Of a stretch of 64,000 nucleotides of DNA, positions 1-64,000 are shown in pieces. A model generated the notes under the pieces. The model worked only from the letters and a program-made list of their open reading frames with translations. It made no database searches and was not told the origin of the DNA. Every line of letters starts with the position of its first letter. The first letter of the stretch is position 1. Where the stretch lies: positions 62,001 to 126,000 of the forward strand of contig NZ_JAFKFX010000029.1 in assembly GCF_017308075.1 (NCBI RefSeq), read 5' to 3'. Origin of the DNA: Allobosea sp. (GTDB taxonomy: Bacteria > Pseudomonadota > Alphaproteobacteria > Rhizobiales > Beijerinckiaceae). The translations under genes were made by a program, and so were the position numbers.

Positions 1-3000
1 CGCTTCCATCTTGTCGAGCTGCTGGCGCGTGTTCGATACCGTCGTCTTGGCGTCGCTCGCGGCGGTCCGCAGCGCCTGCAACGCCGTCAGGACCTTGCCC
101 TTCAGCGCTGCGTCGATCTTGCCCTCATTGGCGACGCTGACGATTGCGGCATTGATCCTGACGATCGCCGTATCGATCTGGCCGGGCTTTCCGTCAGGCG
201 CGAGTCGGTCCAGCGCGGCCCGCGCCGTGTGAAGTTCAAGCTTGTTGGCGAACGAACCGAGGCCGGACAATGCGCCGGCGCGCTGCTCTGCGATTTCGCT
301 CAGGGCCTTCGCCAAATAGCCGCCGATCGCCTGGCTCGCGTCATCGAGCTCCGAGGCGAAACGCTGCTGTGCCTCGCCGATCAGCGCGCTGATGTCGGCC
401 GCGATATTGCCGGTGCAGGCGCGCAACCCGGCGTGAAGGCTCCTGATGCGTCCTGCCGACCAGGGCTTGTCGCGATCATAGCCCGCGACGAACTCCTCGA
501 CGCGCTGACGGGCGCGCGTGACCATCGCCGCGAATTCGGAATCGAGGTCGCGGATGATGGCGCGCGCCTTCTCGGCGCCTTCGCCGGCCTTGCCGACATC
601 CTGGCTCGCTTCGCGGAAATGCGGCTCGATATAGGCCGTGCTGCGATCGAGCAGCGCCTCGATCAACGCTGCCTTCGTCGTGAACTCGAAGTTGTCCGGC
701 AGCACCGCTCGCGCATCGTCCGCCCACTCGCTGAGCGCGCTGCGGATCAGCATCTGCTTGCGCCGGATCATGCCGACGGCATCGGACTTCATCTTCTCGC
801 AGGGGCTCTCCTGGTCGGCGAAGCTGCCGAGCGCCCCTTTCAGCCCGTCGAGAAAACCCTGAGCATCCTTGGCGCGCGGCTTGAGATTGTCCGCCACGAT
901 CTGCGCATAGCTGCCGGGGTGTTGTGCCCATTTGGCCTTGAGCGCCGCCAGCGCCGTGCCGGTCCTGCCCGGGTCCTCGGCCGCGAGCGCGTCGCGCAGA
1001 TCCTTGACCAATCCCGAAAACGCAGCGCCGTCCGGCACGCTGCTGTCATTGCCCACAGCATCCCAGTAGGTCAGTTCCCTGATCGCCGGGGGCTCCTTGT
1101 CCGGCGTCAGTTCGGCCAGGCCGGCGAGCAATTTGCCGAGATCCGCGTGGAGAGGTTTCTCCACCGCCGCGACATGCGAGGCGCGCATGAAGGTGACGGT
1201 GTCGAGACTGACATAGACCGGCTTGCTGGCCCGGCCGGCATTGATCGCGGTCTTCTGTGCCGCCGGCGCCAGTCGCCAGGTGAAGCGGCGCAGCCCGGGG
1301 AGGAAGCGGCTGACGGATGCCTGCCGCGGGTCGCCGCCGCCGGAAACGGTAGGGTTCTGCGGGCGCGCGGGGGCGAGCGCTTTCATCATCGCCTGGGCGG
1401 CGGGGATATTGGCAAAATCGAGATCGATGCGGGCAGGCCAGGCATCGGTGTCGGAGGTGATCGCCTTGAAATCCGCGAAGAAGAACAGAAAGTCCGGATC
1501 GCGGCATTCCTGCGCCGCCACCGGCTTCTCGCCCTCGCCTTCCGCCACCGTGACGAAAGCGATGTCCGGCATCGGATAGACCTGCGGCCGTTCGCGTGCG
1601 CTCAGCCGGTTCCACAGCGGAATCTGCCAGCCATAGTCGCCGACCTCACTGCTCCAGGCGCTGTCGACATTGATGATCCTCGAATTGAAGCGCACCCGTT
1701 CGAGGAAGCCGGCGCTGCGCGCGGCCGCATTGTCGAAATCGGGATAGGCTCGCTCCGGCTCGAGCAGCTCGATATATTCGCGGACCTTGCGCAGGATCGG
1801 CCGGCGCGACCTCGTTCTGCCCGGGTCGTCCTCATATTTCGGCGCGAACTGCGCCGAAGCGTTGACCGTGCGCTCATAGACCACGACATGCTTGGCCCGG
1901 TGCCAGAGCGCGCAGATGCGGCCGAGCACCTCGACCTTCTGCCGTTCGATGAAGCCGTTGCGGGTCTCGCTCAGGATCGTGACGATGCCGTTGAGGAACT
2001 CCGCCTTTTGCGTCGCGTCGCCGCCGAGCGGCGTGAAAGCGATCGCCTCGATCGCACCGCCGCGCGCTTCCGGGCGCTCGAGCAGGAGATTGAACAGGTT
2101 GACCGACTCGACTGCAAAGAGTGCGCCGCCGCTCAAGCCCTGCGGGTGGTAGCGCGGTGCGCCGGGTACCGGCGCCCTGCCCTGGCTGCCCTTGGGCAGT
2201 TCCGGATAATCCGTTTCGTCTTCGAGCGCCTTGAGCGGCGCGCGATGCAGCGCCGTTGCGCGCAAGGCGAAGTTGACCCCGTCCGAGAAGCGCGCCGGGG
2301 CGAAGTCGACGGTCGCGTCGGGATCGCGCGCCCAGACTTCCAGGCGTTCCGGACGGCGCGCGAGCGCCTGCGACAGGCCGTTCCAACGGTCGCGCAGCGC
2401 AGCATCTGCATGTCTTTCGCGCGCGTTGCCAACGATCCGGCCGGTCAACGCCTCGATCTCGGCGATTCTGGCGAAACGCGCGACCGTACGTTCCTTCGCC
2501 ACGTCGATGCCTACCGACAGCCCGTACAGGAATTCGGCCCGGATGAAGGCGAGCGGAGCGCCGAGCCCATATTCGCCGCGCTGCCGGAAGATCTCGTGGC
2601 TCGACGATTCCGGCATGAAGTAACCGCGCTCGACATCGCTCGGACGGATCCATATTTCGGCCGACGGCGTCAGCCGGAACTCCACCGCCCGGCGTTTCAG
2701 CCCGCTCTGGAACCGGGCAGGCTTTCCGGAGTCTTCGTCGAGATCGCTGACGAAGGGCCGCGGCGGCATCTCGACTGCACCATCGGGCAGATCGTGGATC
2801 TCGAGCCGGCGCGGCTTGTCGGCGCTCTCCGCGGCGACCTGCGAGGCCATCCTGTAATGAAAGAGCTCGTTGACGCGCCGGAACTCCCAGACGCGCGTGT
2901 CGCTCGAATAGAAGGCGACCGACGCGCTGCCGAGATCACCACGGTCGCCGAGCGGCCGCTGGGTGAAGCGCATCAGCGAGAACGGTTCCTGCGACAGCAG

Positions 3001-5127
3001 CACATAGGAGACGCTGCCACCATCGGTCCCGTCTTCCAGCAGGTCGACCTCAAGCAGGCGGTCCTGCGTCGGTGAGATCTGCTCGGTCACCTGCAGATGA
3101 AACGCGATGCCTGCACCGCCCGCGCTCTGGTTCAGCGGTATCAGAAGCGGAGTCGGCCGCCCGCTGCGATCCGTCCGGGCGACGGCGACGGCGACCGGCT
3201 CGACCCGCGACAGCGGAACGATGATGCGCAGCAGGGCCGCGACATAGCCCGTCGCCAGGCTGATCGGCGCGGCGCCATGGCCCATTCCGTACCGGGCCCC
3301 GGGACCGGCGACCCGAAGATAGTGAGCCTCCTTGCCCACCCAGGACACCGGCGTCTCATCGTCCCCTTCCTCCCCGTCCGCCCGGGAGCGCCTGAATTGC
3401 AGCGACGACAGGCGCCCCTGCCACTTCCTTTGTCCGGCAACGTCGAGGGCGAAGGAGGCAAAGAACGGATCGCCATCCGCGACATCCTTCGCCGTCTCCC
3501 GCCGCCAGCTCTCATCATGCGACAGAATGAGGTCGCAGCGCATGCCGGTATTGGTGAAGAAGCTCAGCTGCTCCCCGCCGAGCGCGAGTTTCAGTCCGAC
3601 GCTTTTTGGCGTCTCGTAACCCGTGACGAGGTCGGCCTCGCTCGCAAGGCTCAACCACATGCGCGGACGCGGGAAGACCGGCAGGGTCTTTCCGCTTCGT
3701 TCGGGTCTTCCCCAGACAAGGAAATTGCCGTCCTTCAGGAAGCGCGCCGTGAAGCGGGGCGCATAGAGCGCGAACCGCACGGTCTGCCTCGTCCTGGCGA
3801 CGAGGTCAGGCAGGAAGGACTGGGGTTGTCCGGCCTCCGTCGCCTGCAAAGCCTTGCGCGCTGCGCTGAGCGAGTGCGCGGCCTGTGCGAGCGTGCCGGC
3901 GAAGAGAATGCCGTCCTTCTGTGGCGGGGCTGCGAAGCCGGGTGCGATCCTTTCGTCCCAGAGCAGCTTGACCGTCGCAAACGCCTTCCAGTGACGCGCG
4001 CGGTCCTCGAAGATCGCGTCATCCGGAATGTTCCAGGACAAGGTGCATTCGACATGGACGGTGTCGGCGGTTCGCAGCCAGCCACCGGTCTCAGAGGTCA
4101 GGCGCAGAGCCAGCCCGTCATAGGAGCGGATGTCCTCGTCGCCCGGCTCGGCCGGGTCGGCCGTGGCGACGACGCGCATACGGTAGACCAGCGTGTGACC
4201 GCCGCCCTCTTCGGCGCGGAAGCGCAGGCTGAGATCGCAGGCCTGTGCGGGATTGATGGTGAGCCAGCTCTTGCGCTCCGGCACGGCGAACCCGCTGCGC
4301 GACAGCACATCATGAACGAAGGCCTCGCTGCTCCGCGGCCAGAAGCGAAAGGGATCGACTTTCGATCCGCCGAGATACTTGTTTCCTTCATAGGCCGCGA
4401 AGTCCTTGCCGGCGCCCGCCGCCAGGGCGGCGAAGCCGAACTGGCCCAGTCGTCGCCGCTTCGGCAAATGGCTGCCGTCGAAGACGAACGAGGTTTGGCC
4501 GTCGCCCGCGCCGATCCAGCCGCCGACCAGCGTGGTGAAGTCGAGGATTTTCTCCGCAGGCCGGCGTGTCGGATAGACGACGCAGAAGGGAAACGAGGCG
4601 GGGTTGTGGTTCCGGCCGGTCGCCAGAGTGGTGCGGCGCACCGGCAGGGGCAGATGGAGATTGAAGCGAAAGATCGCGCTGCCCGAAATACGCGCGACGA
4701 CGAGTTCGCTATGGACTGTCTTGTTCTTCCGATAGGCGCAGGCCGTGACCAAAGGCAGGCGCAGGTCGAGCCTCGGCTTGCCTGCCGCGTCTGTTTCGTA
4801 CTGGTCGATCAGGAAGGCCCCGCGGAACGCGACCTTCGAGATATCGTCAGTTGCGACTTCGTTATCGATCCAGAGCGACGCAACCTGCTCCTGGTGCTCG
4901 ACGAACCATTGGGCCGCATCGGAAATGCGATAGATGTTCTCCTTCGGAAGTTCGACCGCCGTATCCGGGACGCCCCGCGGAACCCAGCGCAGGAACGCAT
5001 CGAGGTTGTTTCCGCCCCTTTGCGCGTAGTGGACCTCGATCGTCCCGGATTTCGTCGTCGGCTGCAGCGCCGGCTCCGGTGTGGGCGGCCAATGGAAATC
5101 GCCATGGAGTTTGAACGCGAGAACCAT
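1..5127 (-). CDS. Giant protein of unknown function (3' end outside window)
   Basis: This reading frame stays open for 1709 codons from an ATG at 5127 to the window edge with no stop, so the C-terminus is missing. The start follows a G-rich stretch, and an in-frame stop lies about 60 nt upstream. I recognise no family. The first ~1330 residues read like mixed beta/loop sequence rich in W, F and R. From about residue 1335 to the edge the sequence becomes Ala/Lys/Glu-rich and looks helical or coiled-coil. There is no signal peptide and no obvious membrane segment. It lies 129 nt downstream of the Amidase_6-like gene on the same strand, so the two are probably co-transcribed. Long open frames on the opposite strand match it codon for codon and are antisense shadows. 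Size and partner would fit a secretion or injection apparatus or an effector module, but nothing in the sequence proves that. Confidence 0.8.
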   Translation of the reverse strand, partial: MVLAFKLHGDFHWPPTPEPALQPTTKSGTIEVHYAQRGGNNLDAFLRWVPRGVPDTAVELPKENIYRISDAAQWFVEHQEQVASLWIDNEVATDDISKVAFRGAFLIDQYETDAAGKPRLDLRLPLVTACAYRKNKTVHSELVVARISGSAIFRFNLHLPLPVRRTTLATGRNHNPASFPFCVVYPTRRPAEKILDFTTLVGGWIGAGDGQTSFVFDGSHLPKRRRLGQFGFAALAAGAGKDFAAYEGNKYLGGSKVDPFRFWPRSSEAFVHDVLSRSGFAVPERKSWLTINPAQACDLSLRFRAEEGGGHTLVYRMRVVATADPAEPGDEDIRSYDGLALRLTSETGGWLRTADTVHVECTLSWNIPDDAIFEDRARHWKAFATVKLLWDERIAPGFAAPPQKDGILFAGTLAQAAHSLSAARKALQATEAGQPQSFLPDLVARTRQTVRFALYAPRFTARFLKDGNFLVWGRPERSGKTLPVFPRPRMWLSLASEADLVTGYETPKSVGLKLALGGEQLSFFTNTGMRCDLILSHDESWRRETAKDVADGDPFFASFALDVAGQRKWQGRLSSLQFRRSRADGEEGDDETPVSWVGKEAHYLRVAGPGARYGMGHGAAPISLATGYVAALLRIIVPLSRVEPVAVAVARTDRSGRPTPLLIPLNQSAGGAGIAFHLQVTEQISPTQDRLLEVDLLEDGTDGGSVSYVLLSQEPFSLMRFTQRPLGDRGDLGSASVAFYSSDTRVWEFRRVNELFHYRMASQVAAESADKPRRLEIHDLPDGAVEMPPRPFVSDLDEDSGKPARFQSGLKRRAVEFRLTPSAEIWIRPSDVERGYFMPESSSHEIFRQRGEYGLGAPLAFIRAEFLYGLSVGIDVAKERTVARFARIAEIEALTGRIVGNARERHADAALRDRWNGLSQALARRPERLEVWARDPDATVDFAPARFSDGVNFALRATALHRAPLKALEDETDYPELPKGSQGRAPVPGAPRYHPQGLSGGALFAVESVNLFNLLLERPEARGGAIEAIAFTPLGGDATQKAEFLNGIVTILSETRNGFIERQKVEVLGRICALWHRAKHVVVYERTVNASAQFAPKYEDDPGRTRSRRPILRKVREYIELLEPERAYPDFDNAAARSAGFLERVRFNSRIINVDSAWSSEVGDYGWQIPLWNRLSARERPQVYPMPDIAFVTVAEGEGEKPVAAQECRDPDFLFFFADFKAITSDTDAWPARIDLDFANIPAAQAMMKALAPARPQNPTVSGGGDPRQASVSRFLPGLRRFTWRLAPAAQKTAINAGRASKPVYVSLDTVTFMRASHVAAVEKPLHADLGKLLAGLAELTPDKEPPAIRELTYWDAVGNDSSVPDGAAFSGLVKDLRDALAAEDPGRTGTALAALKAKWAQHPGSYAQIVADNLKPRAKDAQGFLDGLKGALGSFADQESPCEKMKSDAVGMIRRKQMLIRSALSEWADDARAVLPDNFEFTTKAALIEALLDRSTAYIEPHFREASQDVGKAGEGAEKARAIIRDLDSEFAAMVTRARQRVEEFVAGYDRDKPWSAGRIRSLHAGLRACTGNIAADISALIGEAQQRFASELDDASQAIGGYLAKALSEIAEQRAGALSGLGSFANKLELHTARAALDRLAPDGKPGQIDTAIVRINAAIVSVANEGKIDAALKGKVLTALQALRTAASDAKTTVSNTRQQLDKMEA

Positions 5128-5256
5128 CGCAGGCAGCCCCCCATCTTCTGCTGGCGCCGCTCGGATCGGCGCTCTTGCTTCAGCTCAGGCGCAACACGTC
5201 ATGTCTGTGGCGCGGCCTCGCATTGGACCGGCCCGGTTTCCTCGGCACGGAAGCGG

Positions 5257-5841
5257 CTATTCGACCCGATAGACCACGAGGCTCTGGCCGCTGAGGTCGA
5301 CCGGCTCTCCGCAGCGATGATTGGTATGCCCCCAGACCTTGCCGCCGGAGGCGCTGACGGGGCCGGCCAGAACCATCACATGATCCTTCGACAGGCCGAA
5401 CCAGCTGACGACGAAGCAGAAATCGCCTTCTTTCGTTTTGCTGAGATCAGTGATGGGCTTGACGTTCGAGTACTTGCCGGCAGCGTTCTTGAACGCGGCA
5501 GCGAGTTCCGTCACGCGTATGCAGACACCATTGGCGCAGGTCGTGCTCGGGAGGTTGACGAGGATTTTGCTCTTCGACAGGCCGTGAGCGACGAAATGCG
5601 TGCAATCCAAGGGAAATTCGTGATCGGGGCAGTCGTTTCCGCCACCGCGGGAACAGTATTCCGCATAGTATTTTCTGGCGCTCGGCCAATCGAACGGCAG
5701 CTTCGTCACATCCGTGCCGTCGCGCGGGATCAGCAGCAGGTTCGGGGCGAGCGAACCGATTTCAGCGGAAAGGCGCCGTGAGAATTCTGAATCCGTAAGT
5801 ACCGTTGCTGCTTTGAGGCGCCGTTTATCCTTCGTCTCCAT
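5257..5841 (-). CDS. Amidase_6-like (papain-fold) cysteine hydrolase
   Basis: A 194-aa protein without a signal peptide. The pattern SARKYYAEY followed by DCTHFVAH around Cys80 matches the AxxYAxxY...DCTNFVSQ hallmark of the putative amidase domain Amidase_6 (PF12671). Later DHVMVLAG (His154) and GHTNHRCGEP (His172) match the conserved His and the HTxxR block of that family. Cys80 with His154 is the likely catalytic pair (inference from family layout). Several further cysteines are present (63, 71, 102, 107, 142, 177). The start at 5841 is chosen because GGGGAGA sits just upstream; the frame is open 37 codons further up without similar support. It precedes the giant unknown protein. Possible roles are peptidoglycan or peptide amide hydrolysis, or an effector domain. 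The substrate is unknown. Confidence 0.72.
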   Translation of the reverse strand: METKDKRRLKAATVLTDSEFSRRLSAEIGSLAPNLLLIPRDGTDVTKLPFDWPSARKYYAEYCSRGGGNDCPDHEFPLDCTHFVAHGLSKSKILVNLPSTTCANGVCIRVTELAAAFKNAAGKYSNVKPITDLSKTKEGDFCFVVSWFGLSKDHVMVLAGPVSASGGKVWGHTNHRCGEPVDLSGQSLVVYRVE

Positions 5842-6159
5842 CGGTGATCTCCCCGGATCATGCCGTCGGTTACGCGGTGGCTGTATAGTGCTCCAAATCG
5901 AACGTTGATTGTCTCGAGCCGTCTCGCGCAAACCGGGCCGCCATGACCCCATTCCTCCGCGAGGAAGTTCCTTGAGCAGGCTCCTTCATTATTGGCGAAG
6001 CTTTTCAAGAGAGGCGTTTACTGCCGTAACATCAACCTTAAGTTGCAATCCCTCTCACATTCTTCCGGACCGCAAGGAAATGCAACTCATTTTTGCAAGC
6101 GGCATTCGATGCAATCTTTCAGGCTTTTTGGCAGAGACCAAGCAATGCGCGAAACCTCG

Positions 6160-6259
6160 GGGCATTTCCGGGTTTCCCTGAATCGCGGGAACGCCCTATC
6201 TCCTTGTTTAATCGCATTTTCTTCACGTTGACCGGTACCCGCTTCGCTCCAAAATGCTC
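6160..6259 (-). repeat. ~100-bp dispersed intergenic repeat, copy 1 (inverted)
   Basis: Read on the minus strand, this begins GAGCATTTT, continues through a GGTACCGGT..CGTGAAGAAAA core and ends in GGAAATGCCC. The element at 11784-11883 has the same order of blocks in the opposite orientation, with many substitutions between them. Similar elements are scattered through Hyphomicrobiales genomes in intergenic space (established knowledge). No coding capacity is apparent. Confidence 0.65.
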
Positions 6260-6313
6260 GAGATCGCCGCGCGTCCGTTCGGACGCGGTCGCGGTGATCT
6301 ATCTCAGTGCTAT

Positions 6314-6360
6314 CGCATCGGAGTTTTCCGAAAACTGGAGTCCACTTTTCGGTCCGATGC
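6314..6360. repeat. Imperfect palindrome related to 11938-11978
   Basis: GCATCGGA near the left end pairs with TCCGATGC at the right, and the interior CCGAAAA pairs with TTTTCGG. The sequence resembles the cleaner palindrome at 11938-11978, and each lies about 55 bp beyond a copy of the 100-bp repeat. It could fold in RNA or DNA but is not followed by a T tract. Confidence 0.5.
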
Positions 6361-6556
6361 TCGAGCGGCCGGGCGAACCATCTCGGAGCCCGGTGGCGCG
6401 ATTGCGCCGGGTCGTCCGCGCGACGGCGCCACGCGGAACATCCGCCCGCGCCGCGCCTTCGCGGCGTGCCGCGGCGGACACGGATCCTGCCGCTGAACGG
6501 CTCGATCCGATGCCTTGCTCAGCCTTCGAAAGTCCGTCCTGCGTCCGGCGCCAAGG

Positions 6557-8086
6557 TCAGGCGGCGATGCGGTTGGCGTTCCATTGCCCGGCCTGGCTCA
6601 GGATCATGCCGGGATCTTTGAAGCGGCGGCGCAGGATCTCGCGATACAATGCGCTCTCACGCTGCCGCCCGATCTCGCCCCTGCCGCCCGTCAGGATCCG
6701 CAGCGCCTGCTGCAGCGCCTCCACGGTCCCCGAGCCCTCGTCGAACTGCGCCTTCTTGCGCCAGACGAGATCGACCGGCAGCAGGTCGGCGCAGGCCTTG
6801 CGCAGCAGCCATTTCTCGGTCGTCGGCCCGGTCGCCTCCGTGATCGCCGGATCGGTCCGGCGTAGCTTGAGCTGTGCCGGGATGGATTGGGCGAAGGCGA
6901 TCAGTTCGCGGTCCAGGAACGGGGTCCGCGCTTCCAGCGACTCCGCCATGGTCATGCGATCGACCCGCTGCAGGTTGATGTTGTGCATGGCGCAAAGACT
7001 GCGCGTCAGCTCGTCCGCGAGGGCGCGCGGCTGGTCGACATAGTCATGGTGGTAGGTATAGCCCGCGAAGAGCTCGTCGGCTCCCTCGCCGGTCAGCACG
7101 GCCTTGACATGGGCACGCGCCAGCCTGGCCGCGAACAGCGTCGGGATGGCGCTGCGGACGAGATCGGCATCGGCGCTTTCGAGATGATAGATCACATGCG
7201 GCAGGTTGTCGGCGATGTCCTGCGCCGTGAAGGTGAACTCATGGTGCTCCGTACCGATATGCTCCGCCACGCGCCGCGCCGCGATCAGGTCGGAGGAGCC
7301 GGCCGTGCCGACGGCGAAAGTCTTGAGCGGCCCCCGCCCCGCATTGACCCTGACCTTCTGCGCGAGCGCCGCGATGATGGAGCTGTCGAGCCCTCCGGAC
7401 AGGAACGAGCCGACCTCGACATCGGCGACCATCCATTTCGCCACCGCCTCTTCCAGGCTTAGGCGCAATTCACCCGCCACCGCATCGACGTCGAGCTCCG
7501 GCTCGGCTTTTGCCGCTCCCGACGGGACGCGATACCATTGCCTCAGCCCGCCGCGGCTGTCGAAGAGCGCACCGGGCGGCAGCGCGCTGATCTCCTCGAA
7601 ACCGAGGCCGTCGAAGGCCTTGAGTTCGGAGGCGAACGCCAGGCCCTTGCCGCGGCGCGCCATGTAGAGCGGCTTGATCCCGAGAGGATCGCGCGCCGCG
7701 ATGATCCGGTCCGGCGTCGCCAGCACGAAGGCGAACATGCCGTCGAGCCGGCTGATCCAGCGCTGCGAACCGGTGCGGAACAAGTGAAGAATAGTTTCGC
7801 TGTCGCTCGCCGTATCGAAGATCTCGGCGCCGAGGATCGCTCTCAGATCCTCATGGTTATAGATCTCTCCATTGGCGACCAGCATTTCCGCACCGGCCCG
7901 AATGGGCTGGCGGCCGTTCTCGGCTCCGATAATCGAGAGCCGGCAATGGCCCATCACGGCCGGTGCCCCACTCAGCCCGGCGACCTCGGTCGCATCGGGA
8001 CCGCGATGCCCAAGGCGCGAGAGCATTGCCTCGATCAGCGTCCCGTCCTGGTCATCGATCTCCCACAGGCACACGAAGCCACACAT
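6557..8086 (-). CDS. asnB: Asparagine synthase (glutamine-hydrolysing), AsnB family
   Basis: A 509-aa class II glutamine amidotransferase fused to an ATP-dependent synthetase domain. The mature N-terminus would expose Cys2 (MCGF), the glutaminase nucleophile. RGPD (28-31), GEIYNHE (73-79) and ARDPLGIKPLY (131-141) are standard AsnB blocks, and SGGLDSS (230-236) is the pyrophosphate-binding loop. Expected reaction: aspartate + glutamine + ATP to asparagine + glutamate + AMP + PPi. It is shorter than the ~550-620 residues of many AsnB proteins, mainly at the C-terminus, so another acceptor such as a small amide solute or peptide cannot be excluded. It is divergent from the osmoprotectant transporter at 8365 across an A+T-rich spacer, which hints at solute-stress regulation (inference). 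Confidence 0.85.
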   Translation of the reverse strand: MCGFVCLWEIDDQDGTLIEAMLSRLGHRGPDATEVAGLSGAPAVMGHCRLSIIGAENGRQPIRAGAEMLVANGEIYNHEDLRAILGAEIFDTASDSETILHLFRTGSQRWISRLDGMFAFVLATPDRIIAARDPLGIKPLYMARRGKGLAFASELKAFDGLGFEEISALPPGALFDSRGGLRQWYRVPSGAAKAEPELDVDAVAGELRLSLEEAVAKWMVADVEVGSFLSGGLDSSIIAALAQKVRVNAGRGPLKTFAVGTAGSSDLIAARRVAEHIGTEHHEFTFTAQDIADNLPHVIYHLESADADLVRSAIPTLFAARLARAHVKAVLTGEGADELFAGYTYHHDYVDQPRALADELTRSLCAMHNINLQRVDRMTMAESLEARTPFLDRELIAFAQSIPAQLKLRRTDPAITEATGPTTEKWLLRKACADLLPVDLVWRKKAQFDEGSGTVEALQQALRILTGGRGEIGRQRESALYREILRRRFKDPGMILSQAGQWNANRIAA

Positions 8087-8160
8087 GAAACATCCTCTTC
8101 ATTCACGGCTTTTCAAGACGCTCGACACCGGATTGCGCCACGCATGAAAAGCTACAAGGT

Positions 8161-8320
8161 TTCGACAAAGAGTTAATTTGCTAAATTCTAAAATTTAATT
8201 TGAGATATACAAAGTATTCATTCGTCATATGAGAAATAAATATTTCAAACTAAATAGAATCAGAGAATAGATATCATCGGGAATAACTGTCACATTATCA
8301 TAAAAAAATCTCAAAAATGG
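8161..8320. other. Strongly A+T-rich divergent spacer
   Basis: By counting, the first 120 bases from 8161 are roughly three-quarters A+T, in sharp contrast to the G+C-rich flanks. The spacer lies between asnB and the osmoprotectant ABC operon and contains several TTAA-type and A-tract stretches. It is the likely location of both promoters and of binding for curved-DNA proteins, but no single promoter stands out. Confidence 0.55.
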
Positions 8321-8364
8321 GTTGCCAAGTCCGGATATCCTACTCTAAAAGCCGCCTCAACGCA

Positions 8365-9018
8365 ATGGACATTCTCAATTACATCATTTCGAACTGGGGG
8401 CTCATCGTCACCCGGACTGGCGAACACGTTGCCATCGTCGGGGTCGCGGTTGCGCTGGCCATTCTGACCGGCGTGCCGATCGGCGTGGCGATCAGCCAGA
8501 ACCGACGCGTGGCGGACGCTGTGCTCTATGTGGCGTCAATGGTGATCACCATCCCGTCAATCGCATTGTTCGGGATGATGATCCCGGTCCTGTCGCTGGT
8601 CGGCCACGGGATCGGCTACCTTCCGGCAGTGATTGCGGTATTACTCTACTCGCAGCTGCCGATTATCCGGAATACATACGCCGCGATCCGCAATCTTGAT
8701 CCGGCCCTGCGAGAAGCTGCGCGAGGCATGGGCTTGACCAGAGGCCAGCGCTTGCGGGAGGTCGAGCTACCGCTCGCACTGCCGGTGATCATGACCGGGG
8801 TGCGGCTCGCAGTGGTGATGAATATCGGCGTGACCGCGATCGCCGCCTATATCGGCGCCGGCGGACTCGGAACCTTCATCTCGCGGGGCATCAGCCAGAC
8901 CGATCCGCGCCAGCTCATCACCGGAGCCCTCGCCGTCAGCCTGCTCGCCATCGTCGCCGACCTCGCCCTGCTGTGGCTGCAGCGGAAGCTCACCTCTCCG
9001 GGACTGAGGACCAGATGA
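8365..9018 (+). CDS. Osmoprotectant ABC transporter permease 1 (OpuCB/YehW type)
   Basis: A 217-aa integral inner-membrane protein with several hydrophobic segments and the conserved EAA loop (ALREAARGMGLTRGQRLREVELP, about residues 113-135) that docks onto the ATPase. AYIGAGGLGTFISRGI near the C-terminus is typical of glycine-betaine/choline permeases of the OpuC/YehW class. The ATG at 8365 is preferred over an earlier in-frame ATG at 8317 because the family N-terminus aligns there, although the ribosome binding site is weak. Its stop overlaps the ATPase start (ATGA), so translation is coupled. It is the first gene of the four-gene operon 8365-11784. Confidence 0.85.
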   Translation: MDILNYIISNWGLIVTRTGEHVAIVGVAVALAILTGVPIGVAISQNRRVADAVLYVASMVITIPSIALFGMMIPVLSLVGHGIGYLPAVIAVLLYSQLPIIRNTYAAIRNLDPALREAARGMGLTRGQRLREVELPLALPVIMTGVRLAVVMNIGVTAIAAYIGAGGLGTFISRGISQTDPRQLITGALAVSLLAIVADLALLWLQRKLTSPGLRTR

Positions 9019-10127
9019 TCAGACTGCACCAGGTCAGCAAGACCTTCGCCGGAAGCACCATGCCGGCCGTGGACCGCGTTTCGCTGGAGGTTCCCGCGGG
9101 CGAGATCTGCGTCCTGCTCGGCCCCTCGGGCTGCGGCAAGACGACGACGATGAAGATGGTCAACCGGCTGATCGAGCCGAGTTCCGGCGACATCCTCATC
9201 GACGGAAAGAGCACGGCCGATTGCGACGTCACGCAATTGCGGCGCAGCATCGGCTACGTCATCCAGCAGATCGGGTTGTTCCCCAACAAGACCGTCGAGG
9301 ACAATATCTGCATCGTCCCCGACATCCTCGGCTGGGACCGGCGCAAATCGCGCGAGCGGGCGGCCGAGCTGCTCGACATGGTCGCGCTCGAGCCCGGCGC
9401 CTTCCTGCACCGCTATCCGCGGGAGCTTTCGGGCGGCCAGCAGCAGCGCATCGGCGTGCTGCGCGCCATCGCCGCCGATCCGCCGGTCCTGCTGATGGAC
9501 GAGCCTTTCGGCGCCATCGACCCGATCAACCGCGTGATCATCCAGGACGAGTTCCTGAAGATGCAGGCGCAGATCCGCAAGACCATCCTGTTCGTCAGCC
9601 ACGATATCGACGAGGCCGTGAAGATGGCCGACCGGATCGCGATCTTCAAGGATGGCAGGCTGGTCCAGTACGATACGCCGGACAACATCCTCGCCCATCC
9701 GGCGAGCAGCTTCGTCTCCGATTTCGTCGGCGGCGACCGGACGCTGAAGCGCCTGCAATTGCTGACGGTGCGCGACGCCATGCTGTCGGATCCGCCGCGC
9801 GTCAAAGCCACGGACGATCTGAGCCAGGCGGCTTCGACGATGGAGCGGCATGGGCACCAGGCGATCGTGATGGTCGGGCCGCGCGGTCGGGCACGCGGCT
9901 ATGTCTCGCTCCAGGCGGCGCGCGGCGCCAGCGGCATGGTCGGCGAGAACCACGAGACCCTGCCGACGACGATCAGGCCGCATGAGGATCTGCGGACCGC
10001 GGTCTCGACCATGTTCCGCCATGACGTCTCCTGGCTCGCCTGTGTCGACGAGGACGGCATGTTCGTCGGCTATGTCACCCTGCGTGGCATGACGCGCCTG
10101 CTCTCGGAGACCTACCGGGATGGCTGA
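9015..10127 (+). CDS. Osmoprotectant ABC transporter ATP-binding protein with CBS domains (OpuCA/ProV type)
   Basis: A 370-aa cytoplasmic ATPase. Walker A is GPSGCGKTT (36-44), the signature is LSGGQQQ (138-144) and Walker B is VLLMDEP (158-164), followed by the SHDIDEAVKMAD H-loop block. The C-terminal third (about 250-370) carries two CBS-like segments, the ionic-strength sensing module of OpuA/OpuC-type ATPases (family knowledge). The start overlaps the previous gene's stop, and the end overlaps the start of the second permease, so the operon is tightly coupled. It powers uptake of betaine-, choline- or proline-like solutes; the exact substrate cannot be read from sequence. Confidence 0.9.
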   Translation: MIRLHQVSKTFAGSTMPAVDRVSLEVPAGEICVLLGPSGCGKTTTMKMVNRLIEPSSGDILIDGKSTADCDVTQLRRSIGYVIQQIGLFPNKTVEDNICIVPDILGWDRRKSRERAAELLDMVALEPGAFLHRYPRELSGGQQQRIGVLRAIAADPPVLLMDEPFGAIDPINRVIIQDEFLKMQAQIRKTILFVSHDIDEAVKMADRIAIFKDGRLVQYDTPDNILAHPASSFVSDFVGGDRTLKRLQLLTVRDAMLSDPPRVKATDDLSQAASTMERHGHQAIVMVGPRGRARGYVSLQAARGASGMVGENHETLPTTIRPHEDLRTAVSTMFRHDVSWLACVDEDGMFVGYVTLRGMTRLLSETYRDG

Positions 10128-10857
10128 CGGGGTGCTGCCCATGCTGACCCGGCTGCGCCGCAATGGAGTCCATCTCGCCGTCTTCCTGCTCGGAGCATGG
10201 GCCTGGGCGGGCGGCCTGCTGCCGGGCCTGATCGAGAAATGGGACGACATCGCCTTTCTCGGCTGGCAGCATATCGAGCTGGTCGCCGTGTCGGGCGGCG
10301 CCGCGATCCTGTTCGGCGTGCCGCTCGGCGTTCTCCTCACCCGGCCGCGCTTTCGCCGGCTCGGCGACATGGCGCTTCAGCTTCTCAATGTCGGGGCGAC
10401 GATTCCGACGCTCGCCGTCCTGGCCCTGGCGATGAGCCTGCTCGGCATCGGCAACGGTTCGGCGATCTTCGCGCTGTTCGTCGCCTCCCTGCTGCCGATC
10501 GTCAGCAACACGATGGCGGGCCTGCGCGCCGTGCCTCCGCATCTGCTCGAGGCGGCGCGCGGCATGGGCCTTTCGGCGCGCCATACGCTGCTCCAGGTCG
10601 AGCTGCCCAACAGCCTGTTCGTGATCTACACCGGCATCCGCACCGCGCTGGCGATCAATGTCGGCACCGTACCGCTGGCCTTCCTGATCGGCGGCGGCGG
10701 GCTCGGCGAGCTGATCTTCACCGGCATCGCGCTCAACGAATTCGGCACCATGCTCGCCGGCGCCATCCCCACCGCCCTGCTGGCGGTACTCATCGATTTC
10801 ATCATGGCCCAGCTCCAGTTCTGGACCATCCCCCGAGGGGTCAACCCGCTGCGCTGA
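10120..10857 (+). CDS. Osmoprotectant ABC transporter permease 2 (OpuCD/YehY type)
   Basis: A 245-aa inner-membrane permease paralogous to the one at 8365. It carries the EAA loop (LLEAARGMGLSARHTLLQVELP) and the GGGGLGELIFTGI block characteristic of this subfamily. It overlaps the ATPase gene by 8 bases and is followed 42 nt later by the binding-protein gene. Two different permeases with one ATPase and one binding protein is the OpuC/OsmVWXY arrangement. Translation probably depends on coupling from the ATPase. Confidence 0.87.
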   Translation: MADGVLPMLTRLRRNGVHLAVFLLGAWAWAGGLLPGLIEKWDDIAFLGWQHIELVAVSGGAAILFGVPLGVLLTRPRFRRLGDMALQLLNVGATIPTLAVLALAMSLLGIGNGSAIFALFVASLLPIVSNTMAGLRAVPPHLLEAARGMGLSARHTLLQVELPNSLFVIYTGIRTALAINVGTVPLAFLIGGGGLGELIFTGIALNEFGTMLAGAIPTALLAVLIDFIMAQLQFWTIPRGVNPLR

Positions 10858-10899
10858 CCCCTCCGGCCTTTTCCCGCAGTAGCTTCAAGGAGACCTGGC

Positions 10900-11784
10900 A
10901 TGAAGCTTTCGTCGCGCATGTTCGCCATGGCCGCGCTCGCGGCCCTCTGGGCGATGCCCGTGCAGGCCAAGCCCATCGTCGTCGGTGGCAAGAACTATAC
11001 CGAGCAATTGCTGCTCGCGGAGATCACCACGCAACTGCTCAAGAAGAAGGGTTTGGAGGTCGACAAGCGCGACGGCATCGGCTCGCAAGTCCTGCGCGAC
11101 GCCCAGATCAGCGGCCAGGTCGACGTCTACTGGGAGTATACCGGCACCTCGCTCGTCACCTACAACAAGATCAAGGACCGCCTGAGCGCCAAGGATACCT
11201 ATGAGCGCGTCAAGGAGCTCGATGCCAAGCTCGGCCTGGTCTGGCTTCAGCCTTCGAGCGCCAACAACACCTATGCGCTCGCCGTCCGCTCCGATGATCC
11301 CAAGACGGCTTCGGTCAAGACGCTCTCGGATCTCGCCGCCGCCTTCAACGCCAAGAAGCCGCTGAGCATCGCCATCAACGCCGAATTTTCCGGGCGTCCC
11401 GACGGCCTGCCGGGCCTGCAGACGACCTATGGCTTCAAGGCCGGGCGCGCCAATCTGAAATCGATGGATTCCGGCCTGACCTACCAGGCGCTCCGCGACT
11501 CCCAGGTCGACGTCGCGCTCGTCTTCGCCACCGATGGGCGCATCCAGGCCTTCAAGTTCCGCGTGCTCGCCGACGACAAGGAGTTCTTCCCGAACTATGC
11601 CGCCGTCCCGGTGGTGCGCGCCGAGATCCTCAAGGCCAATCCGGCCCTCGAAGCGACGCTCAATGCGCTCTCCGGCAAGCTTTCCGACGAAGTCCTGCAG
11701 GGCCTCAATGCCAAGGTCGATGTCGACAAGACCCCGATCGAAGAAGTTGCGCGCCAGTTCCTGGCCGAAAGCGGCTTGAACTAG
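10900..11784 (+). CDS. Osmoprotectant ABC transporter periplasmic binding protein (OsmF/YehZ type)
   Basis: A 294-aa exported protein. The signal peptide ends at VQA (residue 23). KPIVVGGKNYTEQLLLAEI at the mature N-terminus, then a DVYWEYTGTSL block, are hallmarks of the OpuAC-like substrate-binding family (PF04069, OsmF/OpuCC branch). A good AAGGAGA ribosome binding site precedes the ATG. It is the last gene of the operon and is followed immediately by a 100-bp dispersed repeat and then a perfect palindrome. Whether it binds glycine betaine, choline, carnitine or another solute is not decided by sequence. Confidence 0.9.
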   Translation: MKLSSRMFAMAALAALWAMPVQAKPIVVGGKNYTEQLLLAEITTQLLKKKGLEVDKRDGIGSQVLRDAQISGQVDVYWEYTGTSLVTYNKIKDRLSAKDTYERVKELDAKLGLVWLQPSSANNTYALAVRSDDPKTASVKTLSDLAAAFNAKKPLSIAINAEFSGRPDGLPGLQTTYGFKAGRANLKSMDSGLTYQALRDSQVDVALVFATDGRIQAFKFRVLADDKEFFPNYAAVPVVRAEILKANPALEATLNALSGKLSDEVLQGLNAKVDVDKTPIEEVARQFLAESGLN

Positions 11785-11883
11785 AGCATTTTCGGGCGAA
11801 CTGGGCACCGGTTCGCGTGAAGAAAACGCGATAGAACAAAGACCTGGAGCATCTGCGCGTTTCAGAGAACCGCGGAAATGCTC
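11784..11883 (+). repeat. ~100-bp dispersed intergenic repeat, copy 2
   Basis: Starts GAGCATTTTC, carries GGGCACCGGT..CGTGAAGAAAA in the middle and ends GGAAATGCTC, so its two ends are complementary to each other. It is a diverged copy of 6160-6259 in opposite orientation. It begins immediately at the stop codon of the binding-protein gene. Confidence 0.7.
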
Positions 11884-11937
11884 TGGATCACCGGGCGTCC
11901 CACCGGACGCGGGTCAGCGATCCAGCTCTTTGCGATT

Positions 11938-11978
11938 GCATCGGCCCGAAAAGTGGATCCCACTTTTCGGGCCGATAC
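11938..11978. repeat. Near-perfect palindrome between convergent genes
   Basis: A 17-bp arm (ATCGGCCCGAAAAGTGG) and its exact complement flank a 3-base centre. It lies between the 3' ends of the convergent osmoprotectant operon and tam. It could fold in either transcript and limit read-through, although no T tract follows on either strand. A relative occurs at 6314-6360. Confidence 0.7.
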
Positions 11979-11979
11979 A

Positions 11980-12768
11980 TTAGGTGCCCTGCCGCGTCGC
12001 GACGATGAACAGGCGCGGGAACCGGAGCAGCACCTTGCCGTCCGGTTCGGCTGGATAGGCTGCAGCGATCCGTTTCAGATACTGGTCCAGGAAGGCGGTC
12101 CGCTCCTCGGCGGACAAAAGATCGACAAAGGGCTTGAGCCCCGTGCTCTTGAACCATTCCACGATCGCGCCGGGCCCTGCCAGCGCATGCACATAGGTCG
12201 TCTGCCAGATGTCGACGGCGCAGCCCGCCTCCTGGAGCCAGCGGCGGTAGTCGGAGAACGAACCGATCAGTGCCCTCGCCTCGCGCGCGCTCGCCAGTCG
12301 CTGCGCCCAGGGACCATCGGCCGCCACCTCTGTCATCGCGACATGCGAAGGCTCGGCCAGATTGTTCGGCATCTGGACCGCGAGCACACCGCCCGGCTTC
12401 AAGGCACGCGCCAGCCGGGCGAACAGGGTGGCATGATCGGGAATCCATTGCAGAACGGCATTCGCGAAGATCAGATCGTAGCGGCTCCGTGCCGACCATT
12501 CCTCGAGCTGCGCCAGTTGGAAGGTGACCTGCGGCAGCCGCTTGCGCGCCTTGTCGAGCATGTCGGGCGAGGAATCGAGGCCCTCGATCTGCGCTGCCGG
12601 AAACCGCGCCGCGACCAGCTCGGTGCTGTTGCCGGGTCCGCAGCCGAGATCGATGCAGCGTTCCAGCTGGGCCGGGCGGACACGCAGGAGCAGATCGAGC
12701 GAAGGGCGCGTCCGCTCGTCCTCGAAGCGTAGATATTGCTCGGCATCCCAGTCGACGCGCTCGCCCAT
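11980..12768 (-). CDS. tam: Trans-aconitate 2-methyltransferase
   Basis: A 262-aa SAM-dependent methyltransferase. Motif I is DLGCGPGN (40-47), followed by the acidic end of beta-2 in EGLDSS and the [12 protein letters not shown] block typical of Tam. The N-terminal [17 protein letters not shown] also matches Tam proteins closely. Expected role: methylation of trans-aconitate, an inhibitor of aconitase formed spontaneously from cis-aconitate. The stop codon abuts the palindrome at 11938-11978. It is a single gene convergent with the osmoprotectant operon. A different small-acid methyltransferase is possible but less likely. Confidence 0.87.
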
Positions 12769-12927
12769 GACCTCATCCCCGCGAATCCGTGGAGCATCAT
12801 GCCGGCTCGGGCCCTGCCCGACCAGCCACGAGGCACGGCGGCCGCAGCCTCAACCATTTGTTAACCCTATGGCTCTCTCTTGGAAGACATCCGACCGGGG
12901 GCTGGGCAACCGGAAAAGGATAAGGCC

Positions 12928-13152
12928 ATGGGCGATGCCGGGCCAGAAGCGACCGCGGTCAATGACCTCGTCGGCCTGCCTGTCGCACAGGTAGAGCGCG
13001 ACCTCATCCTCGCGACATTGCGTGAGACGCGCGGCAACCGTACGCATGCCGCCCATATCCTCGGTGTTTCGATCAGGACGCTGCGGAACAAGATCGCAGC
13101 CTATGTCGCGGAGGGGTATTACGTGCCCGAACCCGGCTCCGCCGTTCATTGA
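12928..13152 (+). CDS. Small orphan Fis-type helix-turn-helix protein
   Basis: A 74-aa protein made almost only of the Fis-family DNA-binding domain (HTH_8). The core reads VERDLILATLRETRGNRTHAAHILG then SIRTLRNKI, which closely resembles the extreme C-terminus of NtrC-type activators, in particular FlbD-like flagellar regulators. There is no receiver or AAA+ domain, so it cannot activate sigma-54 by itself. It probably acts as a DNA-bending or competing factor (inference). The start at 12928 is chosen for its AAAGGATAAGG ribosome binding site; an earlier in-frame ATG at 12880 lacks one. It stands alone between tam and the mutagenesis cassette. Confidence 0.8.
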   Translation: MGDAGPEATAVNDLVGLPVAQVERDLILATLRETRGNRTHAAHILGVSIRTLRNKIAAYVAEGYYVPEPGSAVH

Positions 13153-13255
13153 GCCGGCGCCCTTGCCGATGTCCGCCCCATTCACGGCTGCGCGGATCGC
13201 TGCGCCTCCCGCCGGAACCTCGCGCCCCGCGGCCAGCGCAAGGCACCGGCGAGGT

Positions 13256-13564
13256 TCACCGTTTCGCTCGCCAGGCACGGTAGCGCTCGAGCAGACCGAC
13301 GCTGCGCATGGCGAAAGCCGCCATCGGCTTGCGCAGGAAGGGGATGTCGGCGGCGATCAGCATCAGGCCCAGTGGCAGCATCCAGAGGCCGAGAAAAGGC
13401 AGGATCGAGAAGATGCCACCGAGGATCAGCAGAAGCGCCGCGGGGATGCGGACGAGGCGCGACGAGGGATGCCTGAGCCAACGGCTCACCGCGGCGAGCC
13501 TCTCGGGCAGTTCCTGTTCCAGGCGCTTGAAGGCCAGGCGAAGAAGCCGTTCTCCGTCGTTCAT
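13256..13564 (-). CDS. Small membrane protein of unknown function
   Basis: A 102-aa protein with a hydrophobic stretch at about residues 40-73 (IPAALLLILGGIFSILPF then LGLWMLPLGLMLIAADIPFL), long enough for two short transmembrane helices. Both ends are basic. The form resembles small conserved membrane proteins with a PGPGW-like turn found in many alphaproteobacteria, but I cannot name a family with confidence. It lies 80 nt downstream of dnaE2 on the same strand. Confidence 0.7.
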   Translation of the reverse strand: MNDGERLLRLAFKRLEQELPERLAAVSRWLRHPSSRLVRIPAALLLILGGIFSILPFLGLWMLPLGLMLIAADIPFLRKPMAAFAMRSVGLLERYRAWRAKR

Positions 13565-13644
13565 CCGTTCCTATTTCAACCAAGGCCCGACAGGGGCCGC
13601 CTTCATCTGCCCGTAAATCATGTCGTTTTCTGAGCAGCGCAAGC

Positions 13645-16600
13645 TCAGTGGAAATCGCGCGACTTCGGGAGGATGCGGACATTGCGCGGATGGCCGGCGC
13701 GCGGGTGCTGCGGATGCAGGAACTCGTCGGCGCGGCTGAGCGCGATCTCGGCGCGGTGGGTGTCGGACAGGCCGAGCAGATCGGCCGAGCGGTCGAAGAC
13801 GCGCCGCGCCATCAGATGCACCACGCCTTCCTGGCTCTTCTGCACCCTGCCTTCGGCCAGCAACAGCCGCGCCGCCATCACCTCGCGGCGGAAGCGGACG
13901 AAATCACGGGCCCAGAGCACGATGTTGGCGATGCCGGTCTCGTCCTCGAGCGTGATGAAGACCGCATTGCCCTTGCCGGGGCGCTGACGCACCAGCACGA
14001 CGCCGGCGACATTCGCCCAGGCGCCGTCGCGCCCGGCGGCGATCGCCGCGCAGGTCACGACGCCCGCCCCGGCGAAACGTGGACGCAGCAGGCCCATCGG
14101 ATGGCCTTTCAGCGAAAGCCGCACCGTCTGGTAGTCGGCGACGACATGCTCGGCGAGCGGCATGACTGGCAAAGCAGCAGCCGGCTCCTCCCCGAGCTCG
14201 CGGGCCTTTGCGACCTCGAACAAGGGCAGCGCCTCGTCTTCCGGCAGGCGGCGCACGGCCCAGAGCGCCTCGCGCCGGTCCAGCCCGAGCGAGCGGAAGG
14301 CGTCGGCATCGGCGAGCAGACGCATGGCGCGCGCCGGGAGCCGCGCCCGGCGTGCAAGACCCTCGACATCGCGATAGCCCTCGCCGCGGGCCGCGATGAG
14401 GCGCTCCGCCCATTCCTTCTTGAAGCCGTCGAGCTGGCGCAGGCCGAGGCGCAAGGCCCAGGGGCTTTTCCAGCCAGGCGCCGCCGGCTCCAAGAGATTG
14501 TCCCAGGCGCTGGAATTCACATCGATCGGGCGCGGCTCGACGCCGCCATTCTCCTGCGCCTCCCGGACGATCTGGGCCGGGGCGTAGAAGCCCATGGGTT
14601 GCGAGTTCAGCAGCGCCGCGGCGAAGATCGCCGGATGATGGCATTTCAGCCAGGAGGAGACATAGACCAGCTTGGCGAAGGAGGCGGCATGGCTCTCGGG
14701 AAAACCATAGCTGCCGAACCCCTTGATCTGCTCGAAGCAGCGCTGGGCGAAGGCCGGCTCATAGCCACGCTCGACCATGCGCCCGACCATCAGCGCCTCA
14801 TATTGACCGATGGTGCCGAGATTGCGGAAGGTCGCCATGGCGCGGCGCAGGCCGTTGGCTTCCGGATCGGTGAATTTCGCCGCCGTCATGGCGAGTTGCA
14901 TCGCCTGCTCCTGGAAGAGCGGCACACCCAGGGTGCGGTTCAGGACGTGATAGAGTTCGTCCCTCCTCCCATGAGCCGGTGAGGGCGATGGATAGTGCAC
15001 CTCCTCGATGCCAGCGCGCCGCTTCAGATAGGGATGCACCATGTTGCCCTGGATCGGGCCGGGGCGGACGATCGCGACCTGGATGACAAGGTCGTAGAAT
15101 CTATCGGGCTTCAACCGCGGCAGCATGTTCATCTGCGCCCGGCTTTCGACCTGGAAGACGCCGAGCGACTCGCCTCGCTGGAGCATGGCGTAGGTCTTGC
15201 GATCCCCCTGCGGGATGTCGGCAAGGCCGTAATCCTTACCTTCCCATTCGCGCAGCAGGTCAAACGCCTTGCGGATGCAGGTCAGCATGCCTAGCGCCAG
15301 CACGTCGACCTTCATCAGGCGCAGCGCGTCGATATCGTCCTTGTCCCATTCGATGAAGGTGCGGTCCGCCATCGCGGCCTTGCCGATCGGCACGGTTTCG
15401 TCGAGGCGCCCGCGCATCAGCACGAAGCCGCCGACATGCTGCGAGAGATGGCGCGGGAAGCCGAGCAGGCGCACGGCGAAGTGCACGGCCTGCGCGATCA
15501 CCGGATTATCGGGATCGAGCCCGGCCTGGCGGACCTGCTCGCGGGTGATGTCGGAGCCCCAGCTGCCCCATTGCGTCGAGGCGAGCCGGGCGGTGACGTC
15601 CTCGGTCAGCCCCAGCGCCTTGCCGGCCTCGCGGATGGCGCTGCGCGGCCGGTAATGGATCACGGTCGCGGCGATGCCGGCGCGCTCGCGGCCATAGGTC
15701 CGGTAGATCCACTGGATCACCTCCTCGCGTCGCTCATGCTCGAAATCGACGTCGATATCGGGCGGCTCGCGCCGTTCCTCCGAGATGAAGCGGGCGAAGA
15801 GCAGGGTATGCTCGGCCGGGTCGACCGCGGTGATGCCGAGCGCGTAGCAGACGGCCGAATTGGCGGCGGAGCCTCGCCCCTGGCAGAGGATGCCTTCGCT
15901 TTCGGCGAATTCGACGATCTGGCGGATGGTCAGGAAATAGCGGGCATAGTCGAGCCTGCCGATCAGAACGAGCTCGTCGTCGACCTGCTTCTGGACCGCG
16001 GGCGGGATGCCGTCGGGATAGCGCATCGGCAGGCGCCGGCGCACCAGCTCCTCCAGCCAGCCCTGCGGCGTCCAGCCCGGTGGCACCGGTTCGTCGGGAT
16101 ATTCATATCTGAGCTGATCGAGGTCGAAATCGATGCGGCCGAGCAGATGCTGCGTCTCCTCGATCGCCTCCGGCGCCTCCTTGAACAGCCGGACCATCTC
16201 CTGCGGGGTCTTGAGATGGCGCTCGGCATTGGCCTCGAGCAGGCGGCCGGCCCTGGCGATCGTCGCGCCCTCGCGAATGCAGGTCACGAGGTCCTGGAGA
16301 TCGCGCTGTTCCGGCGCGTCGTAGAGCACATCGTTCGTGGCGATCAGCGGGGTGCGGGTCGCAGCCGCAACGCCTCTCAGCCGGGCGAGGCGGCGGCGAT
16401 CATCGCCGCGGCGCGACATGGTGGCGGCGAGCCAGACCGCGCCGGGCGCGGCGGCATCAAGCTGAACGAGAAGCTCGGAGAGGCCGTCGAGCCGACGCTC
16501 AGGCACGACGATCAGCAGGAGGTCGCGGGCGTCGCGCAGGAGATCGTCGAGGACGAGAATGCATTCGCCCTTCGTTTCCGTTTTCAGATTTCCAGCGGTC

Positions 16601-17010
16601 AGCAGGCGGCAGAGCCGGCCCCAGCCCGCACGATTGGCGGGATAGGCGACGATATCGGGCGTACCGTCGGCGAAGACCAGCCGGCTACCGGTGGCGAGCT
16701 TGAAGGCCTTCGCCTTCGCTTGGAGCCATTCAGACGTGAAGGGCAGGTCGGCGAAGACCGGATTCTCGACCCAGACATATTCGCCGGGACTGCCGCCGTG
16801 GCGTAGCTTCTCCCGCGGAGGCAGCCCGTCCTCACGCAGATCGCGCAGCGCGCTCCAGGCCCGCACCACGCCGGCCACGGTGTTCCGGTCGGCGATGCCG
16901 AGGCCGGTCTGACCGAGCAGCAGCGCGGTCATGACCAGGTTCGGCCCGGGCGAGGCGCCGCGCAGGAAGGAGAAATTCGTCGCGGCGACGGGCTCGGCGT
17001 AAGTCGTCAT
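13645..17010 (-). CDS. dnaE2: Error-prone DNA polymerase DnaE2 (ImuC)
   Basis: A 1121-aa C-family DNA polymerase alpha subunit. The N-terminal PHP domain begins with ATNFSFLRGAS. The catalytic aspartates lie in PDIDVDFEH near residue 415, and an OB-fold region is near the C-terminus (VAGVVLVRQRPGKGNAVFITLEDETG). The length (~1100) and the FSFLRGASPG start identify the DnaE2/ImuC branch rather than replicative DnaE (~1160-1180, different N-terminus). The ATG at 17010 overlaps the imuB stop (ATGA). With ImuA and ImuB it forms the SOS-induced translesion mutasome known from Caulobacter and Mycobacterium. Transcription should start upstream of imuA under the LexA box at 19298-19312. Confidence 0.95.
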   Translation of the reverse strand: MTTYAEPVAATNFSFLRGASPGPNLVMTALLLGQTGLGIADRNTVAGVVRAWSALRDLREDGLPPREKLRHGGSPGEYVWVENPVFADLPFTSEWLQAKAKAFKLATGSRLVFADGTPDIVAYPANRAGWGRLCRLLTAGNLKTETKGECILVLDDLLRDARDLLLIVVPERRLDGLSELLVQLDAAAPGAVWLAATMSRRGDDRRRLARLRGVAAATRTPLIATNDVLYDAPEQRDLQDLVTCIREGATIARAGRLLEANAERHLKTPQEMVRLFKEAPEAIEETQHLLGRIDFDLDQLRYEYPDEPVPPGWTPQGWLEELVRRRLPMRYPDGIPPAVQKQVDDELVLIGRLDYARYFLTIRQIVEFAESEGILCQGRGSAANSAVCYALGITAVDPAEHTLLFARFISEERREPPDIDVDFEHERREEVIQWIYRTYGRERAGIAATVIHYRPRSAIREAGKALGLTEDVTARLASTQWGSWGSDITREQVRQAGLDPDNPVIAQAVHFAVRLLGFPRHLSQHVGGFVLMRGRLDETVPIGKAAMADRTFIEWDKDDIDALRLMKVDVLALGMLTCIRKAFDLLREWEGKDYGLADIPQGDRKTYAMLQRGESLGVFQVESRAQMNMLPRLKPDRFYDLVIQVAIVRPGPIQGNMVHPYLKRRAGIEEVHYPSPSPAHGRRDELYHVLNRTLGVPLFQEQAMQLAMTAAKFTDPEANGLRRAMATFRNLGTIGQYEALMVGRMVERGYEPAFAQRCFEQIKGFGSYGFPESHAASFAKLVYVSSWLKCHHPAIFAAALLNSQPMGFYAPAQIVREAQENGGVEPRPIDVNSSAWDNLLEPAAPGWKSPWALRLGLRQLDGFKKEWAERLIAARGEGYRDVEGLARRARLPARAMRLLADADAFRSLGLDRREALWAVRRLPEDEALPLFEVAKARELGEEPAAALPVMPLAEHVVADYQTVRLSLKGHPMGLLRPRFAGAGVVTCAAIAAGRDGAWANVAGVVLVRQRPGKGNAVFITLEDETGIANIVLWARDFVRFRREVMAARLLLAEGRVQKSQEGVVHLMARRVFDRSADLLGLSDTHRAEIALSRADEFLHPQHPRAGHPRNVRILPKSRDFH

Positions 17011-18554
17011 GCGAACAGACCGTGCAGGAACCAGCGCGGCTGGACGCTCTCGCGCTCGTAGAGCCCGGCGCGGAACAGCCAGAAGCGGCGACCCTGCGCA
17101 TCCTCTACGCGGTAATAGTCGCGCGTCGGCTCGTCCGGCCCGTCGCGCCACCATTCCGGCGCGATCCGCTCCGGCCCCTCGGCGCGGGCGATCTCGTGCA
17201 GCACCCGGCGCCAGCGAAAGCGCAAGGGCGGGCCGTCCGGCACCTCGGCGAGCGTCTCGACCGGCTGCGGCGGCTCGAAGAGCTGGAGCGGCCGCGCCGG
17301 CGGCTCGCCCGCTTCGGGCTCCGGCCAGGGCTGCACCTCGGATGGCGTGCCGACGGCCGGGACCATCCCCGCTTCCCGCTCGGGATGGTGGGAGTTGCGG
17401 GCGACGAAGCGCAGCACCCGGTCACGGCCGAAGCGGGCGACGAGCCGGTCGACCAGATCGGCCACCGCCTCCTCCTCGATGGCGCGCCCGTCAAGGCTCG
17501 CCTGCGGCGTCCCGAGCGGCTCGCAGACCGGCACGGCGAGGCGGATCGCATCGAAGCCGAAACCGGGATCGAGCGGGTCCGCCAGCGTGTCGATGCGTTC
17601 GCGGTAGAGCCGCAATATGGCGGCGGGATCGCGCGAGGGACGACCGGTCACGAGGGACAGGCGCCGGACGGCGCCGTCGCTGCGGAAGAAGCTGATCTCG
17701 AAAGCGCGCCCGCCCTCGCCGCGCTGCTCGAGGATGCGGGCGGCCTCGTCGAGCAAATGCCGCAGGATCGCCTCCAGCCCATCGGTATCCTGCAGCGGCT
17801 CGGGGAAATGCCGCTCGACCATGCAATCGGGCGGCGGCCGCAAGGGGGTGATACGGACATCCTCATGGCCGAGGATGCGCCGCAGCCGCCTGGCGAGGGC
17901 CTCGCCGAAGCGGGCCGACAGCGTGCCCGAAGGGCGGGCGGCAAGATCGGCGAGCGTCTTCAGCCCGGCCCGCGACAGGGCGAGAACGGTCTCGGCCGGC
18001 GCTTCCAGAGCGGCGACCGGCAGGAGCCGGGTGCGCTCCGCATCGCCACCCGGCGGGGAGACGGCACAATCGCCGAAACGGGCGAGCGCCCGCGCCGCCT
18101 CGGGCGTGCCGGCGATGCTGGCGCGCAGCTGGAGGCCGAGCCGGCGCAGCCGGATGCCGATCTCCTGGCGCAATGCCGCCTCGCCGCCGAAGAGATGGGC
18201 GCAGCCGCTGATGTCGAGCACCAGCCCATGCGGCGGATCGAGCGCAACCAGCGGGGTGAAACGGTCGCAAAGCCCGGCAAGGCGTTCGAGGAAGCGCGCA
18301 TCGGCGGCGGGATCGGCCTCGGCGATGGCGAGATCGGGAATGCGGGCGCGGGCATCGGCGAGGGTCAGGCCGCGGGTCAGGCCGAGCGCGACGGCGCGCC
18401 GGTCGCAATCGGCGAGCCTGAGCGCACCGCCCTCCTTCTCGACCAGGACGAGCGGTCGCTCATCCGGCGCGGCGCCAGGCGGGAGCGCCCTCTGCCGATG
18501 CAGCCGGTCGCTCGCCAGGAAGGGAAACCAGAGGGCGAGATAGCGGCGCTGCAT
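17007..18554 (-). CDS. imuB: ImuB, Y-family polymerase-like protein of the SOS mutasome
   Basis: A 515-aa DinB/Y-family homologue with the ImuB N-terminus RYLALWFPFLASDRL and a C-terminal region carrying the RFWLFRAGLYE block. ImuB proteins lack the full set of catalytic carboxylates and serve as an adaptor joining ImuA, DnaE2 and the beta clamp (family knowledge). The ATG at 18554 is chosen because GGAGG lies 8 nt upstream; another ATG at 18569 has its Shine-Dalgarno directly abutting. With either start the 5' end lies inside the imuA coding region (95 nt overlap), and the 3' end overlaps dnaE2 by 4 nt. Confidence 0.92.
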   Translation of the reverse strand: MQRRYLALWFPFLASDRLHRQRALPPGAAPDERPLVLVEKEGGALRLADCDRRAVALGLTRGLTLADARARIPDLAIAEADPAADARFLERLAGLCDRFTPLVALDPPHGLVLDISGCAHLFGGEAALRQEIGIRLRRLGLQLRASIAGTPEAARALARFGDCAVSPPGGDAERTRLLPVAALEAPAETVLALSRAGLKTLADLAARPSGTLSARFGEALARRLRRILGHEDVRITPLRPPPDCMVERHFPEPLQDTDGLEAILRHLLDEAARILEQRGEGGRAFEISFFRSDGAVRRLSLVTGRPSRDPAAILRLYRERIDTLADPLDPGFGFDAIRLAVPVCEPLGTPQASLDGRAIEEEAVADLVDRLVARFGRDRVLRFVARNSHHPEREAGMVPAVGTPSEVQPWPEPEAGEPPARPLQLFEPPQPVETLAEVPDGPPLRFRWRRVLHEIARAEGPERIAPEWWRDGPDEPTRDYYRVEDAQGRRFWLFRAGLYERESVQPRWFLHGLFA

Positions 18555-19290
18555 CGCTTCGGCCTCCATCCTCCCGGCTCCATTCCTGGAAAGATCGTCG
18601 CTCACGGTTCCACTCCACACGCCACTCACACTCACCGAGGCCGCCGCGATGGCGCAGCAGCCTCAAACTGAAGGCCGGATCGCCCGGCGCATTGGCCTCG
18701 CGCGGCCGCGACGGCAGGGCCCGCACCAGCCAGCGGGTCGTCGCCGCGCTGGGCGCTGGCTCAGGAGAGACCCGCAACAGCAGGGTCATGACGCCGGAAG
18801 CCCCGGCTGCCAGAGCAAGGCGCCGGCTGGCGGTCAGGTCGAGCTGGCGCGGCTCGCCCCAGGGCTCGATCAGCGCCGCGCCGAGCGCCGAACAGCGGGC
18901 CGCCTCGGCCCCGGCGCGCAACACGCCCTCGGCGTCGCGGGCCCGCACCAGCAGAACCTGCGCGGGGTCGAGGCCGAGCTCGACGAGGCCGGGCGGGTGC
19001 AGCCGGCCGGCTTCGGCCGCCAGAAAATCCTGCCGAACCCAGAGCAGCGGTCGCGCCCCCGCGGCCCGCAGGGCCAGCGCCGCGGCGAAGCCGGTCGCGG
19101 CGGGCAGATCGGCCCCGCCGGACGCATAGACCTCGTGCAGGGCGGCGCGGGCGACGCCGCCGCCCAGCGGCTCATCGAGCCCCGCCATGCCGAAATCGAC
19201 CCGCTCCACCGGCGCGAGTTCGCGCGCCAGCCCCGCCAGAGCGAGGCTTTGCCGGAGACTGGCCAGCGCGGAGGAAGGGATATCGGGCAT
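18460..19290 (-). CDS. imuA: ImuA, RecA/SulA-like protein of the SOS mutasome
   Basis: A 276-aa protein with the ImuA pattern: VERVDFGMAGLDEPLGGGVARAALHEVYA near the N-terminus, then AALALRAAGARPLLWVRQDF. It resembles the RecA core without a normal P-loop. In Caulobacter the homologue is required, with ImuB and DnaE2, for damage-induced mutagenesis. It is the first gene of the operon; its ATG lies 7 nt from a LexA box. The C-terminal ~32 codons overlap the start of imuB in another frame, and the tail is low in recognisable structure, as expected for a dual-coding stretch. Confidence 0.88.
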   Translation of the reverse strand: MPDIPSSALASLRQSLALAGLARELAPVERVDFGMAGLDEPLGGGVARAALHEVYASGGADLPAATGFAAALALRAAGARPLLWVRQDFLAAEAGRLHPPGLVELGLDPAQVLLVRARDAEGVLRAGAEAARCSALGAALIEPWGEPRQLDLTASRRLALAAGASGVMTLLLRVSPEPAPSAATTRWLVRALPSRPREANAPGDPAFSLRLLRHRGGLGECEWRVEWNRERRSFQEWSREDGGRSDAAPLSRPLVSLPGERPAASAEGAPAWRRAG

Positions 19291-19297
19291 GAAAAAT

Positions 19298-19312
19298 GTT
19301 CACTATTTGTTC
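19298..19312 (-). promoter_or_regulatory. LexA (SOS) box of imuA-imuB-dnaE2
   Basis: A perfect GTTC-N7-GTTC on the plus strand (GAAC-N7-GAAC in the direction of imuA), the alphaproteobacterial LexA recognition sequence. It ends 7 nt before the imuA ATG, so bound LexA would cover the translation start and probably the transcription start. Cleavage of LexA after RecA activation should release the cassette. Confidence 0.88.
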
Positions 19313-19512
19313 CTATCTAAAACCACTCCCAAACTCTGCCGGAGTCAAGCCCGGATATGCGGCACGCTCCTTGCCCGAAGGCGAGACGCGGCAGGAATCG
19401 CCTCCCAGCCCGCGCAACTGTCGCCAATCGCAGGGTTTCTGTCATATCAAGGCAATGCCGATCGGCTTGCTGCGAGGCAGGCACGCCCGCCGCCGCCTTC
19501 CCGGGGACAGAG

Positions 19513-20511
19513 ATGAGCTCAGGACTGTTCGCGCTTCTCGACGACATCGCCGGCCTCGCCAAGGTCGCGGCCGCTGCGCTCGACGATGCGGCGGGCCAGG
19601 CGACCAAGGCGGGCGCCAAGGCTGCGGGCATCGTCATCGACGATGCGGCCGTGACGCCGCGCTATGCCGTCGGCTTCTCGGCCGATCGCGAGCTGCCGAT
19701 CATCGGCAAGATCGCCCTCGGCTCACTCAAGAACAAGCTCATCTTCCTGCTACCGGCGGCTTTGGTGCTGAGCTTCATCGCGCCCTGGGCGATCACGCCG
19801 CTCCTGATGGCAGGCGGCGCCTATCTCTGCTTCGAGGGCTTCGAGAAGGTCTACGAGCTCGTCATGCCGCATGCCGGGCACGAGGCGGTGCAGGGCGAAG
19901 CCACGGCCGAAATCCTCGATGCCACGCAGCTCGAGGCACAGAAGATCTCAAGCGCGATCAAGACCGATTTCATCCTCTCCGCCGAGATCATGGCGATCAC
20001 GCTCGCGACCGTCACCGCCTCGTCCTACTGGACGCAGGCCCTGGTGCTTGCCGTGGTCGGCCTCGGCATGACCCTGCTAGTCTATGGCGCCGTCGCCCTG
20101 ATCGTGAAGGCGGACGATGCGGGCGCCGCGATGGCGCGCACCGGCAAGCCGCTGATCCGGCCGATCGGCCGCGGCCTCGTCCGCGGCATGCCGCATTTCC
20201 TGAAAGCGCTGAGCGCAGTCGGCACCGCCGCGATGCTCTGGGTCGGCGGCGGCATCATCATCCACGGCCTCGCCGGCTACGGCCTCGACGGGATCGAGCA
20301 CGCCATTCACGGCGTCGCGGTGGCGGTCGGGCAGACCGTCCCGGCGGCGTCCGGCCTGCTGGAATGGCTGACCACTGCCGGCGCCTCGGCCGTGTTCGGG
20401 CTTGCGATCGGCGGGCTCTGCCTCGTCGGCATGCATTTCGTCGTCGAGCCGGCCCTCCGGATCTGGCGCGGCAGGGCGGCGAAGACCGCCGGCGCCGCGG
20501 CGAGGAAGTAG
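19513..20511 (+). CDS. DUF808 / YedI-family inner membrane protein
   Basis: A 332-aa membrane protein starting MSSGLFALLDDIAGLAKVAAA, the nearly invariant opening of DUF808 (E. coli YedI). DDAAVTPRYAVGF and the following PIIGKIALGSLKNKL block are also family hallmarks. Several hydrophobic segments follow between residues 70 and 315. The function of the family is unknown. The ATG at 19513 is chosen over far-upstream in-frame codons because the family N-terminus begins there. It is divergent from imuA with about 220 bp between them and stands alone. Confidence 0.85.
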   Translation: MSSGLFALLDDIAGLAKVAAAALDDAAGQATKAGAKAAGIVIDDAAVTPRYAVGFSADRELPIIGKIALGSLKNKLIFLLPAALVLSFIAPWAITPLLMAGGAYLCFEGFEKVYELVMPHAGHEAVQGEATAEILDATQLEAQKISSAIKTDFILSAEIMAITLATVTASSYWTQALVLAVVGLGMTLLVYGAVALIVKADDAGAAMARTGKPLIRPIGRGLVRGMPHFLKALSAVGTAAMLWVGGGIIIHGLAGYGLDGIEHAIHGVAVAVGQTVPAASGLLEWLTTAGASAVFGLAIGGLCLVGMHFVVEPALRIWRGRAAKTAGAAARK

Positions 20512-20618
20512 TCCAGCCGGCGGAAGCCCTGGCGGGCAGCACTTCGCTACCCAAACGACCACTACCGTGCCCTTGGCTCGCCGAATAATCTCACGCCACA
20601 GATATGCGGGGAAAGAGC

Positions 20619-21365
20619 ATGACTCCGTTCCTGGTCGGCGCCGTCGCGTTCATCTTCGTGTTCGGCGCAGCAGCCGGCGGAATGCTGCTGCGCGCGCGCC
20701 TGCCGGATCATCATCTCTCCCCCGACTCCCGGGAGTTGATCAAGCTCGCCACTGCCATCATCGGAACCCTGTCCGCGATCGCGCTCGGCCTGCTGATCGC
20801 CTCGGCGAAGCGCTCCTTCGACGAAGCCGGGACCGAGCTCAGAACCTCGGCGGCCCATGTCGTGCTCCTCGACCGGACGATGGCCCAATACGGGCCGGAG
20901 ACGAAGCCGCTGCGCGTCGCCCTGCGACAGAGCCTCGAGACGAGGCTGAACGAGCTCAAAGATGAACGCGAGGGGCTGCTGCATGAGGGCCTCGACGTCG
21001 AGCCCATCCAGATCGGACTCAGGCATCTCGTACCGGCCAATGACGGACAGCGCTGGCTTCAGGCCCGAGCCCTCCAGCTCAGCGGACAGATCTCGGAAAT
21101 GAGGTGGCAGCGGCCAGAAACCGAGACCGGCGGCTTCCCCGGCATCTTCATCATCATCCTCGTCTTCTGGCTCGCTTTGCTCTTCGCCTCCTTCGGTCTG
21201 CTGAGCCCGGGAAATGCCACGGTCGTGGCGACGCTGTTAGGCTCGGCCTTGTCGGTGACGGCAGCACTGGTGCTGATCATCGACATGGACCACCCCTATC
21301 TCGGCTTCATCCGCGTCTCCGACCTGCCGCTCCAGCTCGCGCTCGCACGTCTCGGCCAGCCCTGA
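20619..21365 (+). CDS. DUF4239-like (bestrophin-like) membrane protein
   Basis: A 248-aa protein with two hydrophobic helices at the N-terminus (about 2-22 and 43-60), a soluble central region of about 100 residues, and two more helices near the C-terminus (about 170-195 and 200-220). The closing HPYLGFIRVSDLPLQLAL block is typical of DUF4239 proteins. The start at 20619 is preferred over 20604 because GGGGAAAG lies at good spacing. No function can be assigned. It lies about 110 bp after the DUF808 gene. Confidence 0.72.
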   Translation: MTPFLVGAVAFIFVFGAAAGGMLLRARLPDHHLSPDSRELIKLATAIIGTLSAIALGLLIASAKRSFDEAGTELRTSAAHVVLLDRTMAQYGPETKPLRVALRQSLETRLNELKDEREGLLHEGLDVEPIQIGLRHLVPANDGQRWLQARALQLSGQISEMRWQRPETETGGFPGIFIIILVFWLALLFASFGLLSPGNATVVATLLGSALSVTAALVLIIDMDHPYLGFIRVSDLPLQLALARLGQP

Positions 21366-21500
21366 TCCGCATCACAGCCGCCGGTATTCCGCCTCCCCCC
21401 GCAAACATGCCGGGCGCCATGCATGAGCTGGGGCCGTCATCCCCACGCAAATCTGCTAGCTCCTCGCCCGAGGTCCAACGCACGGACCGCCGGACCTGTC

Positions 21501-22439
21501 ATGCTGCAATTCCTCGCCACCAGCACGCCCTTCTTCGCCGTGATCGGGCTCGGTGCCCTCTCCGCCTGGCGCGGCCTGTTCGGCAGCGATGCGGTCCGGG
21601 TGCTCAACACCTATGCCTTCATGGTGGCGACGCCGGCGATGGTGCTCCGGGTGATGTCGCGCCAGCCGATCGCCGAGCTCTGGAACGGGGTGTTCTTCGC
21701 CGCCCTGGCCCTGCTCGGCATCGTGGGGATGGGCCTCGGCATCCTTGTGGCGCGCCGCTTTTTCGGGATGCCCTTCCCCAATGCGGTCTCGCGCGGCCAG
21801 AGCCTGGTCGGCGGCAATTTCGCCTTCCTCGGCATTCCCCTGATGCTGGCCTTCCTCGGCGACGGGGCGGCGGCGCCGATCGCGATCGGGCTGATCTGCG
21901 ACACGGCACTGGTCGTTCCCCTCGCGATCGGGCTGATCGAGGCCGGGCGGGGCAAGGGCTCGCCCTGGCGCATCGCGGCAAGGCTGGTGCGCGGCACCAT
22001 CGTCAATCCTTTCATGCTCTCGATCATGGGCGGCGTCGCGCTCTCGCTCAGCGGCCTTTCCATCCCCGAGCCGATCGACCGCTTCCTCGTCTTCCTCGGC
22101 GGCTCGGCCGCCCCGGTCGGCATCTTCGCGCTCGGCGTCGCCGCCTGGCAGTGGAGCCGGGAAGGCAGGCTGCCGCTGAAAGGCGTGCTGCCGCTCGTCC
22201 TCGGCAAGCTCGTCCTGCACCCGCTGCTGACCTGGTTCGTGCTCGCCATCGTGCTCAGACTCGACCCGTTCTGGGTCAAAGCCGGCGTGCTCTATGCGGC
22301 GCTGCCGATCGCCGCCAATGTCTTCGTGATCTCGGAGCGCTTCGAGACCGACAGCCGGCCGCTGGCCGCCGCCATCGTGATCTCGACCACCGCCGCAGCC
22401 CTGACCTTCCCCATCGCGATCTGGCTGGTCTCCGGCTGA
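21501..22439 (+). CDS. AEC-family transporter (auxin efflux carrier type)
   Basis: A 312-aa inner-membrane carrier with about ten hydrophobic segments. NTYAFMVATPAMVLRVM and GGNFAFLGIPLMLAFLGD are the paired motifs of the AEC/MdcF-type family (PF03547), and the C-terminal half repeats the fold with YAALPIAANVFVISERF. Such proteins export or import small organic acids or amino acids. The substrate is unknown. The ATG at 21501 matches the family N-terminus. It precedes the OYE-family gene by 58 bp and may be co-transcribed with it. Confidence 0.85.
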   Translation: MLQFLATSTPFFAVIGLGALSAWRGLFGSDAVRVLNTYAFMVATPAMVLRVMSRQPIAELWNGVFFAALALLGIVGMGLGILVARRFFGMPFPNAVSRGQSLVGGNFAFLGIPLMLAFLGDGAAAPIAIGLICDTALVVPLAIGLIEAGRGKGSPWRIAARLVRGTIVNPFMLSIMGGVALSLSGLSIPEPIDRFLVFLGGSAAPVGIFALGVAAWQWSREGRLPLKGVLPLVLGKLVLHPLLTWFVLAIVLRLDPFWVKAGVLYAALPIAANVFVISERFETDSRPLAAAIVISTTAAALTFPIAIWLVSG

Positions 22440-22497
22440 ACCGCAGCCCGTCGCAATTCCTGCCTTTCCACTGCTCCAGCAATCTCGAGGACAGCGC

Positions 22498-23595
22498 ATG
22501 ACAAGCCAGCTCTTCCGCCCGCTCGCACTCGATGGGCTCCAGCTTCCGAACCGCATCGTCATCGCGCCGATGTGCCAATATTCGGCGGAAGACGGCTCGG
22601 CCACCGACTGGCACCTGATCCATCTCGGCAATCTCGCGCTCTCCGGCGCCGGCCTCCTGATCATCGAGGCGACCGCGGTCGAGCCCGAGGGCCGGATCAG
22701 TCCCGACGATCTCGGCCTGTGGAGCGATGAGAACGAGCGCGCGCTCGGCCGCGTGCTCGACGCCGTCCGGCGCCATTCCGACATGCCGATCGGCATCCAG
22801 CTCGGCCATGCCGGGCGCAAGGCCTCGATCCACTCACCCTGGAACGGCAGCCGCCAGCGACCGCTCGACGATCGCGGCTGGCAGACCCTCGCGCCCTCGG
22901 CCCTGCCGATGAACCCGAACGATCGGCCGCCGCTGCCCCTCGATGCCGACGGGCTGAAGCGCGTGCGCGAGGCCTTCGTCGCCTCGGCGAAGCGCGCGGC
23001 GCGGCTCGGCCTGCAGATGGTCGAGATCCATTGCGCCCATGGCTATCTGCTACACCAGTTCCTCTCGCCGCTCGCCAACCGGCGCGACGACGCCTATGGC
23101 GGCGCGCTCGAAAACCGGCTGCGCTTTCCGCTCGAGATCTATGAGGCGGTGCGCGACGCCGTGCCGGCCGAAATCCCGGTCGGCGTGCGGGTCTCCGGCA
23201 CGGACTGGGTCGAGGGCGGCTGGGAGATCGAGCAGACCATCGCCTTCGCGCAGGCGCTGAAGGCACGCGGGGTCAGCTTCGTCCATGTCTCCAGCGGCGG
23301 CCTCTCGCCGGAGCAGAAGATCCCGCTCGGGCCGGGCTATCAGGTTCCGCTGGCGCGGGCAGTGAAGGCGGCGACGGCGCTGCCGGTCATCGCAGTCGGG
23401 CTGATCACCGAATACGAGGATGCCGAGGCGATCGTCGCCGGCGGCGATGCCGACATGGTCGGACTGGCGCGCGGCATTCTCTACGATCCGCGCTGGCCCT
23501 GGCACGCGGCCGCCCATCTCGGCGCCAGCGTCAAGGCGCCGAAGCAGTATCTGCGTTCCCAGCCGCGGCAGCTGAAGGAGTTGTTCGAAAGCTGA
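22498..23595 (+). CDS. NADH:flavin oxidoreductase, Old Yellow Enzyme family (YqjM/NamA-like)
   Basis: A 365-aa TIM-barrel FMN enzyme. The N-terminal LPNRIVIAPMCQYSAEDG, the GRKAS flavin/ligand loop, and the IHCAHGYLLHQFLSP then NRRDDAYGG block are those of the thermophilic-like OYE class (YqjM, NamA, XenA). The cysteine in PMCQYSA is the redox-modulating residue of that class (family knowledge). It would reduce activated C=C bonds such as enals, enones or nitro compounds with NAD(P)H. The physiological substrate is unknown. Confidence 0.9.
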   Translation: MTSQLFRPLALDGLQLPNRIVIAPMCQYSAEDGSATDWHLIHLGNLALSGAGLLIIEATAVEPEGRISPDDLGLWSDENERALGRVLDAVRRHSDMPIGIQLGHAGRKASIHSPWNGSRQRPLDDRGWQTLAPSALPMNPNDRPPLPLDADGLKRVREAFVASAKRAARLGLQMVEIHCAHGYLLHQFLSPLANRRDDAYGGALENRLRFPLEIYEAVRDAVPAEIPVGVRVSGTDWVEGGWEIEQTIAFAQALKARGVSFVHVSSGGLSPEQKIPLGPGYQVPLARAVKAATALPVIAVGLITEYEDAEAIVAGGDADMVGLARGILYDPRWPWHAAAHLGASVKAPKQYLRSQPRQLKELFES

Positions 23596-23610
23596 ACTGG
23601 GTTCGAGCTG

Positions 23611-23817
23611 CCATTCCGGGGCTTCGCGCAGCGAAGAGCCAGACCCCTATATCGGTGTTGTTCCAGTTCGTCATGCTCGCCCTTGTGGCGAGCATCCACG
23701 TCTTGAACACCGCTCTCGTAACAGGAAGACGTGGATGGTCGGGACAAGCCCGACCATGACGGCAAAAGTGGTGTTCATGGGTTCCGGGCTCGGCCCTGCG
23801 GCCGCCCCGGAAAGACG
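23611..23817. repeat. Composite intergenic repeat
   Basis: Two half-elements (ATTCCGGGGCTTCGCG on the left and GTTCATGGGTTCCGGGC..CCCCGGAA on the right) match the ends of the inverted repeat at 32002-32142. They flank a ~94-bp unit (23671-23764) that recurs at 29414-29508. This looks like one repeat type nested in another. Confidence 0.65.
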
Positions 23818-23838
23818 AGTCTTGCGCACCAGGCGGGC

Positions 23839-24147
23839 TCAATCGCCCGGCTGGGCTCCGTCATAGCCGCCGATGATCACGAGATCGACCGGGCCGACCT
23901 TGGCGAGGTGCTGCACCGCCGCCTGATATTCCGGCGATTCATAGCAGGCACGGGCCGTCGCCTCGTCCTTGAACTCGATGACGACGTTGTGCTTGCGGCC
24001 CTCGCCGCGGGCGAGCTTGTACTCGCCGCCGCGGACGATGAACTTGCCGCCATACTTCGCGAAAGCGATGGCGTTGAGCGAACGGTAGGTCGCGTATTCA
24101 GCCTCGTTCTGCACATCGAGGCGGGCGATCCAGTAGCCCTTCGCCAT
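23839..24147 (-). CDS. DUF1330 domain protein, copy 2 of a tandem pair
   Basis: A 102-aa ferredoxin-like (dimeric alpha-beta barrel) protein with the DUF1330 pattern: GYWIARLDVQNEAEY at the start, GGKFIVRGGEYKLARGEGR in the middle, then VVIEFKDEATARACYESPEYQ. Its ATG at 24147 lies 2 nt past the stop of the neighbouring homologue, so both are made from one transcript. The family function is unknown. Confidence 0.85.
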   Translation of the reverse strand: MAKGYWIARLDVQNEAEYATYRSLNAIAFAKYGGKFIVRGGEYKLARGEGRKHNVVIEFKDEATARACYESPEYQAAVQHLAKVGPVDLVIIGGYDGAQPGD

Positions 24148-24149
24148 GA

Positions 24150-24437
24150 TCAGACGCCTTCGACGACGACGATGTCGATCTCGCCGGCGCCTTCGCGCTC
24201 CTTGCGCGCCGCGGCGTATTCCGGCGAGTTCACATAGGCCTTGGCCGCTTCGAAATCCTTGAACTCGATGACGATGTTGCGGGCCCTGCCCTCGCCCTCG
24301 CCGACCGTCATCTGGCCGCCACGCACCAAAGGCGTGCCGCGATACTGCTTGATCGCTTCCGAGGCCTTGGCGGCATAGGCCGCCCACAGCGTCGCGTTGG
24401 AGACCTTGGCGCGCGCGATCACATATCCCTTGGGCAT
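24150..24437 (-). CDS. DUF1330 domain protein, copy 1 of a tandem pair
   Basis: A 95-aa protein of the same family as the gene just downstream: KGYVIARAKVSNATLWAAYA, TPLVRGGQMTVGEGEGR and VIEFKDFEAAKAYVNSPEYAAA. The pair arose by tandem duplication and has diverged. An ATG four codons earlier (24449) is possible, but the one at 24437 matches the paralogue's MxKGY start and has a GGAAG upstream. It lies 36 nt after pyrF on the same strand and may be read from the pyrF transcript. Confidence 0.82.
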   Translation of the reverse strand: MPKGYVIARAKVSNATLWAAYAAKASEAIKQYRGTPLVRGGQMTVGEGEGRARNIVIEFKDFEAAKAYVNSPEYAAARKEREGAGEIDIVVVEGV

Positions 24438-24473
24438 TTCGGCTTCCATTTCCGTTTGGATGGGGGGCGAAGC

Positions 24474-25181
24474 TTAGGCGGCGCCGGCGATCTCGTCCAT
24501 GATCGCGGCAGCCGCCGCGCGCGGATCAGCCGCGCGGATGACGGGACGCCCGATCACCAGATGGTCGGCCCCGGCGGCAATGGCCTCGCCCGGCGTCAAG
24601 GTGCGCTTCTGGTCGCCGGCGGCGCTGCCGGCCGGGCGGATGCCGGGGGTGACGATGACCATGTCCGGACCGATGACGCCGCGCACGATCTCGGTCTCGG
24701 CGGCGGAGCAGACGATGCCGTCGACGCCGGCGATGCGGGCCTGCTGGGCGCGCATACGCACGAGATCGCGCACGGCGAGCCCATAGCCGGCATCCTTGAG
24801 ATCGCCATCGTCATAGGAGGTGAGCGCCGTGACGGCGAGCAGCTTCATGGCGGAATCGCCGCGCCCCTCGACCGCACCGCGCATGGTCTGCGGATAGGCG
24901 TGCACGGTGAGGAAGGTGACGCCGAGCTTGGTCAGCGATTCCACCCCTTCGGTGACGGTGTTGCCGATATCGTGCAGCTTCAGGTCGAGGAAGACCTTCT
25001 TGCCCTCGCCGATCAGCTGGCGGGCAAGGTCGAGCCCGCCAGCGAAGGCGAGCCGGTAGCCGATCTTGTAGAAGCTCGCCTGGTCGCCGAGCGTCGCGAC
25101 GATGCGATAGGCGTCCCAGATCGTCGGAACGTCGAGCGCGACGATCATGCGGTCCCGGAGATCGTTGATTTTCTGCGCCAT
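24474..25181 (-). CDS. pyrF: Orotidine-5'-phosphate decarboxylase
   Basis: A 235-aa TIM-barrel enzyme for the last step of UMP synthesis. The catalytic block [10 protein letters not shown] (66-75) carries the Lys-Asp-Asp charge network, and the phosphate-binding loops GIRPAG and [12 protein letters not shown] are complete. The ATG at 25181 is preceded by an excellent GAGGAGGACA ribosome binding site. It is probably co-transcribed with the DUF1330 pair downstream. Confidence 0.95.
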
Positions 25182-25272
25182 GGCCCTGTCCTCCTCGCTG
25201 CCCGGCGGCGATGGGGCACGATTCGACGGGGAGCGCAACCTTTGCCTGCTTGCTCGCGGGCGAAGAGGCGCC

Positions 25273-25917
25273 TCAGGCCGCCCCGCTCAACACCTGCGCG
25301 AAGACCTTGGCCCAGACGTCGGGCGTCTGCGCGCCGGAGACGGCGAGCTTGCCGTCGACGATGAAGAAGGGCACCCCGGTGACGCCGACCCGCTGCGCAT
25401 GCGCCTCGAGGCCGATCACCGTCTCGCGCAACTCGTCATTGGCGAGTTCGTCGCGCGCCGCCCGCTCGTCATAGCCCTGCTCGCCCGCGATCGCGACCAG
25501 CGTGTCGAGATCGCCGATGTCGCGGCCGTCCTGCCAATAGGCCTTGAACAGCGCCGCCTTCATCTCGCTGCCGCGCTGCACGGTCGAGGCGGCGGCGACG
25601 AGCATATGGGCCATGCGGGTGTTGACGCTCTTCTTGACCGCAGCCCAGTTGAAGGTGACGCCGCTTTCCAGCGCCGCCTCGGAGAGCCGCAGTTCGATCT
25701 CCCTGCGCTTGCCGGGCCCGAACTTGGCATCGAGATAGGCGGTGCGGTCCATGCCCTCCTCCGGCATCTCCGGATTGAGCTCATAGGGCAGCCAGGTGAT
25801 GGCAACACGCTCGGTCAGGCCGTGATTGGCGAGCGCCGTCTCGAGCCGCGCCTTGCCGATGAAGCACCAGGGGCAGGCGAGATCGGAGACGATCGCGATC
25901 GGCAGCTTGTCTTGCAT
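25273..25917 (-). CDS. DsbA-family (FrnE-like) thiol oxidoreductase
   Basis: A 214-aa thioredoxin-fold protein with the active-site CPWC (15-18) in [12 protein letters not shown], and the cis-proline region [17 protein letters not shown] near the C-terminus. There is no signal peptide, so it is cytoplasmic like FrnE and unlike periplasmic DsbA. Likely role: disulfide or glutathione chemistry under oxidative stress. 2-hydroxychromene-2-carboxylate isomerases share the fold, but the CPWC pair favours FrnE. Confidence 0.88.
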
Positions 25918-25949
25918 GACTCGTTCCTTGGCGCTGGGCGCGGCAGGTT

Positions 25950-27014
25950 TCAGATCGGCGGATAGGCATGGAGATCGCCATGGCGATCTTCCGCATGGCC
26001 CTGCGCGCCGGGCGTCTCGCAGCCCGAGAGAAAGGTCGGGCCCACGGGAATCTTGCCGGCGCCGCCGGGGATGTCGAGGATATAAGTCGGCTGGCAGAGG
26101 CCGGAAAGATTGCCGCGCAGGCTTTTGACCAGCGCCTGCCCTTCCGCCAGCGACAGCCGGAAATGCGAGGTTCCTGGCGCGAGATCGGGATGGTGCAGGT
26201 AGTAGGGCTTGACCCGGTTCTCGACGAAGGCGCGCATCAGCGCCGAGAGGGTCTCGACATCGGCGTTGACGCCCTTGAGCAGCACGCTCTGGCTGACCAG
26301 GACATGGCCGGCATCGGCGAGCCGGGCGAGCGCCGCGCGCGCCGCCGGCGTGAACTCGCGCGGGTGATTGGCGTGGACCGCGACATAGCTCGCCTTGCCG
26401 GGCACACGCAGCGCCCTGGCGTAATCCTGCGTGACGCGCTCCGGCTGGACCATCGGCACGCGGCTGTGCCAGCGCGCCACCTTGATATGCGGGATCGCGG
26501 CGAGCCGCTCGCCGACCTCGCGCAGGCGCCGGGCGGAGAGGATCAGCGGGTCGCCGCCGGTCATGATCACCTCCCAGATCTCAGGCCGAGAGGCGAGATA
26601 GGCGAGTGCCGCGTCGAGCTTCTCGCCGGTCAGCGCGTCGCCGCCCGGACCAACCATCTCGCGGCGGAAGCAGAAGCGGCAATAGACCGGGCAGGCATGG
26701 ACCAGCTTGAGCAGCGCGCGGTCGGGATAGCGATGAATCACGCCCTCGACCGGCGAATGCGCCTCGTCGCCGATCGGATCCGCCAGTTCCTCGGGCAGGG
26801 TCCTGAGCTCGGCGGCATCCGGCACGAACTGGCGAGCGATCGGGTCGGCCGCCTCGGCCGGGTCGATCAGCGCCGCGACAGCCGGGGTCACCGAAACGGC
26901 GTAGCGCGCTGCGACCTCGGCCAAGGCCTCGCGCCGGGCGGGCGCGACGAGGCCGCGCTCGACGAGGGCGTCGATCGTCTTCAGCGGCTGGCCGGGCGGT
27001 TGATGGATGGTCAT
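25950..27014 (-). CDS. epmB: EF-P beta-lysylation protein EpmB (radical SAM lysine 2,3-aminomutase-like)
   Basis: A 354-aa radical-SAM enzyme of the KamA family. The iron-sulfur ligands are Cys108, Cys112 and Cys115 in CPVYCRFCFR, followed by MTGGDPL. It would convert alpha-lysine to beta-lysine for attachment to elongation factor P by EpmA. The ATG at 27014 overlaps the epmA stop (ATGA), and efp lies divergently next door, which strongly supports EpmB rather than a catabolic lysine aminomutase. A longer in-frame open stretch upstream lies inside epmA in another frame and is not coding. Confidence 0.92.
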   Translation of the reverse strand: MTIHQPPGQPLKTIDALVERGLVAPARREALAEVAARYAVSVTPAVAALIDPAEAADPIARQFVPDAAELRTLPEELADPIGDEAHSPVEGVIHRYPDRALLKLVHACPVYCRFCFRREMVGPGGDALTGEKLDAALAYLASRPEIWEVIMTGGDPLILSARRLREVGERLAAIPHIKVARWHSRVPMVQPERVTQDYARALRVPGKASYVAVHANHPREFTPAARAALARLADAGHVLVSQSVLLKGVNADVETLSALMRAFVENRVKPYYLHHPDLAPGTSHFRLSLAEGQALVKSLRGNLSGLCQPTYILDIPGGAGKIPVGPTFLSGCETPGAQGHAEDRHGDLHAYPPI

Positions 27015-28075
27015 CGTCCTGCCCTGCCCGGTTGCGCGACCGGCGTCCAGAGCACATCCTCGATGCGGCGCGCATCGGTGCAGAGCATCACCAGCCGGTC
27101 GAAGCCGAGCGCGATGCCGGAGGCCTCGGGCATCGCTCCGAGCGCCGCGAGGAAATCCTCGTCGATCGGATAGCGCTCGCCATAGATGCGCTCTTTCTCG
27201 TCCATATCCGCCTCGAAACGCCGGCGCTGCTCGGCCGGATCGGTCAGTTCGCCGAAGGCGTTCGCCAGCTCGACGCCGCAGGCGAAGAGTTCGAAGCGTT
27301 CGGCGACGCGCGGATCGCCGGGTTTCGGCCGGGCCAGCGCCGCCTCGGAGATCGGGTATTCGCACAGGATGGTGGCGCGCCCACGGCCGAGATGCGGCTC
27401 GACCTTCTCGGCGAGGACGCGGCTGAAGATGTCGGCCCAGCTGTCGTCCTCGGCCAACCTGATGCCGGCGGCCCGCGCCTGCCCGGCCAGTGCCTCGCGA
27501 TCGGTCGCTCCATCGGCGGCGATCGTCGCCATCAGGTCGATCCCGGCATCGCGGGCGAAGGCTTCGTGCAAGGTGAGTCGCTCGGGCTCGGCGAAAGGGT
27601 CGACCTCGGAGCCGCGCCAGCGCAGGCGGGCCGCACCGGCTGCCCGTGCAGCCTGCGCCAGCAATTCGGCGCAATCGGCCATCAGCGCCTCATAGGGCTC
27701 GCCGACCCGGTACCATTCCAGCATGGTGAATTCGGGATGATGCAGCGCCGTGCGCTCGCGGTTGCGGAAGACGCGGGCGAAATCGAAGATGCGTCGCTCG
27801 CCGGCCGCCAGCAGCTTCTTGGCGGCGAACTCCGGCGAGGTGTGCAGGTAATAGGGATGCTCGGCGCCGCCATCGTCGACGAAGACGGTGCGGAAACCGT
27901 GCAGATGCGTCTCGTTGCCGGGCGAGCGCTGCAACAGTGCCGCCTCGACCTCGATAAAATCGCGCGCCTCGAACCAGCGCCGCAGCGCCGCCTTGACGCG
28001 GCCACGCGCCATCAAGGCGGGGCGCCGGTCGGCATGGATGTCCGGCCGCCAGAAGGGCGGGGCATTTTCGTTCAT
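27011..28075 (-). CDS. epmA: EF-P--lysine ligase EpmA (PoxA/GenX)
   Basis: A 354-aa class II lysyl-tRNA-synthetase-like protein without an anticodon-binding domain. HTSPEFAAKKLL, VFRNRERTALHHPEFTMLEWY (motif 2) and the C-terminal GIALGFDRLVML (motif 3) are all present. It activates beta-lysine and attaches it to EF-P. It is the first gene of the minus-strand pair epmA-epmB, divergent from efp with 115 bp between the start codons. Confidence 0.94.
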   Translation of the reverse strand: MNENAPPFWRPDIHADRRPALMARGRVKAALRRWFEARDFIEVEAALLQRSPGNETHLHGFRTVFVDDGGAEHPYYLHTSPEFAAKKLLAAGERRIFDFARVFRNRERTALHHPEFTMLEWYRVGEPYEALMADCAELLAQAARAAGAARLRWRGSEVDPFAEPERLTLHEAFARDAGIDLMATIAADGATDREALAGQARAAGIRLAEDDSWADIFSRVLAEKVEPHLGRGRATILCEYPISEAALARPKPGDPRVAERFELFACGVELANAFGELTDPAEQRRRFEADMDEKERIYGERYPIDEDFLAALGAMPEASGIALGFDRLVMLCTDARRIEDVLWTPVAQPGRAGR

Positions 28076-28190
28076 GGATCCTCTGGCGAAACCGTCAGCC
28101 AGCTTTCGTTTTGCGCGTAAATGCGGTAGTTGCGCGGCGATGAAATCGGCATAGCGCGCCCCTCAGCAGCGCACCAGCGAGGAATTTCAA

Positions 28191-28760
28191 GTGGTCAAGG
28201 TCATCGCCTCCTCCGTCCGCAAGGGCAACGTCCTCGAAGTCGACGGGCATCTCTGCTCGGTGCTGTCGGCCGAGAGCTTCTTCCCCGGCAAGGGCACGCC
28301 GACGACACAGATCGACATGCGCCGCATCGCGGACGGCGTGAAGGTCTCGCAGCGCTACAAGACGACCGAGCAGGTCGAGCGCGCCTATGTCGAGGATCGT
28401 GACTTCACCTATCTCTACCAGGATGGCGAGCAATACGTCTTCATGAACCCCGAGACTTATGACCAGCTGCCGGTCGACGGCGATGTGGTCGGCGATCTCG
28501 CCGCCTATCTCCAGGAAGGCATGAAGGTCACCCTCTCGGTGTTCGACGACCGGGCGGTGGCGATCGAGCTGCCGCAGCGCGTCACGCTCGAAGTGGTCGA
28601 GACCGAGCCGGTGACCAAGGGCCAGACGGCCTCCTCCTCCTACAAGCCGGCAATCCTCTCGAACGGTGTGCGCTCGGCCGTGCCGCCGCATATCGGCGTC
28701 GGCACGCGCATCGTGGTGATGACCGCCGACGGCTCCTATGTCGAGCGCGCGAAGGATTGA
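28191..28760 (+). CDS. efp: Elongation factor P
   Basis: A 189-aa, three-beta-domain EF-P that relieves ribosome stalling at polyproline. It starts with GTG, preceded by GAGGAA. The loop FFPGKGTP places Lys34 at the position beta-lysylated in E. coli EF-P, consistent with the divergent epmA-epmB pair. The C-terminal [19 protein letters not shown] block is normal. A G+C-rich hairpin with T-rich tail follows at 28811-28838. Confidence 0.97.
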
Positions 28761-28810
28761 TCGCGCTTCGGCGCGCCGCCTGACGGCGCATGCGCTATAG
28801 AATGAGGCAG

Positions 28811-28838
28811 CGGGCCCTTTCCGGGCCCGTTTCCGTTT
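28811..28838 (+). terminator. Intrinsic terminator after efp
   Basis: A 7-bp stem CGGGCCC/GGGCCCG (28811-28817 with 28823-28829) is followed by TTTCCGTTT. It lies between efp and the DUF1993 gene. It could also form part of the leader of the next gene, whose ATG is at 28852. Confidence 0.6.
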
Positions 28839-28851
28839 CTGGAGCCAGACC

Positions 28852-29370
28852 ATGCCGCTTTCCGCCCATGCCGCCGCTTTCACCGGCTTCATCCAGACCC
28901 TGAAGGCACTCGACGCCATCCTCGACAAGGCGCAGGCCGAAGCGGAGACGCGCAAGATCCAGCCGGAGGTGCTGCTGGCGAGCCGCCTCGCGCCGGACAT
29001 GCTGCCCTTCACCCGGCAGATCCAGCTGATGTCGGATTTCGCCAAGAATGCCGGGGCGCGCCTCGCCGGCGGCGAAAATCCGCGCTTCCCCGACGAGGAG
29101 AAGAGCTTCCCGGAACTCAAGGCGCGGATCGCCCGGACGCTCGATTTCCTCGCCTCCGTCGACAAGGCGGCGCTCGATGCCGGGCTGGAACGGGACGTCA
29201 CCTTCCCGCGCGGTCAGTCCGCCACCGTGACGATGAAGGGCGCGGATTATCTCACGCGCTTCGCCGTTCCGAACTTCTATTTCCACGCCACCACCGCCTA
29301 CGCGATCCTGCGCGAGAACTGCTTCTCGATCGGCAAGCAGGACTTCCTCAAGGGCGTGTTCGACGCCTGA
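28852..29370 (+). CDS. DUF1993 family protein
   Basis: A 172-aa mostly helical protein with the DUF1993 pattern: an N-terminal LKALDAILDKAQAEAE helix, then LAPDMLPFTRQIQLMSDFAK, then a PNFYFHATTAYAILRENCFSIGKQDFL C-terminus that resembles DinB-like four-helix bundles. Family function is unknown. It has its own TCTGGAGCC ribosome binding site and is separated from efp by a terminator-like hairpin. Confidence 0.85.
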   Translation: MPLSAHAAAFTGFIQTLKALDAILDKAQAEAETRKIQPEVLLASRLAPDMLPFTRQIQLMSDFAKNAGARLAGGENPRFPDEEKSFPELKARIARTLDFLASVDKAALDAGLERDVTFPRGQSATVTMKGADYLTRFAVPNFYFHATTAYAILRENCFSIGKQDFLKGVFDA

Positions 29371-29413
29371 GTCGCGCCGCACCACCGCGAGCGCAGGGAA
29401 AGGACGACCGCCG

Positions 29414-29508
29414 TCATGCTCGCCCTTGGGGCGAGCATCCATCTCTTGAACACCGCACTCGCTACGGGAAGACGTGGATGGTCGGGACAAGCCCGACCAT
29501 GACGGCAA
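29414..29508. repeat. ~95-bp dispersed repeat, second copy
   Basis: Nearly identical to 23671-23764: begins TCATGCTCGCCCTTG, contains TCTTGAACACCGC and ends GGGACAAGCCCGACCATGACGG. It lies between the 3' ends of the convergent DUF1993 and cardiolipin synthase genes. Its ends are complementary, so it can fold back. Confidence 0.8.
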
Positions 29509-29577
29509 GCGGCTCGCCCGGACTTCGGAGAGACTGCGCCTCCGTCACTCCGTAACGCCACTGGATGCAGCGGCCCG

Positions 29578-31035
29578 TCACAGATAGGGCGAGCAGAGCC
29601 AGAGCAGGCGGTCGAGCAGGCGGATCGGAAAGGGCCGGGCCCGCAACTGCGCCAAGGTGACCGGACGCGCCTTGGCGATCACCCCGTCGATACGCGCCTC
29701 GATGCTGCGGGCGAAATCCGCATCCAGCACTTCGAGGTCGATCTCGAAATTCAGCCGCAGCGAGCGCGGGTCGAGATTGGAGGAGCCGACATAGGCCCAG
29801 GTTCCGTCGATGGCGAGCAGCTTGGAATGGTCGAAGGCGCCGGTGGCGCGCCAGACCCGGCAGCCATCCTTCAGCACCTGGTCGAACTGCGCCTGCATGG
29901 CGCGGTCGACAAGGACGAGATTGTTGACCTCGGGCACGACGATGTCGATCGCAACCCCGCGGCGGGCGGCGGTGACGAGCGCGCTGATCAATTCGCGATC
30001 CGGCAGGAAATAGGGCGACATGATCCGGATCGAGTCGCGTGCCACCGAGAAGGCACCGATCAGCAGCCGGTGATTGGTCTCGAGGCTGGAATCCGGCCCC
30101 GAGGCGACCGCGCGCATCACCACGCCGCCTTCGCCGGGGGGCGGCTGCGGTGCAACCGACCAGGCGGCGTCGGCGAGGTCCTCGCCCGAGGCGAAGCGCC
30201 AATCCTCGGCGGCGACCGCGAGCAGATCCTCGACCACCGGGCCGGCGATACGGAAATGCGTGTCTCGCGCCGTCGCGTCCCCGGCGAATTCCCGGGTGAA
30301 GCCCTGCCTGATGTTCATGCCGCCGGCGAAGGCGATCTCCCCGTCGACGATCAGGAGTTTGCGGTGCGTGCGCAGGTTCGCATAGGGCAGCCGCAGTCCC
30401 ATGATGATGTTGCCGTTGAAGACGTCGACCGGCACCCCGCCCTTCTGCAGATAGCCGACGATGCTCGGCACCGAATAGCGCGCGCCGACCGCATCGATCA
30501 GAACCCGCACCGCGACGCCGCGCCCGCGCGCCGCGATCAGCGCATCGGCGAGACGCCGCCCGATCGGATCCCGGTCGAAGATATAGGTCTCGAGGATGAC
30601 CGCGCGGCGGGCGCTCGCAATCGCTTCCGCCATCGCGGCATAGGCCTCGTCACCGGTTCGCAGGGTCGCGATGGCGTTGCCGCTCTTGAGCTGACGGCGT
30701 ACCACCTTGTCGCCGAGCGTCTTCAGCGCGGCGAAGCGCCGGCCGAATGTGCGCGCCACCGCTTCGTCGGAGGTCGCGGCGGGCTCGCCCGCCGCGCCGG
30801 CCCCGGACTCCCGCCTTCGCTGCGAGACGATCGAGGCCCGGCGCATGCGGTTGACGCCGGCGACCGCATAGATCAGTGCGCCCAGAAAAGGGGAGAGCAG
30901 GATGACGCCAACCCAGCCGATGGCGGCGCGGACCTCGTCCTTGGTCAGCGCGGCGTGGCTGGCGGCGACCACGGTGATCGCAAGCGACAGCGCGGCCAGG
31001 ATATGCGGCCAGTAGCCGTAGAGAATCTCCCACAT
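29578..31035 (-). CDS. cls: Cardiolipin synthase (phospholipase D superfamily)
   Basis: A 485-aa membrane-bound PLD-type enzyme. Two N-terminal transmembrane helices (about 10-30 and 38-60, with GWVGVILLSPFLGALIY) are followed by two HKD motifs, HRKLLIVDG and HSKLLAIDG, each followed by G(G/S)xN and an acidic residue. It would join two phosphatidylglycerol molecules into cardiolipin plus glycerol. The ATG at 31035 (MWEILYGYW) is preferred over an in-frame start 21 codons earlier that adds an atypical stretch. Confidence 0.92.
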   Translation of the reverse strand: MWEILYGYWPHILAALSLAITVVAASHAALTKDEVRAAIGWVGVILLSPFLGALIYAVAGVNRMRRASIVSQRRRESGAGAAGEPAATSDEAVARTFGRRFAALKTLGDKVVRRQLKSGNAIATLRTGDEAYAAMAEAIASARRAVILETYIFDRDPIGRRLADALIAARGRGVAVRVLIDAVGARYSVPSIVGYLQKGGVPVDVFNGNIIMGLRLPYANLRTHRKLLIVDGEIAFAGGMNIRQGFTREFAGDATARDTHFRIAGPVVEDLLAVAAEDWRFASGEDLADAAWSVAPQPPPGEGGVVMRAVASGPDSSLETNHRLLIGAFSVARDSIRIMSPYFLPDRELISALVTAARRGVAIDIVVPEVNNLVLVDRAMQAQFDQVLKDGCRVWRATGAFDHSKLLAIDGTWAYVGSSNLDPRSLRLNFEIDLEVLDADFARSIEARIDGVIAKARPVTLAQLRARPFPIRLLDRLLWLCSPYL

Positions 31036-31136
31036 GGCGCCGACTATCGCACGGCCGGCAGCCCCGGCAATGGCGCTCGCACCGGCGTAGCGCTTCACCC
31101 CTTGCGCAACGGCGGGGGCATACCCATATCGGGTTC

Positions 31137-31288
31137 ACGGCGATGTCGAGGGCGTTCCACGGCCCTCCAGCGTCGTTGAAGACGGCCATGAATTTGGACC
31201 GGTGACGCCGGATGTACGCGCACAGGTTCGGGACATGGCCGTTGGCCAATCAGAGACCCGCCGCGAGCGCTCGCGGCGGGTCTTTTTA
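31137..31288 (+). ncRNA. Candidate structured small RNA ending in a perfect terminator
   Basis: A strong plus-strand terminator at 31254-31288 has no plus-strand gene in front of it: cls reads away on minus, and the metallo-hydrolase ends against it on minus. Within 31137-31250 two further stems can form: GAGGGC (31148-31153) with GCCCTC (31162-31167), and ACGGCCATG (31182-31190) with CATGGCCGT (31234-31242). A plausible promoter is TTGCGC (31102-31107) with CATATC (31125-31130), spacing 17. No tRNA fold fits, and I cannot match a named RNA family. The 5' end is a guess. Confidence 0.5.
31254..31288 (+). terminator. Perfect intrinsic terminator
   Basis: A 30-nt exact palindrome (31254-31283; arm AGACCCGCCGCGAGC) runs into TTTTT and then ATA. 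On the minus strand no T tract follows it, so it is directional for plus-strand transcription. The stop codon of the minus-strand metallo-hydrolase is only a few bases away. Confidence 0.85.
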
Positions 31289-31290
31289 TA

Positions 31291-31947
31291 TCAGTCGCGC
31301 AGGAACGGGTTGTTGCGCCGCTCCTCGCCGAGCGTGCTCGCCTGCCCGTGGCCGGGCAAGAACTGGACGTCGTCGCCGAGCGGCAGGAGCTTGCCCTTGA
31401 TGCCGGCGATCAGGTCCTCATGGCTGCCATAAGGGAAATCCGTGCGGCCGACCGAACCGGCGAAGACGGTATCGCCGGCGAGCAGGAAACGCAGCTCCTT
31501 TTGGAAGAAGGTGACATGGCCCGGCGTGTGGCCCGGCACGTGCTGGACGGAGAATGTAACGTCACCGACTGAGACGCTGTCCCCTTCCGCGAGCCAGCGC
31601 GTCGGCGTCACGGCCTTCATGTCGCGGATCTCGAAGCGCAGGCCTTGTTCGGGCAGCGCGTCGAGCAGGAACTTGTCAGCCTCGTGCGGGCCGATGATCG
31701 GCAGGGAAAGCGCCTCGGCGAGCTCGGTCGCGCCACCGGCATGGTCGAGATGGCCATGGGTCAGCCAGATCGCCACCGGCTTGACGCCGGTTTCCTTCAG
31801 CGCCGCCTGGATGCGCGCGACATCGCCGCCGGGATCGACGATCGCCGCCTCCATGGTCTTGGTGCACCAGACGAGCGAGCAGTTCTGCTGAAACGGCGTC
31901 ACCGGAATGACGGCGATGCTGAGCGGGGGCTGCGGTTGGTCGTTCAT
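31291..31947 (-). CDS. MBL-fold metallo-hydrolase (YcbL / glyoxalase II-like)
   Basis: A 218-aa metallo-beta-lactamase-fold protein. The first metal motif is THGHLDHAGG (His64, His66, Asp68, His69). Further ligands lie in VPGHTPGH and the LAGDTVFAGSVGRTD and FLPGHGQ blocks. The SVGRTD segment is typical of the short YcbL/GloB-like single-domain proteins, which lack the C-terminal helical domain of true glyoxalase II. Likely thioester (for example S-lactoylglutathione) hydrolysis; not proven. Confidence 0.88.
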   Translation of the reverse strand: MNDQPQPPLSIAVIPVTPFQQNCSLVWCTKTMEAAIVDPGGDVARIQAALKETGVKPVAIWLTHGHLDHAGGATELAEALSLPIIGPHEADKFLLDALPEQGLRFEIRDMKAVTPTRWLAEGDSVSVGDVTFSVQHVPGHTPGHVTFFQKELRFLLAGDTVFAGSVGRTDFPYGSHEDLIAGIKGKLLPLGDDVQFLPGHGQASTLGEERRNNPFLRD

Positions 31948-32001
31948 GCGGTGCCTTTCGCTGGGAATCCGCCTGAGCGGCTGATTGTTCGGGAGACGCG
32001 C

Positions 32002-32142
32002 GTCATTCCGGGGCGGGCCGAAGGCCCGAGCCCGGAACCCATGAACACGACAGGCATCAGGCAGGCGCGGACCGTGCGCTCATCGTGGCAAGCGTCATGT
32101 TCATGGGTTCCGGGCGCTTCGCTGCGCGAAGCCCCGGAATGA
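32002..32142. repeat. Inverted repeat element between genes
   Basis: The two ends are complementary over a dozen bases (GTCATTCCGGGG at the left, CCCCGGAATGAC at the right), and inside them GGAACCCATGAACA is complementary to TGTTCATGGGTTCC. The family recurs in partial form at 23611-23817, and a simpler relative is near 45042-45150. Confidence 0.75.
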
Positions 32143-32174
32143 CGCGGGAATGCGGTCAGATTTCGCCGGGCAAG

Positions 32175-32507
32175 CTAGCGCTTGCCGCAGCGATTGGCGA
32201 GCAGCACCCGGTAGTCGGAGAGCGATTCGTCCATCTGGGCGACGTTCTGCTCGCGCTCGCGCCCGCTCTGGCAGGTCGCGAAGACCGAACGGGCCTTCTG
32301 TAGGAAGGCGACATGCTCGCGCCAGGCCGCACATTGCGTCGCCTGGTCGGCATTGGCGACCTGCTGCATCTTGTACTGCCGCTGACGCATGGCCGCCTCG
32401 TTCTGGAACAGGTCGCGCGAGCAGGTCGCCGGAACCGGGCGCGGCTGCGCCGCAGCCAGCGTCGGCAGCAGCGCGAGCGTCACCCCAAGGATGGCACGGC
32501 GAATCAT
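32175..32507 (-). CDS. Small exported protein co-translated with fumarase
   Basis: A 110-aa protein with a clear signal peptide ([20 protein letters not shown], cleavage after residue 20). The mature part is helical and Gln/Ala-rich with several cysteines that could pair in the periplasm. Its ATG overlaps the stop of the class I fumarase gene (ATGA), so the two are translationally coupled. I recognise no family. A role with the cytoplasmic fumarase is hard to reconcile with export, so the coupling may simply serve expression. Confidence 0.75.
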
Positions 32508-34120
32508 CCGAGATTCAGCTCCTTGAAGAAGTCGTTGCCCTTGTCGTCGATGACGATGAAGGCCGGGAAGTCCTCGACCTCGATCTTCCAGACCGCTTCC
32601 ATGCCGAGCTCGGGATATTCGAGCACCTCGACCTTCTTGATGCAGTCTTGCGCCAGCCGCGCCGCCGGTCCGCCGATCGAGCCGAGATAGAAGCCGCCAT
32701 GGCGGGCGCAGGCCTCGCGCACCGCCGAGGAACGGTTGCCCTTGGCGAGCATGACCATCGAGCCGCCGAAGGACTGGAACTGGTCGACGAAGGAATCCAT
32801 GCGCCCGGCCGTGGTCGGGCCGAAGGAGCCGGAAGCCATGCCGTCCGGCGTCTTGGCCGGGCCGGCGTAGTAGACTGGGTGGTTCTTGAAATAATCGGGC
32901 ATGCCCTGCCCGCTCTCGAGCCGCTCGCGGATCTTGGCATGGGCGAGGTCGCGGGCGACGACGATCGTACCGGTCAGCGAAAGGCGGGTCTTGACCGGAT
33001 GCCTGGTCAAGGTGGCCAGAATCTCGCTCATCGGCTGGTTGAGGTCGACCTTGACGACATCGCCGCCGAGCGAAGCGTCCTCGACCTCGGGCAGGTATTT
33101 GGCCGGGTTGGTCTCCAGCGCCTCGAGGAAGATGCCGTCGCGGGTGATCTTGCCCTTGGCCTGACGGTCGGCCGAGCAGGAGACGCCGAGGCCGATCGGC
33201 AGCGAGGCACCGTGGCGCGGCAGGCGGATGACGCGGACGTCATGGCAGAAATACTTGCCGCCGAACTGCGCGCCGACACCGAGCGACTGCGTCAGCTTGT
33301 GGATTTCCTCTTCCATCTCGATGTCGCGGAAGGCGTGACCGGCGGGCGAGCCCTTGGTCGGCAGGCCGTCGAGATAACGGGTCGAGGCGAGCTTGACGGT
33401 CTTCAGATTCTGCTCGGCCGAGGTGCCGCCGATGACGATGGCGAGGTGATAGGGCGGGCAGGCCGCGGTGCCGAGCGTCAGGATCTTCTCCTTCAGGAAC
33501 GCCGTCATGCGGTCCTTGGTCAGGAGCGAGGGCGTCGCCTGGTAGAGGAAGGTCTTGTTGGCCGAGCCGCCGCCCTTGCAGACGAAGAGGAATTTGTAGG
33601 CGTCCTCGCCCTCGGCATAGATGTCGATCTGCGCCGGCAGGTTGGTCGCCGTGTTCTTCTCCTCGAACATGGAGAGCGGTGCGAGCTGCGAATAGCGCAG
33701 ATTGCGCTTGAAATAGGCATCCGCGACGCCTTCGCCGAGCGCGGCCTCGTCATCGCCATCGGTCCAGACCTTGCGGCCGCGCTTGCCCATGATGATCGCC
33801 GTGCCGGTATCCTGGCACATCGGCAGCACGCCACCCGCGGCGATATTGGCGTTCTTGAGCAGGTCATAGGCGACGAACTTGTCGTTCGAGGTCGCCTCGG
33901 GATCGTCGAGGATCTTCTGAAGCTGGGCGAGATGCCCCGGGCGCAGGAGATGGTTGATGTCGATGAAGGCCTGCTCGGAGAGCCGGCGGATCGCCTCGCG
34001 CGAAACCGTCAGGAGCTCGCGATCACCGATTTTCTCGACCGTGACACCTTCCGTGCCGAGCGAGCGATAGGGCGTCTTGTCCTCGCCGAGCGGGAAGAGA
34101 TCGACATGGGTATAGGCCAT
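32504..34120 (-). CDS. fumA: Fumarate hydratase, class I (iron-sulfur)
   Basis: A 538-aa class I fumarase, the oxygen-sensitive [4Fe-4S] form, interconverting fumarate and L-malate. Cluster cysteines are expected at [17 protein letters not shown] and GVSCSADRQ, all present. The C-terminal [18 protein letters not shown] block matches the beta-domain of single-chain enzymes. The ATG at 34120 ([12 protein letters not shown]) has GGAGTG upstream and matches family starts; an in-frame start six codons earlier is less likely. It is followed by the overlapping small exported protein gene. Confidence 0.94.
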
Positions 34121-34396
34121 CGGGCGACACTCCGGCATTTCGGTGGCGCCTGGCGCGACACCTCACAGCTTCGGGCGCGTCATAGCCCCTTGGGCCAAGG
34201 CCTCCAAGCCTAGATTGCGATGGTTCCAGGGAGGGGTGGCGGCGCTCGAAACGCGATACGAACCCTTGTCCCGAGGCCCGATCGCAATTCGCGTCTCGCA
34301 AGCCGCCCCAGATGATTCCGATGCCTTCCGGAGCATTCTTCGAGACCGCCGCCCAGCGGCGCCTCCGGACGAGGGGCTCGGAGCCCCTTGCGAAAC

Positions 34397-34870
34397 TCAG
34401 GCCGCCTTGGCGGCGGTCTCCGCCAGGATCGCATAGATCGCCGCCGGATCATGCGCATGGCGCACCTGCTCCAGCACAGTCTGGTTGCGCAGCACGCGGG
34501 CGACGCGCGCCAGCGCCTTGAGATGATCGGCCCCCGCCCCTTCCGGGGCGATCAGCACGAAGATGATGTCGACGGGCTGGCCATCGAGCGCCTCGAAATC
34601 AAGCGCTTTCTCGGCGCGCGCGAACAGACCGACCAGCTTGTCGATGCCTGGCATCCGGCCATGGGGAATGGCGATTCCATCGCCGATTCCGGTCGAGCCG
34701 AGGCGCTCGCGCTGCAGCAGCGCCTCGAAGAGTTCACGCTCGGGCAGGCCGGTGAGCAAAGCCGCGTGCTGGGCCAGTTCCTGAAGCGCCTGCTTCTTGC
34801 TGTTGGCGCGCAGCGGCGAAATCACCGCCTCGGGCCGAAGGAGATCGGTCAACGTCATAGGCCAATCCAT
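34397..34870 (-). CDS. ptsN: Nitrogen PTS EIIA component
   Basis: A 157-aa EIIA domain with the phosphorylatable histidine in GIGDGIAIPHGRMPG (His70 from the first ATG). It accepts phosphate from NPr and has regulatory targets such as potassium transport and nitrogen or carbon control (family knowledge). An ATG four codons later (34858) is an alternative start. It sits downstream of hpf and rpoN on the same strand, the usual rpoN-hpf-ptsN order of proteobacteria. Confidence 0.94.
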   Translation of the reverse strand: MDWPMTLTDLLRPEAVISPLRANSKKQALQELAQHAALLTGLPERELFEALLQRERLGSTGIGDGIAIPHGRMPGIDKLVGLFARAEKALDFEALDGQPVDIIFVLIAPEGAGADHLKALARVARVLRNQTVLEQVRHAHDPAAIYAILAETAAKAA

Positions 34871-34944
34871 GCATGTCCCGTGCCTGGCGTCCGGTCCCTA
34901 CCGGCAAGCCCGGCAGGGCGCCCAGATTCATCGGCGGCGGAACC

Positions 34945-35532
34945 TCAAGAAAGAGAAGCCGGCGGATCGATCCAACCGATATTGCCGTCGCGGCGGCGGT
35001 ATACGACGTTCATGCGACCATTGCCAGCGTGGCGGAAGATGACGACCGGCGCGCCCGTCATGTCGAGCTCGGCCACTGCGTCACCCACCGTCATCTGATG
35101 CAGGGATTTCGTTGATTCGGCCACGATCACCGGGTTTTCGCCGACGAGATCCGCATCATGTTCCTCGACGTCCTGGTCGGGAGCCGCGATGACATAGCTG
35201 GGGATGGCGAGCCCGGCCTCGCGCCCGTTCATCGCCGCGGAACGATCCTTCAACCGGCGCTTGTAGCGGCGCAGCCGCTTCTCGATCCGCTCGGCCATCT
35301 TTTCGAGGCTGGCATAGGGATCATGCGCGATGGCCGAGGCTTCGAGCGTGATGCCGGAGGAGAGATGCAGGACACCATCCGTCTTGAACGCCGTTCCGTC
35401 CTTGCCGACGGTGACGTGCCCCTGATAGCCGCCCTCGTAATACTTGCTCAGGGCTGCCGCCACGCGCGCTTCGGCCTGGCCACGCAGGGCCTCGCCGACA
35501 TCGAGATTCTTGCCGGAGATTCGCAAGCTCAT
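34945..35532 (-). CDS. hpf: Ribosome hibernation promoting factor, long form
   Basis: A 195-aa protein. The N-terminal ~100 residues form the YfiA/HPF fold (MSLRISGKNLDVGEALR to the RIEKRLRRYKRRLKD basic helix). The C-terminal ~55 residues (VGDAVAELDMTGAPVVIFRHAGNGRMNVVYRRRDGNIGWIDPP) form the dimerisation domain of long HPF, which lets it make 100S ribosome dimers alone. It lies between rpoN and ptsN. Confidence 0.94.
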   Translation of the reverse strand: MSLRISGKNLDVGEALRGQAEARVAAALSKYYEGGYQGHVTVGKDGTAFKTDGVLHLSSGITLEASAIAHDPYASLEKMAERIEKRLRRYKRRLKDRSAAMNGREAGLAIPSYVIAAPDQDVEEHDADLVGENPVIVAESTKSLHQMTVGDAVAELDMTGAPVVIFRHAGNGRMNVVYRRRDGNIGWIDPPASLS

Positions 35533-35753
35533 GGAGTGCTTCCCCTTCTTGTCGCCATGGCCAGTGGTCGGCCATCTACTGGAGGTAAGGACGGGGTTGC
35601 CGGCTTGTCAATGAGCCGGAAGGCGGGTGCTTCGAAGGGACTGCTCCGAAATTGACACCTGCCGCTAGGGCACCGAAAGCACCCGAGGCAGGACAAGCTC
35701 CCGCCTCTGCCAGCCGCCCGTGCAGAGCTCTTCCGGGCCGGCCGTGGCCGCTC

Positions 35754-37286
35754 TCAGCGCCCGCCTCCGGCCATGGCGAGTTTCTCGCGACGGCGCTCCA
35801 TCGAGGATGGGATGCGCAGCGATTCGCGGTATTTCGCGACGGTTCGCCGGGCGATATCGATGCCGCTCGCCTTCAGCCTGGTGACGATCGCGTCATCCGA
35901 AAGGATCCCGGACGCGCTCTCCTCGTCGATCATCTGCTTGATCCGGTAACGCACCGCCTCGGCGGAATGGGCCTCGCCATAACCGGTGGCGGCGATCGCG
36001 GCCGAGAAAAAATACTTCATCTCGAAGACGCCGCGCGGGCAGCCCAGATACTTGTTCGAGGTTACGCGCGACACCGTCGATTCGTGCATGCCGATCGCGT
36101 CGGCGACGGTCTTGAGATTCAACGGCCGCAAATGCTCGACGCCATGGGCGAAGAACCCGTCCTGCTGCCGCACGATCTCGCTGGCCACCTTGAGGATGGT
36201 GCGGGCACGCTGTTCGAGCGATCGGGTCAGCCAGTTCGCGGTCTGCAGGCATTCGGCGATGAAGGCCTTGTCCTCGTCATTGCGCGCCGCGCGCGAGACA
36301 CGGGCATGGTAGGTCTGGTTGACCAGCACCCGTGGCAGCGTGTCGGGGTTGAGGTCAATCAGCCAGGAGCCATCCGGCGCCGCGCGGATGAAGACGTCCG
36401 GCACCACCGTCTCGGCCGCCGAACCGCCGAAGGCTCGGCCCGGCTTCGGGTCGAGGCGCCTGATCTCGGCGACCATATCGGCGATGTCCTCGTCGTCGAC
36501 GCCGCAGATGCGCTTCAGCGCGGCATAATCACGCTTGGCGAGCAGCGGCAGATTGGCGAGCAGGGCCTGCATGGCGGGGTCGTAGCGATCGCGGTCGCGC
36601 AGCTGGATGGCGAGGCACTCGCCGACGTCGCGCGCCGCGACACCACTCGGATCGAAACCCTGGACGAGGCGCAGAACCGCCTCGACCATGGCCTCGTCGA
36701 CGCCCAGCCGCGACGCGATCTCGGCCAGCGGCTCGGCGAGATAGCCGGCATCGTCGACCCCGTCGATGATGTGCCGCCCGATCAGGCGCTCGGCTGGCGA
36801 GGCCACGGCAAGGTCGAGCTGGGCGGCGAGATGCTCGTGCAGCGAGAGCTCGGCGGTCAGGCTCGACTCGAAGCCCTCGGGGCCATCCTCGAAGGAGCCG
36901 CCATTGCCGCCATAGGCCCCGCCGGTGATCGGCAGGCTGTCGGCGCCACGGCTGTCGAGCCGCGCAACCTGCGGCTGCTCGCTCTGGAAGACGTTCTCCA
37001 GCCCGGTGCCGAGCCGGCCTTCGATGCCCTCCTGGGTGTTCAGGCTCTCGGCCCGCTCATAGCTTGCCTGGTCGGCAGCCAGCACAGCCTCGTTGGCGGC
37101 CCCGGGCAGCGCCGGCTCGCCGGCCTCGTCACCGCGCTCGAGCAACGGGTTCCGCTCGAGCTCGCCCTCGACGAAACTCTGCAATTCGAGATGGGAAAGC
37201 TGGAGGAGCTTGATCGCCTGCAGAAGCTGCGGCGTCATCACCAGGGATTGCCCCTGGCGCAACTCCATGCGCGGCATCATCGCCAT
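35754..37286 (-). CDS. rpoN: RNA polymerase sigma-54 factor
   Basis: A 510-aa sigma-54. The activator-interacting region I begins LRQGQSLVMTPQLLQAIKLLQ, an acidic/variable region II follows, and a DNA-binding C-terminus carries the invariant RpoN box ARRTVAKYRE near residues 488-497. Several ATGs cluster at the start; 37286 follows an AAGG at fair spacing. It belongs to the series lptC-lptA-lptB-rpoN-hpf-ptsN, with 264 bp between lptB and rpoN that could hold a separate promoter. Confidence 0.97.
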   Translation of the reverse strand: MAMMPRMELRQGQSLVMTPQLLQAIKLLQLSHLELQSFVEGELERNPLLERGDEAGEPALPGAANEAVLAADQASYERAESLNTQEGIEGRLGTGLENVFQSEQPQVARLDSRGADSLPITGGAYGGNGGSFEDGPEGFESSLTAELSLHEHLAAQLDLAVASPAERLIGRHIIDGVDDAGYLAEPLAEIASRLGVDEAMVEAVLRLVQGFDPSGVAARDVGECLAIQLRDRDRYDPAMQALLANLPLLAKRDYAALKRICGVDDEDIADMVAEIRRLDPKPGRAFGGSAAETVVPDVFIRAAPDGSWLIDLNPDTLPRVLVNQTYHARVSRAARNDEDKAFIAECLQTANWLTRSLEQRARTILKVASEIVRQQDGFFAHGVEHLRPLNLKTVADAIGMHESTVSRVTSNKYLGCPRGVFEMKYFFSAAIAATGYGEAHSAEAVRYRIKQMIDEESASGILSDDAIVTRLKASGIDIARRTVAKYRESLRIPSSMERRREKLAMAGGGR

Positions 37287-37550
37287 AGACGGCCTTCACT
37301 CCAACTCCTGCAAGACCCGGCCGGCACGCCAATCTGCCGGCACGCTTCTTGCTTGAAGCAGAACCCTACCCGCCTCGGCGGATGAGGTCAAAGGCCGATC
37401 CGCCGCAGCCTGACGTCCTGAAGCGAGGCGCCAGTGCAGCGCACCGAGAGGTGAAATCCACTCTTCGGGCGCATCCGATGCCTTCACGATGAGGCAGATT
37501 GCCAATCCGCATCCGACAGGACGCCCGGCGATCCGGGCCGGAAACCGCTT

Positions 37551-38531
37551 TCAGAGCCGGAAATCCTCGCCGAGATAGACGCGGCGGACGTCCGCATTGG
37601 CGATGATCTCGGCCGGCGAGCCCTCGGTCAGCACGCGGCCGGAATGGATGATATAGGCGCGATCGACCAGACCCAGCGTCTCGCGGACATTGTGGTCGGT
37701 GATCAGCACGCCGATGCCGCGATCGGTCAGCTGCCGGACCAGTTCCTGGATGTCACCGACGGCGATCGGGTCGATGCCGGCGAAAGGCTCGTCGAGCAGA
37801 ATGAAGGAAGGCCGGCCGGCCAGCGCGCGGGCGATCTCGCAACGGCGGCGCTCGCCGCCGGAGAGTGCGATCGAAGGCGCCTTGCGCAGGCGGGTGATGT
37901 TGAACTCGTCGAGCAGCTTGTCTAGCTCGCGCTCGCGCTTCTTGCGGTTGGGCTCGACCACCTCGAGGACCGCCCGGATATTGTCCTCGACCGAGAGACC
38001 GCGAAAGATCGAAGCTTCCTGCGGGAGATAGCCGATGCCGAGCCGGGCGCGCTGGTACATCGGCAGATTGGTGATGTCGTTTCCTTCGAGCGAGATCACG
38101 CCCATATCGGCCCCGACCAGGCCGGTGATCATATAGAAGATCGTGGTCTTGCCGGCGCCGTTCGGCCCGAGCAGGCCGACGGCCTCGCCATTGCGGACAT
38201 AGAGCGACGCCTCGCTCACGACATTGCGGGCTCCATAGCTCTTGCGCAGCCCGCTGACGGCGAGGATGCCAGGTCCGCCGATCGAGGACGCGACCGGCTC
38301 CGCCCCCGCGAACGGCTCGCTCGCCCGGGTATCGCCCTTCCTGCCGAAGAACCGACCGAGGCGCGAGAACACACCACCGCCGCCGGGCGACGCCACGGCT
38401 GCGGCCGAGGCTTGCGAACGCTGCGGGCTTGCGACGGTTTCGGCGGGCGATGGCGGGGAGATCGTCACGGGAAAGGGCGTAACCTGCTGTTTTTCGGCAC
38501 GGCGTGTGCTCTGGTATTCGAGGCGTTCCAA
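37551..38531 (-). CDS. lptB: LPS export ABC transporter ATP-binding protein LptB with N-terminal extension
   Basis: A 326-aa reading frame whose ATPase core starts near residue 88 (ILAVSGLRKSYG). Walker A is GPNGAGKTT, the signature is LSGGERRR, Walker B is FILLDEPFAGIDP, and LITDHNVRETL is the H-loop block specific to LptB. The core is about 240 residues, as usual. The first ~85 residues are low-complexity (Ser/Ala/Pro/Gly-rich with a short basic segment) and start from a TTG at 38531. No ATG lies in the extension; a GTG near VTISPPSP is an alternative start. It powers extraction of LPS from the inner membrane with LptFG, which are not in this window. Confidence 0.93.
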   Translation of the reverse strand: MERLEYQSTRRAEKQQVTPFPVTISPPSPAETVASPQRSQASAAAVASPGGGGVFSRLGRFFGRKGDTRASEPFAGAEPVASSIGGPGILAVSGLRKSYGARNVVSEASLYVRNGEAVGLLGPNGAGKTTIFYMITGLVGADMGVISLEGNDITNLPMYQRARLGIGYLPQEASIFRGLSVEDNIRAVLEVVEPNRKKRERELDKLLDEFNITRLRKAPSIALSGGERRRCEIARALAGRPSFILLDEPFAGIDPIAVGDIQELVRQLTDRGIGVLITDHNVRETLGLVDRAYIIHSGRVLTEGSPAEIIANADVRRVYLGEDFRL

Positions 38532-38573
38532 ACTGGCAACGCCCTCATCATCACGAAATGCCGTGCGGCGGGA

Positions 38574-39290
38574 TCAGTTCGTCGGGGTGGCGGGCTTGGC
38601 CGCCGCACCCGGCTTCTCCTTGCCGGCCTCGGCCGAATTGGGCACGAAGAAGCCCTGCACGCGGCCGCCCGGCTTCGTGTCGACATTGGCGATGCCGGTC
38701 TGCGTGTCATAGACGAGGCGCTCGCCGCGGGTGATGTTCGGGCCGTCGTTCAGCGCGACATTGCCGGTCATGATCACCTTGTTGTTGGCACGGTCGAAGA
38801 CCGCGTTATCCGAGGTCGCGGCCTGGGTCTTCGAGACGACGGTCACGGGCCCCGCGCATTCGATGCGCTTGATCGCGCCATCGTTCGAGGAAGGCGCGGC
38901 GCCCGCCGCCGGGGCCGGCGCAGGCGCGGTGCGCTTGCCGGCGCCGTTCTGGCCACGCCCCTCATAGAACACCGTCATGGTCGAGCAGCGAACCGTGGTC
39001 TCGCCCTGGACGGCGACGACATTGCCGGAGAAGATCGCCTTGTTGTCCTTGTCCAACACGTCGAGCTTGTCGGCGTCGATCTTGATCGGCTCCTTGCTGT
39101 CGCCACCCATGCCGCCGAAGGGCGAACCCGGAGCGCCGCCACGCGCCTTGGCCGGGGCGGCCGCAGGCTTGGCGGCCGGCTGCGCCGGCGCCGCGCCGGA
39201 CCTGGCTGGGGCCTGCTGCTGAGCCTGCGCCGCCGAAGGCAGCCAGAAGAGTGCGGACATCGCTGCGAAGAGGAGGGTTGTAGGTTTCAT
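38574..39290 (-). CDS. lptA: LPS transport periplasmic protein LptA (OstA-like)
   Basis: A 238-aa exported protein with a signal peptide ending at AQA (residue 23). A Pro/Ala-rich linker (about 24-65) leads to an OstA/LptA beta-jellyroll starting EPIKIDADKLDVLDKDNKAIFSGNVVAVQG. A second low-complexity Pro/Ala insertion interrupts the domain around residues 115-135. It bridges LptC and the outer membrane LptD for LPS transit. The gene sits between lptC and lptB. Confidence 0.9.
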   Translation of the reverse strand: MKPTTLLFAAMSALFWLPSAAQAQQQAPARSGAAPAQPAAKPAAAPAKARGGAPGSPFGGMGGDSKEPIKIDADKLDVLDKDNKAIFSGNVVAVQGETTVRCSTMTVFYEGRGQNGAGKRTAPAPAPAAGAAPSSNDGAIKRIECAGPVTVVSKTQAATSDNAVFDRANNKVIMTGNVALNDGPNITRGERLVYDTQTGIANVDTKPGGRVQGFFVPNSAEAGKEKPGAAAKPATPTN

Positions 39291-39333
39291 CGCCGACCTG
39301 TCATTCGCTTGAGCTTCACTTTCGGCCCGCCTC

Positions 39334-40140
39334 TCAGCGCTGCGGCGCCGGTGCGGTCGCAGCCCCCGCCTCCGCGGCGGGCCGCAGCAGATCGGGATTG
39401 GGCGTGCTGCCCTGGCGCTCCGGACCGGCCAGGCTGTTGGCCGGCGCGTTCTCGATCACGACACGCACCCGCCCCTCGAACACGATCAGGCCCCCGTTAT
39501 CCTTAACATCGAGTGTATCGGCATTGACCGTGGTGGTGCCGAGATTGACAGTGACCGGCTCGCGCGACAACACGGTGCCGGCCTTGAAGTCGACATCCGC
39601 CGTCCGCATCTGCACGTCATAGCCCGATTCCGTCCGGATCTTGACGTCGTCGACCAGCTTCAGCTTCTCCTTCTGCTGGTCGAAATGGCCGCTGCGCGCA
39701 TTGACCGTGACCCAGCCATCCTCGGATTTCATCTGGACCCGCGCCGTCATCTTCACCAGCTCGATCTGGGTGGGGTTGCGGATGTCCTGAAGGGCGGACT
39801 CGGCCGTGACCACGTAGGGGCTGTTATCCTTGCGATAGCCGGCAAGCTTAGGGGCCTCCATCACGACCTTGCCGCCGGACAGCCCGATCGAGCCGAGCGA
39901 GAGATTGCCGACCTCGCGCAGCGGGCTGAGGAAGGGAGCGACGATCAGGCCGAGCACGGCCACGACCGCACCGACCGGGATGGCGCGCCGCAGCAGCCGC
40001 ACCAGGCCGGAATGGCGGCGCGCCGCCTTGAACGCCGCCTGCCGCGCCCGCGCCTGCTTTGCCAGTGTTGCCGCCATGTCAGGCGATGTCATTGCCAAGG
40101 TCATGCCCCGCCCATTGCCAGCCGCCGGCGGCTTTTTCAT
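39334..40140 (-). CDS. lptC: LPS export protein LptC
   Basis: A 268-aa bitopic inner-membrane protein with one transmembrane helix at about residues 54-73 (AIPVGAVVAVLGLIVAPFL) and a periplasmic LptC/OstA-like beta domain (KLAGYRKDNSPYVVTAESALQDIRNP and following). The ATG at 40140 has a GGGTGGGTG upstream. It precedes lptA by 43 bp. Confidence 0.88.
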   Translation of the reverse strand: MKKPPAAGNGRGMTLAMTSPDMAATLAKQARARQAAFKAARRHSGLVRLLRRAIPVGAVVAVLGLIVAPFLSPLREVGNLSLGSIGLSGGKVVMEAPKLAGYRKDNSPYVVTAESALQDIRNPTQIELVKMTARVQMKSEDGWVTVNARSGHFDQQKEKLKLVDDVKIRTESGYDVQMRTADVDFKAGTVLSREPVTVNLGTTTVNADTLDVKDNGGLIVFEGRVRVVIENAPANSLAGPERQGSTPNPDLLRPAAEAGAATAPAPQR

Positions 40141-40223
40141 GTCGGCACCCACCCGTCCGGCTGCAAGGCCGCGGGCCACCGGACCGACCGGTCGACGATT
40201 GACCTAGCTGGAATACATCAACT

Positions 40224-40838
40224 TTACGTATGTGCGAAGATGTCGGTTTCAGGCCAGCCGGCGAGATCGAGTTCCGCCCGGACCGGCAGGAAGTCGAAGC
40301 AGGCACTGGCCAGATGAGCCCGCTGCTCTCGCTCGAGCATCACATCCAGCCTGGCCTTCAATGCATGCAGATGCAGCACGTCGGCCGCTGCATAGCTCAG
40401 CTGCGATTCGGAGAGTGTCTCGGCACCCCAGTCGGATGACTGCTGCTGCTTCGACAGATCGATGCCGAGCAGCTCCCTGACCAGATCCTTGAGCCCGTGC
40501 CGGTCGGTATAGGTGCGGACCAGCTTCGAGGCGATCTTGGTGCAGTAGACCGGCGCGGTGACGACGCCGAAGGCCTTCTGCAGCGCGGCGATGTCGAAGC
40601 GGGCGAAGTGGAAGAGCTTCAGCACGCCGGGATCGGCGAGGATGCGGCAGAGATTGGCCGGCGGCGGTACATCCTTCGGGATCTGCACGATATCCGCCGA
40701 ACCATCGCCGCGCGAGAGCTGCACCACGCAGAGCCGGTCGCGCTGCGGGTTGAGACCGAGCGTCTCGGTGTCGATCGCCAGGATCGGCCCGGGCTGGAAA
40801 TCGGCCGGCAGATCGCCGCGATGCAGACGAATGGTCAT
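40224..40838 (-). CDS. nrnC: NrnC-type 3'-5' exoribonuclease (RNase D-like)
   Basis: A 204-aa single-domain DEDDy exonuclease: Asp23 and Glu25 in AIDTETLGL, FHFARFDIAAL as ExoII, and SQLSYAAADVLHLHAL as the ExoIII Tyr/Asp motif. The lack of HRDC domains and the length match NrnC, the alphaproteobacterial nanoRNase that removes dinucleotides (known from Bartonella and Caulobacter relatives). It lies upstream of lptC on the same strand. Confidence 0.88.
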   Translation of the reverse strand: MTIRLHRGDLPADFQPGPILAIDTETLGLNPQRDRLCVVQLSRGDGSADIVQIPKDVPPPANLCRILADPGVLKLFHFARFDIAALQKAFGVVTAPVYCTKIASKLVRTYTDRHGLKDLVRELLGIDLSKQQQSSDWGAETLSESQLSYAAADVLHLHALKARLDVMLEREQRAHLASACFDFLPVRAELDLAGWPETDIFAHT

Positions 40839-41029
40839 GGTGTGGAATCAACCCTTGCGAATACTGGCCGCTCACCGTCCAGGCGGGCGGCCCTTGCCAG
40901 CTAGCGAGCCGACCGGCGCCAGACAAGCCTTTTCTCGCTGCAACTGTCCGGAGAAAATTAACCCTTCATTCACCATATCTTTCATTTCGCGGCCAAGACG
41001 TGCCAAGGTTGGTGATCGGAGCCCAACTC

Positions 41030-41458
41030 ATGTCCGTCATCCGCCTGTTCACCGATCTCGATGGCCGCATCGGCCTGCGCCAGTTCTGGCTCGGCAGCAT
41101 TGCGCTGGCGCTCTGCCTGTTCTTGGTGCAATGGGCGGCGCCGCGCCTGGTCGAGATGCCTATGGCGATGAGCATCATCGCCTTCACCAAGGCCTTCGCG
41201 CTGTTCCCCTGGGCGGCCCTGGCCGCCAAGCGCGCCACCGACCGCGGCGGCTCGGCGCAATTCGGCATCTTTCTCGTCTGCGCCATCGTGCTGCCGGCCG
41301 AATTGCAGCCGCATCTCGGCTATGCTTGGCGTCCCTCGCTCGATGCGATCTCGACCATCGCCTGGCTGATCGCGCTGGTCGATCTCGGCCTGCTGCCGGG
41401 CGCCAGGCCCGATCGGCAGCTTGCAGCACAGAGGGCTGCTGCTAAACCGGCGTCATGA
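41030..41458 (+). CDS. DUF805-like small membrane protein
   Basis: A 142-aa membrane protein with DUF805 features: [22 protein letters not shown] near the start, [19 protein letters not shown] in the middle, and a final hydrophobic segment near [16 protein letters not shown]. The ATG at 41030 has GGAG upstream and matches the family start. Its stop overlaps the dapE start (ATGA), so expression is coupled. Function unknown. Confidence 0.8.
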
Positions 41459-42654
41459 GCCAGAACAGCACCGCCCCCGCCTTCGACGCCGCCGATCCCG
41501 TAGCCCTGACCCAGGCGCTGATACGCTGCCCCTCGGTGACGCCTGCCGAAGGCGGCGCGCTCGCCTTGCTCGACGCCGTGCTGACGGCGGAGGGTTTCAC
41601 GGTCGACCGGCCGGTGTTCTCGGCGCCCGGCATGCCGGATGTCGAGAATCTCTATGCCCGGATCGGTGCTGACGGACCGGTCCTCGTCATCGCCGGACAT
41701 ACCGACGTCGTGCCGCCCGGGGACCTCGCCGCCTGGACGCGTGATCCTTTCGCGGCAACGATCGTCGACGGCGTCCTCTATGGCCGCGGCGCCTGCGACA
41801 TGAAGGGTGGCCTCGCTGCGATGGTGGCGGCGGCGATCCGCTATCGCCGCGAGAATCCGCAGTCGCACGGATCGGTCGCCTTCCTCATCACCGGCGACGA
41901 GGAAGGCCCGGCCGTCAACGGCACGGTCAAGCTGCTGGAATGGGCGAAAGCGCGCGGCGAGCGCTTCGACCATTGCTTGCTCGGCGAGCCGACCAATCCG
42001 GCGAACATGAGCGACATGATCAAGATCGGCCGGCGCGGCTCGCTGACCGGGAAGCTGACGGTCGCCGGCGTGCAGGGCCATGTCGGCTATCCGCATCTGG
42101 CGCAGAACCCGATCCGCGGCATGGTCCGCCTGCTCGCCGGGCTCGATGCGAGCCCGCTCGACGCCGGCACGGAGCATTTCGACCCGAGCAATCTCGAGGT
42201 GACGACGCTCGATGTCGGCAACCCCGCATCGAACGTGATCCCGGCGCAAGCCAAGGCAGTGTTCAACATCCGCTTCAACGATCTCTGGACGCCCGAGACG
42301 CTCGCCGCCGAGATCGAGCGCCGGCTGCGCGAGGCGGCCGGCAACACGGTGCGCTACGAGATCACCTTCGAGCCGACCAACGCGGTCGCCTTCCTGACCA
42401 AGCCCGGCCCCTTCGTCGCCATGGTCGCCGACGCGGTCGAGGCCGAGACCGGCAAGCGCCCGGCGCTCTCGACGACAGGCGGCACCTCGGATGCACGCTT
42501 CATCAAGAATTACTGCCCGGTCGTCGAATACGGCGTCGTCGGGCAGACCATGCACCAGATCGACGAACGCGTCGCCCTCGTCGATCTCGCGGCCCTGGAG
42601 CGGATCACCCATCGCCTGCTGAGCGCCTATTTCGCCGCAGCACCCACGGCTTGA
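41455..42654 (+). CDS. dapE: Succinyl-diaminopimelate desuccinylase
   Basis: A 399-aa dizinc peptidase-family (M20) enzyme of the lysine/diaminopimelate pathway. Metal ligands and catalytic residues lie in [10 protein letters not shown] (His82), [10 protein letters not shown] (Asp115), TGDEEGPA and GEPTNP, with the GQTMHQIDE block near the end. The dimerisation-domain insert is complete. dapB is also in this window, at 56917, but not in the same operon. Confidence 0.95.
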
Positions 42655-42721
42655 CGGAACCTTCCCGGCTCGACATGCTTTAGACGAAAGTCTAATGCCG
42701 TCGAACCCGGAGGGTCTGGCC

Positions 42722-43309
42722 ATGAGGCTTGCTGCCGACGATGTGACGCGCTCGCTGCGGGCCTCATGGCGCCTGCTCTCGGCCGACGCCAAGGCCCTGC
42801 CCGATCTCGACCTTTCCCGCGACGGATTCTGGCGCTCCTATCTGGCGCTGGTCCTGACGGTTCCGGCGATCATCCCGGTGCTGGCGGCCGAGCGGGTGCT
42901 GGCCGGCCTGCCGAACACCGGCCGCCTCTTCGACGCCCCTCTCCTGCTCGCCTCGGTGATCGCAGCCCAGCTTCTGGCCGTCATCACCGTGCCGGCTCTT
43001 CTCGTGCTGCTCGTGCCGGGGCTGCGGCAATCCCCGCGCTTCACCGGCTTCATCATCGCCTGGAACTGGGCGAGCATTCTGTCAGCCGGGCTGATCGCGG
43101 TACCTGCCGCGGTCTTCGCACTCGGCTGGTCGCATGGCGGCATCGCGGTGATCCAGGCCCTCGCCTTCGGCACGATCATCCTGCGGCTGCGCTATTGCGT
43201 GGCGCGCGCCACGTTCGGTGCCGAATCCCGTATTGCCGGGGCGATCGCCTGCGCGAGCCTGCTCGCCGATTACGCGATCATCAGGACTTTCGGACTCGCC
43301 GGGTTCTGA
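42722..43309 (+). CDS. Hypothetical multi-pass membrane protein
   Basis: A 195-aa protein with about five hydrophobic segments after a polar N-terminus of ~35 residues. The ATG at 42722 has a GGAGGG ribosome binding site; an ATG at 42695 is less well placed. No family could be named. Its position 67 bp after dapE on the same strand suggests shared transcription but no shared function. Confidence 0.72.
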   Translation: MRLAADDVTRSLRASWRLLSADAKALPDLDLSRDGFWRSYLALVLTVPAIIPVLAAERVLAGLPNTGRLFDAPLLLASVIAAQLLAVITVPALLVLLVPGLRQSPRFTGFIIAWNWASILSAGLIAVPAAVFALGWSHGGIAVIQALAFGTIILRLRYCVARATFGAESRIAGAIACASLLADYAIIRTFGLAGF

Positions 43310-43339
43310 ACCTCAAGCCTCGGGCCGCGGAAGCGCGGA

Positions 43340-44077
43340 TCAGTAGTCGACACCGTCGAGATAAAGCCCGCAGGGCGGGGCGAGCGCCGCGCATTGCGAA
43401 CGGTCGCGTGCCGCCAGCACCTTGCCGACCTTGTTTTCCGGCCAGCGCCCCATGCCGACCATCTTCAGGCAACCGACCATGGAGCGGACCTGATGGTGCA
43501 GGAAGGAGCGGGCATGGGCGTAGACCACGATCTCGGCGCCCTCGCGCCGGCAATCGAGCCGGTCGAGCGTGCGCAGCGGGCTGTTGGCCTGGCATTCGGC
43601 GGCGCGGAAGGTGGTGAAGTCGTGATGGCCGAGCAGAGCCTTGGCGGCGCAGTCCATCGCCTCGTGATCGAGCCGGACCGGAACATGCCAGACGCGGCCG
43701 GCATCGAGCGCGGGCTGCGCCCGGCGGTCGAGGATACGATAGATGTAATAGCGGCGCTTCGCCGAGATACGGGCGTCGAAGCTGTCCGGCACCGCCTCGG
43801 CGCTCAGCACCGCGACCGGCAGGCGCTTCAGCCTGGCATTGCTGGCGTCGCGCACGACATCGGTGCGCCACTCGCGCTCCAATTCGACATGGGCGACCTG
43901 ATGGGTGGCATGGACGCCGGCATCGGTGCGCCCGGCGCAATGCAGCCGCACGGGGTGGCCGCAGAAGGCCTCGACGGCCTCCTCGACGCTCTGCTGCACG
44001 GAGGGGCCGTTGAGCTGGCGCTGCCAGCCCGAGAACGGGCCGCCATCATATTCGATGACGAGCTTGTAACGCGGCAT
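43340..44077 (-). CDS. truA: tRNA pseudouridine synthase A
   Basis: A 245-aa TruA, which makes pseudouridine at positions 38-40 of the tRNA anticodon arm. The catalytic Asp52 lies in CAGRTDAGVHA. YKLVIEYDGGPFSGWQRQ at the N-terminus and SFLHHQVRSMVGCLKMVG in the C-terminal half are diagnostic. The ATG at 44077 lies 4 nt after the fmt stop. Last gene of def-fmt-truA. Confidence 0.95.
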   Translation of the reverse strand: MPRYKLVIEYDGGPFSGWQRQLNGPSVQQSVEEAVEAFCGHPVRLHCAGRTDAGVHATHQVAHVELEREWRTDVVRDASNARLKRLPVAVLSAEAVPDSFDARISAKRRYYIYRILDRRAQPALDAGRVWHVPVRLDHEAMDCAAKALLGHHDFTTFRAAECQANSPLRTLDRLDCRREGAEIVVYAHARSFLHHQVRSMVGCLKMVGMGRWPENKVGKVLAARDRSQCAALAPPCGLYLDGVDY

Positions 44078-44081
44078 CGCG

Positions 44082-45011
44082 CTAGAGCTTCGCACCGGCG
44101 CTGAGCCGGGCGCCGCGCAGGAACTCGCCGCCGCTCATCGGCGCACGCCCGGCGCGCTGGACCTGGAGCAGCTTCACCGCCCCGACCTTGCAAGCGACAG
44201 TGCCCTCGTCATCGAGCAGGGTGCCCGGCTCGGCGGCGCCGCCGGCGCGTGCCGTGCGCAGCAGCTTGAGCCGCTCCGGGCCCTTGCCGAGATCGACCTC
44301 GACGAAGGCGCCGGGAAAGGGCGAGAGACCGCGCACGAGATCGTGCACCTGCTGCGCCGGCCTGGTCCAGCTCAGCCGCGCCTCCTCATTGCCGATCTTG
44401 CTGGCATAGGTGACGCCTTCCTGCGCCTGCGGCGTGAAGCGCAAGCCCCCACGGCCGAGCGCCGCCAGTGCCCTGACCATCAGGTCGGCGCCGAGCACGG
44501 AGAGCCGGTCATGCATGTCGCCGGCGGTGGCGTCGCTGTCGATGGCCAGGCGCTCGACCATGCCGACCGGGCCGGTATCGAGCCCCTCCTCCATCTTCAT
44601 CACGCAGACGCCGGTCTCGGCGTCGCCGGCCATGATCGCGCGCTGGATCGGGGCGGCGCCGCGCCAGCGCGGCAGCAGCGAGGCGTGCAGGTTGAGGCAG
44701 CCAAGCTCGGGAACCTCGAGGATCGCCTTGGGCAGGATCAGGCCATAGGCGACGACGACCGCGACATCGGCCTGGTGCGAGGCCATGATCTCGGCCGCCT
44801 CGGCGCTCCTCAGCGTCTTCGGCGTGAAGACCGGGATGCCGAAGCGCTCGGCGGTGCGCTGCACCGGCGACGGCTTCAATTCCATGCCGCGCCCGGCCGG
44901 CGCGGGCGCGCGCGTATAGACGGAAACGACCTCGTGGCCCTGGCCGATGATCTCGGTCAGGGTGGGCACGGCGAAGTCCGGCGTGCCCATGAAGATGACG
45001 CGCAAGCTCAT
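44082..45011 (-). CDS. fmt: Methionyl-tRNA formyltransferase
   Basis: A 309-aa enzyme that formylates initiator Met-tRNA with 10-formyl-THF. It begins [16 protein letters not shown], and the catalytic Asn107 and His109 in [16 protein letters not shown] with Asp145 in EEGLDTGPV complete the active site. A C-terminal OB-like domain follows. It sits between def and truA in transcription order, with repeat DNA in the gap to def. Confidence 0.96.
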
Positions 45012-45041
45012 ACGCGGAATTTACCCCAAACGCGCCCGGCA

Positions 45042-45150
45042 TTCCGGGCGTAGCGAAGCGAAGACCCGGAGGCCATCGAAGGTCTCCGGCATTCTACGAT
45101 GGATTCCGGAGCGGTGCCGCTCACGCGGCTCGTCCGGAATGACGGTGTGT
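45042..45150. repeat. Intergenic repeat related to the CATTCCGG family
   Basis: Begins ATTCCGGGCGTAGCGAAGCG and ends CGTCCGGAATGAC, with a GGTCTCCGG..GGATTCCGGAG interior. It fills most of the gap between def and fmt. The terminal blocks resemble those at 32002-32142. Confidence 0.5.
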
Positions 45151-45164
45151 TTCGTCGCCCTGGC

Positions 45165-45698
45165 CTAGGCCGCGCTCTCGCGACGGGCGGCCTTGGCGAA
45201 GCGCTTGGTGACGCGCTCGCGCTTCAGGCGTGACAGATGGTCGATGAAGAGAATGCCGTTGAGGTGGTCGATCTCATGCTGGAGACAGGTGGCGAGGATG
45301 CCGTCGGCCTCGATCTCCTGCGTCGCGCCGTCGAGATTCATGTAGCGCACCTTGACGCGGGCCGGCCGCTCGACCTCCTCGTAATATTCGGGGATCGACA
45401 GGCAACCCTCCTCGTAGACGTTCATCTCTTCCGAGTTCCAGATGACCTCGGGATTGATGAAGACCATCGGCGCCTTCGGCGTCTCCTCGTCCTCCTCGCT
45501 CTTCTTCGAGACGTCGATGGTGACGAGGCGGACCGGCTCGCCGATCTGGATGGCGGCAAGGCCGATGCCGGGCGCGTCATACATCGTCTCGAGCATGTCG
45601 TCGGCGAGCTTGCGGATATCGGGCGTGACCGAAGCGACGGGCGCCGAGACCAGCCTGAGCTGGCTGTCGGGCAGGATGACGAGGGGGCGAATGGCCAT
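45165..45698 (-). CDS. def: Peptide deformylase
   Basis: A 177-aa metalloenzyme removing the formyl group from nascent proteins. The three canonical motifs [18 protein letters not shown] and HEIDHLNG are intact. The start is the ATG at 45698; a long open frame continuing upstream is antisense to rmuC and not coding. It is the first gene of def-fmt-truA and divergent from rmuC. Confidence 0.96.
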
Positions 45699-45803
45699 GG
45701 GGCGCTCTGGAGCAGGAATAATGAAGGTTCTGGCGACATAAGCACTTGTGCGGGAGCGGTCAAACTGTTCCGCTTTTGTTCGAGTTGATATAGGATCGCC
45801 GGC

Positions 45804-46988
45804 ATGAACCAGACCGCCTTCCTCCTGCTCGAACGCCCCGTCAGCTGGGGCGAGGCCGCCTTCGGCTTCGCCGGGCTCGTCCTGCTGCTCCTGTCGCTGG
45901 CGCTGCTCTCGTCCTGGCGCAGCGGGAGGCGGCACGCAGCGGAGGCGGGCGCAGCCGCCGAACGCGCCCGCGAGATGGACGACAAGGTCGCCGAGATGAA
46001 CCGGATGCAGGCCGAATTGACCGGCCGCATGCAGACCATGGCCGAGATCCTCTCGACCCGGCAGGGCGACCTCGCCCGACTCGTCGCCGACCGGATCGAC
46101 GGACTGCGCCAGCAGGTCGGCAGCGGGCTCGAACAGAATGTCCGCCAGACCACCGAGCATCTCGGCAAGCTGCAGGAGCGGCTCGCCGTGATCGACAGCG
46201 CCCAGAAGAACCTGACCGAGCTGACCGGCGAGGTGGTGACGCTGAAGGAGGTGCTCGCGAACAAGCAGGCGCGCGGCGCCTATGGCCAGGGCCGGATGGA
46301 AGCAATCATCCGCGACGGGCTGCCGGCCGCGTTCTTCTCGTTCCAGCCGACGCTGTCCAACGGCCGGCGGCCAGACTGCCTGGTGACCCTGCCGGGAGAC
46401 GGGCGCGGCCTCGTCATCGACGCCAAGTTCCCGCTGGAAAGCTTCACGCAACTGCGCGCGGCGCGCGGCGAGCAGGAGAAGAAGGCCGCGGCGGCGCGGG
46501 TACGCGGCGATGTCGGCCAGCACATCAAGGACATTGCCGAGCGCTATTTCCTGCCCGGCGAGACGCAGGACATGGCGCTGCTCTTCGTGCCCTCGGAGGC
46601 GCTCCATGCCGATCTGCACGAGCATTTCGACGATCTGATCCAGAAGGCGCACCGGGCCAGGGTGATGATCGTCTCGCCCTCGCTGCTGGCGCTGGCGATC
46701 CAGCTGATGCAGTCGCTCATCCGCGACGCCCGCATGCGCGAAGAAGCGCAGGTGATCCAGTCCGAGGTCGGCAAACTGCTCGACGATGTCCGTCGCCTCG
46801 GCGAGCGGGTCGACAAGCTCGATACGCATTTCCGCCAGGCGCAGGAGGATGTCGGCCTGATCAAGACCTCGGCCGGCAAGGTCACCGGCCGGGCCGAGAA
46901 AATCGGCGCGCTGGAGTTCGACGACGGCCCTGGCAGTCAGCCGAGCCTGCCCTTCGCGCGGGAAACCCTGCTCAAAGCGGCAGAATAA
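45804..46988 (+). CDS. rmuC: DNA recombination protein RmuC
   Basis: A 394-aa protein with an N-terminal hydrophobic anchor (about 13-33), a coiled coil (about 40-150, [20 protein letters not shown] and onward) and the RmuC nuclease-like domain with [26 protein letters not shown], a PD-(D/E)XK-like core. RmuC limits inversions at short repeats in E. coli. It is a single gene divergent from def. Confidence 0.92.
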
Positions 46989-47066
46989 ACCCGCACCGCC
47001 ATCTGAAGATCACATTCCCGCGTAGTCCTGCGCAGCCCGCCCCCGCTGCTCAGGAGATCGCCCGGC

Positions 47067-48308
47067 GTGCTCGTCCAGATCGGAACCCTCATTGCCGCAA
47101 CCAGCGTCGTCCAACTCGCCAATGGCTTCTTCAACACCTTCCTGTCGCTGCGGCTGACGACTGAGAGTTTCGGCCCGACACTCACCGGCATCGTGCTCAG
47201 CGCCTATTTCATCGGCTTCTCGGCCGGCGCCGTCGGCAGCGGCCGCATCATCCAGCGCATCGGACATATCCGCGCCTATGCCGCCTTCGCCGGCATGGTC
47301 GTCGTCGGCACGGCCGGAATGGCGATCTTCGTCTCGCCACTCGGCTGGATCCTGTGCCGGATGGCGATCGGCATCGGCTGCGTCGGCCTGTTCATCACCA
47401 CGGAGAGCTGGCTCAACGCCAAGGCTCCGCCGGACCAGCGCGGCCGGATCTTCTCGATCTACATGGTCGGCACCTTCCTGGCGCTGGCGGCCGGGCAATT
47501 GCTGATCGGCTCGTTGCCGATCGCCTCTATGACGCCGTTCTTCATCATCATCGCGCTGTTCGCGCTGGCGCTGATGATGGTCAGCGCGACGCGCGCGGAG
47601 GCACCTGCGCTCCCGGCGGAGGCTTCACTGCCCTATGGCGAGCTGACCCGGCAGGCGCCGGTCTCGGTGCTCGGCTGCGTCGTATCGGGGATCGTCACCA
47701 GCGCCTTCTACGCATTGGTGCCCGCCTGGATGGCACGCAACGAAATTCCCCAGGAGACAATCGCGCTGTTCATGCTGGTCGCGGTGCTCGGCGGCTTCGC
47801 CTTCCAGGTCCCGGTCGGCAAGGTTTCGGACCGCGGCGACCGGCGGGTCGTACTCGCCGGGCTCGCGATCGGCTTTTCGGCCGCGGCCCTCCTGATCCAG
47901 CTCGTGCCGCCGAGGCTCGCCTTCGTGCTGCCGGTCGCGGCCCTGCTCGGCGGCTTCATGTCGACGCTCTATCCGGTCAGCGTCGCCCATGCGCTCGACC
48001 GCATGCCCCAGGACCGGGTCGTGGCGGTGAGCGGCCGGCTGATCCTGGTCAGCGGCATCGGCTCGGCACTGGGGCCGATCCTCGGCGCCCAGGTGATGGG
48101 CCAGCTCGACATCAACGGACTGCTCTATTTCATGGCTGCAGCGACGGTCGCGCTCGCCGCGGTCGCCGGCCTGCGCATCAGGCACCGCGCGCCGCCGGAG
48201 CAGATGGCGGAGCGGCCCTTCGCCATCATCGACCCGCTGGCGGCGCCGATCTCGCAGGAGCCGGAAGCGACGGACGCGGACGGAACGCCGCGTCCGCTGC
48301 CCGCCTGA
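47067..48308 (+). CDS. MFS transporter (YcaD-like)
   Basis: A 413-aa major facilitator with twelve hydrophobic segments. LSAYFIGFSAGAVGSGRIIQRIGHIRAY matches the loop 2-3 motif, and CVGLFITTESWLNAKAPPDQRGRIFSIYM matches the YcaD/YfkF-like branch. The C-terminal ~30 residues are polar. It starts with GTG after CAGGAGATCG. Substrate unknown. Confidence 0.86.
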   Translation: MLVQIGTLIAATSVVQLANGFFNTFLSLRLTTESFGPTLTGIVLSAYFIGFSAGAVGSGRIIQRIGHIRAYAAFAGMVVVGTAGMAIFVSPLGWILCRMAIGIGCVGLFITTESWLNAKAPPDQRGRIFSIYMVGTFLALAAGQLLIGSLPIASMTPFFIIIALFALALMMVSATRAEAPALPAEASLPYGELTRQAPVSVLGCVVSGIVTSAFYALVPAWMARNEIPQETIALFMLVAVLGGFAFQVPVGKVSDRGDRRVVLAGLAIGFSAAALLIQLVPPRLAFVLPVAALLGGFMSTLYPVSVAHALDRMPQDRVVAVSGRLILVSGIGSALGPILGAQVMGQLDINGLLYFMAAATVALAAVAGLRIRHRAPPEQMAERPFAIIDPLAAPISQEPEATDADGTPRPLPA

Positions 48309-48317
48309 GCCGGCGGC

Positions 48318-48827
48318 TCAGGCCGTCTGCAATGTCGCCGACAGCTCCGGCTTGACGTTCAGCGTCTGGAAGACGACGCAATAACGCTCGGTCAGCTTGA
48401 GCAGGCTGTCGAGCTTCTCCTGCGGGGCGTCGGTCTCGACGTCGAAGAACAGGCGGATCGCCTTGAATCCCACGGCGGCGTCCCTGGCGACGCCGAGGGT
48501 GCCGCGGAAGTCGAGATCGCCCTCGGCACGGACGACACCCTTCTTCAGCTCGATCTCGAGCGCGGTCGCGACCGCCTTCAGCGTGACGCCGGCACAGGCG
48601 ACCAGCGCCTCCAGCAGCATGTCGCCGGAGCAGAGCTCGGCGCCCGTGCCGCCGGTCGCCGGGTGCAGGCCGGCGAGCGCGATGGCGCGGCCGGTCTCGA
48701 CCTTGCAGGCGATGTGCTGGTCGTCGAGCTCGCCCTTGGCCTTGAGGGTGATCACGGCCGCGTCGGGGGCTTCGCGATACTTGTCCTTGAGCGGGGCCTG
48801 GAGGGCGCGAAGCGCGGTGACGTCCAT
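48318..48827 (-). CDS. OsmC family protein
   Basis: A 169-aa OsmC/Ohr-fold protein. The conserved cysteines lie in GAELCSGDMLLEALVACAGVTL, and the C-terminal KLTERYCVVFQTL segment carries a further one. The usual role is reduction of organic hydroperoxides, though this YhfA-like branch is less well characterised. It is convergent with the MFS gene, 9 bp away. Confidence 0.86.
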   Translation of the reverse strand: MDVTALRALQAPLKDKYREAPDAAVITLKAKGELDDQHIACKVETGRAIALAGLHPATGGTGAELCSGDMLLEALVACAGVTLKAVATALEIELKKGVVRAEGDLDFRGTLGVARDAAVGFKAIRLFFDVETDAPQEKLDSLLKLTERYCVVFQTLNVKPELSATLQTA

Positions 48828-48922
48828 GATGACTTGTCCTCGTTCGAAACGGATGCCGGCAGGATTTACCGCATCGGGCAGGAAAGTGGATGCGGTTTTC
48901 GGCAGGGTCTCTGGCTGCCGCG

Positions 48923-49648
48923 TCAGGCGGCGACTTCCGCCTGCTCCGGCAGCGCGGCACCGCGTTCCTTTTCGAGCGAGTGGCGCAGTTCGCGCCGCAG
49001 GGCGACGAAGCCGACAGAACGGGGATCGCGCGGATACGGCAGGAGATTGTCGAGCCGGAAGGCGAGCGGACCAGGCGCCTGCGGCAGGACCAGAATCCGA
49101 TCGGCGAGACGGACGGCCTCCTCGACGGAGCCCGTGGCGATCGCTACCGCCGGGCGGCCCTGCCGACAGAGATCCGCGAGAGGCTCGGCGAGACGCTCCT
49201 GCGCCTCGTCGTCCAGCGCGGCGAAGGGCGCATCGACCAGCAGCAGCTTCGGACGCAGCAGCGACAGCCGGGCGATCGCCAGCCCCTGCAATTCGACCGG
49301 CGAGAGTGCGCCCGGACGACGATCCGCCAACCCGCCGAGGCCGGCCCTGACTAGGGCATTGGCGATCAGCCCCTCGCGGGCGAAGGGCGTCGTGCCAGCG
49401 AGGCCGAATGCAAGGTTCTCGGCAAGGTTCAGCCAGGGAAAGAAGCCGGGCCGGGCAGCGAGCAGCCCCAGTTCGGCTGTCGGCACCGGATCGGCTTCGG
49501 CATCGAGGCCGGCCAGAGCGCGCAGCAGAGCGCTACGACCTTCAGCCTGCCCGCCGAGCAAGGCGACGACCTGCCCCGGCGCCGGGCGCAGCGCAGCCGC
49601 GTCGAAACCGGCGGCGAAGAGCTTTGACTCATTGGATTTGGCGGACAT
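48923..49648 (-). CDS. Degenerate ABC-type ATPase (pseudo-ATPase) paired with the sulfonate transporter
   Basis: A 241-aa protein that follows the whole ABC ATPase layout but lacks its catalytic residues. The Walker A region is GGQAEGRSA (32-40) with Arg38 instead of Lys, the Q-loop Gln is replaced (GLLAARPGFFPWL), the signature is LSPVELQ instead of LSGGQ, Walker B is LLLVDAP with Ala140 instead of the catalytic Glu, and the H-loop is ATGSVEEA with no His. The intact ATPase immediately upstream has all of these residues. The frame is uninterrupted with a GGAAGGAAA ribosome binding site, so it looks maintained rather than decaying. It has its own promoter and SAM-II-like leader. A structural, regulatory or partner role is inferred. 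Confidence 0.8.
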   Translation of the reverse strand: MSAKSNESKLFAAGFDAAALRPAPGQVVALLGGQAEGRSALLRALAGLDAEADPVPTAELGLLAARPGFFPWLNLAENLAFGLAGTTPFAREGLIANALVRAGLGGLADRRPGALSPVELQGLAIARLSLLRPKLLLVDAPFAALDDEAQERLAEPLADLCRQGRPAVAIATGSVEEAVRLADRILVLPQAPGPLAFRLDNLLPYPRDPRSVGFVALRRELRHSLEKERGAALPEQAEVAA

Positions 49649-49715
49649 GGCGCGTTTCCTTCCCAAGCAAGGCGGAGGGAAAGCGCACGACGGCCACGGC
49701 CGTCATCTCGTCTCC

Positions 49716-49770
49716 CACGCTTTAGCGGCATTTATTTCGCGCCCGCAAGCTGAGGCTCAAATCGGCGCGT
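49716..49770 (-). ncRNA. SAM-II-like riboswitch upstream of the pseudo-ATPase gene
   Basis: Read on minus, CGCGCC (stem) is followed by GATTTGAGCC, GCTTGC, GGGCGCG closing the stem, then an AAATAAA linker and GCTAAAGCG. The order GAUUU-UUGC-stem-AAA-GCUAAA is the consensus of SAM-II (RF00521), the short pseudoknot riboswitch of alphaproteobacteria. It is nearly the same as the element at 52503-52558. About 68 nt separate it from the ATG at 49648, with a GACGGCC/GGCCGTC hairpin in between. Confidence 0.82.
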
Positions 49771-49776
49771 ATCCTT

Positions 49777-49805
49777 TATTACGGCCTCATTGTCCGCTTT
49801 GTCAA
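49777..49805 (-). promoter_or_regulatory. Promoter of the pseudo-ATPase gene
   Basis: On minus, TTGACA (49800-49805) and GTAATA (49777-49782) are separated by exactly 17 bases, close to a sigma-70-type promoter. It lies just upstream of the SAM-II element and just after the stop of the intact ATPase gene, so the pseudo-ATPase can be transcribed on its own. Confidence 0.7.
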
Positions 49806-49821
49806 ACACGCAAGCCTGACG

Positions 49822-50604
49822 TCACCACCACAGCCCGGCATTGGCCGCCGTCTTCTGCTGCCGGGGCTGGTCGTCGCGCAGCGAACGGTCGAGCGTGCGC
49901 AGCACCTCGCGCTTGGCGGCCTCGAAGGCGGGCGAGAGGTGGTCACGCGGCCGGGCCTGCGGGTTCTCGAGCTCGTCGAAGACGCGGCCCGGCCTCGGCT
50001 GCATCACCATGATCCGGTCGGCCAGCGTCACCGCCTCCTCGACATCATGGGTGACCATCACCACGGTCGGCCGGCTCTCCTGCCAGAGCGCCAGCAGATG
50101 CTCGTGCAGGCTGGCACGGGTTGTGGCGTCGAGCGCCGAGAAGGGCTCGTCCATCAGCAGGAGCTTGGGACGGGTTATCAGGGCGCGCGCAATGGCGACG
50201 CGCTGCTGCTGGCCGCCGGAGAGCTCGCGCGGCCAGCGCTTGTCATACCCGCCGAGACCGACGCGCTCGAGCGCATGGCCGACGCGGTGCCGGCGCTCGG
50301 CGGATGCGAGCTCCGACAGGCCGAAGCCGACATTGTCGGCGACGCTGAGCCAGGGGAAGAGCCGCGGCTCCTGGAAGATCACGCCGACATCGGCGCGCGG
50401 CTCGGAGATCGCCTTGCCGTCCAGCACGATCCGGCCCTCGCTCGGCCGGTCGAGCCCGGCGACGAGGCGCAGCAAGGTGGTCTTGCCGCAACCGGAGCCA
50501 CCGACGAGGGCGAGGATCTCGCCCGCCGCCACCTCGGCGGTGATGCCTGCGAGCGCCCTGGTGCCGTCGGCATAGGTCTTGGAGAGGTTGTCGAAGGTCA
50601 GCAT
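49822..50604 (-). CDS. ssuB: Sulfonate/taurine-type ABC transporter ATP-binding protein
   Basis: A 260-aa intact ABC ATPase: Walker [10 protein letters not shown] (35-43), Q-loop Gln78, LSGGQQQR signature (128-135), Walker B LLLMDEP with Glu153 and H-loop His186. The [18 protein letters not shown] and [15 protein letters not shown] blocks are typical of the SsuB/TauB/NrtD family. The ATG at 50604 fits the family start. It is the third gene after the binding protein and permease. Control by SAM at the head of the operon favours a sulfur substrate over nitrate. Confidence 0.88.
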
Positions 50605-50614
50605 CGCCACGGCC

Positions 50615-51445
50615 TCAGAGCTTGTCGCGGGCCGTGTCCTGCCAGCGCAGGAAGGGGCGTGCGAGCGCGACGAGCACGCCGTCGGCGAGCTTGCCGAGCA
50701 CGGCGAAGGAAATGATGGCAGCGATGATGGTGGCGGGCCGGCCGAGTTGCTGGCCATCGACCAGGAGATAGCCGAGGCCTTCGCTCGCGCCCATGATCTC
50801 GGCGGCGACGACGAACATGAAGCCGAGGCCGAGGCCACCGCGCAAAGCCGTGAACCAGTCCGGCAGGATCGCCGGCAACAGCACGCGCCGGACCATGGCG
50901 AGCCTGCCGAGGCGGAAGACGCGACCGACCTCGACGATCTTGCGGTCGATCGAGAGGATGGCGGCGGCGACGCCGAGATAGATCGGGAAGAAGACGCCGA
51001 CCGCGATCAGCGCCACTTTCGAGGCCTCGAAAATGCCGAACCAGAGGATGAAGAGCGGCACCCAGGCGATCGAGGGAATGGCGCGCAGCGCCTGCAAGGT
51101 CGGATCGAGCAGTCCGCGCGCTACGGGCAGCGCCCCGGTCAGCGCGCCGAGCACCGTGCCGGCGAGGGCGCCGAGGCCGAAGCCGGCAAGGACGCGCCAG
51201 AGCGTCGCAGCGGCATGGGTGGCGAGCTCGCCGCTGGCGGCCAGCTCCCAGAGCGTCGCGCCGACCACGCTCGGCGGCGGCATCAGCCGGCCATTGGCGA
51301 GGCCCGCCCTGACCAGCGCCTCCCAGATCACGGCGAGCACGACCGGCAGCACCAGCCCGGCGAGCCGCAATTGCGCCCGGCCCGCCCGCTTCGCCGGGAC
51401 GGCCTCGGGCGCCGCTGCCGCCGTTCCGATCTCGATCGCGCTCAT
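50615..51445 (-). CDS. ssuC: Sulfonate/taurine-type ABC transporter permease
   Basis: A 276-aa inner-membrane permease with about six hydrophobic segments. LRAIPSIAWVPLFILWFGIFEASKVALI is the SsuC/TauC hallmark, and the coupling helix region is VGRVFRLGRLAMVRRVLLP. It lies 10 nt upstream of the ATPase start and 19 nt after the binding-protein stop. Confidence 0.88.
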   Translation of the reverse strand: MSAIEIGTAAAAPEAVPAKRAGRAQLRLAGLVLPVVLAVIWEALVRAGLANGRLMPPPSVVGATLWELAASGELATHAAATLWRVLAGFGLGALAGTVLGALTGALPVARGLLDPTLQALRAIPSIAWVPLFILWFGIFEASKVALIAVGVFFPIYLGVAAAILSIDRKIVEVGRVFRLGRLAMVRRVLLPAILPDWFTALRGGLGLGFMFVVAAEIMGASEGLGYLLVDGQQLGRPATIIAAIISFAVLGKLADGVLVALARPFLRWQDTARDKL

Positions 51446-51464
51446 CGTCGCAGGATCACGCCAC

Positions 51465-52439
51465 TCAGTTGGTGGCGGCGAAGCGCCGGTCGAGCAGCGC
51501 GTCGACCGCCGCCTTCACATCCGTGCTCGCGGGCAGCACCCCGGCCTGCTGCAAAGCGAGGCCGGCGGCAAGGGTGGTTTCGGCCTGGGCCGGCCCGATA
51601 TTGCTGTGGGTCAGCTCGGTGCGGGTGAGCTGGCGCTCGATCACCGCATCGGAGAGCTTGGTCGCCTCGACCAGCGCCTTCCTGACCTCGGCCGGGTTGG
51701 CGAGGGCAATGGCGCGCGCCTCCTCATAGGCTTTCAGCACCTTGCGGACGAGTTCCGGGTTCTTTTCGGCGAACTCCTCGCGGACATTGAGCACGCCCCA
51801 AGTGTTGTCGGCCGCCTTGCGGTGGAAGAGCCTGGCGCCGCTCTCGACCTCGGCAGCCGCCATAAGTGGGTCGAGCCCCGCCCAGGCCTCGACATCGCCG
51901 CGCTCCAGCGCGAGGCGGCCATCGGCATGCTGGAGCAGGACGAGCTTGACGTCCTTCTCAGTCAGGCCGGCATCGGCGAGCGAGCGAACGAGGAAGATGT
52001 GCGGATCGGTACCGCGAGTGACGGCGACGCGCTTGCCCTTGAGATCGGAAACCTTGGTGATCTCGCTCTTGGCGCCGGTGACCAGCGCCGTCCATTCCGG
52101 CCGCGAATAGACATAGATCGACTTGATCGGATTGCCGTTGATCTTGCCGATCAGCGCGGCGGCGCCGGCGGTCGAGCCGAAATCGAGCGAGCCGGCATTG
52201 AGGAATTCGAGCGCCTTGTTGGAGCCGGCCGAGAAGACCCAGCGGACCTTGATGCCATCGGCCTCGAGCGCCTTCTCGAGGATGCCGCGCTCCTTCAGGA
52301 CGAGGCCGACCGGATTGTAGGTCGCATAGTCGACGCGGATTTCCTTCGGCGCCTGGGCCAAAGCGGCGCCGGCTGCGATGGTGACAGCGGCAAGGCCGGC
52401 AAGCACGGCGCGGCGGTTCGGAAGCAAGGTCCGGATCAT
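51465..52439 (-). CDS. ssuA: Sulfonate/taurine-type ABC transporter substrate-binding protein
   Basis: A 324-aa exported protein. The N-terminus has a twin-arginine-like NRRAVLAGLAA signal peptide ending near AQA (residue 29). IRVDYATYNPVGLVLKERGILEKAL and GSLDFGSTAGAAALIGKINGNPIK match the SsuA/NMT1-like family. A GAAAGGGAAA ribosome binding site precedes the ATG. First gene of the SAM-II-controlled operon; aliphatic sulfonates are the likely substrate. Confidence 0.86.
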   Translation of the reverse strand: MIRTLLPNRRAVLAGLAAVTIAAGAALAQAPKEIRVDYATYNPVGLVLKERGILEKALEADGIKVRWVFSAGSNKALEFLNAGSLDFGSTAGAAALIGKINGNPIKSIYVYSRPEWTALVTGAKSEITKVSDLKGKRVAVTRGTDPHIFLVRSLADAGLTEKDVKLVLLQHADGRLALERGDVEAWAGLDPLMAAAEVESGARLFHRKAADNTWGVLNVREEFAEKNPELVRKVLKAYEEARAIALANPAEVRKALVEATKLSDAVIERQLTRTELTHSNIGPAQAETTLAAGLALQQAGVLPASTDVKAAVDALLDRRFAATN

Positions 52440-52502
52440 GGCGTTTCCCTTTCGTCACATGGCTGCGAAGGGATCGGAGGCCTTGCCGGGCCTCCCGCGC
52501 CC

Positions 52503-52558
52503 CACGCTTTAGCTGCACTTGTTTCGCGCCCGCAAGCTGGTGGCTCAAATCGGCGCGT
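52503..52558 (-). ncRNA. SAM-II-like riboswitch upstream of the sulfonate operon
   Basis: On minus: CGCGCC, then GATTTGAGCC, CAGCTTGC, GGGCGCG, AAACAAG and GCTAAAGCG, the SAM-II order. The only differences from 49716-49770 are in loop or spacer positions, a strong sign of selection on the fold. About 64 nt separate it from the ATG at 52439; a GGAGGCC..GGCCTCC hairpin lies in that interval and could be the expression platform. High SAM should lower expression of sulfur uptake. Confidence 0.85.
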
Positions 52559-52564
52559 ATCCGG

Positions 52565-52593
52565 TTTTTAGGCTCACATGTTCTTTTTGTCAA
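52565..52593 (-). promoter_or_regulatory. Promoter of the sulfonate operon
   Basis: On minus, TTGACA (52588-52593) and TAAAAA (52565-52570) are spaced by 17 bases, the same layout as the promoter at 49777-49805. It lies directly upstream of the SAM-II element and in the divergent gap to glnD. Confidence 0.65.
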
Positions 52594-52716
52594 ACAACAC
52601 TTTCAAAAATCGGCTTACCCATTATTCACATACAATATGCGTTCAATAACGATTTCCGCCATGGCGCGCCGACGTGTTAGGGATCGCACCTGATCCTCCG
52701 CCGCGAAAGCGCCACC

Positions 52717-55518
52717 GTGCCGCCCATCGACGACAAGCCTGCCCCGAAACTGGCCGAGCTGATCGAGGACCCGGCCGCGGCCGTCGCCAGGCTGGCGCGG
52801 CAGACCCGTGGCGGCCCCGAGGCGCTCCGCGCCGTCCTCGTCCCCGCGCTGCGCGACGCGCTCGAGGAAGGCCGCGCCTCGGCCAAGGAACTGCTCGTCC
52901 GCACCCGCAACGGCCTCGCTTGCGCCAAGCGGCTCTCCGCCAGCATGGATGCCGTGGTCTGCAGCCTGCATGCCGCGGCGACCCGGCATTTCTACCCGGT
53001 GCAGAACCCGTCCTCGGGCGAACGCATGGCGGTCGTCGCCGTCGGCGGCTATGGCCGCGGCACGCTGGCGCCGGGCTCGGATGTCGACCTGCTCTTCCTG
53101 TTCCCGGACAAGCAGACGGCCTGGGGCGAGAGCGTGGTCGAGGCAGTGCTCTATCCGCTCTGGGACCTGAAGCTGAAGATCGGTCATTCCGTCCGCTCGG
53201 TTGAGGACTGCATCCGCGAGGCGCGCGGCGACATGACGATCCGCACCGCATTGCTGGAATCGCGGCTGGTGGCCGGGGATGCGACGCTGTTCGCCGACAT
53301 GCTGCGGCGCTACGGCGCGGAAGTGGTCGAGGGCACGGCTCCCGCCTTCACCGAGGCGAAGCTCGCCGAGCGCGAGACGCGGGTGATGCGGGCCGGCGCC
53401 TCGCGCTATCTGGTCGAGCCCAACGTCAAGGACGGCAAGGGCGGGCTGCGCGATCTCAACACCCTGTTCTGGATCGCGAAATACGCCTATCGCGTCGATA
53501 ATTCGGCTGATCTCGTCGAGGCCGGCCTGTTCGACGCCCGCGAGCTCGCTATCTTCCAGCGCGCCGAGGAGTTCCTCTGGCGGGTGCGCTGCTGGATGCA
53601 CTTCATCACCGGCCGGGCGGAAGAGCGCCTGTCCTTCGACCTGCAGCGCCAGGTGGCGGCGGCGATCGGCTATGCCGGCCGGAGCGGACTGGCGCCGGTC
53701 GAGCGCTTCATGAAAGCCTATTTCCTCACCGCCAAGGATGTCGGCGATCTCACCGCCATCGTCTGCGCCGCGCTCGAAGCGCGCCAGCAGAAGCCGCGCG
53801 CCAGCCTGACGCATCTGCTCGGCTCGCTGACCAAGCGCAAGCGCGTGCGCGCGCTCGGCCACCCGGATTTCACCCTGAAGGGCCAGCGCCTCGGCGTCGT
53901 CGACGACGACGCCTTCAAGCGCGACCCGGTCAACCTGCTGCGACTCTACGAGATCGCCAGCCGCGACGACCTCGCCATCCACCCGGCGACCAGCCGGCTG
54001 GTGACGCAGTCGCTCCGGCTGGTCACGGCGCAATTGCGCCATGACCGCGAGGCCAACCGCATCTTCGTCGAGATCCTGACCGCGCGGCGCTCGCCCGAGG
54101 CGGTGCTGCGGCGGATGAACGAATCCGGGCTGCTCGGCCGCTTCATCCCGGATTTCGGCCGCATCGTCGCGATGATGCAGTTCAACATGTATCATCACTA
54201 CACGGTCGACGAGCACCTGATCCGCTCGATCGGCATCCTCGCCGAGATCGACGCCGGAGCGCTCGAGGCCGAGCATCCGCTCGCCAATGCGATCTTCCCG
54301 AGCATCGCCAACCGGCGCGCGCTCTATGTCGCGCTGTTCCTGCACGACATCGCCAAGGGGCGACCGGAAGATCATTCGATCGCCGGTGCACGCATCGCCC
54401 GCAAGCTCTGCCGGCGCTTCGGCCTGACGGAAGCGCAGACCGAGACCGTGGTCTGGCTGATCGAGAACCATCTGGTGATGTCGACCGTCGCCCAGAGCCG
54501 CGATCTCGGCGACCCCAAGACGATCGAGAGCTTCGCAGCGACCGTGCAATCGCTGGAGCGGCTGAAGCTGCTGCTCGTGCTCACCGTCGCCGACATCAAA
54601 GCCGTCGGCCCCGGTGTCTGGAACGGCTGGAAGGGCCAGCTCCTGCGCACGCTCTATTACGAGACCGAGATGGTGCTCGCCGGCGGCCATTCGGCGATCG
54701 AGCGCAAGGCCAGGGTCGAGCTGAAGCAGGACGCACTCGCCGCAAGGCTCTCCGACTGGGAGCCGGCGGCGCGCGAGGCCTATCTCGCCCGGCACTACCC
54801 GGCCTATTGGCTCAAGGTCGAGCTCGACCGGCAGGAGCAGCATGCCCGCTTCCTGCACGCGGCCGAGGCGGCCGGCCGCACCACGGCGACGCGGGTCGAG
54901 ACCGATCGCTTCCGTGGCGTCACCGAACTCACCATCCTGGCGCCTGACCATCCGCGCCTGCTCGCCATCGTCACCGGCGCCTGCGCCGCGGCGGGCGGCA
55001 ACATCGTCGACGCCCAGATCTTCACCACCAGCGACGGCCTCGTGCTCGACACGATTTTCGTCTCACGCGCCTTCGAGCGCGACGACGACGAATTGCGCCG
55101 GGCCGAGCGCATCGCGGCAGCGATCGAGCGCGCGCTCAAGGGCGAGATCAAGATCGCCGATCTGGTGGCGCAGCGCCGCGCCCCGCCGCCGCGCGGCCAG
55201 ACCTTCCAGGTCGCGCCCGAAGTCGTCATCGACAACGTGCTCTCGACCCGCCACACGGTGATCGAAGTCTCGGGCCTCGACCGCCCGGGCCTGCTCTACG
55301 ACCTGACCACCGCGATCTCGAAGCTCAACCTCAACATCGCCTCGGCCCATATCGCCACCTTCGGCGAGAAGGCCGTCGACGTCTTCTACGTCACCGATCT
55401 GACGGGTGCGAAGATCACCACCACCGCCCGCCAGCTGATCATCCGCCAGGCGCTGCTCGCCGTCTTCAGCTTCGACCATGACAAGGCCACGAAGAGCAAA
55501 GCGATGGCCCGAACTTGA
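52717..55518 (+). CDS. glnD: Bifunctional uridylyltransferase/uridylyl-removing enzyme
   Basis: A 933-aa nitrogen sensor that modifies PII proteins. The nucleotidyltransferase motif is GGYGRGTLAPGSDVDLLFL near residues 108-127. The HD hydrolase motif is LFLHDIAKG, with HYTVDEH upstream. Two C-terminal ACT domains (ELTILAPDHPRLLAIVTG and VIEVSGLDRPGLLYDLTTA) sense glutamine. The start is a GTG. The gene is divergent from the sulfonate operon and is followed 91 bp later by grpE. Confidence 0.96.
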   Translation: MPPIDDKPAPKLAELIEDPAAAVARLARQTRGGPEALRAVLVPALRDALEEGRASAKELLVRTRNGLACAKRLSASMDAVVCSLHAAATRHFYPVQNPSSGERMAVVAVGGYGRGTLAPGSDVDLLFLFPDKQTAWGESVVEAVLYPLWDLKLKIGHSVRSVEDCIREARGDMTIRTALLESRLVAGDATLFADMLRRYGAEVVEGTAPAFTEAKLAERETRVMRAGASRYLVEPNVKDGKGGLRDLNTLFWIAKYAYRVDNSADLVEAGLFDARELAIFQRAEEFLWRVRCWMHFITGRAEERLSFDLQRQVAAAIGYAGRSGLAPVERFMKAYFLTAKDVGDLTAIVCAALEARQQKPRASLTHLLGSLTKRKRVRALGHPDFTLKGQRLGVVDDDAFKRDPVNLLRLYEIASRDDLAIHPATSRLVTQSLRLVTAQLRHDREANRIFVEILTARRSPEAVLRRMNESGLLGRFIPDFGRIVAMMQFNMYHHYTVDEHLIRSIGILAEIDAGALEAEHPLANAIFPSIANRRALYVALFLHDIAKGRPEDHSIAGARIARKLCRRFGLTEAQTETVVWLIENHLVMSTVAQSRDLGDPKTIESFAATVQSLERLKLLLVLTVADIKAVGPGVWNGWKGQLLRTLYYETEMVLAGGHSAIERKARVELKQDALAARLSDWEPAAREAYLARHYPAYWLKVELDRQEQHARFLHAAEAAGRTTATRVETDRFRGVTELTILAPDHPRLLAIVTGACAAAGGNIVDAQIFTTSDGLVLDTIFVSRAFERDDDELRRAERIAAAIERALKGEIKIADLVAQRRAPPPRGQTFQVAPEVVIDNVLSTRHTVIEVSGLDRPGLLYDLTTAISKLNLNIASAHIATFGEKAVDVFYVTDLTGAKITTTARQLIIRQALLAVFSFDHDKATKSKAMART

Positions 55519-55609
55519 TTTCGGTCGACCGAAATCCGATATCGGCCTCGAACAGAGGCGGGTGAAACCCCGCTCCTGAGAGTCTGCATGACCGGAGTTT
55601 GATGACGCG

Positions 55610-56218
55610 ATGACGCAGAACCCTGCGATGGACGATCCCAAGCCCGAGACGGAAGCCCAGGTCGAGACCGAGGGCCAGGCGCCCGACGCGCTCGCCGCCG
55701 CCTTGGCCGAGCGTGACGACCTCAAGGACAAGCTGCTGCGCACGCTCGCCGAGATGGAGAATCTGCGCCGTCGCACCGAGCGCGAGATCGCCGATGCCAA
55801 GGCCTATGCCGTGACCAGCTTCGCCCGCGACATGCTGGGCTCGGCCGACAACCTCCGCCGCGCCATCGAGAGCGTGCCGACGACGGCCGAGGCCGCCGCC
55901 GACACCGCCTTGAAGGCCGTCGTCGAAGGCGTCGAACTGACCGAGCGCGAACTGCTCAAGACGCTGGAGCGCCATGGCGTGCGCCGCATCGAGCCGCAGG
56001 GCGAAAAATTCGACCCGAACCTGCACCAGGCGATGTTCGAGGCGCCTGACGAAAGCATCGCAAAGGGCCTGGTCTCGAAGGTGGTGCAGACCGGCTACAA
56101 GATAGGCGAGCGCGTGCTGCGTCCGGCCCTGGTCGGCGTCTCTGCTGGCGGCGCGAAGCCTGCCGTGAACGAGACCCCTGCGGCGGAAGCCGGGGACAAG
56201 CCCGCCTCCGGCAACTGA
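55610..56218 (+). CDS. grpE: Nucleotide exchange factor GrpE
   Basis: A 202-aa DnaK co-chaperone. The N-terminal coiled coil includes LRTLAEMENLRRRTEREIADA, and the C-terminal beta domain has EGVELTERELLKTLERHGV then FDPNLHQAMFEAPDE and VVQTGYKIGERVLRPALVGVS, all diagnostic. dnaK and hrcA are not adjacent here. Confidence 0.96.
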   Translation: MTQNPAMDDPKPETEAQVETEGQAPDALAAALAERDDLKDKLLRTLAEMENLRRRTEREIADAKAYAVTSFARDMLGSADNLRRAIESVPTTAEAAADTALKAVVEGVELTERELLKTLERHGVRRIEPQGEKFDPNLHQAMFEAPDESIAKGLVSKVVQTGYKIGERVLRPALVGVSAGGAKPAVNETPAAEAGDKPASGN

Positions 56219-56287
56219 ACGACGGCGCGAGGGCGAGCGACAGCGCCGCCCTCGCCGGCATCGATCCACTGGCCAAACCGTCGAGAA

Positions 56288-56908
56288 TCAGACCCGCGGC
56301 TTTGTCACCCGGCGCAGGGTCAGATTGATCCGCCCGGCCTGCGGCAACAGGCTCGACGAACCGGCCAGGATGCGGTCGATGCCGTGATAGGCCAGCCGCG
56401 CCGCGCCGCCGAAGGCGAGCGCATCGCCCGAGGCCAGCTTCAGCGAGACGGTCTTTCCACCGCGCACCGTGCCGCCGATTCGGAACAGCGCGGTGTCGCC
56501 AAGCGACAGGGACAGGACCGGAGCAGCGAAATCCTCCTCGTCGCGGTCCTGGTGCAGGCCCATCTTCGCCGTCGGCTCGTAGAAATTGATCAGACAGGCC
56601 TGTGGCGGAAGCGGGTAGCCCGCGAGCTCCTCCCAGGCCTGCAGCAGTCGCGAAGGCATGGCCGGCCAGGGCTCGCCGGTTTCGGGATGGTTGGGCTGGT
56701 AGCGATAACCGCCCTCGTCCGAGACCCAGCCGAGCACGCCGCAATTCGTCATCCTGACCGAAAAGGGCTTGCCCGTCTTCGGCATGCGCGGGGTGAAGAA
56801 CGGCGCCTGCCGCGCGACCTCGCGCAATTCGGCGACCAGCGCCGCCTGCTCACCTGCGTCGAAATAACCCGGCCAATGCGTGACGCCGGGGGCGACCGCG
56901 AGCGGCAC
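56288..56908 (-). CDS. alkB: Alpha-ketoglutarate-dependent dioxygenase AlkB
   Basis: A 206-aa Fe(II)/2-oxoglutarate dioxygenase that repairs alkylated bases. Fe ligands are in GLHQDRDE (HxD) and AYHGIDR (His), and the 2-oxoglutarate arginines are in GRINLTLR. NFYEPTAKMGLHQD is the AlkB signature. No ATG fits; the GTG at 56908 gives a natural N-terminus and lies 8 nt after the dapB stop, so dapB and alkB are probably one transcript. Confidence 0.9.
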   Translation of the reverse strand: MPLAVAPGVTHWPGYFDAGEQAALVAELREVARQAPFFTPRMPKTGKPFSVRMTNCGVLGWVSDEGGYRYQPNHPETGEPWPAMPSRLLQAWEELAGYPLPPQACLINFYEPTAKMGLHQDRDEEDFAAPVLSLSLGDTALFRIGGTVRGGKTVSLKLASGDALAFGGAARLAYHGIDRILAGSSSLLPQAGRINLTLRRVTKPRV

Positions 56909-56916
56909 CGTCCGGC

Positions 56917-57732
56917 TCAGAACTTGTCGAGGCCGAGCACGTCGGCCATCGAATAGAGACCGGGCTTGCGGCCGCGGCCCCAGAGCGCCGCCCTGACCGC
57001 GCCCTGCGCGAACAGGCTGCGATCCTCGGCGACATGGGCGAGCTCGAGGCGCTCGCCGGCGCCGGCGAAGATCACCTTGTGATCGCCGACCACGGTGCCG
57101 CCGCGCAGGGCGGCAAAGCCGATCGCGCCGGCCGGACGCGCCCCGACCTGGCCGTCGCGCACGGCGACGCGGGCCTGGGCGAGATCGACGCCGCGCCCTT
57201 CCGCAGCGGCCTCGCCGAGCAGCACGGCCGTGCCCGAGGGCGCATCGACCTTCATCCGGTGATGCATCTCGGCGATCTCGATGTCCCAGTCGGTGCCGAG
57301 CGTCGCCGCCACCTTGCGCACCAGCGCCGCCAGGAGATTGACGCCGAGGCTCATATTCCCCGAGCGGATGATCGCGGCGTGCCGGGCAGCCGCCTCGAGC
57401 CGGGCGAGATGGCCGGGCTCCAGCCCGGTGGTGCCGACGACATGGGTGATGCGGGCCTGGGCGGCGAGGCCGGCAAAGGCGACGCTGGCCTCTGGCGAGG
57501 TGAAATCGAGCACTCCCTCGGCCTCGACGAAGGCCGGCAGGGCATCGTCGGTGACGAGGACGCCACTGGCAGGCAGCCCGGCCAGAACCGCTGCATCCTG
57601 ACCGATCGCAGGCGAGCCCGGACGCTCGATCGCGGCGCTGAGCACGCAGCCCTGCGTCTCCGCGACCGCCTTGATCAGCGTGCGGCCCATCCGGCCGGCG
57701 GCGCCGACGACGACGAGGCGCATATCGCTCAT
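56917..57732 (-). CDS. dapB: 4-hydroxy-tetrahydrodipicolinate reductase
   Basis: A 271-aa enzyme of lysine/DAP synthesis. The NAD(P)-binding start is [14 protein letters not shown], and the substrate and catalytic block is [21 protein letters not shown]. The ATG at 57732 follows GGAGCG; in-frame ATGs at 57756 and 57723 are less favoured. First gene of the dapB-alkB pair. Confidence 0.95.
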
Positions 57733-57811
57733 GATGAAACGCTCCAGAAAAGCCAAGCCTGCACCCGAACGGGCGCCGCGAATGCCTATAAGCCGCTTCG
57801 GCGCCGGCCGA

Positions 57812-57842
57812 AACGAAAAACGGCCGGGCGAACCCGGCCGTT
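57812..57842 (-). terminator. Intrinsic terminator of the Tim44-like gene
   Basis: A 10-bp stem AACGGCCGGG/CCCGGCCGTT with a 4-base loop, followed on minus by TTTCGTTTC. It lies just downstream of the Tim44-like gene and upstream of dapB, so it separates the two units. Confidence 0.8.
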
Positions 57843-57864
57843 CCGATTGGAGGTGAAGCTGGCC

Positions 57865-58854
57865 TTACTCGGCCGGCTGGATCGCCGAGACCTGCCACTG
57901 GCCGCCGCGCGGACGCAGGAAGGTCCAGAGCTCGGTGACCTCGCGCGGGATCGTGGCGTGGCCCTCGACGACGCGGCCACCCTCGCGCTCGACCAGCGCA
58001 TTGAGCGAGCTGAAGCGCATGGCGACGGTGGCGTATTCGACGCCGGCCTCGCGCCAGGACTCCGCGAGGTCGCCCTGCAGCAGCTTGACGTCGGCGACAC
58101 GGTCGACGAGGCCCTTGCTGGCGTTCTCGGCGATGTCCTCTGCGAAATAGCCGGCCATTTCAGGCGTAGCGAGCTGGCGCAGCGTGGCCAGATCCTCGTT
58201 CGAATAGGCGATCTGGACGTCGTTGAGCAGACGCTCGAAGCTGCCGTAGTCGGCTGGCGCGAGCTCGAACTCGACGGGCTTGGCCGCAGCGGTCGCCGCA
58301 CCCATGCCACCCATCATGCCGCCCATGCGCTGGGCCGCCTGCGGCTGCTCCTGCTGGGGCTGATAGGGCGCGCGATCGAGCGGCGCGCCGGCCGCAGCGA
58401 ACTGCTGCTGGGGCTGCGCGCGACGACGGAAGAAGCGCAGCGCGAGCCAGATCAGGCCGCCGATCAGCGCCACCTGGAACAGCATGCCGAGCATGCCGGC
58501 AAGACCGCCGAAGCCGGCGCCCGAGAGCAGGCCGAACAGGCCGGCGCCGAGCAGGCCGGCACCGATGCCCATCATCATGTTGCGGGCGAAGGACGGACGC
58601 GCCGCCTGGGCGGCGGCGGCAGCGCCGGGGGCGGCCGCCGCAGCGCTGGGCGCAGGGGTCGCGGTACGCTGCATCGGCGCAGCGCCGGTCGGCGCCGTCT
58701 GGGTCGGCGCTACCTGCTGCGTGGTGCGCGAGCCGCGGCTGCCAAAGCCTTTGCCGCCACCGGGGCGGGCCTCGGCCAGAACCGGAACGAGCATCAGCGC
58801 GCCAGCTACAAGAGCGACGGCCCGGCCACGCCGGGCAAGCGAAATCAAAGACAT
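57865..58854 (-). CDS. Tim44-like domain membrane protein
   Basis: A 329-aa protein with an N-terminal signal or anchor (RAVALVAGALMLVPVLAEA), then an Ala/Pro/Thr-rich linker, a Gly-rich double transmembrane segment (about 90-135), a Gln-rich cytoplasmic linker and a C-terminal Tim44/MRPL45-like domain (YGSFERLLNDVQIAYSNEDLATLRQLATPEM to the end). Bacterial members are poorly understood. The ATG at 58854 has a perfect GGGAGGGA upstream; the upstream open stretch is not coding. Confidence 0.85.
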   Translation of the reverse strand: MSLISLARRGRAVALVAGALMLVPVLAEARPGGGKGFGSRGSRTTQQVAPTQTAPTGAAPMQRTATPAPSAAAAAPGAAAAAQAARPSFARNMMMGIGAGLLGAGLFGLLSGAGFGGLAGMLGMLFQVALIGGLIWLALRFFRRRAQPQQQFAAAGAPLDRAPYQPQQEQPQAAQRMGGMMGGMGAATAAAKPVEFELAPADYGSFERLLNDVQIAYSNEDLATLRQLATPEMAGYFAEDIAENASKGLVDRVADVKLLQGDLAESWREAGVEYATVAMRFSSLNALVEREGGRVVEGHATIPREVTELWTFLRPRGGQWQVSAIQPAE

Positions 58855-59037
58855 GGTCCCTCCCGGGGCCGGATTGGCCCTCTTCGCGCAAATATGGAGA
58901 GGTCGTACGACTTTCGCAAGGAGACAGGCTCTCCGAAAAAGCCGGCTTTCGCGGGACATGGCCGGTTTGGATGGCCTGTGCGCCGTGCTATGCTTTCGAC
59001 TTCGTTACGCTCCGGCAGCGAACGAAAGGAGCAGGCC

Positions 59038-59361
59038 ATGATCCGGGTCCTTCGGAGGCTGCACCGCACCGGCGCGACGGCGTCACGCCTCGCCGCGCCT
59101 CTCGCGACATCGCTGCTGCTTTTGGCGCTCCAGGCGCAGTCCCCGCCGGCGCGGGCGCAGGAGCACGCCGAGGCGCTCGACCGGCCGAGGCTGGCGCAGG
59201 CGCCCGAGCCCTATTGCTTCTGCTGGAGCGACGGCAAGAAGATCGCCGAAGGCGCGACCGCCTGCATCCGCACCACCAAGGGGCGTCGCCTCGCCCTGTG
59301 CGGCCGGGTCATCAACATGATGTCCTGGGAAGTGAGCGAGAATCCCTGCCCCGAGAGCTGA
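59038..59361 (+). CDS. Small exported cysteine-containing protein
   Basis: A 107-aa protein with a signal peptide ending near ARA (residue 40). The mature part carries five cysteines (60, 62, 76, 88, 104) in PYCFCWSDGKKIAEGATACI and later, suggesting disulfides. A GAAAGGAGCAGG ribosome binding site precedes the ATG at 59038. I recognise no named family. It is a single gene divergent from the Tim44-like gene. Confidence 0.78.
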   Translation: MIRVLRRLHRTGATASRLAAPLATSLLLLALQAQSPPARAQEHAEALDRPRLAQAPEPYCFCWSDGKKIAEGATACIRTTKGRRLALCGRVINMMSWEVSENPCPES

Positions 59362-59395
59362 GCACGCGTTTCCCGCTGGCGAGCGGGCCGAAAAA

Positions 59396-59436
59396 GGAAA
59401 AGCGCCGCCGGATCCTTCCGGCGACGCTTCCTAACC
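59396..59436 (-). terminator. Intrinsic terminator downstream of the 27-aa peptide gene
   Basis: On minus, an 11-bp stem (GCGTCGCCGGA with TCCGGCGGCGC, one G-U pair) is followed by TTTTCCTTTTTC. It lies 36 nt past the stop of the small peptide gene at 59472, giving that gene a complete short transcription unit. It may also serve the convergent 107-aa protein gene. Confidence 0.7.
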
Positions 59437-59471
59437 GTCTCAATGGTCTTCAGACTTCAGACTGACTTCTG

Positions 59472-59555
59472 TCAGAACGCTCCGACCACGATCGCCAGAA
59501 CGAGCAAAAACGCCGCTCCCATGGCCAACCGGTCGAGACTTAGCGCGAGGCTCAT
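59472..59555 (-). CDS. 27-aa single-span membrane peptide
   Basis: A 28-codon frame starting ATG at 59555 with a textbook AAAGGAGGG five bases upstream. The peptide is a short polar start (MSLALSLDRLAMG) and one hydrophobic helix (AAFLLVLAIVVGAF) ending directly at the stop, followed by a strong terminator. Such peptides often bind larger membrane proteins, as KdpF does, but nothing here identifies a partner. A CtrA-like box lies about 100 bp upstream. Confidence 0.6.
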   Translation of the reverse strand: MSLALSLDRLAMGAAFLLVLAIVVGAF

Positions 59556-59657
59556 AGAACCCTCCTTTGTCACTGACCTGACATGGAAACTAGCAGAATC
59601 GCGGAGCGCCGCAAGCGGAAACGGCGCGAGAAGCCGAACCGCCCGAGAGCAATGACC

Positions 59658-59672
59658 TTAATCAAGCGTTAA
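59658..59672. promoter_or_regulatory. CtrA-like binding site
   Basis: TTAA, seven bases (TCAAGCG), TTAA: a perfect full CtrA half-site pair. It lies 103 bp upstream of the 27-aa peptide start and in an A+T-rich stretch with an AAAGCAA/TTGCTTT hairpin next to it (59671-59688). Activity is inferred from sequence only. Confidence 0.45.
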
Positions 59673-59835
59673 AGCAATATCTTGCTTTGTATATAGTCAA
59701 GATAAAGACCATTCCCGCAGCGGGCATTAGTATTCGCAAGTTCTACTAACGCAGCCGACACCACCATTTCGCCAAAATTATTGCGATGCAATATTGTTCC
59801 AGACGGAACGGGCTGACCTTCCCGCCAACCTTCCG

Positions 59836-61080
59836 TCAGGCAGACGCCACGATCAGCCGCTCGAGTGCCTTGGCCACGGCGATCACCCGCGCATCCTCGC
59901 CGAAGCGACCAATGAGCTGGAAGGAGACCGGCAAGCCGCGCGGGCCGCGCAGCAGCGGCACGGTCACGCATGGCGTTCCCATCAGGGTCCAGAGCCGGTT
60001 GAAGCGGGAATCGCCGGTCGAGGCCAGCGTCGCCGGCGCCTCGCCCGGCGCGGCATAGGTCAGCATAGCATCGACTTCGCCGAGCCACGCCTCGGTGAGA
60101 TGGCGCCCGCGCCGCGCGACGCGTCTCGCTTCGTCGTACTGGGCCGGCGTGGTCCGGCGCGCCTCGTCGAGATAGGCACGCAGCTTGGGCGGCAAGGCCT
60201 CGCGATGATTGGCATATTCCCAGCCCAGAGCCTGGGTCGCCTCCCAGTCCTGCAAGGGCCCATGCGCCCGGAACGCATCGCCGAGCGCGGCCGGTGCAGC
60301 CAGATCGACGACGCTCGCGCCGGCCTGTCGCGCCAGCTCCGCGATGCGCTGCAGGGCCCGCTCGCAGGCCGGCTCCGGCGCCTCGGCGAATTCCTGGCGG
60401 TTGAGGCCGAGCCGGAGGCCCTGCAAGGAAGCCTCGGCGGCGTCGAGCTCCGGCCGCCCGGTTAGCGCCGCCAGGGCGAAGCCGAGATCGTCGGCGCTGG
60501 CCGCCATCAGCCCGAGTGTGTCGAGCGACCAGGAATAGGGCTTAACGCCGACTGTCGGCAGCAGGGCGTAGGAGGGCTTGATCGCCGCGGCACCGCAATA
60601 CGCGGCCGGGCGGATCACCGAGCCGCCGGTCTGGGTGCCGATCGCCAGGGGGATCAGCCCGGCAGCGACCGCCGCGGCCGAGCCGGCCGAAGAGCCGCCG
60701 GGGCTCGCCGTCGGATCATGTGGATTGCGGGTCGGAGCGGGATCGAGAAAGGCGAAGGCGGTCGTCTGGGTCTTGCCCGCGACGGTCGCGCCGGCCGCCT
60801 TCAGCGCCATGACGATCGCGGCGTCGGCGCGCGGCTGCCAGCCTTCATAGATCGGCGAGCCCATTCCGGTCGGCAGATCGGCGGTGTCGATGATGTCCTT
60901 GACGCCGCAGGCGATGCCGGCGAGCGGACCTTCGCCCGGCACCAAGACCTGGGGGCGGCTGGCGAAGGCGCGCAATTCGCCATCACGCGCCTCGATGCGG
61001 CGCTCGCTCTCGGCAAGGGCGGCCTGGGCCGAAACCTCGCCATTGGCGACGCGGCGGGCAATATCGCGAACCGAAAGCAT
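59836..61080 (-). CDS. Amidase (amidase signature family)
   Basis: A 414-aa Ser-cisSer-Lys hydrolase. The triad by family position is Lys61 (GVKDIID), Ser131 (SPGGSSAGSAAAVAAG) and Ser154 (GTQTGGSVIRPAA). The rest of the fold is complete. Substrate cannot be read from sequence. Neighbours (SDR, two-domain protein, divergent IclR and ABC permease) suggest uptake and breakdown of an amide or cyclic nitrogen compound. The ATG at 61080 is taken as the family start. A 163-bp gap with a hairpin separates it from the SDR gene. Confidence 0.9.
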   Translation of the reverse strand: MLSVRDIARRVANGEVSAQAALAESERRIEARDGELRAFASRPQVLVPGEGPLAGIACGVKDIIDTADLPTGMGSPIYEGWQPRADAAIVMALKAAGATVAGKTQTTAFAFLDPAPTRNPHDPTASPGGSSAGSAAAVAAGLIPLAIGTQTGGSVIRPAAYCGAAAIKPSYALLPTVGVKPYSWSLDTLGLMAASADDLGFALAALTGRPELDAAEASLQGLRLGLNRQEFAEAPEPACERALQRIAELARQAGASVVDLAAPAALGDAFRAHGPLQDWEATQALGWEYANHREALPPKLRAYLDEARRTTPAQYDEARRVARRGRHLTEAWLGEVDAMLTYAAPGEAPATLASTGDSRFNRLWTLMGTPCVTVPLLRGPRGLPVSFQLIGRFGEDARVIAVAKALERLIVASA

Positions 61081-61186
61081 GGCAGGTTCCTGGATGGCTT
61101 GACGGCCGCAGGATCGGGCCGGACCCGGGCATGCTGGCACGAAGCCGCCGGCTTGCGGTAGCCGGCAAAGCGCGGCCGTGCAGCAG

Positions 61187-61218
61187 CCTGGCGCATGGCC
61201 CCGCGCCGATGCGCCAGG
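61187..61218. other. Hairpin between SDR and amidase genes
   Basis: A 10-bp arm (CCTGGCGCAT at 61187-61196, ATGCGCCAGG at 61209-61218) with a G+C-rich loop. No T tract follows on minus, so it is not a classical terminator. It may limit read-through or shape the amidase leader. Confidence 0.5.
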
Positions 61219-61243
61219 CCATGAGAGCCTCAGATCGGGGCGC

Positions 61244-62026
61244 TCAGTAGCTCGCCCGCCCGCCCGAGAGATCGAAGATGCCGCCGGTCGAGAAGGAGCA
61301 ATCGTCCGAGGAGAGCCAGAGCACCATACGGGCGACCTCGTCGACCTCGACGAAACGGCCCATCGGAATGCGCGCCATGATCTCGGCCCGGCGCTCGGCG
61401 GAGATTTCCTTCGCCATCGCCGTCTCGGCCGCCGAGGGCGTCACCGCCGTGACCATGATACCGTCCGTCGCGGTGTCGCGGGCGACGCTCTTGGTCAGCG
61501 CGATCATCCCGGCCTTCGAGGCCGAATAGGCGCTGGCCATCGGCATGCCTTCCTTGCCCTGAATCGAGGCGATGTTGACGACATGGCCGCGCAGGGGATG
61601 ACCGCCGGCATCGGGCGAGCGCGGCGCCTGGCGGCGCATCAGCCCGACCACCGAGCGGGTCACCAGATAGGTGCCGAACAGGTTGACCTGGAGCACGCGC
61701 TGGAAATTCTCGGGCGTCGTCTCCCAGATCGGCTTCACCTCGCCGAGCACGCCGGCATTGTTGACGAGAATGTCGATCCGGCCATGGCTGGCGAAGGCCG
61801 CCTGCGCCGCCTCCTCGACCGCCCCGGCCACCCTTATGTCGAGCTGGCGCCGGCTCACACGGCGGCCGAGATCGACGACAGCCTCGGTCAGCGCATTGGC
61901 ATCCTGATCCCAGAGCTCGACGCTCGCCCCGGCGGCGAGAAGCGCCCGGGCGATGCCTCGCCCCAGCCCACCGGCGCCGCCGGTAACGATGGCGCAGCGG
62001 CCGGAAAGATCGTAGCGCACGCTCAT
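61244..62026 (-). CDS. SDR family oxidoreductase
   Basis: A 260-aa short-chain dehydrogenase. Cofactor motif TGGAGGLG (15-22), the NNAG segment (ILVNNAGVLG), and catalytic Ser/Tyr/Lys in VNIASIQG and AYSASKAGM are all present. The C-terminal FSTGGIFDLSGGRASY is normal. ATG at 62026 overlaps the stop of the upstream gene by one base (TGATG), so they are coupled. Substrate unknown. Confidence 0.9.
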   Translation of the reverse strand: MSVRYDLSGRCAIVTGGAGGLGRGIARALLAAGASVELWDQDANALTEAVVDLGRRVSRRQLDIRVAGAVEEAAQAAFASHGRIDILVNNAGVLGEVKPIWETTPENFQRVLQVNLFGTYLVTRSVVGLMRRQAPRSPDAGGHPLRGHVVNIASIQGKEGMPMASAYSASKAGMIALTKSVARDTATDGIMVTAVTPSAAETAMAKEISAERRAEIMARIPMGRFVEVDEVARMVLWLSSDDCSFSTGGIFDLSGGRASY

Positions 62027-62724
62027 CAGCCGGCACTCCACTGCGTCTTGGTGCGGGTGATCTGGTGGCGGTAGAGGCCGAGCGTGAAAGGCGCCTCGCC
62101 GCCGAGCGCCGCCAGCCGGTCGGAGGCGAGCTCGGCCTTGGCCAGCGCGATGAAATCGGCCTCGTCGCCCCAGCCTTCCAGCAGCAGCACCCAGCGCGGC
62201 ACGGCATTGGCGACGCCGCGCGCCTTCTGCTCGGCGGTGGCGACGCCGCTGGCCTGGGCATCGGCCGTCAGCAGGTGCAGACCCGCGACGCCCGGCCGGG
62301 CCAACAGATCGGGAATGAGACCGCGCAGCAGCGCGGCCTTATGGCTTTCGGCAGCCTCATCCGGCACGTCATAGCGCAGCGTCGCGATCAGGCCGCCCTG
62401 AGCCGGCCCGGCCGCGTGGGCGACACGGCAGATCGAGCGGGCGACCGAACGGAAATGCTTCACCGCCGACAGGGTCCAAGGCGTGGGCGCATTGACGCGG
62501 GCCGTGTAGTCCTGGCCCTTCAGGACCTCGACGGTCTGGGCCTCGTAGAGGTTGAAGAATTCGAGATCGGCCTCGATCGCGACATAGCGCCGGCCGCGCA
62601 GGAAGCCGGGAATCCCGACCCGCTCCGGCATGTGTTCCTGCCCGTGCCAGGCGTAGAAATCCGCCCTGCCCTCCGGCGCGATGTCGTGCCAGATCGCGAC
62701 CGCCCCCTCACCCGCCAGACTCAT
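62026..62724 (-). CDS. Two-repeat dimeric alpha-beta-barrel-like protein
   Basis: A 232-aa protein that seems to hold two ferredoxin-like halves: AIWHDIAPEGRADFYAWHGQEHMPERVGIPGF at the start and GLIATLRYDVPDEAAE with a GVAGLHLLTADAQ block in the second half. This is reminiscent of EthD/Dabb-like proteins found in degradation clusters. The start at 62724 has GGAGGAAAG upstream. It is the first gene of the minus-strand catabolic unit, divergent from the IclR gene with 118 bp in between. Confidence 0.75.
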   Translation of the reverse strand: MSLAGEGAVAIWHDIAPEGRADFYAWHGQEHMPERVGIPGFLRGRRYVAIEADLEFFNLYEAQTVEVLKGQDYTARVNAPTPWTLSAVKHFRSVARSICRVAHAAGPAQGGLIATLRYDVPDEAAESHKAALLRGLIPDLLARPGVAGLHLLTADAQASGVATAEQKARGVANAVPRWVLLLEGWGDEADFIALAKAELASDRLAALGGEAPFTLGLYRHQITRTKTQWSAG

Positions 62725-62842
62725 CTTTCCTCCGTCAGGCTCTCTGCCGGGCGCGTTGACTCGGCCCGCTTCCGTCCGTATACGAAAATCAAATCCAAAT
62801 TGGAAATCATTTCCAATTATAACATCGAACGGGACGGAACAG

Positions 62843-63691
62843 GTGACGATCGCTGCGGTCGAGCGCGCATTGAAGATGCTGGAAGCCCTGGCCGACGAGG
62901 CCGAGGGCGCCGATCTCAGCATGCTCGCCGAACGGCTCGGCCTGCCGGTCAGCGCGACGCATCGCCTGCTGGCGACGCTCGCCGAGCGCGGCCTGGTGGC
63001 ACAGGATGCCAGCTCCGGCGCCTATGGGCTGACGCTGAAACTCGCCCAGCTCGCCTTTCGCAATCTCGACCGGCGCGGCCTGCCCGACGCCGGCCAACTG
63101 GTGCTCGACGAGCTCGCCCGCACCACCCGCGAATATTGTCGCCTCGCCGTCGTCGAAGGCGAGGATCTCGTCTGGATCGCCCGCGCGCAGGGCGCGACGG
63201 CCGGCCTGCGCTATGAACCGCCAATGGGCACCGACATCGTGCTGCACGCCACCGCGACCGGAAAAGCCTGGCTCACCAGCCTGCCGGAGGCGGAGGCGCT
63301 GCGCATCGTCTGCGCCCGCGGCTTCAAGGCGGAAGGACGCACCGGCCCCAACGCGCTGGGCGACGTCGATGCCTTACGCGCCCATCTCGACGAGACCCGC
63401 AGGCGCGGCTTCGCGCTCGCCGTCGAGGAAGGCGAGATCGGCACCGTCGCCATGGCCGTGACCTTCCGCGCCGGCCCCGAGCCGGATGCCGCCATCGCCG
63501 GGACATTGAGCGTCGCCGGCCCGCTGCAGCGCATGCACGAAGCCAGGCGCGAAGAAATCGCCGCCGCCCTGCAGCGCGCCGCCCAGACCATGGCCGAAAT
63601 CTGGCCGCTGCGGCGCCGACAGATCGCGCCGGCCGGAGCACAGGCACCACGCCTGGGCGCTACGGCACCGGCAACGGGAACAGCCGCATGA
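62843..63691 (+). CDS. IclR family transcriptional regulator
   Basis: A 282-aa regulator. The winged HTH is LSMLAERLGLPVSATHRLLATLAERGLV (about 28-55), followed by the IclR effector domain (LVLDELARTTREYCRLAVVEG, LHATATGKAWLTSLP, RRRGFALAVEEGEIGTVAMAV). Start is a GTG with GGGACGGAA upstream. Its stop overlaps the ABC permease start (ATGA). It likely controls both the permease operon and the divergent SDR/amidase unit through the 118-bp intergenic region. Confidence 0.92.
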   Translation: MTIAAVERALKMLEALADEAEGADLSMLAERLGLPVSATHRLLATLAERGLVAQDASSGAYGLTLKLAQLAFRNLDRRGLPDAGQLVLDELARTTREYCRLAVVEGEDLVWIARAQGATAGLRYEPPMGTDIVLHATATGKAWLTSLPEAEALRIVCARGFKAEGRTGPNALGDVDALRAHLDETRRRGFALAVEEGEIGTVAMAVTFRAGPEPDAAIAGTLSVAGPLQRMHEARREEIAAALQRAAQTMAEIWPLRRRQIAPAGAQAPRLGATAPATGTAA

Positions 63692-64000
63692 GCCAGGACA
63701 GCACCACCACCACTTCCGCTCCGGCACCGGCCACCACCGGCGGCGCGAAAGCCGGCGCACTGGCCTCCGCCATCGCCTGGCCGCTGGCGAGCTTCGCCGT
63801 TCTGCTGCTCGCCTGGCAATGGTTCGTGCCGGCCGCCGGCATCCCGGAATACATCCTCCCCGTCCCGAGCGCCTTCTTCGAGCGTCTCTGGACCGACCGC
63901 GCCCTGATCTTCCAGCACACGCTGGTCACGGCGAACGAGATCGTGCTCGGCTTCCTGATGGCGGCGGCGATCTCGATCCCGCTCGGCTACGTCATCGTCT
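63688..64000 (+). CDS. ABC transporter permease, SsuC/TauC family (partial)
   Basis: 104 codons are visible before the window ends. A polar, Thr/Ala-rich N-terminus is followed by a transmembrane segment (AIAWPLASFAVLLLAWQWFV), then PEYILPVPSAFFERLW and HTLVTANEIVLGFLMAAAISIPLGYVIV, the opening of SsuC/TauC/ThiX-type permeases. It overlaps the IclR stop. The rest of the transporter should follow to the right. The substrate is probably the compound handled by the amidase/SDR cluster. Confidence 0.82.
   Translation, partial: MSQDSTTTTSAPAPATTGGAKAGALASAIAWPLASFAVLLLAWQWFVPAAGIPEYILPVPSAFFERLWTDRALIFQHTLVTANEIVLGFLMAAAISIPLGYVIV

Follow-up and report, generated by a model that had tools for sequence, protein, structure and literature searches.

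ABC ATPases that have lost catalytic residues are usually explained as halves of asymmetric motors. In the heterodimeric ABC transporters TM287/288, CFTR and TAP, one site is degenerate and one working composite site is kept. An importer ATPase can also have a regulatory second job, as in MalK-MalT. The importer ATPases NrtC and NrtD are described in an excerpt of PMC6603209 as bound by the signalling protein PII, and according to an excerpt of PMC13249358 PII buries NrtC's C-terminal regulatory domain. For the ATPase MsmX, an excerpt of PMC7658222 reports that alanine changes in the loop before helix alpha4 and in that helix together reduce growth, though they lie off the permease interface.

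The protein described here, SsuB2, resembles the importer ATPases of the SsuB and NrtC-NrtD-CmpC-CmpD type in fold and sequence, and it groups with SsuB. It differs from them in that the Walker A Lys, Q-loop Gln, signature Gly-Gly and H-loop His are absent from all 20 SsuB2 proteins compared. As in TM287/288, CFTR and TAP, it is a paralogue with lost catalytic residues; those transporters keep a working composite site, whereas the window SsuB2 has neither a Walker A nor a signature, and ssuB2 also occurs where ssuC is missing. The role proposed below resembles that of NrtC/NrtD with PII and of MalK with MalT, where an importer ATPase serves as docking site for a signalling protein, except that the NrtC/NrtD and MalK ATPases stay active and that the C-terminal regulatory domain of NrtC is absent from SsuB2.

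The ssuB2 gene and its lost catalytic motifs

The window, meaning the whole stretch of 64,000 nucleotides that was analysed, carries the following features at this locus:

48318..48827, minus strand: OsmC-like protein, last gene of the cluster (profile search, conserved position)
48923..49648, minus strand: ssuB2, degenerate SsuB paralogue, a pseudo-ATPase of 241 aa (intact frame, dN/dS, AF2 model)
49532..49555, minus strand: degenerate Walker A of SsuB2, GGQAEGRS (sequence comparison)
49702..49778, minus strand: SAM-II-like (SAM_alpha) leader of ssuB2 (RF00521, 32.9 bits, E 8.3e-5)
49822..50604, minus strand: ssuB, intact sulfonate-type importer ATPase (motifs, profile search)
50615..51445, minus strand: ssuC, permease (best NCBIfam matches below their cut-offs)
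51465..52439, minus strand: ssuA, substrate-binding protein (TIGR01728 above cut-off)
52489..52566, minus strand: SAM-II-like leader of ssuA (RF00521, 34.8 bits, E 2.5e-5)
52717..55518, plus strand: divergent flanking gene, which we take to be glnD (conserved position)

The ssuB2 frame is intact from 49648 to 48923, and the closest relative of its product in the genome is the adjoining SsuB (50604-49822), with 42% identity. The neighbor retains all of the catalytic motifs, with IFQEP at the Q-loop, MDEPF at Walker B and VTHD at the H-loop. In the window SsuB2 the Q-loop and Walker B motifs were replaced, the H-loop position reads ATGS, the signature position LSPVELQG and the Walker A position GGQAEGRS, so that none of the residues expected of an active ABC ATPase (Walker A Lys, Q-loop Gln, signature Gly-Gly, H-loop His and Walker B Glu) is found. 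The losses at five motifs, in an intact frame next to an intact paralogue, that the first-pass annotation had pointed out are therefore real for this protein.

Most of these losses extend across the 20 SsuB2 proteins compared. The Walker A Lys (K41) is replaced by R in 20/20, the Q-loop Gln (Q78) by A in 19 and S in 1, the signature residue G130 by P in 18 and A in 2, its neighbor G131 by E in 18 and V in 2, and the H-loop His (H186) by G in 19 and S in 1; neither Walker A nor signature survives in the window protein or in any of the 20. The catalytic Glu of Walker B, which had also been listed as lost, is gone only in the window species and in genome G050 (2/20), being present in the other 18 and in 3/3 deep orphans (genomes with ssuB2 and no transporter genes at the locus), so its loss holds for the window protein and not as a general trait of SsuB2. 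The full catalytic set was found in 0/23 SsuB2 proteins compared. The protein of the orphan G042 (locus L055) retains Walker A, as GRDGSGKS with its Lys, and has lost the Q-loop Gln, signature Gly-Gly and H-loop His.

The protein is still recognizable as an ABC ATPase. SsuB2 scored 38.7 bits against PF00005 (ABC transporter ATPase; gathering score 25), and its AF2 model (pLDDT 84.7) keeps the ABC fold, with CmpC, NrtC and NrtD as best Foldseek matches (best E 1.2e-15). Against NF008420 (PRK11247, the SsuB equivalog, cut-off 395) SsuB2 scored 72.9 bits and the neighboring SsuB 216.1, also below the cut-off. The C-terminal block of SsuB2 (residues 193-228), GPxAFxLDNLLxxPRxxxSVGFxxLRRELRR, is nearly invariant among SsuB2 proteins and unlike SsuB.

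Leaders, distribution and maintenance in Bosea

Both leaders in the window share a conserved core with the SAM-II riboswitch (RF00521), with scores of 32.9 and 34.8 that fall below the gathering score of 36 bits; the E values given above apply to the region searched, and no RNA family matched in the window at the gathering score. The RF00521 cut-off was passed by 1/20 loci searched, the orphan locus L033 with 37.8 bits, and matches at E 0.01 or less were obtained in 9/18 loci. The leader core lies directly 5' of ssuB2 in 25/25 loci and 5' of ssuA in 55/56, the exception being G030, where the contig starts inside ssuA; none of the single-copy loci has a leader between ssuB and OsmC. The earlier claim that ssuB2 has its own SAM-II-like leader is thus borne out by conservation of the core, at a score below the cut-off in the window. 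A promoter of its own had also been claimed, for which the case is weaker: in 25/25 ssuB2 loci TTGAC occurs at most 60 nt 5' of the leader core (TTGACA in 24), which speaks for the claim, while a sigma-70 promoter scan gave no full site, and the promoter and terminator scan yielded nothing. Since ssuA and ssuB2 have the same type of leader, SsuB2 and the transporter should be made together, and ssuB2 is predicted from its leader to be made at low SAM. Such predicted joint expression tells against an inhibitor that is produced when SAM is high, and the SAM-responsive inhibitor of sulfonate uptake suggested earlier is not favored.

The census covered 67 genomes of the genus Bosea, in which loci were read with eight window proteins as queries; regions were read from 66, and G027 was judged from searches alone. 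The gene ssuB2 was found in 25/67 and absent from 42/67. The single state (39 genomes) consists of ssuA-ssuC-ssuB-OsmC, beside glnD where the contig reaches. In the dual state (18 genomes, the window included) the leader and ssuB2 lie between ssuB and OsmC. The orphan state (seven genomes: G029, G042, G044, G055, G056, G058 and G059) has the leader and ssuB2 but has lost ssuA, ssuC and ssuB at this position, and three genomes (G027, G038 with an ssuB stub, and G041) have neither ssuABC nor ssuB2. The gene ssuC is present at the locus in 18/25 SsuB2 genomes, the window included. In 7/7 orphans a genome search gave no SsuC orthologue, all matches having 28 to 36% identity (best matches 30 to 36%), whereas true SsuC orthologues have at least 76% identity among 18 genomes searched (in G105 in two pieces, 90% and 70%). 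OsmC is the next gene found in 24/25 ssuB2 loci; the remaining one ends at a contig edge. In a further search, 15 of the 24 loci listed encode ssuB2; they belong to Bosea (Bosea sp. WAO, B. lupini, B. thiooxidans DSM 9653 and others) and a few less precisely labelled Hyphomicrobiales.

Of the 25 copies, 21 are intact, one has an altered tail (G028), one is cut by a contig end (G055) and two are broken, in the dual genome G007 and the orphan G029. By the Nei-Gojobori method, dN/dS of ssuB2 was 0.13 to 0.35 in 14/14 dual-genome pairs, which were chosen by hand and share species, and that of ssuB in the same pairs 0.03 to 0.14; the window's own pair (G000-G050) gave 0.13 for ssuB2 and 0.14 for ssuB. 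Among the orphans, values were 0.13 for G044 (against two duals) and 0.40 to 0.47 for G058. Many residues are invariant across 18 SsuB2 proteins. Judged by these substitution rates, ssuB2 is under purifying selection, and the proposal of the first-pass annotation that it is selected for a non-catalytic role gains support from the 14 chosen pairs and the 21/25 intact frames. Random frameshifts or absences among relatives, or restored catalytic residues, had been named there as signs to the contrary, and on these the outcome is mixed: two copies are broken and the gene is absent from 42 genomes, and the catalytic set is complete in none of the 23 proteins, with G042 keeping the Walker A Lys. Pseudogene status was considered and rejected on the dN/dS of the 14 chosen pairs and the 2/25 broken copies, with the orphan G058 at the highest values. 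The orphans G042, G056, G059 and G058 lie on long branches, and since orphans are often fast-evolving or broken, some dependence on the transporter is suggested.

The 20 SsuB2 proteins form one clade. In a tree from which the columns of the helix described below were excluded, a branch (support 99) divided them and the orphans G042 and G056 from all Bosea SsuB and 27 outside SsuB; this tree did not include G059, and long branches are in play. The SsuB2 proteins, G042 and G056 included, also share derived residues. A single duplication followed by losses fits best, the duplicated unit probably being the leader plus ssuB. As the two leaders are direct repeats, recombination between them could delete ssuACB and leave ssuB2, so that orphans could arise passively. 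The ssuB2 genes of G012, G020, G023, G026, G044, G051 and G060 nest within those of one group of dual genomes (clade I), though the species do not. The tree suggests that the B. thiooxidans group received its ssuB2 from clade I by horizontal transfer; this is not claimed, because the AU test (p 0.296) does not reject the alternative.

A helix eroded in SsuB and kept in SsuB2

Two further features are concerned:

49337..49384, minus strand: helix codons F89-L104 of SsuB2, equivalent to SsuB 102-117, FxREGLxxNxLVRxGL (alignment; helix 88-101 in the AF2 model)
50254..50301, minus strand: the same helix, eroded, in the intact SsuB, residues 102-117 (alignment)

The segment after the Q-loop resembles FEREGLxxNALVRVGL in single-copy SsuB and in SsuB2 and is mostly gone from the SsuB of dual genomes. 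Four of its residues, F102, E105, G106 and N110, are kept by SsuB2 in 20/20 proteins compared and in 3/3 deep orphans, and at least one of them is lost from SsuB in 16/18 duals versus 1/39 singles. The exceptions are the duals G020 and G026, which keep all four, and the single G016, which lost two. At 152 SsuB sites one residue is shared by 38 or more of the 39 single-copy genomes, and 13 of these fixed sites lie in helix 102-117. In the 12 SsuBs of clade-I duals the majority residue departs from the fixed one at only five of the 152, F83, F102, E105, G106 and N110, four of which are in the helix (hypergeometric 1.6e-4), and all five are retained by SsuB2 in 20/20. In the six clade-II dual SsuBs, 10/15 changes at fixed sites are in the helix, or 9/13 when shared changes are merged (binomial 1.3e-7); by genome, the helix share is 4/4 in G051, 3/3 in G060, 2/2 in G023, 1/3 in G012, 0/2 in G020 and 0/1 in G026. 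In 6/6 degenerate proteins tested among the 25 copies, including those of the orphans G042, G056, G059 and G058, no window of 16 residues was closer to the single-copy consensus than the helix; in the SsuB2 studied here, segments at two other places, SsuB 144-145 and 185, are equally close. The one single-copy genome with helix losses, G016 (L088), is placed close to dual genomes in the tree, and its lack of ssuB2 may be a recent loss.

The helix pattern was noticed before it was tested. Tree-independent contrasts numbered four pairs, of which on average 2.5 went the predicted way, 0.1 the opposite way and 1.4 showed no difference, and with four independent contrasts a sign test cannot reach 0.05. 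The fewest changes on the tree were 5 for F102, 4 for E105, 2 for G106 and 2 for N110. Outside Bosea all four positions are variable and F102 occurs in 0/27 SsuB; this set derives from matches in 50/397 genomes, with 30 loci listed, 3 from Bosea and 27 from other genera. In the rooted species tree clade I lies inside Bosea, and the Bosea-type L107 is found in 11/12 clade-I SsuBs, the window's own excepted, where outside proteins have R or K. From this nesting and the retained L107, the four-residue state most likely arose within Bosea and later disappeared from clade-I SsuB.

A matching change in the permease was looked for and not seen. The number of sites that distinguish singles from clade-I duals is 1 for SsuC, 0 for OsmC and 7 for SsuA, so changes in the permease do not follow those in the helix. 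A DNA or RNA element beneath the helix is likewise not favored. Across the segment, synonymous variation among 35 single-copy ssuB genes is unremarkable (H/He 0.70 to 0.79 for windows from 97, 101 and 105, versus 0.59 to 1.00 gene-wide); GGG and AAT, which are rarer codons, occur often in this segment and more than in glnD, and the helix DNA pattern has one match in the genome with up to 3 mismatches allowed. The SsuB2 helix codons, in contrast, vary less than the median window (0.49 versus 0.66, rank 32 of 226), and a nucleic-acid contribution may exist. With third codon positions normal in single-copy ssuB and somewhat less variable in SsuB2, the constraint looks to be mainly on the protein. 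The spacing of the four residues (i, i+3, i+4, i+8) should place them on one face of the helix.

A proposed division of labor and its rivals

The reading preferred here, at a probability of about 0.5, is that the catalytically dead SsuB2 took over a second, non-catalytic docking job of SsuB borne by this helix. The second job would sit on the helical-subdomain helix (F102, E105, G106, N110). After duplication of the leader and ssuB, one copy, SsuB, would have kept ATP hydrolysis and let the helix erode, while the other, SsuB2, would have kept the fold and the helix and lost ATP binding. At low SAM, SsuB2 would be made alongside the transporter as a docking or adaptor protein for a putative cytosolic partner. 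The sequence comparisons establish lost catalytic motifs, purifying selection, a conserved leader and complementary erosion; that the four residues face outward and bind the putative partner, that SsuB2 binds no ATP and that SAM lowers ssuB2 expression are predictions. A PII-type protein is a lead as partner, by analogy with NrtC/NrtD, and only a lead, because the PII contact described lies on a domain absent from SsuB2. The wider account, in which an importer ATPase has an ATP-independent helix function, duplication splits the two functions and the dead copy outlives the transporter as a free-standing docking protein controlled by SAM, has slightly less than an even chance. The hand-over is favored by the seven genomes that keep the leader and ssuB2 (one copy broken, G029) with no SsuC orthologue; against it are the few independent contrasts, a pattern seen before testing, and orphans that are fast-evolving or broken.

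Natural variation over 67 genomes points to four helix residues with a job seemingly separate from ATP hydrolysis. If the reading is true, they give a direct way to test what importer ATPases do besides transport, and the two genes are a clean bacterial example of duplicates that eroded reciprocally. In the open-licence PMC literature no paper on ssuB2 was found, and none on SAM-II riboswitches in Bosea, which does not prove absence in print; a division of labor between a living and a dead ATPase was not met in the same literature.

SsuB2 could instead be a regulatory subunit of SsuABC that docks SsuC or SsuB via its fold, its ATP-dead complexes throttling or stabilizing the importer at low SAM. 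This is unlikely, yet it draws on the position of ssuB2 beside ssuABC in 18/25 loci with the same leader type, and on several transporter-less copies that are faster-evolving or broken (G058, G029 and the long-branch G042, G056 and G059). The MsmX changes before and in helix alpha4, in the excerpt of PMC7658222 and with the helix matched by eye, point the same way, and together with the state of the orphans they keep a transporter-linked explanation alive. It has to contend with the seven SsuB2 genomes in which the SsuC orthologue is absent, with the four orphans tested in which no window is better conserved than the helix, and with the single SsuC site that separates singles from clade-I duals.

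Docking on another permease, as a subunit of a different importer, is improbable. The orphan genomes do hold other SsuC-like permeases (28 to 36% identity), and in the excerpt of PMC7658222 the helical domain contributes to the interface of ATPase and permease; against this, the window SsuB2 cannot complete an ATP site. The same point bears on the partner nucleotide-binding domain of an asymmetric transporter that the first-pass annotation had considered. With Walker A and signature both missing, the window SsuB2 and SsuB together would complete no ATP site, neither motif being supplied, and the cognate permease is absent in 7/25 SsuB2 genomes, so an asymmetric motor with one degenerate site is disfavored.

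It is very improbable that ssuB2 is a leftover of the duplication in slow decay, its frame open only through high G+C and chance: the two broken copies (G007, G029), the altered tail in G028, the absence from 42/67 genomes and the dN/dS of 0.40 to 0.47 in the orphan G058 fit it, and it is contradicted by values well below 1 (0.13 to 0.35 in 14 pairs, 0.13 for the orphan G044 against two duals), by many residues invariant across 18 proteins and by the leader in 25/25 loci. Hardly any weight is given to the idea that the leader and ssuB2 frame are kept to place OsmC under SAM control, with the protein a by-product, which accords with OsmC following ssuB2 in 24/25 loci (the other at a contig edge) and with an excerpt of PMC5069961 reporting that in Pelagibacter osmC lies 3' of a SAM riboswitch and is upregulated when sulfur is limiting, and is opposed by selection on amino acids, strong on one helix, and by the lack of a leader between ssuB and OsmC in every single-copy locus.

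OsmC lies within 1.5 kb of ssuA-C-B in 24/27 non-Bosea loci (L137-L163, among the matches listed). By this comparison of gene order, the arrangement of ssuA-C-B followed by OsmC is older than Bosea, and the adjacency of OsmC to ssuB outside Bosea suggests a link of OsmC to sulfonate metabolism. For the pair G012-G020, OsmC had a dN/dS of 0.67. Between ssuB and the ssuB2 leader, a GNAT-like acetyltransferase-like frame is present in L036, L037 and L041, and a glyoxalase/VOC-like frame also in L037 and L041, both named by eye; long gaps between ssuB and ssuB2 occur in L038, L043, L045 and L049 as well.
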